Shown here: one piece after another, positions 1 through 46,823 of the stretch
Layout of the letters: every line of letters begins with the position of its first letter
How positions within the stretch are numbered: position 1 is the first letter of the stretch
From: Candidatus Altimarinota bacterium
Lineage (GTDB): Bacteria > Patescibacteriota > Gracilibacteria > BD1-5 > UBA6164
DNA length: 46,823 nucleotides
Assembly: GCA_025210615.1 (NCBI GenBank)
Contig: JAOARJ010000003.1
Location: 1 to 46,823, forward strand
Direction: 5' to 3'
The notes under the pieces: generated by a model
Told to the model about the DNA's origin: nothing
Seen by the model: only the letters and a program-made list of their open reading frames with translations
Database searches by the model: none
Program-made: the position numbers and the translations under genes

Positions 1-1316
1 CCATTTGATACTTCAAATTCCGTTCCATTACCTACTGAAACTGTTCCATTACCTGTCGTTGGTGTTGTAGCATTTACATCAAATGATTGTGTTCCTTTAC
101 CTGATGAAACTGTTCCATTACCTGTCGTTGGGGTTGTAGCATTTACATCAAATGATTGTGTTCCATTAACTGTTGAAACTGTTCCATTCTCTATTTCAAT
201 TTTTGTTCCGTTACCTATTGAAACTGTTCCATTCTCTACTTCAATTTTTGTTCCGTTACCTACCCCAGCCATTTTATTTTGACTAACAGGTGTCTTTTTA
301 TTCTTTTTTCTATATTCTGCCAATTTTTTATTTAATTTATCTACATCTATTCTATCTAATAGACCTCATTCTATAACAATTTTTTTACCTTGATATTCTA
401 TAAAAATTTCTTCAGGAATAGAAGAATGTAAATCATAGTCTAAATCTTCTAATCATAAACAAGATACAGGTAAAGAAGTAAGTGAAACATCATACCAAAC
501 TTTAAAATCTAATTCTTGTTCAGCATATTTTTTAACTAAAGCATCTTCAACTTTTATAATATCTAATTTTTTTATTTCAGCTTCTCTATGCTTTTTTAAT
601 TTATCATTTAATTTATCTAAATCTATTCTATCTAGTAGATCTCATTCTATAGGAATTTCTTTGCCTTTATGCTCAAAAGTAACCACACCTTGTTTAAAAT
701 TAAAAAGTCATCTCTTAAATAATAATTTAGAACCTCACCATGTAAATCAATTATCAAACTCTCACCTTTCCCATACATATTTTTTAACTAAAGCGTCTTC
801 AATCTTTGCAATATCCAATGTTTCTTTTGTTGCTTCTTTTGTTGCTTCTTCTTTTTTATTATCTTTAACTTTTACATTTCCTTTCTCTTGCCTTTTTTCT
901 AATAATTTAATTATATCTTTTTTACTAACTCACATTTTAGCTAAAGCACTCATATCTTTTTCTTCTAAAGTATAGATTGTCTTTTTACCCAATCTTATTT
1001 CAATAGAATTAGCTCCTTTAAAAATACGCAATTCTTGAATTTGTTTCTTAGTTAACCCATCAAAAACAGCATTTACTATATATTCTTCCATAAGATCAGC
1101 TTTCCCTTTTACTGTCTCACTAATAGCCTCCTTTTTAACTTTAGCCATTTCTTTAGTAAAGTCTGGCATTTCATCCATTGAGAATTTTTCATCTTCTGAG
1201 ATCTTTTTTATCATATCTTCTAGTGTATTTTGTTTTTTACTAGAATCAATACCTCCTTGGCCTTCCACAGAACTATTAGTATATCCTGCTTGTGTTTCAT
1301 TTCTTCCTTGTACCAT
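1..1316 (-). CDS. Repeat-containing protein of unknown function (C-terminus beyond window)
   Basis: The frame is open from ATG at 1316 to the left edge with TGA read as Gly (438 codons seen, no TAA/TAG). The N-terminal 150 residues are charged and probably helical and carry no signal peptide. Two related modules of about 84 residues follow (from about residues 168 and 252), each starting with 'EDALVKKY' and ending with a 'GKxIxIEWxLLDRID' stretch. From about residue 349 the protein changes to short Gly-Asn-Thr repeats: a 15-residue unit with 'GNGTKIE', then a 23-residue unit containing 'QSFDVNATTPTTGNGT', almost identical at the DNA level with a 69-base period. I recognise no family. A modular binding or scaffold protein is a guess; the repeats could expand or contract. 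Confidence 0.75.
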
Positions 1317-1478
1317 ATTTATTTTTGTTTTAAAATATAAATCTAAAATAGTTTTTTAAACTTAGTACTATACTATCATAAAAAAAAAAAATTGGCAAAT
1401 ATTGAACCAAAATTTATATATTTTTTATAAAAAATAATTTAAAAATCTAATAAAAATGGCTAAAAATAAAGAAAAATA

Positions 1479-1503
1479 AAACTCTAGTTAAATTCTAGAG
1501 TTT
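1479..1503 (-). terminator. Intrinsic terminator
   Basis: A perfect 9-bp stem AAACTCTAG/CTAGAGTTT with a 7-base loop, followed on the minus strand by a T-rich tract. It lies just after the stop of the 264-residue gene on that strand. The same ACTCTA core recurs in other terminators of the window. Confidence 0.75.
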
Positions 1504-1510
1504 TTTGTTA

Positions 1511-2305
1511 TTATCCTCAATGAAATCATCCTCATCATCAACCTCATTTTCATTCTCTTGATTTAAAATATTCTGCAACTCTTTCATAATCCATTCCTTT
1601 TGCTGTAAATAATAATCTACCTAAGTTTTCATCTTCTGATTCTAATATTTCATTTGTTGTTCATTCAGTTAAATGCATTCAATATTTTCCTACCATTAAT
1701 TCAACTAATTCATATCACCATTTATCTCAATTTTCTTCTTCATTTCTAAGTTCCCAAATAGCTAATGACAAGTCCTCTTCTTGAAATAAACTAATTCAAA
1801 GTTTTTGTACTAATAAATTCGTTAATCTTTTACTTTTTAAATTAATTATATTTTTATTAAATTCGATATCAAGAGGACATATTATTTTCTCCTTAACTGC
1901 TATCAATTTTGCAATATAATCTTCATTTCAATGTTCAATTATTAGCTTTATTGAAAGATAATGATATCCTATTGTTTTTATTACAAGATTTATTAATTCA
2001 ACATCTTCTGACTCTAATCAGAATTTAATTACTGATTTTAGAGATTGCCAACTTAATCTCTTTCAGTTACGATAAGTTTCTATAAACAAATACTTTATTT
2101 GTAATGGATTTTTTCATTCTACAATCCTTATTTCTTCCTCTGTATTTTCAGGGGCCCTTAAATCTAAAATATTATCTACCTCTTCTCTTTGTTTGTCCGT
2201 TAATGATTTTATATCTTCTTCTACCTTTTCAGAACTTTTTTTTAATTCTTTTAATATATCATCAAAATTTTCTAACTTTTCTGAAAAACTTGAATCTTCT
2301 ACCAT
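1511..2305 (-). CDS. Unknown cytoplasmic protein, 264 aa
   Basis: Starts at ATG 2305 and ends at TAA 1511-1513 with TGA as Gly. There is no signal peptide or membrane segment. The N-terminus is acidic and predicted helical ('LKELKKSSEKVEEDIK'); the middle alternates hydrophobic helices and short Glu-rich loops, possibly helical repeats (WQSLKSVIKFG, LINLVIKTIGYHYLS, LIIEHGNEDYIAKLI). No family recognised. The last 15 residues are odd: this frame gives a Gly-rich tail (REGKGGGGGGFHGG) made mainly of TGA codons, while the neighbouring frame over the same bases gives an acidic tail (QENENEVDDEDDFIED) that stops inside the terminator hairpin. Codon use upstream favours the frame given here. It sits between a repeat protein and an antiporter, all on the minus strand. 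Confidence 0.7.
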
Positions 2306-2388
2306 AATAATAAAATTATTATATAAAATAAATATAATTTTAATTAAATATACTTATAATTATATAAAAGTCAATTTATTATAAAAAA

Positions 2389-3354
2389 CTAAATATTCAC
2401 AACTAAATAAGTTAAATAGCTTCAATAAGCAAGTAACAAAAATACTCATTCTATTCTTGAAATATAATCACGCGAAGTTATAAATACGAAAGCAAATAAC
2501 ATAATAATAGAAATTAAAGTCACCGAAATATCAATATTTACTCACTGATATCCTTGCAATGGTTTAATAATTCAAGTCGCTCATAAAATCCAAAGCGTAT
2601 TAAAAATATTAGACCCTATTACTGTTCATACTGCCATATCTACATTTTTCCTTAATGCAGCAGTCACACTCGCAGCTAACTCTGGAAGACTTGTTCAAAT
2701 AGCTACAATCGTAACTCCTACAATATTTTTCGGAATACCAAAACTATTTGCAATACTAACGGCATTATTTACTATTAAATCTCATCAATAAACAAGTCAA
2801 AATAAACCTCACAGAATAAAAACAACTGATTTAAAAGTTCAAAATTCTTTTATTTCTTGTCATCAATTTTCACTAACTTCTTCGTTATTCTTAGATGATT
2901 TTTTGAAAGTATAAATTAAAAATAATACAAAAATTATTCAAAAAATAACGCTATCTAATCTTGAAAATAAATTTTGGTTTCAAAATCATAATAATTTATC
3001 ATTAAGGAGTAATCAAAATAAAATTACGATGAATAAATAAAATGGCAAATCTATTTTTGCTAATTTTTTAGGCATTTTCATTGATCAAAATAAAGCTGTT
3101 GCTCATAAAATTAATAGCGTATTTGAAATATTACTTCACAAAACATTTGAAATTGATAAATCTGTATTTCATCAAATGGCTGAAATTAAATTTACTGCTA
3201 ATTCTGGAGCGCTTGTTCAGAAAGCAACCACTGTTAATCAAATTATTAAGTTTGATATACCGAATTTTTTCGCTACACTACAAGCTCAATCGACTAAAAA
3301 GTTTGCTCAGAAAATAAGCAAAATAAATCAGATAATTATCAATAAATATTCCAT
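2389..3354 (-). CDS. Na+/Ca2+ exchanger-type antiporter (CaCA family, YrbG-like)
   Basis: Integral membrane cation/Ca2+ antiporter of 321 residues, the usual length for this family. Both inverted alpha repeats are visible. Alpha-1 has 'GLTVVAFGTSAPELAVN' followed by 'LGSNISNTLLILG'. Alpha-2 has 'GVTIVAIGTSLPELAAS' followed by 'VIGSNIFNTLWILG'. The paired GTSxPE motifs hold the acidic ion-binding residues. The C-terminus 'EGVFLLLAYGSYL' is typical. Start ATG 3354, stop TAG 2389. Many of its glycines are TGA codons. It probably extrudes Ca2+ using the Na+ or H+ gradient. It is divergent from the CorC-like gene 150 bases away, another inner-membrane ion protein; a shared role in divalent-cation handling is inference. 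Confidence 0.93.
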
Positions 3355-3504
3355 ATTTTTTAATTTTATTAATTATTTTTTTATAAAAAAGCGTGGAAAT
3401 TTTATTATTTTTTTTACTTTTTGCAAATAAAAACTTGAAATTTAATAAAAATTTGTCATAATGCAGTTAATTAAAGTTTATATTATTAATTATATTTTTT
3501 AAAA

Positions 3505-4806
3505 ATGGACCCGTACTCCATGATATTATTTGTGTTTTTATTCGCTTTATCAGCCTTTTTTTCTGGTACAGAAATTGCTCTAATGAGCTTGCCTAAACAC
3601 AAAATAGATTCTCTTGTAAAACAAGATAAATATTGAAGTAAAACTCTCAAAAAAATCAAAGAAAACAATGATAAATTGCTTATTGCGATACTAATTTGAA
3701 ACAATTTAGTAAATGTTTTTACTGCTTCCCTAGCAACAAAATTATCAATAGATTTCGCTAATAAGTCTGGACTTGAACAAAATTTAGCAATCTGAGTTTC
3801 AACATGAGTTATAACTTTATTACTGCTTATGTTCTGAGAAATTTTTCCAAAAACCTTTGCTACTAAAAATGCTGAAAAAATAAGCTTGATAGTCGCTAAA
3901 CCTTATGAAATTCTGATGATAATTTTATGGCCTATTATCTTTATAATATCTCTTATAAATAAGTTATTTTCTAGGAAAAAATATGATGAAGATGTTATTA
4001 CTGATGAAGAAATAGAAGCTTTTATAGATATGTGAAAAGATGCTTGAACAATAGAAGAAGCTGAATATGAAAAACTAAAAAATATTTTGAATTTTGATGA
4101 AAGAAGTGTAGAAGAGATTATGGTTCCTAGAGTAAAAATTGATAGAATTTCTCAAGAAACTACAATTGAAGAAGCTGTAAAATATTCGCTTGAGCATACG
4201 CATTCTCGCTTACCTGTTTTTGATAAAACTGTTGATAAAATAGATTTTGTTGTAACAACTAAAGAATTATTAAAAGAATTATATAAATGAAATAATGAGA
4301 AAAAATTAAAAGAAATAAAATTAACTAAAGTATTAAAAGTCCCTTTAAATCAACCAATAGATAATCTTCTTGAAACTTTTCAAAAGTCAGAAAAACATAT
4401 CGCAATTGTTATGGATGAGTATGGTTGAGTTGCTGGACTTGTAACTTTGGAAGATGTTATCGAAGAGGTTTTTGGTGATATTAAAGATGAAACTGATAAA
4501 GAAATCGAAGAAATAAAAAGAGAATGAGATTCTTATAAGGTTCAACCTGATGTTCTTATTAATGAGCTTTTAAATAAGCTAAATCTAAATATAAAAGATA
4601 CTAATATTGATGAGAATTTAAATTGAGAAACAGTTAGTTATGTAATAACTCATACATTAGAAAGATTCCCTTCTACTTGAGAAAAAATTAGTTTTAATAT
4701 AATAAATCAAGAAAATAAACTAGAAGAAAAAAACAATATTTTAGAAATTATTGTTACTGAGATAAATAATTGAACTATTTGAGAACTGGAAGCTAAAATT
4801 AATTAA
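3505..4806 (+). CDS. CorC/HlyC-type protein: CNNM membrane domain, CBS pair, CorC_HlyC domain
   Basis: A 433-residue membrane protein of the hemolysin C/CorC (UPF0053) family, linked in other bacteria to Mg2+/Co2+ transport. The N-terminal CNNM domain has hydrophobic segments and the signatures 'FSGTEIALMS' and 'LLIAILIGNNLVNVFTASLAT', plus 'MFGEIFPKTFATKNAEKIS'. Then come 'ITDEEIEAFIDMG', 'VEEIMVPRVKIDRI' opening two CBS motifs (about residues 195-320), '[25 protein letters not shown]', and a C-terminal transporter-associated domain. Several invariant glycines (IGNN, DEYGG) are TGA, which is direct evidence for recoding. Start at the first in-frame ATG after an A-rich stretch; no Shine-Dalgarno. 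Transport versus regulatory function cannot be told from sequence. Confidence 0.95.
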
Positions 4807-4810
4807 AATA

Positions 4811-4842
4811 AAAACTCTCTATATAATATAGAGAGTTTTTTT
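4811..4842. terminator. Bidirectional intrinsic terminator
   Basis: A perfect 13-bp stem (4811-4823 with 4827-4839), loop TAA, flanked by an A run on one side and a T run on the other. It separates the convergent CorC-like and HAD genes and can serve both strands. The stop codon of the HAD gene lies within it. Confidence 0.85.
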
Positions 4843-5410
4843 ATATGACAATATTCTTCCAAGAATCAAATCTAGTTAAATTTTTATTACTAGAAATATA
4901 GTCTTCATTCCAAGGTCTATTAAATAAATATATTTTTAATTTTTCATCAATTGTACCACCTATAAAATGAGGAATATCATCTATTATAATATCTATATTT
5001 TCTTCTTTACAAACTTCTCATTTTGTTTTTTCTCAGGGGATATAAGATTGGGTTATATGAATTTTTGAAAATAAATCTGGAAAGTATTTATCTATCCAAT
5101 TATAAGTATGGTTTTTTAAAGTTTTATGGCGTCAAGTTATAACTTGTAGTTCATATCACATTTGTTTAAATAATTTTACTTTTTCAATGGCTCAAGGCAT
5201 TGGTTTGATTACTAAATTTTTCTCATCATCAAGTAATTTATTAATATAAATTTCTAATCACCTTTCTCTATCAAGTCAAGGAATAAATTTATAATAATTA
5301 AAATCCTTTAGATCTTCTAAATTTAATTTTACTCACAAAATTTCACTTGATAAAATATAATTATATGTTTGAGCTAATACATCATCTAAATCTATTCAGA
5401 TTCTTAACAT
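4841..5410 (-). CDS. HAD-superfamily phosphatase, 5'-nucleotidase-like
   Basis: A 189-residue soluble HAD hydrolase. Motif I is 'IGIDLDDVLAQT' (nucleophile Asp7, acid/base Asp9). A Thr-containing motif II follows in 'LQVITGRHKTLKNHTYNWI', and the motif IV acids are in 'IDIIIDDIPHFIGG'. Layout and 'RPWNED' near the end resemble 5'(3')-deoxyribonucleotidase-like (NT5C) proteins, so a nucleoside monophosphatase is plausible; the substrate is not proven. Start ATG 5410. It follows the PHP phosphoesterase gene by 21 bases on the same strand, so the two are probably cotranscribed. Confidence 0.85.
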
Positions 5411-5431
5411 AATAAAATATTAAATAATAAA

Positions 5432-6118
5432 TTAAATATAATTGTTTTCTTTTAAATATTTTATTGCAAATTTTCTTGATTCTTTTAGGTCATATAAAGT
5501 ATGAGCATCAGAATTTATATAAATTTCATCCGCATTTCTGAGCATATAGTCTAACTTTTCTAAATCGGTTTTTCATCTATGGATATTTTTTGCATTAAAT
5601 TCAAGAGGAATATTATAATTATTTGCTACTTCCACTATCTGTTTTATATCATAATATTGGCTTTTTCATCATATATAACAAGGATGTCAAATTAATTTTA
5701 TTTGATTATAATTTTTTTCTATAGCTTTAATTAATCATTGCGTTGTCTTTTTCACATCTCAGCAGTAAATTCAGTCATGAAGTGATAAAATTTTAAAATC
5801 ACTTTCAAGTCATTGAATAGTAAAACAAGTATCACCATTTTCATTAAGTAAATCTCATTCTACTCAAAAAATTACATTAACTCAATTAAAAACATTTTGC
5901 CATCTATCTCATGCAAGATTATATCTAGCGGTAGAAGGGAAAAAACCAAATTGATTTTGAAAAAAATCTAAAGTCGCATCACTATGATCAGTTATCGCGA
6001 TTTCTGTCAATCAAATTTCTCCTGCAAATCTAACAATCTCATCAACACTACTAAATCAGTCAGAAAAATTATTAGAGTGCATATGATAATCTCTGTTATC
6101 TAAATTTAATATTTTCAT
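5432..6118 (-). CDS. PHP-domain phosphoesterase (histidinol-phosphatase-like)
   Basis: A 228-residue PHP-family metal-dependent phosphoesterase. The ordered metal-binding motifs are all present: 'DYHMHSNNFSDG' (His12, His14), 'ITDHSD', 'FGVEGDL', 'LSLHDG', 'IGHPCY' and near the C-terminus 'NSDAHTLYD'. The length fits stand-alone PHP proteins such as HisK-type histidinol phosphatase. No other histidine-biosynthesis gene is in the window and CPR bacteria usually lack that pathway, so another phosphate ester, for example an oligonucleotide or nucleotide, is more likely. It lies between the surface-protein gene and the HAD phosphatase gene, with short spacers on both sides. Confidence 0.88.
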
Positions 6119-6128
6119 AAGATATATT

Positions 6129-8231
6129 TTAATTTTCTATAATTTTATTTTCTCATTTTGCATAAATATCTTTTCCGTCTGGTGATAATATTGTTGGAAA
6201 AACTAAATCACATTTTCTAAAGTCGGCTTTAAAATCAAGAGTATTATCACAAGGACAGCTATTACAAGTCGCTGCTCCACAAACTCAAGAATCACTAGTA
6301 TCTAAATAACAATTTTCTCAAATAGCTCAAGCTGGACATCAAAAATTATTTATAAGTCAAGGAGTTAATCTACAGTTATCATTGCTATCAGGAACTTTAT
6401 CTCAATCAGTATCTAATACGCAGTATCAAGCATTTATATCACACATTTTTCATTTAGAGCAATCTGAATTACTTGTACATTGACGAGAAAAAATAGGACA
6501 TCAATTATTTTCTTTTACTCAAAAAACTGACACGCAGTCATCATCTTTATCTAAAATTCAATCTTTATCAATATCAGAGTTACTATTAATACTATTATTA
6601 TTTTCTGAAGAATTATTTAAACTACTATTTAAACTATTATTAGTATTATCAGAATTATTATTTATACTTTCATTATCTGTATCACCTATATTTTCACCAT
6701 TATTATAACTATTTTCTGAATTATTTTCACTATTATTATTTGTAGTATAATTTTCTGAAACAGTTTTTAGCTTATCTCCTGTTAAAATTTCAGAAGTTTC
6801 ATTTTCTCATAAAACTTGTATTACAACAGTATCTTTTATTTTATTTCATGTTTCTTTATCTTCAATAAAAACTGTTGCATCATAAAATCAAGGGTTTTTA
6901 TAAGCGTTTTGAACAACCCTTCAAACAGCAGTGTTTCAATCTCAGAAAACCCAAGTATAAGAAACATTTCATACATTTCAATAAATTTTAGCTTCAAAAT
7001 CCGTTACTAACGTAGCTTTTCAAATCTTTGGATTAGCCATAATTTCAGCACTAAAATCAGTTTTATCAGAAATATAAACAGATTTATTTATTGTAGAAGT
7101 ATCCCCACAATTATCCTGTATTTCAAGAGTTATATTCCAGTTTCATTCAAGTAATTTTCCTGTGTTATCTTTAAATTCATAATTATCAACATACTGTGTA
7201 TTAAAGATTTTCTTATATGGATTTTTAGCTTGTCATAAGTAATTAAACACCCATTTATAATCTTTTATTCAGCTTTGACACACTGTCGCTACCTGCGCAT
7301 TAAAATCATATTTTTTTCAAGAAGCGTATCCCATAGGACAACTTTTATCATCTTCACTACATTCTCATCATAAAAAATTTATTTGAGAAGACACATTATT
7401 TACATTTGTTCTAGCGAAGCTGCAGCTATTTTTTCTAAAAATAACATATGCCATTTTGATATATTCTTCCCTTGTTATAGGCTTATTTGGATAAATTTTA
7501 TTATCTTCTTCTTTTTCTAATAAATAATATTTTTTTTCTGTAATAGTTCAATCTTCTCATACTTTTTTTTCAGTAAAAGAATAGTCAAGAGCTTTTTGAA
7601 TATATCAATAAAAAGTATTAACAACGCCATTTTCAATAGGTATTACATCACTAGATAAATTATTTTTTATATCTCAAGATGCTATTTTTTGTTTCACTAA
7701 ACTATTATCTTCTACCGTAAAAATATTAGAACTTCTAAGCAGTACAGCAATAGCTTCTTCTTTTGTTACATAATTACTCGCACAAAATGGAGATTCAGAT
7801 TCACTTTGAGTTCAATCAGCACAAGCATATCAAGCGTTATATCATTTAACAAATCATTTATCCGCCATATCAGCAATACAATAGTAATTTTTATTTAAAT
7901 TATTTAAATCAAAAAATATATTATCTCCATAATATTTTGACACTAAATTTGCTGGAGTATTTGGATAAATACACTTATTACATGATACTTCTGATACTAC
8001 TCAGACAAAATCATCTCTTCTAAGAGGCTCATCAGAAAAGAAAAATCCATCAACATTATCTTTTATAATCCCTTTATCATAAAGATTTTGAAGCTCATCA
8101 TAATATTTATAATCTTTAGTTATATCAGTAAAAACTTCATCTACTCAAATAGCATAAATATTATTTACGCTAAATAAACTTATTATTAATATAATAAAAA
8201 ATAAAAATATTTTTTTGCTTTTTATTGTCAT
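6129..8231 (-). CDS. Large secreted surface protein: SLH region, PKD-like domain, calcium-binding repeats
   Basis: A 700-residue exported protein. The N-terminus is a signal peptide (KSKKIFLFFIILIISLFSVNNIYA). Residues about 30-320 contain SLH-like segments ('VFTDITKDYKYYDELQNLYDKGII', shown by the F-x-D-I and G-I-I positions, with repeats near 'YPNKPITREEYIKMAYVIF'). A PKD-type domain follows with 'TGVFGDGNTAV' and 'KNPGFYDATVFI'. An Asn/Ser-rich linker of about 60 residues leads to thrombospondin type-3-like calcium repeats ('DIDKDGILDKDDDC', 'DTDGDKVPDSNDNC') in a Cys-rich C-terminus. SLH domains usually anchor proteins to the cell wall, so this is probably an S-layer-attached surface protein. 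No sortase motif is seen at its end. Confidence 0.85.
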
Positions 8232-8242
8232 TTTTTGCTATT

Positions 8243-8695
8243 TTAAGAGACAAATTCATACATAACGATTCAACAAGCGACAGATACATTTAACGACGCC
8301 TTTTTTCATTTCATCGGTATTATAGCAATATTATCTGAAATTTGCAAGATTTTTTCATTAACTCAATTAATTTCGTTTCATAAAACAAGGCAAATATCTT
8401 CGTTTTCATACTTTTTTCAAAGTTTTTTATAATTCACACTATCTTCAGTTAACTCTACTGAAATTATTTTCACTCATTTATTTTTTAGTTTTCTAATTAT
8501 TTCTAATGGGTCCTTATAATACTCCCAATCTATATAATTTTCAGCTCAAATGGCTGTTTTTTTAATATCATTTCTAGGCGGAGTCGGCGTATATCATGTC
8601 AAAAATATTTTGTCATACCCCGCTCCATCACAATTTCTAAAAACCGCTCATACATTTTGCATAGAGCGGATTGAATCTAATAAAATATATTTCAT
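8243..8695 (-). CDS. SpoU/TrmH-family RNA 2'-O-methyltransferase
   Basis: A 150-residue SPOUT methyltransferase that lacks extra N-terminal domains, as in TrmL-like members. Visible motifs: motif 1 'SMQNVGAVFRNCDGAGYDKI', motif 2 'ICLVLGNEINGVNEKILQIS' and motif 3 'IAIIPMKGKKASLNVSVACGIVMYE', which form the trefoil-knot SAM site. The methylated RNA cannot be named from this. The start ATG 8695 is the first in frame. It ends 11 bases before the surface-protein gene on the same strand. Confidence 0.9.
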
Positions 8696-8715
8696 TGTTG
8701 TCTTTTATTCTCAAA

Positions 8716-9297
8716 TTAAAATTTAACCTTAGTAACATTTCATTTTACCTCTTCTACCATTCAACGAGTAGCTTGAGCTCAAGCTAATCAATTTTCTAAA
8801 TTTTTTACAATTTTTCTAAAGTTATCAAAAATTTGTTTAAAATGTGCAATATCTAATTCAAATTCTGCCGTCGTGTCTTGTGTATCTCTTATATCATCTG
8901 CTCAATTTATAACAGAACTAATTATTCATCTTTCACTTCTAGCTAAAAATCATTGTGTTCATTCTTTTGTAGGCAATCATTCCATAAAAGCTACTTTTAA
9001 GAAATTTTGTTCCCAATCAAAATCTCAAATTGATAAAATATTAGCAACTTCTTCTTGAGTTCACATAACTTTTTCCAAAGTTTCATGTAACTTTGCTGCA
9101 TCTATTCTATTTTTTTTATAATAAAATGCTGCTATCGAAACTAGAGCTGCTTTAAATTTTATATATTCTTTTCTTAATTTCTCATCGCTTTTTAACTGCT
9201 CGAAAATACCCTCAACATCATGACTTTCATCAATTGATGCTTTGGCTATTTCTCATTGTCTTGAATACAGTTCATTTGCTTTGGCTAATGGTGACAT
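8716..9297 (-). CDS. Unknown soluble protein, 193 aa
   Basis: Start ATG 9297, stop TAA 8716. The sequence is mostly charged and probably all-helical: an N-terminal part with 'IAKASIDESHDVEGIFEQLK', a centre with 'FDWEQNFLKVAFMEWLPTKE', and a C-terminal coiled stretch 'FKQIFDNFRKIVKNLENG'. There is no signal peptide or membrane segment. I recognise no domain. It lies 29 bases downstream of the 802-residue GGDE-motif protein on the same strand and is probably cotranscribed with it, so a joint function is possible but unproven. Confidence 0.7.
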
Positions 9298-9326
9298 AAT
9301 CTAAAAAATTATGTAATAATATATTT

Positions 9327-11735
9327 TTATACTGCTCTTGAATCATCTCTTCATAAACGACATTTATCTAATCTAGTAATAAGAGGAGACTCTTTTCTTA
9401 AATGTATTGCATATTTTCACTTTTCTACTTCTTTTACCTCAAATAACCTCCTTATCTCAAACTTATTATCTTTTGGAGTTCCATCTCAAAATGGATTTTG
9501 TTGAAATACTATATTGTATTGAACGTTATCTTGCCCTAAAGCATACACCTTAGAATCTTCTCTTCCAAGTCATCAAATTTCAACTTCAATTCTAAAGTCC
9601 CCTAATAACTCATTTTGACTTCTTTGTAAGTCTGATGAAAACATTTCTGAAAGCATCTTCTTCAAAGAGGCTAGTCTCTTTTCTAAAACTTTAGACAATT
9701 GTGTTGATTTATCCAAATCTTCTAGTTTTCTAGATATACCCCACGGTGATTTAACAACTTTATCAATATCTAGTAATGATATTCTACCCAAAAAATCATT
9801 AATATCAAGTTCTTCATCAACAATATCATGTAAAACGGCTCCTGGAGTATCCTCTCAATCTTTTTCTTCAAAAAACATAGTTATTTCATCTCATCATAAT
9901 CAAATTTCTATATTTCAGACATCAGGAATTTCTTCTCTATCAATATTCTTTATTTCATTAGCACTATCAATCATTCTAGAAGTAACTTGATGTACAGAAT
10001 AAATCCAGATATCTTCTCTTGCTTTTTGAGCTTTTCACCTTGCTTCAGATAATTGTCTTTCATTTGCTCAATTATCTTCCAATTCTGAATAATGATTTTT
10101 CGCCTTAAAGTATGAGTGAATATTTTTTCTTATATTCAAAAGATTTTGAACTGACATAGAGATAATATCAACAAACATAAGTTTTCATTTTTTTCAAGCT
10201 ACTTGTGAAGGAAATGATTTTTTATCTAAAAATCATTTATAATTATTCAAAATTAAATCATCTAATTCATCACAAATATATTTTATTCTATAATCATAAT
10301 TATTTGATAATACTTCTTCTCATTCTTCAAGCTCTCAATCTAGAAGTTGTCTAGTTATTGCTTCTGGTTTAAAATCTTCAACACTTGGATTTCTCAGAAA
10401 ACTTTTTAAATTTTTAATTCTTTTCATTTCCTCTTCAGTCATAATAATTCAACGATCTAATAGTTTTTTATTAGCTAAAAAAGGTAAAATGCTTTTTCAA
10501 TTCAATTCATAAGAATTTATTATTTTCTTAAGATCTCAATATAAATCAGTATCTTGATATAACTCTTTTTTTCTTATAAAATCCATTATTTCCTGATCAG
10601 GTTTTCAATTATCATCAAATAAACGAACCATCTCTCTTCTTATAAACTTCTTTCATTCATCTTCTCATTTTCAATCAACTTCATAAAATTGATAATAAAA
10701 TCAATTTACAACCTCTCAAACTTGTTTTGGTTGTCCATTTTCATCTGTCAATTTTGTTGAATAAATAGGCTTTCACTCTATAAATCATATTTGTTCTCAT
10801 TCTCCATCTTCTTTATCAAATACAAATCTTCATTTTATAAATCAAACTTGCTTTGTCTTAGTTTCATCAGAATAAACTTTTCTTCAATCCAAATCAATAA
10901 CTCCCAATGGTTCTCAATCACGATTTAAAGCTTGACATTCTTGACTACAATTTGCTCTATATTCAGAATAAAACTCCTCTTCTAAATTTTCTATTTCATC
11001 TAATTCTACAAATTCATCTCCTGATTTTTTCGCTCCATTTTTAGCTATTTGTTCTATAAAGTCAGCGATAAATATAATTTTTTCTCTCTGATTTTCAGTT
11101 TTTGGAACCTTACTATTCAAAAAATTAACCTTTAAAGTATTCTCAGATTCTTCTGATTTTTTATTTTCTTTTGATACTTGTCTAAAAATTTCATCTAATT
11201 TATCTTGTAAAGATTTTTCATCTATTCATAAGGATTGCGTTTCTCATTTTAGTAAAAATGTAGTATAATTTGTCCAAACTACTTCAAATCAATTTTTATC
11301 TAAAACTTCTTGTTTAAATCTCGACACAATTTCATCTACAAATGGTTGTCCATAAATATCATTCATATCTTTTATGCCAGAAAAAGTGAAATTACAAATG
11401 TCATCTCATTCTTCTAGTAATAAAATATCATACATAGGATGATTCTCATTTATCCTAGCTTCTATCGCTTTTATTTCTATTTCACTAAGCCTTTCTACTT
11501 TCCTTTCCCTAAGTAAATTGATTAAGAATTTCATATTCAAAATATCAATTTCATTTCATCTATTTAATTCTAATAAAATTTTTTCTCTTTTGCGCCCCTC
11601 ACCTGAAGTTAATTCATTAATACAAAAAGGACCATCTTCTTGAGACTTAAAAATTGCATCTGCAATAACTGCATCTACTTCTAAAGAGGTCACCTCTTCC
11701 TGTCATCATCATATAAATCAAGTCCTACTTGGCAT
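9327..11735 (-). CDS. Large unknown cytoplasmic protein with a GGDE motif, 802 aa
   Basis: Open from ATG 11735 to TAA 9327 with TGA as Gly. There is no signal peptide or membrane segment. Residues about 270-340 carry three 'VGFIKGRFV/IGFIEGKPI/VGEVVNGFY'-type beta motifs, each about 20-25 residues apart, possibly small beta repeats. Residues about 520-640 include 'KLMFVDIISMSVQNLLNIRK' and, further on, 'IEIGLGGDEITMFFEE' (GGDE at 614-617), which resembles the metal-binding and GG(D/E)EF motifs of diguanylate cyclases with an unusually long spacer. A degenerate nucleotide-cyclase fold is possible, but the D-to-GGDE distance (about 95 residues against about 45) makes this weak. The rest matches nothing I know. 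It starts the operon that runs to the HAD gene. Confidence 0.7.
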
Positions 11736-11929
11736 CACAAATAAATTAAGTTACAAATTTACTATTTTATTATTAAATAGTTGATATTTTTTTGAATTTT
11801 ATATCTAATTTTTATATTATTCTCTTTGATTATACCATAAAAATAAAAAAAAAGCAAAAATTTTGTAATTTAAATTTTATTGATATAATACACATAAATA
11901 TCTGATTCTATAAAAATATTTAATAAAAA
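11736..11929. promoter_or_regulatory. Divergent intergenic region
   Basis: 194 bases between the divergent starts of the 802-aa gene and the flippase gene, extremely AT-rich with several TATAAT-like boxes (for example around 11885). It must hold promoters for both directions, but I cannot choose individual sites with confidence. Confidence 0.4.
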
Positions 11930-13450
11930 ATGATAGACAAGACAGAAAATACTACCTGACTAAAAGAGAAATTTTTAAAAAAATGATTTTGGCTTTATTT
12001 TTTTTCGCTTTTATCAGCTCCTATTTGATACATAATTAAAATTATAATTTCTGGACAATTGTCTGTTGAAGATATTTGAATAATTTATTGAATTATATCT
12101 TTATTAACACTATTATCCAGTCTAAATGATTTTTGATTTACAGAAAGTTTTAAATATTTTATCCCAAAATACCTAGAAGAAAAAAGACTTGATAAAGCAA
12201 AAACTGTTTTATTTTTATGAGCTAGTGCTCAAATTATAACCTCTATAATAATTTTTTTAATTATATTTTTTTCATCAAATTTTATCTGATTAAATTATTT
12301 TAGTAGCCCTATTGCTTGAGAAGTTTTAAAGATTTTTTCATTATTTTTTATTTTAATAAATATTTTTCAAATTTCTACTACTTTTTTTAGTGCTATTCAA
12401 AATACTTTTTTGGAAAAATGAGTAATGTTTTTAAGAAGTATTTTTAACTTAACCTTTGTTATATATCTTCTATTTATTGACAATGTTACACTAAATTCAG
12501 TATCTTATGTTTTCGTAATTTGATTATTTTTAACAACTATTATTTCTAGCATTATTTTTTGGACAAAATATTATAAAAAACACTTTAAAAATCAAAAATT
12601 ATTCTGTAATAAAAAATTTATATCTAGCATTTTCAAATATTCTATTGTAGCATTATTTTCAGCACAAGTATGAACATTATTAAGTCAAGTTGATACCCAA
12701 ATGGTAATTTATATTTTATGAACAAAAGATGCTTGATATTATTCAAATTATTTAAGCCTAGTTACGCTGCCATTTTTATTAATTTGACCGTTATTGTGAT
12801 TTTTATTACCTGTTTTTTCGGGGCTTAATGCAAATAATAATAGAGAAGATATCTATAAAGTAAAAAATTCTTTATTTAAATATTTCTGAATTATTTCTAT
12901 TAGTGCTTGATTTTTCTTGCTTTGATTAAGCCAAAATTTTGCTTATATTTTCTTCTGAGAAAAATTCTTACCCTCTTGAAATATTTTACTTTATTCATCA
13001 ATGTTTTTAGTATTTAACTTCTTATTACAAATAAATTTTGCAGTATTATGATGAATCTGAAAAGTAAGAGATAGAGCAGAAATTCTATCTTACGCACTTT
13101 TATTAAATATAATCACAAATATAATTTTTATAAAGATTTTCTGAGTTTGATGAGCAGCATTGGCAACAGGATTATGATGGATATTTATTTTCTTTTTTAG
13201 TGAAAAAAAGTTGAAAAAAGATAATTTACACTTAAAATCATGTCCTACTTATTTTTTAAAAACATTTCTAGCTTGAATAATTTTAGCGCTCATTTTATCA
13301 CAAATTAATTTACTAGATTTATCAAGATTAAAGGCATTATGAGCATTATTTATAATTTTTATTGTATATCTGTTTATAATGATTATAATAAATAAGTCTG
13401 ATGCGAAAAATTTCATAACAGAAATCAAAAAAATAAGACAAAAAAAATAA
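11930..13450 (+). CDS. Polysaccharide/lipid flippase (MOP superfamily, Wzx/MATE-like)
   Basis: A 506-residue polytopic membrane protein with about 12-14 hydrophobic segments. The opening 'GFWLYFFSLLSAPIGYIIKIIISGQLSVEDIGIIYGIISL' region is typical of polysaccharide biosynthesis flippases (here shown by APIGY and the LSVEDxG motif). Later 'STFFSAIQNTF', 'LLSQVDTQMVIYILGTKDAGYYSNY' and 'VGGAALATG' fit the Wzx/MurJ-like fold. It probably flips undecaprenyl-linked saccharides or another lipid-linked precursor outward. The substrate cannot be inferred because no glycosyltransferase is nearby. It is followed after 24 bases by the prepilin peptidase gene. Confidence 0.88.
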
Positions 13451-13474
13451 CTTTTTAATAAAAAATAACACAAA

Positions 13475-14518
13475 ATGGAACTATTAATTATCATTTTTAT
13501 CTACATTTTAGGTACAATTTTCTGAAGTTTTTCTAGTGTTGTAATATCTAGAATTAGAAAAAAAGAAAAATGAATCTTTATGTGAAGAAGCCACTGTACA
13601 AGCTGTAATACAACTTTACAAGCCCGTGACTTAATCCCTATCTTTTCATATGTTTTTTCAAGATGAAAATGTAGATTCTGCAACCAAAAAGTCAGTGCAC
13701 TATATCCAATCTTAGAAATTGTAATGTGAACTGTTTTTGCTTTATGAGCTTATTTTTTCGTAGATTTAAATTATTTAATAATGTGAAATTCTATTGAATT
13801 TTTTAGATTATTTTTTGTTTTATATATTAGTTTTTTCAGCATTGTCTATATGTTTTATGACATTTTATATTTAGAAATTCCAGAAACAGTAATGAAATTA
13901 TTAATATTTCCTACTTTCTGAATTTTAGCTTTGCAAACTGTATTTAATACAAAATTATTACCATTTTTTGATAATATAAATTTGGTTCAAAGTACTCAAG
14001 TTATATCTATCATTATCAGTTTTTTAATTTTAATAGGCTTATATATGGTTATGACAATGCCATTAAAAAATGACAAGTTAGACACTCTTAAGGATTTCTG
14101 AATAATAATTTTTTCTTATATTTTATTATTTATTTTACATAGTTTTTGATTTGATTTAAGCAATATTCCTATTTTAAATTGAATTTTGGCAAGTTTAATT
14201 ATTTTTGCTTTCTTTTTTCTGCAATATTATTTTTCAAACTGAAAAGCAATTTGATGATGAGATTTTTTAATATGAATTTTTATGGGATTATTATTATGAC
14301 TTAATTATTGATTTTTTTGAATCATTTGCTCATATTTATTCTGAAGTATAGTTTGATTATGAGTTGTTTTTAGACAATATTTAAGACAACTTAATTCTGA
14401 TAAAGATTTAATAAATACTATTATTCCTTTTGGTCCATTCTTGGCTATGGGAATGTTCTTTGTAATATATTTCCATAAATATTTATGAGATATTTTTTGA
14501 GAGTTAATGTTTTTCTAA
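13475..14518 (+). CDS. pilD: Prepilin peptidase (type IV leader peptidase, PilD family)
   Basis: A 347-residue polytopic aspartyl protease that cleaves and methylates type IV prepilins. The N-terminal part has 'GTIFGSFSSVVISRI' and the two-CxxC zinc-type region 'HCTSCNTTLQARDLIPIFSY' then 'GKCRFCNQKVS'. The first catalytic Asp lies in 'MFYDILYLEIPE' and the second in 'AIGGGDFLIGIFMGLLLG' (GxGD). The end 'IPFGPFLAMGM' is characteristic. It is somewhat longer than the usual 250-290 residues owing to extra transmembrane segments between the two aspartates. Several glycines here, including two of GGGD, are TGA. It implies a type IV pilus or competence pilus, though no pilin gene is in the window. 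Confidence 0.93.
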
Positions 14519-14537
14519 AAAATATTAATAAATAAAA

Positions 14538-14557
14538 TTTGCTTTTTGTAAAGCAAA
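14538..14557. repeat. Inverted repeat after prepilin peptidase gene
   Basis: TTTGCTTT and AAAGCAAA pair as an 8-bp stem with a 4-base loop. It lacks a T run on the plus strand, so it is at best a weak terminator. Confidence 0.4.
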
Positions 14558-14622
14558 AACTTTTGGAAAAATCGCAAAAATAAAGTAAAATTAATACCAA
14601 TATAAAAAATAAATATTAAATT

Positions 14623-15162
14623 ATGAACAAAAACAAAATTACAGCATTAAAGGATTTGATTATTTCCGCTGAAAGCTCTATTGAAAACGCAAAAGCTATT
14701 TTAAAAGAAATTATGGATGAAGAATGAATTAAAGATTCTTCTTTAAAAGTAAATTTGTCAACAACTTGACTAAATAGCTACACAGAAGCTGACATGAAGA
14801 TTGTAGAATGAGTTTTTACTTGAGAAGAAATGTTAGGTTCAGACTGAAATAAATACCCTATTGCTGCTAATTATGCTAGTAAATCAAAATTAGTTCAATG
14901 AGATAAATTAAAACTAACAATAGACCCAACAGGAAGAATGACTTATAAGCAAATAGAGCCAATAGAAAGAGAAACAAAAATCTGAATTTTAGCTATGGAT
15001 AAAGATAAATATCAAGTTATGATAGACTGAAAAGCATATAATTTATTAACTGCTGCTGTAACTCATTATAGAGCAAATATTTGAGATTCAATCACTGTTA
15101 TTATACCAAAATGAAAAAAAGCTACTTATGCAGCTGTAGAATGAATTGTTCCTAATAATTAA
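14623..15162 (+). CDS. Conserved CPR protein of unknown function, 179 aa
   Basis: A helical N-terminal segment (residues 1-45, 'LKDLIISAESSIENAKAILK') is followed by a beta-rich domain with 'VEGVFTGEEMLGSDGNKYPI', 'NYASKSKLVQGDKLKLTI', 'YKQIEPIERETKIGIL' and 'AAVTHYRANIGDSITVIIPK'. From memory this pattern recurs in conserved hypothetical proteins across CPR genomes, where it has no assigned function. The beta part resembles a small OB- or SH3-like fold (inference from the alternation). There is no signal peptide. The start ATG 14623 follows an A/T-rich leader without Shine-Dalgarno. It ends at a terminator shared with the convergent fibrinogen-like gene. Confidence 0.85.
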
Positions 15163-15180
15163 AATATAATCAAAATTAAA

Positions 15181-15206
15181 AAACTCTAGATTAATTTCTA
15201 GAGTTT
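15181..15206. terminator. Bidirectional intrinsic terminator
   Basis: AAACTCTAGA and TCTAGAGTTT form a perfect 10-bp stem around TTAATT, followed by a T run on the plus strand and preceded by an A run for the minus strand. It separates convergent genes. Confidence 0.85.
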
Positions 15207-15212
15207 ATTTTT

Positions 15213-16088
15213 TTATCTTACATAAGTTTTATACCGAGTTGCTGTCCAACTTTTACAAGCATTGACACTTGCTACATGTCATTTATATAATCAGATTTCT
15301 TTACAAATTCAATTATTAGGATAATGATCTCATCAAGTTCTACTTGTTGTCAAATGTAAATATACAAAGGTTAAATCACTTTGTCATCAACAGATTCATG
15401 GATAAGGTGGTTTTGAAGTAAGCCGAGTCGCACTACAATCCAAATTTCTAGACATATATGTACCTAATCATCCTCATGTAACTGACTTAGCAGCCTTAGC
15501 TTTATAAACACCTCATCAATAATTAAAAGTAAATAATAATTCATTATAAGTAAATTTTTTATAACTTACATAATATTGAGAAGTATTAGCAAAATAATAA
15601 AAACTTTCATCTATATTACTTGAATCCCAAGTGAAAGTAGGAAATCAAGCTGCAGTATAATTTGAACTTGTCGCAGCATATATTCAAGTCCAACCTCATC
15701 AATCTGTTGTCATATCACAATAAACTTGAAATGCATCAGCAGAATCTCATCAATTTGGATATATCCAATACATTCAATCTTGATTAAGATAAGAATTATC
15801 TTGAATTAATATATCTTTACATGACTTTCAAGGATTTCATTCACTTCAAATTTTTTCTCACAAACATTTTCAGCTATTATCACATATTTTCCCAGTTACA
15901 TATAGTTTTCAGTTTAGTTTTATATCAGTTCAAGACACATCTATTTTATTAGTTAAGCTAGATATATTTTCCCAAGTAGAATTATCTAAAACTTCTCAAG
16001 AATTTTTCGTAACAGTAATAGCACCAATAAAATTAGCTAAATATATTCAGCTTAATAGTATTGATAAAACTAAAATTATTTTTCTCAT
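15213..16088 (-). CDS. Secreted fibrinogen-like domain protein (paralogue 1)
   Basis: A 291-residue exported protein with a signal peptide (RKIILVLSILLSG). After a short beta segment, residues about 85-130 read 'CLGEKIGSEGNPGKSCKDIL' and then 'GDSADAFQVYCDMTTDGGGW', the YCDM-x-TDGGGWT signature of fibrinogen C-terminal-like domains. The C-terminal half is rich in Ser, Thr, Tyr and Gly and has paired Cys. Bacterial proteins of this type are thought to act in surface recognition, but the ligand is unknown. It is clearly homologous over its first half to the gene at 27034-27900; the second halves differ. Glycines of the GGGW block include TGA codons. It is flanked by identical-core terminators on both sides, so it is a single transcription unit. 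Confidence 0.85.
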
Positions 16089-16164
16089 AAAAATTATAGA
16101 TTTTATTAAATATTTGTGTAATTATAACGTTTTTTATATGGAAAAGCAAATTTTATTTTTAAAA

Positions 16165-16190
16165 AAACTCTAGAAATTAATCTAGAGTTT
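16165..16190. terminator. Intrinsic terminator
   Basis: AAACTCTAGA and TCTAGAGTTT around AATTAA, nearly the mirror image of the hairpin at 15181-15206. On the minus strand it follows the RNase J stop (16196) and is followed by a T-rich tract. Confidence 0.8.
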
Positions 16191-16195
16191 ATTTT

Positions 16196-18223
16196 TTACA
16201 CAAACATAATTTTTACTATTGGTTCTTTCTCTATTTCTTGATAAATTAACGCTCCTAATTTTTTAGCTAAATGTTTTCTTCCTTTTTCTATATCTTCTGA
16301 AATTTTCTTATCATTATGCATCATCTCAATTGCTTTGTCATTTATTTTCTTCTTTAAATTTGCTAAATCCTTATTTATATTTGGTAATCCTGAAGCTATT
16401 ATTTCTGTTTTATAAGTATTTGCTTTTTTTGTTATAGCAACAACTATAACTCAAGAATCTTGTAATTGTTTTCTCTCATGCAAGTGATTTTCTCTTGTCA
16501 TTCATACTAATCATCAATCTACACTGACATATCTAGTTTTTACAAAACCTGATTTTTCTACTTTTGAATCTTTATTAAATTCAACTGTTTCTCAGTTTCT
16601 AAGAACTAATATTTTATCATCATTAAATCCTAATCCAGAAGCTATTTTAGCATTTTCATGAAGCATATATCTCTCTCAATAAATCGGCATATAATACTCC
16701 GGTTTTATAAGATTTATCATCTTTTTTATATCTTCTTGTCTAGCATGCCCTCAAGCATGAATATTACTAGTTCTATAATGATGAATATCTACTCAAGCCT
16801 CTAAACAAAGCCCAAATAATTCTTGTACACTTCTTTCATTTCCAGGAATAACTGATGAAGAAAATACAACAGTATCTCATTTTTGGAATTTAGTATCTTT
16901 TGATTCTCAAGTTGCTATTCTCATAAGCGCGGCAAATCTCTCTCATTGTGCTCAAGTACAACAGATTGTTACCATATGATCAGGAAGTACATCAGCCTCT
17001 TCCATGGAGATTAGAGTATCTGGTTTATGTTTTACATATCACAATTTTTTGGCTATATTCATATAGTCATTCATTCACTTTCCTAGTAAAACAACTTTTC
17101 TTCATAATTTTTCAGAAGTTTTTATTATCAAAGCTATTCTATCTATAATAGAGGCAAAAGTCGCTGTAATAATTCTTCAATTTGCTTTACTAAAAATTTC
17201 TTCTAATGGCTCTACAATAGTCTTTTCAGAGATAGATGCTCAGGTCATAAAAGAATTTGTAGAATCTGATAATAACATTTTTACTCACATAGCGCCAAAA
17301 CTTTCTAGCGTTTTATAGTTTACACTTGGTCTAAAATCTGGTGGGTCTTGGTCAAATTTCCAATCTCAAGTATGAACTATTCTACCAGCTGGAGTTGAAA
17401 TTAATAATCAAACACTATCAGGAATAGAGTGGTCTACTACAAAAGGAAGAGCATTAAAATAAGTTCAAATATTTACTCAAGAATCCTTATTATATTCAAA
17501 CATAAGCGGAGAATATCAAAAATCAGATTGTTTCATTTTGATTAATTCATAAGCCATAGGAGTCGCAAAAATAGGTACTCATTTACCAAACTGTTTTATC
17601 AAATGAGGAATTCAACCAATATGGTCAATATGCCCATGAGTAATAGCAATTCAAACAACTTTTTTATCTTTTAAATAAGTTAAATCAGGTACTCTAAAAT
17701 TTATACCAAAAGAGTATTGATCAGGAAATTGCAATCCCATATCAACAACCAAAACTTCATTATTATATTCAAATCAAATACAATTTATACCAACTTGTTC
17801 AAACCCTCAAAAAGCAATAACTCTTAAAGTATTTTTAGGAGTTTTTTTCGCTCATTGTTTTTTCATAGGATGATGCTTTGAATAAGCTTCAGCTGGTGTA
17901 GAAAATGGAAATTTTTTAGGATTTTTTCTTTTTTTCTTATAAATATAACTTTCTCATAAAGATACTCTATTTTTATTAAAATTTCCTCTAGGATTATTTT
18001 TTTTATTATTTCCTTTATTATTATTGTTATTATTTTTATTTTCTACTTTTCTAACTACTTTTAATTTAGAATTATTATTTTGTTTATTTCCTTCTTGAGT
18101 ATTAGCTGAAGCAGTAGATTTATTATCATTATTATTACGATATTTATTCTTTATATCATCAATTAATTTTTGAGATCTTTTTACTGATTCGTTAACTGCC
18201 GTTATATTATTTCCTCTTATCAT
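16196..18223 (-). CDS. rnj: Ribonuclease J with an Asn/Lys-rich N-terminal extension
   Basis: A metallo-beta-lactamase/beta-CASP ribonuclease of 675 residues that degrades and matures RNA in the cytoplasm. The zinc site is 'AITHGHIDHIGGIPHL' (HxHxDH) with later ligands in 'FVVDHSIPDSVG' and 'GRIVHTGDWKFDQDP'. The beta-CASP region includes 'LLSDSTNSFMTG', 'TVVFSSSVIPGNE' and the C-terminal catalytic site 'NIHAGGHARQEDIKKMINLI', then 'IYGERYMLHENAKIA'. The usual length is about 555; the extra 120 residues lie at the N-terminus and are low-complexity Asn/Lys, probably disordered and RNA- or degradosome-binding (inference). Start ATG 18223. No stop inside when TGA is Gly. Confidence 0.95.
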
Positions 18224-18631
18224 TTATTTTTTGTTATTATTAAATTAATTTTCTAAAATATTTACTAAATATTAAATTCAAAATATTGTTAAATACATAT
18301 TTGTGCATAAAAATAAAATAAATTTTATTCTTATAAAAAACATATATTTATCACACCAAAAATCTGTTTAAAAGCAGAAACTTTTAAATAATCTTATTCT
18401 ATAATTTTAAAGTTAAATATTTACTTAAATATTTTATGCAGAGAAATAAAATGTTTTTACATACTTATTTTCCCTAAACTCAACTGATTTAAATTTAATA
18501 CCAGTCTTCTTGCAGAGCATTATATCACTTTTTATTAAATAATCAAAATTTTTTTTTATTTTAAATAACTTGATTTTTACTATAAAATAGTTATAAATAT
18601 ACTAATTTATTTTATATTTTGATTATTTACT
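18224..18631. other. Intergenic region, 408 bases, no gene seen
   Basis: Very AT-rich stretch between divergent genes. I find no ORF above 20 codons and no RNA fold. A plausible plus-strand promoter for the next gene lies near 18568-18596 (TTGATT, then TATAAA/TATAAT-like boxes). Confidence 0.5.
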
Positions 18632-19777
18632 ATGACAAAGGATAATTCTGAATCATGACATAACGCTCTTTCTGAATGAAACAAATATTATATAGAAATG
18701 CAAGAAAAAAGAAATGAAATAATACAAATGACAGATGAATGTATAGAAACTTGAAAAATTCCAAATCCTCTTCCAGAGTGATTTACTGAAAGAATGTTTC
18801 AAAAAATAATTGACTTAGATAACCAAAAACTTAGTGACAGAGAAGCAGCAGCTCAGATGGCAACAATAAAAACAGAAGAATGAGAAATACTTTCTCCAAA
18901 ATTTAAAAAATTTGATATAACACATGATGAAATAACTGCAATAGCAAAATATTTATGAATAAAACAATGAATGCCGAAAGAATGAGTTTTTTGGCAATTA
19001 GAAATGTTAAGGTGTATAACTGTTTTTGGGTCTATAAAAGAAACAATAACTTGAAATGACTTAAAAGATGTTCCATACTTACAAGAAATATTTGCTGAAG
19101 ATTGGGAAAGAGAAAAATTATGAGTAGTATTATATAATATAAAAAAATGTACAGACCCAATTAGAAATTTTGTAAACTCTATACTATCAAAATTATTTGT
19201 AGATCCTATTCTTTTTACTTCAGAGAATCAAGAAATTTATAGTACTTTATCACAAACTCAAGAAGACGGTGAAGACAATATATATAATGTTAGAATTACA
19301 AGTAGCTGAAAGATTATGAAAGTCATTTCAAATAAATATCAAAATTTGGCATCAAAACCAGGCTTTCATGTGAACGCGACTTGAACAAGATGTGAAATTT
19401 ATCCTCCTCAAGCTAATATAACTGTTTTAAAAGTTTATAAAAATTATTTATCTTGAGTTAAAGAGCTTTTAGCATCAAAAGAATTACCTCATAATATAGA
19501 AGAATTAAAACAAAGAATTTTTGAAGAAGTTTGATTAGAAGTTGATATTTTTGATTTCAAAGGAAGTAAGCCTATTACAATTGAAGGTGTAACTGTAGCT
19601 TCTTATGAAATGAAATTTAAAGAATGATTAACAAAGCAAAATTTAGAAAAAGCTGTTGATAAAGCATTACGTTATCAATTAGTTCCTGGATGAGAAGATG
19701 GTAAATGAGAACTAGCTATATCAAAAGAAGATTATATTCAAATGTTAGAAGAAATATTCTGAAAATTAGATAATTAA
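18632..19777 (+). CDS. Unknown soluble protein, 381 aa
   Basis: Start ATG 18632, stop TAA 19775-19777. There is no signal peptide or membrane segment. The N-terminal 90 residues are charged and helical. A middle region contains 'DEITAIAKYLGIKQGMPKEG' and 'FGSIKETITGNDLKDVPYLQ', which could be a helical bundle. The C-terminal third has 'CEIYPPQANITVLKVYKNYL' and 'LKQRIFEEVGLEVDIFDFKG', then 'QLVPGGEDGKGELAISKEDY'. I recognise no family. It has its own terminator downstream and sits alone between RNase J and a membrane protein. Confidence 0.72.
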
Positions 19778-19778
19778 T

Positions 19779-19812
19779 AACTTAGCAATAAAAGCTAAGT
19801 TTTATTTTTTTC
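19779..19812 (+). terminator. Intrinsic terminator
   Basis: AACTTAGC and GCTAAGTT pair around a 7-base loop, followed by TTTATTTTTTT on the plus strand, directly after the stop of the 381-aa gene. Confidence 0.85.
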
Positions 19813-19882
19813 TTGCCTAAAAAATATTTTAAATATAATGATATAAAACTAGCTATAAAAAAGTAAAAATAATAAATTATTT

Positions 19883-20575
19883 ATGAATAATTTTGATAAA
19901 ACATTTTTTAAAAAATATGTCCCTGAATGACAAGAAATTTTATGAATCGTTCATGAACATTTTATCGTGATTATAGATAGAATTCTTGTTAATTTATTTT
20001 TTGGAGTATTGTTACCGGTTTTTTTATATATTGAATCATGATTAATCCAAGAAAAATTACCTTTTGAAGCATTAGAATGATTGTTATTTTTGGTCTTTTT
20101 CAAAACTATTTATGATGTTTTTGACCGGTATAATGATGTTTGGATAATAACTGATTCTGGAGTTGTAGATTTAGAATGGGCATTACTAGATACCTCAAAT
20201 GTAAGCTTAAAACACGATAATATAGAATGAATTGAAGTGGAACAAAAATGAATTTGGGATACAATTTTATGAAAATGAGATCTAATTATTCATAAGATTT
20301 GAGAATGAGATTTTAGGCTAAATAATGCTATTACACCTTATAAAGCTGTTGATGAAATAGAAGCTGCTTGAACTTGAAATTTTTGAAATGATATGGATTT
20401 TGAAGAAGAGGATATGCAAGAAGATAGATTTGATAAAATGATGAATATTTTAAGTGAAATGGTGGAAGACCATATGGAGAAAAAATGAAAATTCGAAAAT
20501 GAAAAAAATGAACAGTTAGAAGAGAAAAAGCAAAAATTAAAACGTAAATCTGGAACTATAGATTTAAGTGAATAA
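19883..20575 (+). CDS. Membrane protein with a PH-like domain, 230 aa
   Basis: The N-terminus is soluble ('KKYVPEGQEILGIVHEHFIV'), followed by two hydrophobic segments (about residues 35-60 and 72-90, 'ILVNLFFGVLLPVFLYI' and 'EGLLFLVFFKTIYDVF'). A beta-rich section follows with 'RYNDVWIITDSGVVDLEWAL' and 'HDNIEGIEVEQKGIWDTILGKGDLII', the pattern of bacterial PH (bPH/YdbS-like) domains ('DTILGKGDL' matches the usual 'G-x-L-x-G-x-G-x' turn). The C-terminus is a charged coiled coil ('EKKGKFENEKNEQLEEKKQK'). Function unknown; such proteins are membrane-associated. The call rests on pattern only. Confidence 0.7.
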
Positions 20576-20581
20576 TATAAT

Positions 20582-20689
20582 AGCGGAGCTTGATAGAATC
20601 AAGCTCCGCTAAGCGTTTCATTCTTAACAATAAAAATAATTAAAGAAAATGAAACGCCTTAAAGGCGCGGACCTTCGGTCCGCGCCTTT
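20582..20689. repeat. Cluster of three GC-rich hairpins
   Basis: Three inverted repeats abut each other in otherwise AT-rich DNA. First: 20582-20610, a perfect 12-bp stem (AGCGGAGCTTGA) with loop TAGAA. Second: 20611-20622 (AAGCGTTTCATT) pairs with 20648-20660 (AATGAAACGC, bulge, CTT) around a 25-base AT loop. Third: 20661-20673 (AAAGGCGCGGACC) pairs with 20677-20689 over loop TTC. The last could end either convergent gene, but the array is much stronger than the other terminators here. It could be a structured RNA, a recombination or palindromic repeat, or a tandem terminator. Confidence 0.75.
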
Positions 20690-20701
20690 AATAAGAAATT
20701 A

Positions 20702-21175
20702 TTAATCTTCTTGCAAATTTATATATTCAGTATTATCTCCCGATAACTCTCATTTTATTTTATACACTGATATCTCCTCTGGATTTTGTCATAATGCAGT
20801 AAAGAAAGTTGATTTTAATTCTCCGTATGGAACAACCACTTTTGCTTCTATATTTTCAAAAGTTTTAGCAGCATCTTTAGTTCCCTTTATAATCAAAACT
20901 TCCACATTATCCAAAAATTTTAATATTTCTTCTGATATTTCAAATTTATCTGTAGGAATAACTGTGATATTTTTTTTGTCTACTTTAAAGTTATAAAACA
21001 AAATTTCTTTATAAGTTTTTACTTCAAGTAATATTCCTCATTTTTCATATTCTCAAGGAAAATTTACATCAAATCAATCCAAAACAATAGTATTTTTTTC
21101 AGTATCAAATACTATTTCTTTTTTATATGAGCTTAATACAAGCATATTATCTCAAGTTTTTTTTATTTCTATCAT
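20702..21175 (-). CDS. Beta-rich protein resembling a UlaG-like metallo-beta-lactamase fold lacking metal ligands
   Basis: A 157-residue soluble protein, ATG 21175 to TAA 20702. Beta strands alternate with the motif 'FDVNFPGEYEKGGILLEV', which closely matches the 'GPGEYExxGV' segment of UlaG-type metallo-beta-lactamase proteins common in CPR genomes. Later 'NVEVLIIKGTKDAAKTFENI', 'AKVVVPYGELKSTFFTALGQ' and 'NPEEISVYKIKGELSGDN' match the second half of that family. The HxHxDH metal site is missing, so it is probably a non-catalytic relative. The link is from motif memory and moderate at best. It is followed on the same strand (upstream) by a Nudix gene 20 bases away. Confidence 0.6.
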
Positions 21176-21195
21176 AATAATTTTTTAATTATTAA

Positions 21196-21648
21196 TTAAA
21201 CAAAATAAGATAAATTTTTATTCACTATTTTATGTAAATTGAATCTTATTCACATTGTCTTTATTTCTTCAGGTGTAAACCATCTATAATCTACAAATCT
21301 TTCAGATTTTTGTACTCTTGGGGTATCATCTCCGCAATATTTAACTAAAAATAAATAAACATCTTTATCTATAACAGGATTATCTTCTAAATATCCTGCT
21401 GTAAAAGTATAATTTAACTTCGTTAAGAATTTGATAATTCTTAAATCTTTTTTAGCAAGTCAAGTTTCTTCTTCTATTTCACGAAGAGCCGCTTCACTAG
21501 CAATCTCTCCTTCTTCAATATGACCTTTAGGTATAACATAATCTTCTTGTCATCTTGAATTGATCCATTTAAGAAGCAAAATCTCAACTTTATTATTTTT
21601 AATACGATATACGACACCTCCAGAGCTTTTTTCGTATCTTTTTCACAT
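21196..21648 (-). CDS. Nudix hydrolase
   Basis: A 150-residue Nudix enzyme. The full Nudix box is present: 'PKGHIEEGEIASEAALREIE' continuing EETGL, that is G-x5-E-x7-REU-x-EE-x-G-U, at about residues 38-60. The sequence begins 'GKRYEKSSGGVVYR' and has 'YVIPKGH' before the box, typical of Ap4A/bis(5'-nucleosyl)-tetraphosphate or diadenosine-type Nudix enzymes, although the substrate is not certain. Start ATG 21648 is followed by TGA (Gly). It is transcribed with the UlaG-like gene. Distinct from the two Nudix enzymes of the ileS operon. Confidence 0.92.
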
Positions 21649-21865
21649 AAGAAAATTTTATTGGTTAAAAAGCATTTATTAAGGTTTTATCGCTTACAAC
21701 GATTACATTACGCATATAATACTTTTATTTTTCAAAATTACAATTTTATTTTCACCTTTTTCTAAAAAACTAAATTATTTTTTTCTAAATTTACAGACAA
21801 TAAAACAAAATAACATTATTTTATAATAAAAATAAGATTTTTAAAGATTTGTCAAGCAATTAATT

Positions 21866-21894
21866 TTGACTCCCCTTTAAAATTATGATAGAAT
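21866..21894 (+). promoter_or_regulatory. Promoter for the sortase gene
   Basis: TTGACT (21866-21871), 17-base spacer, TAGAAT (21889-21894), 61 bases before the sortase ATG. This is a good match to a sigma-70 type promoter. Confidence 0.6.
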
Positions 21895-21954
21895 TTTATT
21901 ACAAAATAAATAAACAAAAAATTGATACAAAAATAAAAATTAAAACAAATAAAA

Positions 21955-23010
21955 ATGAACGACAAAAAACAAAATTTAAATAACGAATTTGATGATATTT
22001 TTGCTCTTTTAGAAGAGGAAGAAACTAATATTAAATCTGAAACTACTGCATCTTTAGAAGAATTTAAAGCTGATAATTTTTCTGAAATTAATTTAGACAA
22101 TCTAGAAGCTAATAATACTTCTGAGGAAATTATTGCAGAGAATATTAATTTATCTGAAGATTTAACAGAAGATATTTTAGAAGAAGAACCTAGTAAATTA
22201 TCACAAATAAAGGATTTTTCTCTATTTTTACTTAAATATTTAACAACTTCTTTAAGTATCTTTGCTATTTTGATGATAGTTGTAAATTTTAGTGCTTATT
22301 ACCAAATTGCACAAGGTTATTTTAATGCTGAAGGTGCTGCTGAAACTGCTCAAAATTTAAAAACAAGTGTATTAGAATCAAAAACGCAAGAACATTCAGA
22401 AAATAAAGAAGTAAAAATTTCTATGGCAAGCGAAGAAACTATTGCTGAACTAGAAGATAAATCAAAAGTTACAAGAAACCAGCAGTTCCACTCTATGGAT
22501 AAACTTTTAGTTGAAACTAGAGATGAAAAAATCGATTTGTCACTAGATATAACTCCTTATGAAAATAGAGTTGTTATCCCTGCTATGTGAAAAAATATTC
22601 CATTATTAGATGTAAATAAAAAATCTGCAAAAGACGTAAAAGAATTAGAACAAATTTTTATGAAAGATTTAGAAAATGGAATTATTAGATATCCTGGAAG
22701 CGCTTTACCTTGAGAAAATGGAAATACTTTTATCTTTGGACACTCATCAAATTTCCCTTGGGCAAAATGAGATTACAATGATGTTTTTGCCAATCTTGAT
22801 GTATTAAAATTTAGAGATGAAATTATTGTTTATTACGGACAAAAAAAATATGTTTACGAAGTTATGACAAAAAAAGTTATTCACCCTGGAAATGTAAAAA
22901 TTTTAAAAAGAGATATGTGAAAAAATGAAGTGACTCTTATGACTTGTTTCCCTGTTGGAACAACATTAAATAGACTAATAGTAATTTGAAGTCTTAAAGA
23001 AGTTAAATAA
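21955..23010 (+). CDS. Sortase with long acidic cytoplasmic N-terminus
   Basis: A 351-residue sortase, a membrane-bound cysteine transpeptidase that attaches proteins to surface carriers. Residues 1-90 are acidic and cytoplasmic, longer than usual. A transmembrane helix follows at about 94-115 (KYLTTSLSIFAILMIVV). The catalytic domain has His263 in 'FGHSSNFPWAKGDYNDVF', Cys331 in 'VTLMTCFPVGTTLNRLIV' and Arg340 in the same strand, so the triad is complete. TLMTC fits the TLxTC consensus. Class is probably D or E-like. Its substrate is not seen in the window. It is followed after 27 bases by a small membrane protein, likely cotranscribed. Confidence 0.92.
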
Positions 23011-23037
23011 AAATAATTTAAAATTAATAAAAAAATT

Positions 23038-23367
23038 ATGAGTAATGTAATTTGATTTGAATACAAATTTTCATCATTATCTGAAGTCTTAAATTCTACA
23101 AAAAATATTACTGAATTTAGCGTAATAGATTATGTAATTTTAGTATTATTAATAGTTTTTATAATCGCCTTAGTGTTTTATATATTACCATTTATAAGTT
23201 TTTTGATACAAAAACATAACAAGAGTATCAAATCTAGAAATAGAAAAAATTTATTACTAAAAATAAAGACTCAAAAAGATATTGAAGATGAAATAGATAA
23301 AGAAATGAAAGCAGAAGAACAAGAAAAACTAGAAGCTAGAAATAAAGCTTTAAATTACAAACAATAA
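23038..23367 (+). CDS. Small membrane protein, 109 aa
   Basis: One strong hydrophobic segment (about residues 30-60, 'VIDYVILVLLIVFIIALVFY') continues into 'ILPFISFLIQKHNKS', then a basic, charged coiled tail rich in Lys and Glu ('LLLKIKTQKDIEDEIDKEMK'). Predicted to sit in the membrane with the tail in the cytoplasm. No family recognised. It lies 27 bases after the sortase gene on the same strand with a terminator behind it, so the two form one unit. Confidence 0.78.
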
Positions 23368-23368
23368 A

Positions 23369-23400
23369 AATCTTCTCCTCCTCTTAAGGAGATTTTTTAT
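23369..23400 (+). terminator. Intrinsic terminator
   Basis: An imperfect hairpin with AATCT...CCT pairing AGG AGATT, followed by a TTTTTT run, 2 bases after the stop of the small membrane protein. Confidence 0.7.
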
Positions 23401-23412
23401 TACTAAATAAAT

Positions 23413-23553
23413 TTGACAAACTAAATAATATCCTTATATTATAACTTACGAGGACTAAAAAACTCTAAAAAATAGGAGGAACTGCTTATGACATAAAACG
23501 GCATATTATAGCGGTGTATTCCCCCCAGGACGGTCCTGGGGGGTCTCTTTTTT
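23413..23553 (+). ncRNA. Stand-alone small RNA gene with promoter and strong terminator
   Basis: TTGACA at 23413-23418 and a TATATT/TATTAT box at about 23435-23442 form a promoter. The expected RNA is about 100 bases, from about 23450 to the terminator at 23521-23553: a 10-bp all-GC-rich stem (CCCCCCAGGA) with loop CGG, then TCTCTTTTTT. Between them is AGGAGG (23474-23479), 8 bases, then ATG ACA TAA (23488-23496), a two-codon ORF. CTGCT-TATG can pair with CATA-TTAT-AGCGG and would hide the ATG in a hairpin. A perfect Shine-Dalgarno is rare in this genome. No match to a known RNA family is evident. Confidence 0.6.
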
Positions 23554-23594
23554 ATTAAAATATTAATTATAACATAAAAAGTTAAATAATAAAT

Positions 23595-23622
23595 TTGACA
23601 ATAATAAAAAAATAATTATAAA
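23595..23622 (+). promoter_or_regulatory. Promoter for the secreted 156-aa protein
   Basis: TTGACA at 23595-23600, a 16-base spacer and TATAAA at 23617-23622, about 45 bases before the ATG. It is distinct from the small-RNA promoter upstream. Confidence 0.55.
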
Positions 23623-23667
23623 TTATATAAGCTTTGTAGCTTTATAAATTTGTAACTTATTGTAACT

Positions 23668-24138
23668 ATGAAAAAAATAGTAATTTCTGCTATCGTTTTG
23701 ATAAGCGTATTTTCTTGAAGTGCTTTGGTTAATGCCGAAAATAAATGATTTATCGCTGATACTTTGAACCTTGATGTATGAGTTGAAATTTTTGAATTAA
23801 ATAATATTAATCTTCAAAGTCATACTTTTAGAACAAAAAACCTGCAAAAAACTTATAATAATATGGTAAATATTAATAAATTATTTAAAAATTTAGCAGT
23901 ACAAAATTACGAAGAGTGAAAACTTACTGATTATGAATTAAATGGTCTTATTAATAATTATAGTAAATTTATTTATTACGCTAATCAAATGTTTAGTGAT
24001 ATTGAAATACTTGATTTATGACTTGATGATTCTCAAGAGTTACTAGATAGCATTAATAAAAATTATACTTTTGTAAGATCTTATTATTTGAAAATAGAAG
24101 CAATTCTAAATAATAGTGAAGAAGAAAAAAGAAGCTAA
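23668..24138 (+). CDS. Small exported protein of unknown function, 156 aa
   Basis: The N-terminus is a signal peptide (KKIVISAIVLISVFSGSALV, cleavage near NAEN). The mature part is helical with 'FRTKNLQKTYNNMVNINKLF', 'QNYEEGKLTDYELNGLINNY' and 'YYANQMFSDIEILDLGLDD', Asn- and Leu-rich. No Cys and no sortase motif. No family recognised; a periplasmic or surface helical protein. Its TAA at 24136-24138 overlaps the TAG of the convergent ftsE gene (24135-24137). Confidence 0.78.
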
Positions 24139-24160
24139 TATTTATAGCTTCCTTTTTTTT
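24131..24160. terminator. Bidirectional intrinsic terminator
   Basis: GAAGCTA and TAGCTTC form a 7-bp stem around a 7-base loop, followed by TTTTTTTTT on the plus strand. It overlaps the stop codons of both convergent genes. Confidence 0.75.
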
Positions 24161-24812
24161 CATCTGAAAATATTTTTTTATCTTTAAATGCGACAACTCT
24201 TTTTTTATATTTATCAACAATATTAGAATCATGCGTTGCTATTATAATAGTCTTTCCCATTTTATTTAACTCATCAAAAATTTTCATAATTTCCATAGCT
24301 GTTTGTGGATCTAAATTTCAAGTTGGTTCATCTCAAATAATTACATCTGGATTATGTACTAGCGCTCTAGCTATCGCAAGTCTTTGTTTTTCTCAACCTG
24401 ATAATTGAGTTATTTTTTTATCTTTTTTTACTAAAAGTCAAACTAAACGCAAAAACTCAGGAACTTTTTTTATAACATAATCATCTTTATAACCACAAAC
24501 TTCCATAGCAAAGGCCACATTTTCATAAACAGTTTTTGATTCAAGGAGTTTATAATCTTGAAATACAACTCAAATTTTTCTTCTATAAGATAAAATAAAA
24601 TCTCATTTTTGTCAGTATAAATTTTCTCCTGTATCAAGAACTATATTTCCTAAAAATGGCTTAAAATCTCAGATTAAACTAGATATTAAACTTGTTTTTC
24701 CAGAACCTGATTTTCAAATTAAAAACACAAATTCTCATTTAGGAATTTCTAAATCTATTTTTTCTAAGATTATTTTATTTCAATAAGCTAGCGTTAAATT
24801 ATTTATTTTCAT
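24135..24812 (-). CDS. ftsE: FtsE-type ABC ATPase
   Basis: A 225-residue ABC ATPase. Walker A is 'FLIGKSGSGKTSLISSLIG', the Q-loop 'IGVVFQDYKLLESKTVYENV', the signature 'ITQLSGGEKQRLAIARALV', Walker B 'VIIGDEPTGNLDP' and the H-loop 'TIIIATHDSN'. The sequence 'LLESKTVYENVAFAMEVCG' and the length match FtsE, the partner of FtsX in cell division and wall-hydrolase control, more than other MacB/LolD-like members. No ftsX gene is adjacent; the next gene on this strand is an antiporter. The glycine of the Walker A GKS is TGA-encoded. Confidence 0.88.
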
Positions 24813-24837
24813 AAAATTTGATAAGTAAATAAAAATA

Positions 24838-26970
24838 CTACTCTACTACTTCTTTGTAAAACTCACCTTCTATTTCTTCTTTTAGTTTATGATATAATTT
24901 TGGTGTAATCATATCTTTTTTATATAAGTCTTCTATAAGTTCTCATTCTAATCTTAATAAAGATTTGTCAACTAATTTTGAATCTAAAAGTTCAATGTTA
25001 AAATCATTTTCTTCAGCTTCTATTTTCATTCTATTTTCAGCAATATTATTAAATCTTTCATATAATTCAATAATTTCATCAAAAAAGTAATTCTCAAAGC
25101 CAAAATCATATTCTTTAAATTTCTTTAATTCTCTTATAACTTTGTTACTAATTATAATTTTTGTTCTATTTTTTAAATATCAAATATAAACACAATTTCA
25201 AGAAGACGAGAATAATCTAACTAATTTTTCAAAGAAATCATAACTATTTTTTTCTATTATCGTCTTTAATTGTGGTTTTCCCAATTCAACTCTAATAATT
25301 TGTTTTTCTATTTTATGCATCAAATACTTATAAATTCCGACGTTTATTTCATTAGTTGTAAGCAAATGATTAAGCGCTTTTTTCTCTATTCATAAAGCGT
25401 GTAAGCTAATTGCTTTTTTGATTAATTTATCTGCGTCTTCGCTATTTTTTAAAGTTTGCTTTAATGATTTTATACTACGCTTTTGTTTTTCTTCATATTT
25501 CAGCTTTAATATCTTATATTCTTCTTCTGCTACATATCATTTTTTATGTAAATTTTCTAGCTTTTCTAATGCTTTTAAACTAATTAAAATAGATGATTCG
25601 CTATATTCAAATTCTTCTAATTTTGTCAATTTTCAAACATTAAATTTTCTCATCATAGGAGCAATAGTAAGAGCCTTTACAAACATTGTAAAAAATATCG
25701 CATTAATACTCAAAACAAGTAAAAAATCTTTTATAGAAAAAGCATAATCCCATCATACAGCTGTTTGAAAAGCTGTCAAATCTTCTGGAACCATCATAAT
25801 TAAAACTAAAGCTAACGCTCATCTAAGGCTTCACCAAGCTAATAAATGTTGCCAAGATGTTGGAATTTCTCTTTCTAATTTAAATTTATTCAAAATTCAA
25901 ATAGGTATATAGACGCTTATCATTCTAGCTATAATTATAACAAGTATTGCTACAATAGTTGGTAATATTAATAGTCCAAAATCAATATGTTGAATATGAG
26001 AGACTGTTAATCATAGCAAAATAAATACAATAGAATTCGCTAAATATGCGAAAAATTCCCAAAAGTGATGCATATAACTTTCTACAGATGGAGTAATTTT
26101 ACATTTTCAATAATTTCATACTACTATTCAAGCCATTGTTGTAGCGATAATTCCTGATAATTGCAAGTGAAAGTGTCAAATAATTACATTATGACTAATT
26201 ATTTCAGCTAGTAAAAAAGTTAAGTGAGCTAACACCATTGTAAGCGAGATTTCTAAAACCTCATTATTTTTAATTTTTCAGATAATTTTTGAGAATAAAA
26301 CTCACATAAATCATCAAAATAACATTCATCAAATAGCCATTGATAGGAATGAGAAAAATCCATGTAAAACTGTATCTAATCAAACTTGAAAGGCTCAAGC
26401 AGTTTCTCAAATTTTCAAAATTATAACAAGCAAGATTGAGAAAAATGCATACGCTGTCCCATCATTAAATAAACTTTCTCATTCAAAAATTAACGCTAAT
26501 CTTCTTGGTGCTCAAATAGTTTTAAATAAAGCTAAAACAGCAACAGGGTCAGTCGCTGAAATCACACTACCAAATAATAAACATATTATAAATGGCACAT
26601 TAAATCACAAAAACGGCAAAATATAATATAATCAAAATCAAATTGTAAACATTGAAATAAGTAAACCAAAAACACTTAAAGCAAATATAGAACGCCAGTT
26701 TCTGATAAGTTTTCTATAATTTATATTATAAGCTGATTCAAATAATAAAACTGGCAAGAATACATAAAATAGTACTCCAGGAGTCAGTTTAAAATCATCT
26801 ATAAATCAAAACATTTCAGTTCCTGCAATTGGCACTAAAAAAAGCCCTACTATAATTAATAGAACTGTATAAGGTAATTTGATTTTTTGTGATAATAGGT
26901 ATGTAAAAATTGAAATCGTCAGGAGTGTTAAAAACGATAAAGTTCAATTTATAAAAGCTGCGCTTTCCAT
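24838..26970 (-). CDS. Na+/H+ antiporter (CPA1/NhaP-like) with long cytoplasmic tail
   Basis: A 710-residue polytopic antiporter. The N-terminal ~420 residues form the membrane domain: 'KLPYTVLLIIVGLFLVPIAG', 'TPGVLFYVFLPVLLFESAYN', and the ion-binding stretch 'SVISATDPVAVLALFKTIGA' followed by 'LALIFEGESLFNDGTAY', typical of CPA1 exchangers. Another conserved segment near residue 380 is 'SLRWALALVLIMMVPED'. The last ~290 residues are hydrophilic and helical with coiled-coil character, longer than in most CPA1 members and probably regulatory. It likely maintains pH or Na+ and could couple to the Na+/Ca2+ exchanger elsewhere in this window (inference). Confidence 0.93.
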
Positions 26971-27033
26971 TGTCTGTTAAAATTAAAAATAAAACAGAGC
27001 GAATTTTAACAATTTATTTATAAAAAGCAAGTT

Positions 27034-27900
27034 TTATTTTATCCAAACTTGTGTATGACAACCATCTCAAGCAGCACATAAAGAATCTATACTATTGGTA
27101 GAAGAATATTGAATATGGCTTCATTTTCTTGAATCTGTATGATTTAATTCAGTAATAATATTTCAAGTTATTCACCGTGAAGAAAACCCTTTATACCGAG
27201 TTGAAAGATGAGAAGAAGTATAACCAGAATAATTGGCAGAACCTGAATAGGTTTGTGAACAATATTTTATATTACCCACATCATCTGCATAATCATCTAT
27301 ATTATCGAATTTACAAAAATTTGGTCATAAACTACTACCATATTCCACTATCATAAATTGTTGAGTGTAAAGCTGTTTTATAACTGAATCTGATAATTTT
27401 CCAACAGTAGCAAGCGATATATTATTAGTCAATAAATTATCTGAATTTAATTCTAAGGTTGTTTTCACAGTAATATCATCAGCATTTTTGTAAACTAAAG
27501 TCCAACCTCAATCATAGTTTGTCATATCACAATAAACCTGGAACTTATCAGTCTTATCTCATCAATTTGGATCTATCCAATATAATCAATCTTGATTTAA
27601 ATAAGAATTTTCTTTAGTTAAAATATCATTACAACTTAATCAAGGATAACTCTCTGTTCAAATCTTTTCTCATAAACATTTTCAGCTAAAATCACATAAT
27701 TTTCAAGTCACATATAATTTTCAATTTAATTTTATATTACTAGAACTAACGTCTATTTTATCTGTTAAACTAGAAATATTTATCCAAGTAGAATTGTCTA
27801 ATACTTCTCCAGAATTTTTGCTTATAGTAATAGCACCAATAAAATTATCTAAATAAATTCAGCTCAAAATTAGACTTAAAAATAAAATTATTTTTTTCAT
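27034..27900 (-). CDS. Secreted fibrinogen-like domain protein (paralogue 2)
   Basis: A 288-residue exported protein with signal peptide (KKIILFLSLILSGIYL). Residues 1-135 closely follow the protein at 15213-16088: both have 'NFIGAIT', 'NSGEVLDNSTW', 'LNGKLYVTGK' and the 'DxFQVYCDMT' site with 'GGWT'. Here the core reads 'DKTDKFQVYCDMTNYDGGWT'. The C-terminal part differs and ends in 'GDGCHTQVWIK'. So the signal and domain entry are conserved while the exposed half has diverged, suggesting diversifying surface recognition. Function is inferred from the domain only. Confidence 0.85.
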
Positions 27901-27965
27901 AATTTTTCAAAAATTATTTAATAATTGAAAGGATTATAGTAGATTTTGTATATAAAAGCAAGTTT

Positions 27966-29195
27966 TTATTTTTTTGATACCATATTTACTGTGCTATATT
28001 GAAATATTTTTCATTTTTTTCTTTTACTAATATCTAATTCTTTATCAACATCCCTTGATATTCATAGAAGTATCGCTATTCAGATAGCCAAACTCATAAG
28101 ACTTGAACCTCCATAACTTACAAATGGCAAAGTTATTCAAGTGTTTGGCAAAAGTTTTAAATTTACTCATAAATTTACAAATGCTTGCATCAAAATCCGG
28201 CTTCAAATTCAGATTGCAAAATATTTTGAAAAGTCATCTTTACTATTATTTGCAATAACAAAACATCTATATCAAATAAATAAATATATCCAAATTAGTC
28301 ATAAAGCTCATAAAAATCATAACTCTTCTACAATAACTGAAAAGATAAAATCTCATTCAACTTGTGGAACATATCCGTATTTTTGGATACTAGAACCAAA
28401 TCCAACTCAAAGCAATCATCCTGTTCAGATAGCGATAAGTCATTGGTCTTGTTGGTATAAAATATTTCAACTTTTTGCTTCATCTTCTTCGTTTCATAAA
28501 AATGAATTTACTCTATCATAAATATAAGCAAAAGTCGGCCTATCCTCTTTTGTTAATATTTTATCTGGGTCATATTTCCCCATAAAATAAACAGAAATTA
28601 ATAATATCAATCAAATGCTTCACATCAAAAATAAATGTCTAACATTTCATCAAGCGACAAAAAATAATATAGTAGCAACTGGCACTATAACTAATATACT
28701 ACCAAAATCTGGCTGCATCGCTATCAACATAAAAATTAATCAAATGAGTCAAATATACGGCATAAATCATTTTTTGAAATGACCAATTCTTCCTTTGTAT
28801 TTAGCAAACATTGCTGATAAAAATAATATTACAGCAACTTTTGTAAATTCAGTAGGTTGTATTCAAAAAGGAAGTCACTTAATAAAAAGCCATCATTTCG
28901 CTCAATACAACTTAGTTCAGAAAACAAGTACTGCCATCAAAGATAAAATTCAAATCCCCATAAAAATATAAGAATATTTTTGAAAAAATTTATACGGAGT
29001 TTTGGCTATTATAACGATTAAAAAAGATGAAATAGCAATGTGAATTATATTTCTAATCAAAAAATGATTATTAGAATCTCAACCAGTAATTTTATACGAA
29101 GAAAAAACTGAAACAGAACTTATCATCACCATTCAAAAGATAATAAGCGAAAAAACAGCAAAAAACAATCTATAATCTATTTGTTTATCTTTCAT
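27966..29195 (-). CDS. FtsW/RodA/SpoVE-family glycosyltransferase
   Basis: A 409-residue SEDS peptidoglycan polymerase with about 10 membrane segments. Features: 'KDKQIDYRLFFAVFSLIIFG' at the N-terminus, 'WLPFGIQPTEFTKVAVILFL' (PTE motif) and 'MQPDFGSILVIVPVATILFF' (catalytic Asp in QPDFGS). Near the end is 'NLGVNLKLLPNTGITLPFVS' then YGGSSL, the strongest family signature. TGA encodes the Gly residues of these motifs. FtsW versus RodA cannot be settled; the YGGSS-LxxxxAxG form occurs in both. It is the last gene of the bL32-NusB-RNase III-YggT cluster. A class B transpeptidase is not in the window. Confidence 0.92.
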
Positions 29196-29229
29196 AATTT
29201 TTCTTAAAGTTATCTAATATTTTCCGAAA

Positions 29230-29505
29230 CTAAAATGAAATTGTTGTTGTAATTCCAGGATTATGCGTGATTATTATTCCTGCTATAAACCAAATCAAAA
29301 GCAGAACTATAATAGGCGTAAAATCAAATATTCAAAGCCTTGTTGGAATAAATTTTCTAACCAAATTATAAATAGGTTCTAATAAAGGAGCGATATAATA
29401 ATATCTAAATTTTTCTCAGAAAGGCCTTGTCCAAGATAAAATTATATCTACAAAAATCACCATTTCAAAAATGCGCAAAAATATTAATGTTGCATAAATT
29501 ATCAT
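29230..29505 (-). CDS. YggT-family membrane protein
   Basis: A 91-residue protein with two hydrophobic segments: 'IIYATLIFLRIFEMVIFVDI' and 'FTPIIVLLLIWFIAGIIIT'. The linking part has 'ILSWTRPFGEKFRYYYIAPL' followed by 'EPIYNLVRKFIPTRLGIFDF', the YggT motif (L-x-P-x-x-R-I-P-G-x-D). A small membrane protein implicated elsewhere in cation tolerance or in cell division. It lies 13 bases after RNase III and 34 bases before the FtsW/RodA gene. Confidence 0.88.
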
Positions 29506-29518
29506 AATTTTTTATATT

Positions 29519-30286
29519 TTATTTATTATTTTCACTGAATTTTTTAAAGTTTTTCTCCCACTCATTTCTTGTATTATACGCGTTCAATGCAGCATCTTCT
29601 TGAGCTTTTTTCTTACTACTTCATTTTCATTCTCAAATCATTTTTTCATCTAAATAAACTCAAACTACAAAGGTTTTATCATGGTCTGGACCAGTTTCAG
29701 ATAAAACATTATAACTCGGAGTTATACAAATATCGGCTTGAGTATACTCTTGTAAAAGCGATTTCGGATCTTTTATCAAGTTATTTTTCAAAATATCTTC
29801 CAACGTAGAATAAATATGTTTTATTATAAATTTCTCAGCCTCACTATATCATAAATCTAAATAAATCGCTCATAAAAAAGCTTCAACAGTGTTTGCTAAA
29901 ATATAATTATTTTCTCTTCAACCTCATTGGTCTTCTCATTTTCATAAAATTAAATAATCTGGAAAATTTACTTTTTTAGCTACGATAGCTAAATTTCTTC
30001 ATCTCACTAAACTACTTCTAATATCTGTTAATTCCCCTTCAGGTTTTTTAGGGAAATCATTATAAAGATGCGATGTAACAACAAGTTCAAGCACGGCATC
30101 TCACAAAAATTCTAATCTTTCATTATGCTGATCTGATACATCAGCTTTTTCATTTACAAAAGAGCGGTGAACGAAAGAAAGAAGATAATGATTTATATTC
30201 TTTGCCTCTATTCAAAGCTCTTTTAGAAGTTTATTAACCTTAAAAATAAAGCGTTCATCTTCATAAAGACTCTTTGATACAACCAT
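29519..30286 (-). CDS. rnc: Ribonuclease III
   Basis: A 255-residue double-strand-specific ribonuclease that processes rRNA and structured mRNAs. The catalytic domain has the signature 'HNERLEFLGDAVLELVVTSH' with the RNase III acidic residues, then 'ILANTVEAFLGAIYLDLGYS' (second acidic cluster). The double-stranded RNA-binding domain at the C-terminus has 'DPKSLLQEYTQADICITPSY' and 'GEGKGSSKKKAQEDAALNAY'. Complete, start ATG 30286. Gene order bL32-NusB-RNase III-YggT is a small RNA/ribosome cluster. Confidence 0.95.
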
Positions 30287-30316
30287 AAATTTTTTATTAA
30301 TTTATAATTTATTTAA

Positions 30317-30796
30317 CTATTTTTTCGTAAAAAAATAATTTTTATGCTCCTCTAGTTTACTTGCTTCTTCAACTAAATCAAGATGATTTTCTAAAATTGA
30401 ATTTAAAACTCCATTTGTTAGCTTACGAGTCGCATCATCAGTAAATAATTTAGCTAATTCCACAGCCTCATTTACAATAACTTTTGCTGGAATTTCATCA
30501 CGCGAATACATTATTTCATAAGTACCAATAAAAATAGGCAAAAGTTGTTCAACTTTCATTCTTTTTACATCAAATTTTTTCGCATATTTAGATACACTAT
30601 AAACAATTTCTGGCTCTTTTTCTATAATTCCAGCATACATTTCATCTAAATAATCATAATCCATTCATTCTAAAAAATCAGGACGAAAAAAAGTTTCTTC
30701 TAACTCCTGCCTTCATAAATGTCCAAAATGATTTGCGTATAATCTTTGAAACAAAAATCTTCTCGTTTTTCTTCTTGAATATTTGATATTATTCAT
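30317..30796 (-). CDS. nusB: NusB transcription antitermination factor
   Basis: A 159-residue protein with the NusB fold. It starts 'RRKTRRFLFQRLYANHFG', and the C-terminal part has 'VEQLLPIFIGTYEIMYSRDE', then 'PAKVIVNEAVELAKLFTDDA', 'RKLTNGVLNSILE', which is the most conserved NusB block (I-x-x-N-E-A-V-x-L-A-K-x-F, F-x-N-G-V-L). With NusE and BoxA RNA it supports rRNA antitermination. The upstream part is a little longer than usual. Between bL32 (75 bases upstream, with a hairpin) and rnc. Confidence 0.92.
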
Positions 30797-30817
30797 AATT
30801 TATTATTTATTTAGATA

Positions 30818-30850
30818 AAAAAGCCAACCCGCTAAATAAGCAAGTCGGCT
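30818..30850 (-). terminator. Terminator after bL32
   Basis: On the minus strand AGCCGACTTGCT pairs imperfectly (G-T pairs) with AGCGGGTTGGCT, followed by TTTTTT. It lies 22 bases after the bL32 stop and before nusB, so it may attenuate transcription into nusB. Confidence 0.65.
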
Positions 30851-30871
30851 GAAAATGCCACAGTGTTAGTC

Positions 30872-31096
30872 TTATATTCTACTTACTTTAGCTTTTCTAG
30901 TTTTTACTTTAACAACTTTTCTTCCTTTATACATTCCTGTAACAGGTGATGCAAAGTGAGCAAGAGCAACAGCTTCTCCGTTTTCATATTGAAGATTTAC
31001 TCTGTTTTGTAATTTTCTAGCTGTTAATTTAATCCAGTTAGTAGTTCTTCTTCTACTTCTTGTTTTTGAATGTTTTTTAGTAGGAGCAAATGTCAT
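30872..31096 (-). CDS. rpmF: 50S ribosomal protein bL32 without zinc cysteines
   Basis: A 74-residue ribosomal protein. The basic start 'TKKHSKTRSRRRTTNWIKLT' is the bL32 signature (HSKxRxRRR). Then 'RKLQNRVNLQYENGEAVAL' and 'SPVTGMYKGRKVV' match the bL32 tail, where 'GxYKGRKVV' is conserved. The four Cys of zinc-binding bL32 are absent, so this is a C-minus form, known in several lineages. Single ATG start. Confidence 0.88.
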   Translation of the reverse strand: MTFAPTKKHSKTRSRRRTTNWIKLTARKLQNRVNLQYENGEAVALAHFASPVTGMYKGRKVVKVKTRKAKVSRI

Positions 31097-31289
31097 AATT
31101 CTCTTTTTACTTAAATATTATTTAAAAATTTTGTAAATTTTTTGTGTGGATTTTTTAATTTTACTCGCAGATTATATAGATTTTTGAGAGAAATGCAAAT
31201 TATTTTTTAATAAATATTCAATATTTGCAATTATATAAAAAATAGTGTAGAATTATTCTAAATTAATTTAACTTATAATATTTATAATT

Positions 31290-31970
31290 ATGCCATTTGA
31301 CCTATGTGATATTCCAACTAGAGAGGAATCAATTAGAGATAGAGATCATTTAATTTCACAAATAAAAGATTTATCTCCTGAAGAAATTAAAGCACTTAAG
31401 GAAATAAAACCTCAAGACGCTGTTGAAAAACTGGAAGAGATAATACGAGTTAAAAAAAGAGATAAATTAATAAGTCAAAGAGATGATTTAACTCCTAAAA
31501 AAATTAAAGAACTTAAAGAGATGTACTCAGGAAAAGCTTGTGTAATACTAGGATATATGAAAGAAAGAGATGAATTAATAAGTCAAAGAGATGATTTAAC
31601 TGATGAACAGATTAAAGACTTAAAAGAAATGTACTCAGGAAATGCTGTGTCAGAATTAAAAGATATGAATAAAAGAGATAAAAAAATCATGGAAAGAAAA
31701 GATTTACCCCCTGAAGAAATTAAAAAATTAAAAGAAATGAAACCATTATATGCTATATTTGAATTAGAATGGATGAAATTTAGAGACGAGTTAATTGCCG
31801 AAATAGGCAATTTAACTCCATGACAAATTAAAACATTCAAAAAAATGGAACCAAAAGAAGCTTCTCATCAGCTAAGTAGACTAAAAGAAAAACAAGACAA
31901 ATTACAGAAAGAAAAAGAAAATAATGAAAACGAAAGTTGGCTAGAACAAAAATTTAGTGATTTTTTCTAA
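31290..31970 (+). CDS. Protein with about five 36-residue repeats, 226 aa
   Basis: Five tandem units of about 36 residues, each beginning Arg-Asp (unit 1 near residue 18, then about 53, 89, 125, 161). The consensus is R-D-x-L-I-S-Q-x-x-D-L-T-P-E-E-I-K-x-L-K-E-M, then A and L every few positions, ending in a coiled stretch. Units 2 and 3 share long DNA identity. It has no signal peptide or membrane segment. The C-terminus is charged ('QDKLQKEKENNENES'). No known family; the repeats look like amphipathic helical pairs (inference). The only in-frame TGA lies in the last unit, so a standard-code reading already shows most of it. Confidence 0.8.
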
Positions 31971-31978
31971 AAAAATAA

Positions 31979-32006
31979 AAACACCCTAACCATAGAGTGT
32001 TTTTTA
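31979..32006. terminator. Bidirectional intrinsic terminator
   Basis: AACACCCTA pairs with TAGAGTGTT (one mismatch) around CCA-type loop, flanked by A and T runs. It lies between the 36-residue-repeat gene and the ileS stop, and should end the long minus-strand operon. Confidence 0.75.
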
Positions 32007-32012
32007 TTTATC

Positions 32013-35000
32013 TTATTTCTTCAATTTTATCACAACTTCTTCCCCATCAACTTTAACTTTTTTTTCTAAATCAAAGCTATCTAAACTAGATTTAACAGTC
32101 GATAAAGTTTCTCATTCAATATAACTTATAAAATCTTTTATATCTTCAATAATACTTCCCTCTAGCGAAATATTTATTCTATCATCTACCATATAATCCG
32201 CTTCCTTTCTAGCATCTTGAATAAACCTTACTATATCTCTAGCGTTTCATTCCGCTTTTAATTCTGGCGTGATATTATCATCCATTGCTATTACCATACC
32301 AAAGCCTGCTTCTATATTTAGAGTTTTATCCTTTTTCTCAAAAGCGATTTCATATTCACTATCTTCTAAAATAAATTCTCAGACTTTTATTTGTCAATTT
32401 TCTAACTCTTCAAAATTTCAACTCTTAGCTTCAGTCATTATGAATTTCATATCTTTACCAAATTTTGGTCATAATAATTTTGCGTTTGGTTTACAGATTT
32501 TTTTCGCTAACTCATCAGTATTTTCTAATATAATAACTTCTTTTACATTAAGTTCTTCAGCTATTATTTCTTTATAATATTCTCATAAATCTTCTCCGAT
32601 AGAAATGCTATTAACTGGTTGTCTAACTCTTAATTTATTATTCACTCTCCAAGCTAATCATAAATTAATTATCTTTTGAGTTTTATCCATTTGCTTATTT
32701 AATTCTCACATAATATATCCTGGTACATATTCAGGGAAATTTTCTAAATGAACAGATTCTTTACCAGTTAAAGCTTTAAAAATATGTTCACTCACAAATG
32801 GCATAAATGGAGCAATAACTTTAGTTAATTCAACCAAAACTTCATATAAAGTATTATATGCTTCTAATTTATCTCCATCATTTTCAGACTTCCAGAATCT
32901 TTTTCTACTTCTTCTAATATACCAGTTTGTAAGATTATCCATAAATTTCACAATAGGTCTAGCAGCGTCAGCTAGTTTATAGCTTTCAAACCCAGTTTCT
33001 ACTTCTTTTATCAAATTATGTAATTGAGAAATTATCCATTTATCAAGTTCATTATTTCTTGTATAATTTGGTAATTTATAAACTACTGAATTTTTAGCTC
33101 AAGAAACTTCATAATAAGCTTCATCTATTGTTAAATTATTAACTACTGAGTTTATAGCTCTAAATGTTCCTCAATGCGCTACTATTAAAATATTTTTACC
33201 TTTATATTTTTCACTTACTTCTCTATAAGCATCACTTACTCTTGCGTTAAATTTCTTTAATGGTTCTACTTTATTATTTCTATAAACTCTAGTTTCATCA
33301 GAATGAATTTTACAGTTATATTTTTCTACTATATCAGCGTGTTTCATACCTTTAAATTCACCAAAAGTTTGTTCCATAAATCTTTTGTCTTCTATAATTT
33401 CCACATCATAATCTAAATAAGATTTTATAGTTTCAGCTGTTTGATTTGCTCTATTTAATCAAGAAGTAATAATCAAATCAAATTTAATATTTTTATCAAG
33501 CATTTGCCCAGCGTTATGAGCTTGTTCAAATCAAGTTTTATTTAATTCATCACCATCAGCATCTCATCAATTAACAATTTTATTCAAATTATTATCAGTT
33601 TGACCATGTCTGACAAAATATACATTTCACTCTTCTGGTTTAAACTCATCAATATTAGCATAAGTCGTAAAGAAATAGAATGTATTCCAAAGAGGCAGGA
33701 TAGTCTTCTTAACTACTTCTTCTACTCAGGCTTCACTAAATCTAAAGTCTTGCGCTTCTACAACAGGAGAATTCATCATATAAAATCTCATCGCATCAGC
33801 TCCATAAGCATCAAAAATATGCTTAGGGTCTGGATAATTTTGTAAACTCTTACTCATCTTACGACCATCGTCAGCTAACACTGTACCATTTACAATAACA
33901 TTTAAAAACGGCGTGTTATCAAATAACGCAGTTCATAAAATAAGAAGCGTGTAAAACCAACCTCTAGTTTGATCAATTCATTCAGCGATAAAATCTCCAG
34001 GGAATTTGAAATTACTAACTTGATATTGATTTAATCAAACAATAGTACTTTTATCTATAAGTTGTTGGTCTGTTTTAGGTTCTCAATATTTTAAAGAATC
34101 CATCAAAACTTGTAATGCTCATCAATGAGATACTATCAAAATATTTTTTCATTCATATTTTTCATTATATTCTCTTAATGTTTCTAACATTCTTTTTTCA
34201 ACATCTTTATAACCTTCTCATTCGGGAAAACTTCAATCTATAACATCATTATTTCTCTCAAATTCTTCACATTCTAAATAAGGTTTTTCATCAAAAATTC
34301 ATACATTTACGTCAATTAATCTATCATCTGTAATTAGCTCAGCATTTTTATTTGTTTTTAGATATTGCTGAGCTGTTTCTTGAGTTCTTCTAAAAGGAGA
34401 ACATATTATAATATCAAATTTGTTTTCAAATTTTTCAGCTTCTTTTTTAGCATTTTCTAATCATTTTTTTGTTAGTCAAAATTTTTCTTGATTTTTTATA
34501 TCACAAGATTCTATTCACATTTCATTATTTTCAGCTATTCAATGTCTAGAAATAAAAAACTCATTTTTAAAATTAACTTTATCATTACCACTAAATGGAT
34601 AATGTTTTGAAGCGTATGGCATACTTCCTGATTCAAACCAACAGTCTAATACTTCTGGAATTCTCTTAAGAGGCATACCAGATTCTATTACTGTAGCTAT
34701 TAAGTTTAACCCTCTACCTGTTGAAAATTTATGTTTAAATCCATTTACCTCTAGTAATTTTGCTCAAGTTTTTTCAGTAAATAATTTCCCTTGATTGAAA
34801 GAAACTATATCATCATCTTTAGAATGAACTACTATTATTTCTTTAACTAAATTAGTTAAATCCAAGTCTTGCTTGTATAATTCTTCATAAAATTTTTCTA
34901 AATTTGGTTTATCTTCATATTTTCAAGAAGCACCTGGACAAAACATTACAAGTCTATCTAATTTTATTTGATTTTCTAAAATATATTTAACTGTCATAGC

Positions 35001-37391
35001 TCCTCATAAAGAAGAAGTATAAACAGTATCATATTTAGAAAAATCCAGAGTTTCATAAGTTTCTTTCCAAGATTCATAAGTAGGATCTTCTGCTGGATCA
35101 AATTGAGGCATATCAAAATTAATTCATCTTTCTTCTACTATTTGCTTTCTCTTTGGCCAACTTTCCTTTTTAGAAATAGGATCAGAAATAATAGAAGTTC
35201 TACCGTGAACAGCTAAAACATTTCTAGCTTTCTTCCCTTTAGAGTTCTTCACCAAAATATCATCAACAAAATGTTTATGTAAATCAACTGCTTTTTTAGT
35301 TTTTGTATAAACATATTCAACTCCATACATCTTATCTATTCAATGTTTTGGATTATTTTCTAGATATTTTCCACAAGAATATTTTTGAGTTTCATAATCA
35401 ATATTATCATGAAGTGATTTTCTCGCTAAGAATGTAGGGTCACCATGTGAACAAACCACAATAGTTTTTCAAGCATTTTCTTCTAATATTTTCTTAAAAG
35501 ATTTTTCAACTCTTTCGTATACTTCTTTTATAGTTTCTCCTCATCAGTATCAGTTTTCCCATTTATAATTTTTACAAGAAAATTCTTTATCTTGTAAATC
35601 TGGAGATTTAACTTCTCTAAAATCTTCGACTTCATTTATTTCTAATCATTTAGCTTCCGCTAATGGAATTATTGTGTCTTTACATCTTGTTAGTGGTGAA
35701 CAATAAATAGCGTCTATTTTTTCATCCTTAAATTGCTCAGCTATTTTTTCTGCTTGATCTTTTCACATATCTGTAAGCATTGCATTATTTTCAGAATCTT
35801 GTAAATGTTTTTCATTATAATCAGTTCTTCAATGTCTTACAAAAATCACTTTTGTAATATCACCGAAATCTTTATTTAATTGATATAACTCTTCTACACT
35901 TCCGATACATATTTCTTCGCTCTTTTCTAAGTTTTGCCAAACAGGAATTGCACTCCCCCAATATCTATTTCTAGAAATATTCCAATCTCTAGCGTTCTCT
36001 ATCCATTTACCAAATCTACCTGTTTTTATATTTTCTGGTACCCAATTTATTTTTTTATTATTTTCTACCATTTTATCTCTGATATCTTCAACTTTCACAT
36101 ACCAAGCAGAAATAGCTCTATATACAAGCGGAGTATCACATCTCCAACAATGTGGATATGAGTGGTCTATCGTTTCTATCTTCACAATATCACCTCTTTC
36201 TTTCAACTCTTTTATAGCTGTTTCATTATAATCAAAAACATATTCTCCATCATTATTTAAAGAATTTTCAACTTTACCAGTATCATCAATATGGCTTACA
36301 AATCATAGTTTTTGCTCTTTTCAAATCAGATTATCATCTTCTCAATAAGCTGGTGCGATATGAACTATTCAAGTTCAACTATCAGTAGTTACATGGTGTC
36401 ATAAAACTACGCTATAAGCATTTTCTCATAACTGCATACCAGTAGGCATATTTCAGCTTTCAGCTGACACTCAGAAATCTGGAAAAACTGCTTCATATTT
36501 TATTCCAGCTAAACATTCTCATTTATATTCTCTAACAACAGTATAATCTTCCTCATTTTTATAATAATTTTTTAGTCTATCTTTCGCTAATACATAAGTT
36601 TCATTATTAGAATTATCCTTTAATTCTACATAATCAATATCAGCTCCTACTGCTAATCATAAATTCGCCATCAATGTCCAAGGAGTTGTCGTCCACGCTA
36701 AGATATATTTATTTTCGCTGTCCTTAACCTTAAATTTCACTGTTATAGATTTATCTTGTTTATCTTTATAACCTTGATTTACCTCAAAATTTGACAAAGG
36801 CGTGCTACATCTAGGACAATAAGGCACTACCCTATATCCCTCATAAATAAGCCCTTTATCATACAATTTTTTATAAACCCACCAAACAGATTCCATAAAA
36901 TCAGCGTCCATAGTTTTATATGAATTTTCCATATCAACCCAACGCCCCATTCTGTCCACTGTCTTTTTCCATTCATCTACATAACCGAAAACATTTTCTC
37001 TACATTGTTCATTAAATTCATAAACTCAAACTTTATCTTCAATATCTTCTTTTCAAGAGATATTTAATTTTTTTTCAACGATATTTTCGATAGGAAGTCC
37101 ATGACAATCCCAACCGAATTTTCTATCAACGCGATACCCTTTCATCGTCTTATATCTAGGCACAATATCCTTTAAAGTTCATCATAGTAGATGACCATAG
37201 TGAGGTGTACCAGTCGCGAATGGAGGTCCATCATAAAAATTAAATTCTGGTGAATCTATTCTATTTTCAATAGATTTTTCAAAAGTTTTATTTTCTTTCC
37301 AGTTTTTTAATACTTCTTCTTCTATCGCTGGAAAGCTTTGTTTCGGGTTTACCTTTGGATAAACCGTTTTTTTATCATTATTATTTTGCAT
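32013..37391 (-). CDS. ileS: Isoleucyl-tRNA synthetase with four inserted hydrolase domains, 1792 aa
   Basis: Charges tRNA-Ile in the cytoplasm. The frame is open from ATG 37391 to TAA 32013; I checked every codon. Synthetase motifs: '[20 protein letters not shown]' (HYGH 64-67), '[12 protein letters not shown]', the CP1 editing domain ('[19 protein letters not shown]', '[15 protein letters not shown]'), '[20 protein letters not shown]', '[14 protein letters not shown]', 'KMSKS' (1178-1182) and a C-terminal anticodon-binding region. The sequence is of the long, eukaryote-like IleRS type. Family length is about 1050; here four blocks of about 180 residues interrupt it at about 513-692, 722-903, 943-1127 and 1256-1441. 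Removing them leaves about 1059 residues. It is the last gene of the operon, 2 bases after the previous stop. Enzymatic activity of the inserts is inferred from intact motifs. Confidence 0.95.
33069..33626 (-). other. IleRS insert 4: phosphoglycerate-mutase-like histidine phosphatase domain
   Basis: Residues about 1256-1441. '[18 protein letters not shown]' (His1262), '[18 protein letters not shown]' (Arg1314), '[15 protein letters not shown]' (general acid region, Glu1340) and '[18 protein letters not shown]' (His1406). The FGEFKG form is the most PGM/CobC-like of the three. It is inserted between the end of the catalytic domain ('[16 protein letters not shown]') and the anticodon-binding domain ('[15 protein letters not shown]'). 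Confidence 0.9.
34011..34565 (-). other. IleRS insert 3: histidine phosphatase domain
   Basis: Residues about 943-1127. 'FFISRHGIAENNEMGI' (Arg949, His950), '[19 protein letters not shown]' (Ser998) and '[18 protein letters not shown]' (His1089) are all intact. It lies between '[10 protein letters not shown]' and '[16 protein letters not shown]' of the catalytic domain. Confidence 0.9.
34683..35228 (-). other. IleRS insert 2: RBBP9/YdeN-type alpha/beta hydrolase domain
   Basis: Residues about 722-903. It opens '[15 protein letters not shown]' and has '[20 protein letters not shown]', then the nucleophile elbow '[18 protein letters not shown]' (Ser794), '[10 protein letters not shown]', '[17 protein letters not shown]' (acid near Asp860) and '[12 protein letters not shown]' (His887). 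This order fits small serine hydrolases of the RBBP9 family. It separates '[12 protein letters not shown]' from '[16 protein letters not shown]'. Confidence 0.88.
35316..35855 (-). other. IleRS insert 1: histidine phosphatase domain
   Basis: Residues about 513-692. '[18 protein letters not shown]' gives the RHG phosphate-binding site (Arg519, His520). '[11 protein letters not shown]' (565-575) matches the S-P-L-x-R-x-x-x-T block, and '[16 protein letters not shown]' supplies the second His649. It sits between 'GSVEELYQL' and '[11 protein letters not shown]', which are contiguous in ordinary IleRS. Confidence 0.9.
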
Positions 37392-37393
37392 AG

Positions 37394-37900
37394 TTATTTT
37401 TTATTAATAATTAATTTTTTTATTCTTTCTTCTAAATTTTCTTCTGTATTAGTTTTTATATCAGATTGTTTAAAATTAGTAAATATTATAATCAAAGACA
37501 GTCAAGCTAAACAATATATTACTATTGGCTCTATAACAGGTTTTATCAATTTATTATACTCTTTTAAAATTTTTAGAAAATCTTTATTCTCCATAAAAAT
37601 ATTCCTTAATCAAAAACGGAAGAATAGAAACAACATAATCATTACGCTTGCACAAACTAATAAAAATCTATATTTTTTTTGTCTTTTCGTTCCCTTTCTA
37701 ACAAAAGATGCTATAATATTTTTTCATTTTATTTTATTATTATAATTTGAAAAGTACATTACAGGATTATTTCATTCTAAACCTAAAATTTTACCTGTTA
37801 TATACGAAGATAATAAAACAACAATAACAATAAGTAAATTAAAATCAGTTACAGAATATGACAGTAATATAAAAAATACTGTTACTATAGTTTCAAACAT
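37394..37900 (-). CDS. Membrane protein of unknown function, 168 aa
   Basis: Start ATG 37900, stop TAA 37394, two bases before ileS. Hydrophobic segments are at about residues 3-35 ('[20 protein letters not shown]' and following), 81-102 ('[16 protein letters not shown]') and 126-146 ('[19 protein letters not shown]'). Basic loops such as '[12 protein letters not shown]' suggest the cytoplasmic side. C-terminus hydrophilic. No family recognised. Its position right against ileS implies translational coupling or at least cotranscription. Confidence 0.75.
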
Positions 37901-37908
37901 AATTCTAT

Positions 37909-38037
37909 TTATAAAATTAATTTTATTTCACTCTCCACTAAACTCTCCTTCTCACTTGCTCCAACCACGCCGTAGAGAGAAAACATAGCGGAGCAGATAA
38001 TGACTACCATTATCTTAATATTCATTTTTCTTAACAT
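37909..38037 (-). CDS. Possible 42-residue exported peptide
   Basis: ATG 38037 (or an internal ATG at 38025) to TAA 37909. It begins with a signal-peptide-like 'KIMVVIICSAMFSLYGVVGA' followed by 'SEKESLVESEIKLIL'. Base composition is clearly more GC-rich than neighbouring genes, with codons such as CTC, GGC, GTG and GAG. It fits the operon spacing (8 bases before the next start) but has no homologue that I know. It could be a recent arrival or non-coding. Confidence 0.4.
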   Translation of the reverse strand: MLRKMNIKIMVVIICSAMFSLYGVVGASEKESLVESEIKLIL

Positions 38038-38078
38038 ATTTTATTATTTTTTTAAATTTATATTTTATATATTATTTA

Positions 38079-38880
38079 TTATTTCAGATTTTCAAAATGC
38101 TTTTGAACTTTATCTAAATTACAGATGTTTTTTTCTGCTCATTTCTCTTTCAAATAATTTATTATAGACTCTCAAAATCAAATCTCATTTATCAAACTCA
38201 TCGTTCAAGAAAAATTAATATCATTTATCCAACTAGCAAACTGCATAATTTCACTTTTTATCCTCTCTAGCACAACATTTTCAGTCCAAAAAATCTGACA
38301 ATATTTTTTCACTAATTCATCAATCTTCATAATCATATTTCATCCATTTAGAAAAATTTTCTGCAATTTTCATTTTATCAAAAACTGCAAACTCTATATT
38401 TTCTAATTTATCAGCGTCCCTTACTAATTTTATTATAATTTTTGCTTCTTCTTGCTTTTTTTTATTTAATTTTTTAAACTCTTTTTCATCATCAATATTT
38501 TCCAAAAAACTATCATGTTTATTATGATATTTTGCTGATAATAATATTCAAGTGTCTTCTATTCATTCTTGCTTTAAAATATTATAACTACCAGTTCAAT
38601 GGTCAAATTCTTTATTTTTTAATAATCTTTTTCAATCTGTTTAATAAAATCTTCCCACGTCATGTAACAAAGCTCAAATAATCAATCTTTCTTTTAATTC
38701 TTCTGATAATCTCCCAAGCTCTGGTGTTCTAGCTATAACTCTATAAGCACATTGTAATACTCAATAAGAATGTCTTATTTTATGATAGAAAAAGTCTTCT
38801 ATATCCGGCGTTCTATCTACTTTAGCAAACTGCTTTTCATAATGAGCTTGCAAAATTTCTATCGCATTATTTATATTCAT
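38079..38880 (-). pseudogene. Broken HD-domain phosphohydrolase gene
   Basis: The reading frame from ATG 38880 encodes an HD-type phosphohydrolase start: 'KIRHSYGVLQCAYRVIARTP' and 'ERLIIGALLHDVGRFY' (metal-binding His and HD). A TAA at 38641-38643 follows directly, where the family continues with 'TDGKRLLKNKEFDHGTGSYN', still in frame. Further on are 'YHNKHDSFLE' and 'IKLVRDADKLENIEF' (final Asp). Near 38320-38336 the homologous reading moves to another frame, giving 'DELVKKYCQIFWTENVVLER' to the TAA at 38079. One nonsense change (CAA to TAA would restore Gln) and one frameshift point to decay, unless they are assembly errors. Confidence 0.75.
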
Positions 38881-38887
38881 AATTTAT

Positions 38888-39436
38888 TTATAATTTTACC
38901 TTATAAAATTCGTTATAAAACGGTGCTATTGCGGCTTTACTCGCTTCTTCAAATTCTCACTTTCTTGTAAACATTCAATCAGTCCAAGCTCACATGCTTC
39001 CTTGTTTATTACTAATATTCACAATTCATGATAACTCGCTCATTATAGGTCATAAATCTCATCAATTTAATAATTTTTTCATTATCTCTTCTGGTACTTC
39101 TAAAAATTGAGAAAATCCATAATGTCATTTTCAAGCATTATTTTCAGCATATACCACTCATCATAAATATCATTTTCAAACTATTTGTTGCACTCATCAT
39201 TCTATTCAGAAATAATAATCAGCATCTGTTACTTTTTTTCTAAGGTTATCAACTCTTCATTTAGCTCAATCCATTATTTCTTGCATTGTCATCGGCATAT
39301 CAGACACTCAAGAATCAACTCAATGCGCAACATATTCAATATTATCTAAATTATCTTTAAAATAAGGACAATTATTTATCATATCTTGAATCCCTTGTAT
39401 TTTTGGCTCCTTTGTACTTGTTATTGCTATTTTCAT
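38888..39436 (-). CDS. YjjX/DUF84-family inosine/xanthosine triphosphatase
   Basis: A 182-residue enzyme of the non-canonical purine NTP phosphatase family. Opening 'KIAITSTKEPKIQGIQDMIN' is the substrate loop (S/T-x-N-x-x-K position). Then 'YVAHGVDSGVSDMPMTMQEI', 'DGAKGRVDNLRKK' and 'ADYYFGIEGGVQQIV' (G-x-E-G-G) are diagnostic of DUF84. 'WTDGMFTRKGEFEEASKAAI' follows near the end. It would hydrolyse ITP/XTP to the diphosphate or monophosphate, removing deaminated purines. Its start overlaps the stop of the YgjV-like gene by 10 bases, supporting cotranscription. Confidence 0.9.
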
Positions 39437-40050
39437 AATTTTTTATTATTAAATTTTAAATTATTTTTATCCAATTCAACTAAAACTGGTTCTAGTTCTA
39501 GATTATTTGCTAACTTTATTTTATCCCTATATAATCTAAATATTGTTACAAAATGTAAAATTAGTATTATTGTTTCATTTATCGTTCATCAAATAGATTG
39601 ATTTAAAATATGATAACTTAGCCACAATATTGTAGTTCATAACAAGCCAAGTCTAAAAGATAATCATTTTCAATTTAAGAAAAAGAATAGATATAAATTT
39701 CATATTGAAGCTAATATTGCAAAAATAGAAATTAAACTTTCAAAATTATAAACTGCATTAATTCAGTATAATATAAAAAATATTGAAAACAGCTTTATAT
39801 TTTTGGGAAATTTTAATGCTGCAAATCATCTTATCATATCTATTAATCATATGACAACTGCTAAAACTAATCACATTAATAAAAAATGAATAACCCAAAA
39901 GATTGCAGCTATAGCCTGAAAAAATATTAATTTCTTATCATCTTTATTAATTACTGATATTACTTCTATCGACAACGCTATTAAACCAAAAATTTGTGCA
40001 ATAGAATTAGCATTAAATACAGATAATATGTTATTTATAAGCTCTTGCAT
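39427..40050 (-). CDS. YgjV-like inner membrane protein (paralogue A)
   Basis: A 207-residue membrane protein with about six hydrophobic segments. Start 'QELINNILSVFNANSIAQIF' and 'IEVISVINKDDKKLIFFQAI' with 'DMIRGFAALKFPKN' match the Imp-YgjV family; function of the family is unknown. The C-terminus is hydrophilic ('LANNLELEPVLVELDKNN'). It shares 'AQ...NKxDK', 'MIRGF/MLRxFA' and 'HILNQSI' with the two later paralogues, so the three arose by duplication. Position: between RdgB and DUF84 enzymes. Confidence 0.8.
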
Positions 40051-40061
40051 AAAAATTATTT

Positions 40062-40634
40062 TTATAAATTACTAATTAATTTTAATAGTCACTTCTTAGT
40101 CTTCTTAATATCTTCCATTTGATTAAATTCTTCTTTAATTTCAACTGCAGTAGATGGCCATCAAGGTTTCATCTCTCTCAAAATCTGTTTTCAAAGTATA
40201 ATTCTAGCTCTACTTTCCTGGTAAAAAATATTATTTTCATTTACATATAAACACCTTACAAAAGGAAAACTTCAATGTACAATATCACCTTCAATATTTT
40301 TTACTTCCTTGAAATAATAATTAAGCCATTGCAAATCATCTACTCATTCTGGTAATTCTCCTCCCCATCTTCTAGCCATAACTCATGGCTCTCATCATAA
40401 TTCTTCTATTTCAAATCCAGCATCATCTCACAAGGCAGGAATACCAAATTCCGCGCTGTAATATCTAGCTTTTATTAAAGCATTTTTTTCTACTGTTTTT
40501 CAATCCTCTACAGGCTCTTCTACTTTTTTAAAATCAGATAAAAAATATAATTTTACATCTACTAAACTAGATAATAAATCTTTATACATATCTATTTTAG
40601 CCTTATTTCATATCGCTATTAATAATTTTTTCAT
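40062..40634 (-). CDS. rdgB: XTP/dITP diphosphatase (RdgB/HAM1)
   Basis: A 190-residue HAM1-family pyrophosphatase that cleaves (d)ITP and XTP to monophosphates and so prevents their use in nucleic acids. The N-terminal 'LLIAIGNKAKIDMYKDLL' is the substrate-binding loop. 'EDGKTVEKNALIKARYYSAE' and 'GIPALGDDAGFEIEELGGEP' followed by 'GVMARRWGG' are the family core with the catalytic Asp-Asp. The second half is somewhat different from E. coli RdgB but the central motifs are complete. It starts 4 bases after the upstream YgjV gene stop. Confidence 0.93.
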
Positions 40635-40637
40635 AAT

Positions 40638-41195
40638 TTAATTTTTATTAATTTCTAATTTTTTATCTTTATAAAGTCTAGTTAATGTTATAAAATGAAA
40701 TGTCATCATAAAAGTCTGACTAATAATACTTCAAATAGATTGCGTTGCAAATATATGATATAACATCCAAACACTTCATCATACTAAAAATCATATTCTA
40801 AATTTTATTCAAGTTCAATAGAAAAAAAACATTGTATACAAAATAATCAGAGAACCGATAATTCATAATATTGAATAAATATCTTTATATCACAAGTATC
40901 AATTTATTAAATATATAACTAAAAAGATGAAAAATAGTTTCGTACTTTGTCAAATTTTTAAAACAATAAATCACCTAATCATATTAAGTAAAGCGACTCA
41001 CATAGGAATAAAAAATGATATCAATCAAAAATGTAAAGCCCAAAGTCATATAGAAATAGTTTGCCAATAAATAAACTTTCTATCTTCTTTAATTAAAGCA
41101 GATATAATTTGTCAAACCATAGCCACTAATCAAACTATCTGTGCAACAGGATTAGCGTTAAATACAGATATAATGTCATTTATAAATTCTTGCAT
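40638..41195 (-). CDS. YgjV-like inner membrane protein (paralogue B)
   Basis: A 185-residue polytopic membrane protein. 'QEFINDIISVFNANPVAQIV' at the N-terminus and 'LIKEDRKFIYWQTISI', 'LNMIRGFIVLKI', 'HIFATQSI' align with paralogues A and C. It lacks most of the hydrophilic tail of the others, ending 'KDKKLEINKN'. Family function unknown. Confidence 0.78.
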
Positions 41196-41200
41196 AGTTT

Positions 41201-41791
41201 TTATTTATCATTAATTTTTACTAAAACTGGTTCTAATTCCAAATTATTTTTTAATTTTACTTTATCTCTATACAATCTAAATATTGTTATAATTGTAATA
41301 ACCATCATTAAAAACTCATTTATAGCTCATCATATTGATTGATTTAACATATGATAAGTAAACCAAGAGGAAATTACAACAAGCATTGTTAACCTAAAAA
41401 TTATTCCTTTTCAAGAAAGGAAGAAAAAAGCATAACAAGCTAATAATGAAGCAAATATAGCAAACAAAGAGATATAATTTTGAAAATTAAAAATCCCATT
41501 AAGACTATATAATACAAAGAATACTAAAAAAACTTTTATGTTTTTAGAAAATTTTAATGATGCAAATCATCTAAGCATATTAAAAATTCAAATTGCAGCA
41601 GCAATATATAATCACATAAGGAAAAAATGAATAGTCCAAATTATATAAGCAAAAGATTGATACAAAATATATGTTTTGTCATTTTTATTAGACATAACTA
41701 CCATTTGAACAATAAGAGCAAATAATCACACACTTTGAGCAATAGAATTAGCATTAAATACCTCTATTATGTCATTTATTATTTCTTGCAT
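41201..41791 (-). CDS. YgjV-like inner membrane protein (paralogue C)
   Basis: A 196-residue polytopic membrane protein, closest to paralogue A: 'QEIINDIIEVFNANSIAQSV', 'MSNKNDKTYILYQSFAYII', 'IFNMLRGFASLKFSKNIKVF', 'HMLNQSI' and the tail 'LKNNLELEPVLVKINDK' shared with A. The similarity of tail and helices suggests A and C derive from a fairly recent duplication. Start ATG 41791, 17 bases after the MazG-like gene. Confidence 0.78.
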
Positions 41792-41808
41792 ATTTTAAAT
41801 TTATTATA

Positions 41809-42213
41809 TTATTTATTATATTTATTATTGTGCTCTTCTGTTAATTCTTGTTTTTGTTTTTTCTTTATTTCACTCCAATATTTTTTTCTCTCATCTAATG
41901 AAGTTTGGTCTAAATTAGCTATTCTTTCTCAAAATTTCTTTAATCATCTTTTTATAACTTTTTCTCTAGATGTTATCATTTTATCTAACTCTAATTTATT
42001 TAATAAATTTAAATACACCCATAAAACATCTGCTAATTCATCTTCCAAATAAACACTGTTATTTTCTCTAAATTCAGCTTTTACTTCTTCTATTTCTCAA
42101 GGTAAATATTTAAAATAATCTTCACTTTTTATCTTTTGTATAAATATATTTTTTTCTTGATTTTTTTCTGATAATTTGATAAATTCTTCTAATAAATTTA
42201 TTAATTTTTCCAT
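41809..42213 (-). CDS. MazG-like nucleotide pyrophosphohydrolase (copy 1)
   Basis: A 134-residue all-alpha protein. 'YLPGEIEEVKAEFRENNSVY' and 'LEDELADVLGVYLNLLNKLE' give the E-x-x-E ... E-x-x-D metal motif of the MazG/dUTPase-like alpha-NTP-PPase superfamily. The C-terminal helix ends 'QKQELTEEHNNKYNK'. Likely hydrolyses non-canonical or excess NTPs; substrate unknown. It is a paralogue of the adjacent gene at 42225-42617 and the two share the 'KQKQEL' end. Confidence 0.85.
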
Positions 42214-42224
42214 TGTTTATTAAA

Positions 42225-42617
42225 TTAATTATTATATTTTTTATTATGCTCTGCGAGTAGTTCTTGTTTTTGTTTAGACTTTATTTTATCCCAAGCTGCA
42301 TATTTTTCTTCTTCATTTTTATTATCAACTTCATTAATTCTTTGCAAGAATTTTTCATAAACTCTATTAAGCAAACTCTCTCCAGAAACTATAAGTCAAT
42401 CTTTTTCAAATTTTATAAGCAAATTCATAAAAATCCACAGTAAATCTCATAATTCATCTTCTAAGTAAATAACATTATTATCTTTTAATTCTTGCTTCGC
42501 TTCTTTTAATTCAGAATCAAAACATTCAAAATAATCTCTAGCATCCATTCATCTAAAAACATTTTTATCATTATTTTCCTTCGCTAATTTAATTAGTTTT
42601 TCAAATAATTTTTCCAT
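42225..42617 (-). CDS. MazG-like nucleotide pyrophosphohydrolase (copy 2)
   Basis: A 130-residue all-alpha protein with 'FDSELKEAKQELKDNNVIY' and 'LEDELGDLLWIFMNLLIKFE' (same metal motif as copy 1), ending 'KQKQELLAEHNKKYNN'. The two copies differ mainly in the central helices. Two tandem MazG homologues in one operon suggest different substrates (inference). Confidence 0.85.
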
Positions 42618-42623
42618 AATATT

Positions 42624-43199
42624 CTAAATATTAAAATTAAATTTTTTAAAGTTTTCTGTTTTCATCTTTGCTCTATAAAAAGCTGTTATCGTATGAGCAC
42701 AAGACACTTCTCAAGATATTATTTTTTCTTCAAATTCTTTTATCTCTGCTAATTTTACTTCTATAATTTCTCAGTCTTCTAACTCTTGCTCTTCAGTATC
42801 CTCACACTCTAAAGCTAAAAAATATTTTATTTTTCCATACATATATTTATGCATAACTGCTTCTCATAAATAAATTATTTTATCTGTTTCATATCAAGCT
42901 TCTTCTTTTAATTCTTTTTTTACCGTCTTTTCTTCATCATCTCAAAATTCAATCATTCAAGCAGGTAACGCAATATGAAATTCACCAACTCATATAAAAT
43001 ACTCTCTAATATAAATAACTTTTTTATCCTTTGTAAGTCACAATATCATCACAGCATCTGTTTCTCTATTATTATCAATATCTTTTCAAGAAATTAAATA
43101 ATTTAAACGTTTATTATTATACTCATAATCTCTACTTAACACTCTAATAAAGCCATTTTTTGCAACTATTTTTTCTGATTTTAAAATAGGTTTTTTCAT
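42624..43199 (-). CDS. Nudix hydrolase, ADP-ribose pyrophosphatase-like
   Basis: A 191-residue Nudix protein. The box is 'GMIEFGDDEKTVKKELKEEA' continuing G-Y, so G-x5-E-x7-(R to K)E-x-x-E-E-x-G. Before it 'KKVIYIREYFIGVGEFHIAL' resembles ADP-ribose/NDP-sugar pyrophosphatases, in which the box follows an R-E-x-R motif. The Arg of the box is replaced by Lys. Start ATG 43199, 13 bases after the stop of the MTH1-like gene. Confidence 0.88.
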
Positions 43200-43212
43200 A
43201 ATTTTTAAATTA

Positions 43213-43674
43213 TTATTTTATTAATTTATATTTTTCTAATCATCAATTTTCATCAAAATATATATTATACTCTACTTCCTCTCAAGCCAAAATTCTAGGT
43301 ATCCAAATTCTATCAGCACTCCACATCTTTTCATAAGGAATCTTATCTATTTCAAAAAAATATGGTTTCATCTCATCTGTTTCTTTTGGCTTATCTATAA
43401 CATTTTTTGATAAAAATATATGCGCTGTATTATTCCAATCTAAATTATTTTTAAAATGAAAATGTAATATTCAAACTTCTTTTAAATTATTAGAAACATC
43501 AAGACAAGTTTCTTCTAAAGTTTCGCGAATAGCTGTTTGAACTATATCTTCATTTCATTCTTGTTTTCCTCAAGGTCAATTTAATTTTCACTTTCAAAAT
43601 CCTCTTTTTTTCATACATAACATTATCTGATTTTTATCATTCAAAATAACTAATAAAGCTGTTTTTCTAAACAT
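43213..43674 (-). CDS. MTH1-like Nudix hydrolase (oxidised purine NTP sanitising)
   Basis: A 153-residue Nudix enzyme. The box is 'GGKQEGNEDIVQTAIRETLE' continuing E-T-C-L. The surroundings closely match human MTH1/NUDT1: 'KKRGFGKGKLNGPGGKQEGN', then 'ETDEMKPYFFEIDKIPYEKM' and 'WSADRIWIPRIL', in which the Trp-x-x-x-Asp region contacts the oxidised purine in MTH1. So it probably hydrolyses 8-oxo-dGTP or similar. It is the first gene of the operon, beginning about 12 bases after the leader terminator. The start is in a run of A and T with no Shine-Dalgarno. Confidence 0.92.
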
Positions 43675-43694
43675 TTTTTTAAAGCAAAAAAAAT

Positions 43695-43880
43695 AAACAA
43701 GAGATAAAAATCTTCTTGCTTTCGGCCCAAAAAACAGAGGAGGTACCACCTAAAGCTTATACTTAATTTATTTTGTTTACGAGAGTTTGTTCTCCGAGAA
43801 GGTCTACTAAGCCCATTATAAAAGCATTTCTTCTTCCAGCTCGCAAGGGATATTTGCTCAAGCGCTTTTCATAAAATTTA
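43695..43880 (-). promoter_or_regulatory. T-box-like riboswitch leader
   Basis: In transcript order the leader has a short 5' hairpin region with AAAAGC pairing GCUUUU; inside it GCAA-AUAUCCC-UUGC holds an AUC (Ile codon, 43849-43851) in the loop. Then 'AGUAGACC' and the T-box motif AGGUGGUACCUCC (43739-43751). UGGU would pair with a charged-free tRNA ACCA end, as for tRNA-Ile with discriminator A. GCUUU before it can pair with AAAGC (43718-43722) as an antiterminator; the same AAGC can instead pair into the terminator stem (43695-43721, CAAGA-AGAU/AUC-UCUUG) with a U-rich tail. The two folds exclude each other, the T-box logic. The specifier codon is not proven. Confidence 0.65.
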
Positions 43881-43888
43881 CACTTTTT

Positions 43889-43916
43889 ATTATATATCTA
43901 TTTTAAATTTTTGCAA
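43889..43916 (-). promoter_or_regulatory. Promoter of the ileS operon
   Basis: On the minus strand TTGCAA (43911-43916), a 16-base spacer and TATAAT (43889-43894), about 10 bases before the T-box leader. A good sigma-70 match. Confidence 0.65.
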
Positions 43917-44014
43917 AAAAATATTTAAGAAAATTAATAAATTTGACATTTTATATTTTTTAATTATCATCACATCTATATTATATTTTTATACTATTAT
44001 AATAAATTTTTACT

Positions 44015-44578
44015 ATGCAAAAACCTGAAGAAACATGAGGTTCATTAACATCAGATAGTACTCCAACTATGCCTCTAGAAATTACAGAAACAGCTACAGA
44101 ACAAGCTGCAAGATTTACAAGTTTGTGTCAAATAACAGAAGAACAACAAAGAATATTAGATAATGGTACTCAAGATGAAAAACTAGTAATGATAGAAGAA
44201 TTTTGACAAGATTTACCTTATGGTTTGCAACTAAAAATAGGAGCAACTAAAGATAAAATATTACTAGAAAAGATGTTATATACTGCTTGAAAAGAAATAT
44301 TTTACCAAGTCCAAGAAATAATAGTAGACACTTGAGATGAAAAATTAATTGAACTTATGATTGATAGAATAAATGTTGCCTTGCCTACAAGAGTTCAAAT
44401 TAAGATAATTGATTTTGTAAAAACTAATCCTGAAAAATTAAAATACTTAGTAGAAAAAATACTAAAGACTAAGGAAAATTATAAATGACAAAAATTCGTT
44501 CCAGAAGTAGAAAACGCTGTATTAAGTATTTGAGATGATGATTTAGATAGTCTAATGTTTAAAATAACTTATGGATAA
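44015..44578 (+). CDS. Unknown helical protein, 187 aa
   Basis: The first 25 residues are Thr/Glu-rich ('TSDSTPTMPLEITETATEQA'). The rest looks helical with repeated D-E-K-L segments: 'GTQDEKLVMIEEFG', 'GDEKLIELMIDRIN' and 'DDDLDSLMFKITYG', possibly HEAT-like units of about 40 residues. No signal peptide. Family not recognised. It is divergent from the ileS operon, 98 bases from its promoter, and a TTGACA at 43943-43948 may serve it. Confidence 0.75.
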
Positions 44579-44604
44579 AAACTCTAAGCAATAGAGTTTT
44601 TTAT
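44578..44604 (+). terminator. Intrinsic terminator
   Basis: AAAACTCTA and TAGAGTTTT around AGCAA, followed by TTTATTTT, directly after the 187-aa gene. Same ACTCTA core as at 1479, 15181 and 16165. Confidence 0.85.
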
Positions 44605-44753
44605 TTTCACAAAAACTTCACATTAAAAATTATGATTTTTTCACTTCATCATTATATTAAGATAGAAATAAAAATAAATGCAAGACGATTTTCAAGACTT
44701 TTTCAAAACAATGTGATAAAATATTTCTAGTAATATTAATTAAAATAAAATAT

Positions 44754-46238
44754 ATGAGAAAAATAGCTAGTTTTTTGATAATTTTTACAACTATTTTCAA
44801 TATTTTTTGAGCTTTTAGTTTCGCTAAAACTTATGCAAGTGGTGACACTTATTTTGTAGTAACTGCTTATTATTCTCCACTTCCAAATCAACAATACTAT
44901 ATAAAAGGAAGTTTTGAAGCTGATAAGAGATTAAATTGAAATGGAACTCACGGAGCTTCTTGAAGACCTGTTTTTGAATGAATGCTAGCCGCTCCTAAAA
45001 ATTATAAATTCTGAACTGCTATTTATTTAGAATGAGTTTGAACTTGAATAGTTGCAGATAGATGAGGAGCTATCGTAAATGCTTGAGTTAGATGACATTC
45101 TTATGATAGAATTGATATTTGGATGTGATATGGTGATACAGGCCTTAAAAGAGCCGTTGCTTGGTGAAAAAGAACTGTAAAATGACAAATTTTATGAATC
45201 CAAAAATGAAATTGAAACCTAGATATAGATAAATTTGCTGCTCCTAGCTCAGTAAATCATAGATTAAAAAAATCTACTTGAATTTATTCAAAATGAATCT
45301 GAGTATGAAGCAGTAATAATGATATAAAAAAATTGCAAGAAGAATTAATAAAAAAATGAATTTATTCTTGAAAAATAGATTGAAAATATAACGAAAAATT
45401 AATAAATGAATTATTCTCTTTCCAAGTAAAAAATTGAATAATGAAAAGTGAATATGATTACTGAGCATGATATTGGTGAGCAAAAACAAGAAGTTTAGTA
45501 TCAAAACTCCCTAATAAAAATTGAAATAATAGTGAAATAGTTATCGCAATAGATAAACCAAATAATCCAATGGAGTGAGTATTTAATAGCACTATTTGAC
45601 CGTATTCTGATGAAGAAGATGTAAAAACACTGCAAAATTTATTCTCTGTAATGTGAGAATATGAATGAGAAATAACTTGAGAATATAGGGATATAATGCC
45701 ATCTTTACTTGAATATCAACTAGAGAAAAAAATAATTATTTCAAGAAGAGAATCAGGGGCTGGATATTTTTGACCTAAAACTAGAAAAATGGCGCAAGCA
45801 GATTATAAAGTAGCTCTAGCACTTAACGAACAAAGAGAGCAAGAAGCATTAATACTAAAAGAAGCAGAAGAAAAGCTGCAGAAACAAAGAGATGAAGTTA
45901 TAGCTGCGACTGAGAAAAAAATTGATAAATATATTGACTGAATTTGAAATCCTAGATATTGACAAGTTTCCCCTAGCGTAAGAGAATTACAAAAAGTTCT
46001 TATAGCTATGTGATATTTAAAGACAAAAGATACAGCAATTTTTTGAACTAAAACAAAGCAGGCTCTATTAAGTTTTCAATTAGATAATAATATAGTATCT
46101 AACAATAACACTCCTTGAGCTTGAATCTATTGACCAAAAACAAAACAAACTTTAAGAGATTTATTACTTGAAAAATCTATAGAAAGAGAATTAGCTTCTA
46201 GAAATTTAGTCGCGATAAATAATAATTCTGAGTCTTAA
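44754..46238 (+). CDS. Secreted 3D-domain protein with peptidoglycan-binding repeats, 494 aa
   Basis: A 494-residue exported protein with signal peptide (RKIASFLIIFTTIFNIFGAF). Residues about 40-150 form a 3D domain, the double-psi beta-barrel of MltA/RlpA-type proteins: 'TAYYSPLPNQ', 'GRPVFEGMLAAPKNYKFGTA', 'GIVADRGGAIVNAGVRGHSY', 'DRIDIWMGYGDTG', with the acidic catalytic-type residues in ADRGG and DRIDIW. Three PG_binding_1-like repeats follow (for example 'IKKLQEELIKKGIYSGKID', 'LQKVLIAMGYLKTKDTAIFG'), each with a helix-turn-G-x-x-T pattern. It probably binds or cleaves cell-wall glycan outside the membrane. Resuscitation-factor or lytic transglycosylase activity is inference. Confidence 0.88.
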
Positions 46239-46242
46239 CAAA

Positions 46243-46268
46243 AAAAGTTAGAAATCAATCTAACTTTT
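46243..46268. terminator. Bidirectional intrinsic terminator
   Basis: AAAAGTTAGA and TCTAACTTTT around AATCAA. It separates the 3D-domain gene from the convergent gene at the right edge. Confidence 0.8.
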
Positions 46269-46823
46269 TATTGTCATGGAATTTTTTGATATTCTTTCCG
46301 AAGATAACACCGTATTAACGGATTACCTCCTCCCTTCCGTCTATAAATCGGTAATTTATTCACTGGAGTGTATCAAAAAGGCGTACCAGAATAAGTACTA
46401 GTCCGAGAATCTATATATACTACATTATCAGAAAGGAAAAGAAAATCTCATATAACAAAATTTCATTCTGGTTTTGTATCTCTATTCATTGGTAAAGCAA
46501 GATACCGACCTGAAGTATGATAATAACAAATTCCATTGTATAACTTTGTCGTTCTTCAATTATATTTTTCTACTCAACAATTAAATGATTTCACACAACT
46601 ATCTCAACTTACTTCATATCAAATATCACAATTCAAACTACTTCCTTCACTTCAAGAAACCTCTATTACCCCATTAATACAAGCAAAACCTCTAGTGTAG
46701 TATTTTTTTCAGTTAGCTATATCCTGATAATTTGTCGAAGTTAATACAGCGCTTGTTGCTCCATTATTCAATTCAGGTACATTATATTTATAAGTATTGC
46801 TTATAAATTCCTGCGCCGTACAG
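46268..46823 (-). CDS. C-terminal part of a secreted Cys-rich protein (start beyond window)
   Basis: 185 residues from the right edge to TAA 46268, with TGA as Gly. It contains 'GKKYYTRGFACINGVIEVSG', 'GSSLNCDIGYEVSGDSCVKS' and 'GICYYHTSGRYLALPMNRDT', Cys spaced as in extracellular repeat or EGF-like regions, ending 'RRKGGGNPLIRCYLRKEYQK'. It is probably exported, but no signal is within view. The domain is not recognised. Confidence 0.7.

Follow-up and report, generated by a model that had tools for sequence, protein, structure and literature searches.

An Isoleucine-Specific T-Box Riboswitch Is Very Likely Encoded Ahead of an ileS Operon in a Gracilibacteria Genome

Introduction

In the genome of a Candidatus Altimarinota bacterium (Patescibacteriota, Gracilibacteria) a long same-strand operon is preceded by a leader that resembles a T-box, which raises the question whether gene expression in this member of the candidate phyla radiation (CPR) responds to tRNA and, if so, by which type of riboswitch. 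The window analysed here is the whole stretch of 46,823 nucleotides (contig JAOARJ010000003.1), and the data basis is the sequence of a metagenome-assembled genome (MAG). A sequence-only reading had suggested a T-box riboswitch in a CPR host with a recoded stop codon. The host indeed uses code 25 (UGA=Gly), and covariation, conservation in relatives and a leave-one-out model match support the riboswitch. For T-boxes in Gracilibacteria, Patescibacteria or the CPR we found no relevant open-licence paper; an earlier description elsewhere (e.g. the TBDB supplementary lists) is not excluded. Judged from sequence, the leader is very likely an isoleucine-specific, transcription-attenuating T-box riboswitch, for which tRNA binding, switching and its direction are inferred, without experiment.

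Leader Anatomy and Operon

The promoter, T-box, competing antiterminator and terminator, and U-tract before the first gene were all found on the minus strand where the sequence-only reading had placed them (Table 1). Promoter-like sites are frequent by chance in the AT-rich DNA of the window, and the transcription start at about 43882 is inferred.

Table 1. Features of the T-box leader and its operon in the window
Feature	Position	Strand	Basis or remark
Whole T-box leader RNA	about 43882-43686	minus	~195 nt, upstream of 12-gene same-strand operon
Promoter-like TTGCAA-N16-TATAAT	43916-43889	minus	10/12 consensus positions
Ultrashort Stem I	43866-43838	minus	sequence and helix covariation in relatives
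Specifier codon AUC (Ile), loop positions 3-5	43851-43849	minus	loop codon of relatives fits downstream synthetase
Stem II GGAAG/CUUCU	43837-43797	minus	sequence and relatives
Stem IIA, CGGAG with CUCUCG, F-box-like 3' arm	43796-43780	minus	variants in relatives
Antiterminator	43756-43718	minus	sequence; A1 and A2 covary in relatives
T-box sequence AGGUGGUACC	43751-43742	minus	read from sequence
T-box bulge UGGUACC, 7 nt, between A1 and A2	43748-43742	minus	sequence
Terminator hairpin and U-tract	43721-43686	minus	sequence; U-tract at 43697-43686
Nudix hydrolase, first operon gene	43674-43213	minus	first ATG at 43674
Same-strand genes between first Nudix and ileS	43199-37394	minus	in this order: second Nudix, two MazG-like, three Imp-YgjV (membrane), Ham1, DUF84 NTPase, HD, unknown membrane protein
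ileS, isoleucyl-tRNA synthetase, 1792 aa	37391-32013	minus	TIGR00392 918.8 bits; Pfam
Terminator-like hairpin after ileS	32004-31977	minus	terminator scan

Stem I measures only 29 nt and consists of a C-stem (AGC/GCU), a K-turn (GCU bulge, UGA opposite GA), an NC-stem (GCAA/UUGC) and a 7-nt loop, AUAUCCC. The earlier suggestion that this short 5' hairpin with AUC in its loop resembles an ultrashort ileS Stem I holds. The base after the specifier is C, whereas A is usual. The two sides of Stem II, AAGAA and AGUAGA, are S-turn-like; in relatives all five pairs of the helix (5/5) show two-sided changes, and the AAGAA/UAGA positions are nearly invariant. Stem IIA appears in relatives as CGGAG/CUCCG, CGAAG/CUUCG or CAGAG/CUCUG. 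Pairing of its loop with downstream bases to form Stem IIB (UUG/CAA or GUU/AAC) is possible in some leaders and absent in others, and inspection by eye gave nothing consistent.

The antiterminator, GCUUUAGG[UGGUACC]UCC...GGGCCGAAAGC, is formed by the helices A1, GCUUU(A)GG/CC(G)AAAGC, and A2, UCC/GGG, and this fold has an energy of -4.7 kcal/mol. The terminator hairpin (about 43721-43695) reads AAGCAAGA-AGAU/AUCU-CUUGUUU. Since the AAAGC strand (43722-43718) is common to the 3' arm of A1 and the 5' arm of the terminator, the two structures are mutually exclusive. The terminator of the window is AT-rich and weak (dG -5.0, z +0.5), and a consensus terminator scan did not list it.

The long operon that had been recognised behind the T-box comprises 12 same-strand genes and ends in ileS. 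The earlier reader did not know of this ileS, and it is what an AUC specifier predicts; ileS is thus the predicted cognate target. The extent of the operon is inferred, and the hairpin behind ileS is likely its end. In the window eleven other genes and 6.3 kb separate the leader from ileS, and in most relatives the distance ranges from some tens of bases to a few thousand. The HD gene (38079-38880, minus strand) is broken, with a stop after 79 aa followed by another open stretch.

Some of these features would also agree with decay, in this genome, of a leader derived from a T-box, leaving a weak terminator and mainly constitutive expression: the terminator is weak, the base after the specifier is C and not A, the HD gene is broken and many genes lie between leader and ileS. 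All base-pairing elements, the bulge, the specifier and the discriminator complementarity are however intact in the window leader, and its covariance model score of 124 bits is inside the range of its relatives. Decay seems unlikely to us compared with an intact T-box.

Conservation and Covariation

Homologous leaders were found by blastn in 35/59 related genomes (36/60 with the own genome). Some of these matches are short, and many stop just past the T-box (query position 160, corresponding to 43741). We retrieved and read 33 homologous leaders from related genomes. A leave-one-out covariance model, built from 22 relatives with the window excluded, recovered the leader with 113.8 bits (E=7e-25), and the second-best match of this model within the window had E=0.86. 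When the proposed structure was imposed on 24 leaders, 94% of the cells were paired (standard pairs) and two-sided changes occurred at 22/33 pairs. The number of cells with two-sided changes was 125, against 36.6 +/- 5.4 in shuffles, and the pairing signal collapsed once the partners were slid. With 99 leaders in a model-fitted alignment the corresponding numbers were 786 and 204. The permutation and shuffle tests were done without correction for shared descent. The covariation in related genomes that the sequence-only reading had named as a check is thus strong for the helices, including the AUC hairpin and the antiterminator.

As a control, we used contigs that were chosen across all of GTDB only by an exact T-box 19-mer. 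This gave 23 contigs, of which the 18 from Gracilibacteria or Patescibacteria scored at least 78.9 bits. The remaining ones (Acinetobacter, Bacteroidia and others) had no model match (E 0.095 or worse).

Two other approaches failed to detect the T-box in the window. The minimum-energy fold of the whole leader was not more stable than shuffles (z +1.1) and lacked the T-box structure, which a search by energy alone would therefore miss. The Rfam search advised by the sequence-only reading was negative too, since RF00230 had no match in the window, neither at the gathering cut-off nor up to E=10. In 60 relatives no RF00230 match exceeded the curated cut-off of 93 bits. This cut-off is operational and does not define a biological feature. 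Below it, RF00230 gave full-length matches to distant leaders of the family at the same places (L203, 45.8 bits, E=7e-7; L199; L190; L205). Because RF00230 aligns to these distant leaders over its full length and at the same coordinates, we regard the leader family as homologous to T-boxes.

In the set of leaders, 107/113 antiterminators are followed by a U-tract, and the stretch ahead of the U-tract has a median folding z of -2.25 (131 leaders). Both observations bear on the possibility that the leader is a translational T-box like that of actinobacterial ileS, in which the alternative hairpin blocks access to the ribosome-binding site. The ultrashort K-turn Stem I, Stem II and Stem IIA/B, which are as in Nocardia and Mycobacterium ileS (PMC7583486, PMC10651847), would fit such a mode of action, but a U-tract after the alternative hairpin speaks for termination of transcription. 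We consider translational control quite improbable for this family and prefer transcription attenuation.

Specifier Codon, Discriminator and Downstream Gene

In relatives, leaders with AUC in the Stem I loop precede ileS or ilvA and leaders with AAC or GAC precede aspS. Across the phylum the same loop carries GUC ahead of valS, UCC ahead of serS and ACC ahead of thrS. A script that accepted AUC for ilvA and thrC found that the NNC loop codon fits the downstream enzyme in 133/143 leaders. In 2000 permutations the mean was 70 and the maximum 88. For the distant families alone the codon fits the gene in 31/38 leaders, against a permutation maximum of 23. Inspection by eye indicated that the 10 misses of the script are mostly due to a wrong choice of hairpin. 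Two AUC leaders in the class precede threonine-synthase-like genes, which are linked to isoleucine only via the pathway. Despite the uncorrected shared descent, a joint change of codon and gene across families is difficult to explain in another way.

The variable T-box base follows the same pattern: with few exceptions it is U where the loop has AUC and C where the loop has AAC or GAC. The genome's own tRNA-Ile(GAU) has A73 as discriminator (3' end ACCC-A-CCA) and its tRNA-Asn and tRNA-Asp have G73. In the window we observe complementarity of the specifier to the anticodon of this tRNA-Ile and of the variable base, U at 43745, to its A73. The UGGA of a thrS leader likewise fits U73 of tRNA-Thr in other genomes. 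By these comparisons the variable base would usually pair with the discriminator of the cognate tRNA. Exceptions are a valS leader with UGGC (L227, genome G442), although tRNA-Val has A73, and an ileS leader with UGGA (L232, genome G340), although tRNA-Ile has A73. A G73 in tRNA-Val and a U73 in tRNA-Ile are thereby ruled out as causes of the odd T-box bases in G442 and G340, respectively. In two further leaders, L128 and L199, the expected C is replaced by U, and a G-U wobble remains possible.

Several aspS genes are located under T-boxes with the asparagine codon AAC (L019, L022, L036, L126, L131 and others), which suggests that the AspRS may also charge tRNA-Asn. In distant families the aspS enzyme is annotated as aspartate--tRNA(Asn) ligase.

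A plain attenuator without tRNA sensing, in which a T-box-like word happens to accompany an intrinsic terminator, could be argued from the absence of an Rfam signal in the window and from an AT-rich leader with a free fold no better than shuffles. Such an attenuator is nevertheless contradicted by a loop codon and a T-box base that shift with the downstream synthetase, and the leader is conserved and covarying in many genera and matched by the leave-one-out model, which leaves very little room for it. Synthetase genes can be autoregulated, and binding of IleRS or another protein to a leader that is a T-box in resemblance only is thus conceivable, yet a protein site would not explain the same architecture with a matching codon at ileS, valS, aspS, serS, thrS and the non-synthetase gene ilvA, and we regard it as extremely unlikely.

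Proposed Mechanism

For the isoleucine T-box, tRNA binding and the switch are inferred, and the direction of the switch is taken from the known T-box mechanism (PMC7583486). During synthesis of the leader, the loop of the K-turn Stem I would pair through its AUC with the GAU anticodon of tRNA-Ile, and Stem II and Stem IIA/B would support contact with the tRNA from the side. If the tRNA-Ile is uncharged, its ACCA end is expected to pair with UGGU of the bulge and to stabilise the A1/A2 antiterminator. With the antiterminator held, the polymerase would continue into the 12-gene operon ending in ileS. If the tRNA-Ile is charged, the AAAGC strand would instead go into the terminator hairpin and transcription would end at the U-tract.

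Comparison with Known T-Box Classes

The leader in the window has a bulge between A1 and A2, a cognate specifier, complementarity to the discriminator and an exclusive (weak) terminator, and with these it meets the sequence-based criteria for a T-box. It shares with class I (RF00230, Bacillus-type) the A1/A2 antiterminator, the 7-nt UGGNACC bulge, the competing terminator, the specifier and an amino-acid-related operon. In contrast to class I, it is below the 93-bit cut-off and has no long Stem I with the elbow-binding IDTM. With a Stem I of 29 nt it was therefore not filed as class I.

In the ileS T-boxes of Actinobacteria (class II; N. farcinica, M. tuberculosis) Stem I is short, has a K-turn and carries an AUC specifier (NNC), whereas Stem II has an S-turn and Stem IIA/B an F-box (CCGUCA) (PMC7583486, PMC10651847). 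The window resembles them in the ultrashort K-turn Stem I with its AUC (NNC) specifier, the S-turn of Stem II, IIA/B (with the IIB pseudoknot not demonstrated) and the ileS target. The differences are that a terminator and U-tract in the family of the window take the place of the sequestrator that covers the ribosome-binding site, that Stem III is absent or tiny in most Gracilibacteria, that the phylum is another one, and that the form found in Gracilibacteria and the phylum also serves Val, Asn/Asp, Ser and Thr. Since the U-tract follows the alternative hairpin in nearly all leaders, the family was not filed as class II. On present sequence data the leader is best described as a compact, putatively transcriptional T-box variant. 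This variant joins an ultrashort Stem I, a form described chiefly for the translational ileS T-boxes of Actinobacteria, to a transcription terminator. This runs against the generalisation in a review that a transcriptional T-box must have an elbow-binding module if it is to capture the tRNA ahead of the arrival of the polymerase at the terminator (PMC7583486).

Distribution and Evolutionary Meaning

A covariance model trained in one order and applied with strict filters (R1) matched 86/288 sampled genomes of the class and 84/380 sampled genomes of the phylum, and these counts are probably lower bounds. We read 39 of the phylum-level matches, and nearly all of them are ahead of a synthetase gene. 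The surveys consulted assign T-boxes to few phyla. Whether T-boxes arose in Firmicutes or were lost from other bacteria was left undecided by Wels et al. (2008), who also noted that, among T-boxes, only that of ileS occurs in every T-box bacterium (PMC2494555). About one fifth of the Patescibacteria genomes sampled here have T-boxes that the standard cut-off overlooks, which makes the question of T-box origin testable. A possible but tentative reading, which we rather doubt, is that T-boxes are an ancestral, vertically inherited CPR regulator. Their form would be compact and transcriptional, combining Stem II with an ultrashort Stem I and making no elbow contact, and it would have branched out to cover Ile, Val, Asn/Asp, Ser and Thr at the least, with a second form for Gly; the long Stem I of Firmicutes would be a later elaboration. 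The T-boxes further point to a response to amino-acid starvation in tiny, often host-dependent cells, here with a recoded UGA.

A Second T-Box Type Ahead of glyS

Weak RF00230 matches in relatives led to separate leaders of glyS, which have a GGA hairpin and UGGAACC. The own genome also contains a glyS T-box (contig C4, 55651-55757; locus L333; E=3e-13 with a glyS leader model), and those of relatives are at L254-L264. Its GGA hairpin is ultrashort, a Stem II is not evident, glyS is downstream, and the genome's own tRNA-Gly(UCC) has U73 as discriminator. It is like the known glyS/glyQS T-boxes without Stem II in its GGA hairpin, the lack of an evident Stem II, UGGAACC and the downstream glyS, but differs from them by the ultrashort hairpin in place of a long Stem I and by its host, in which UGA is read as Gly, the same amino acid.

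IleRS Insertions and Neighbouring Hydrolases

In the window and in further Gracilibacteria (L335, L336, L337, L339 and L340) IleRS is 1242-1792 aa long and contains whole inserted domains; the enzyme of other genomes has ~1050 aa. The inserts are located inside or beside the synthetase core and include histidine phosphatase domains (three in the window and at least one in each of the others) and serine-hydrolase-like domains, and additionally Nudix in L335 and L337 and DUF559 in L337. Nudix, MazG, Ham1 and DUF84 proteins, all nucleotide-cleaning hydrolases, are found repeatedly, in different genera, in the interval from the Ile T-box to ileS (window 38888-43674, minus strand; L011, L013, L014, L020, L033, L138, L149), and some of them are of the same domain kinds as those inserted in IleRS.
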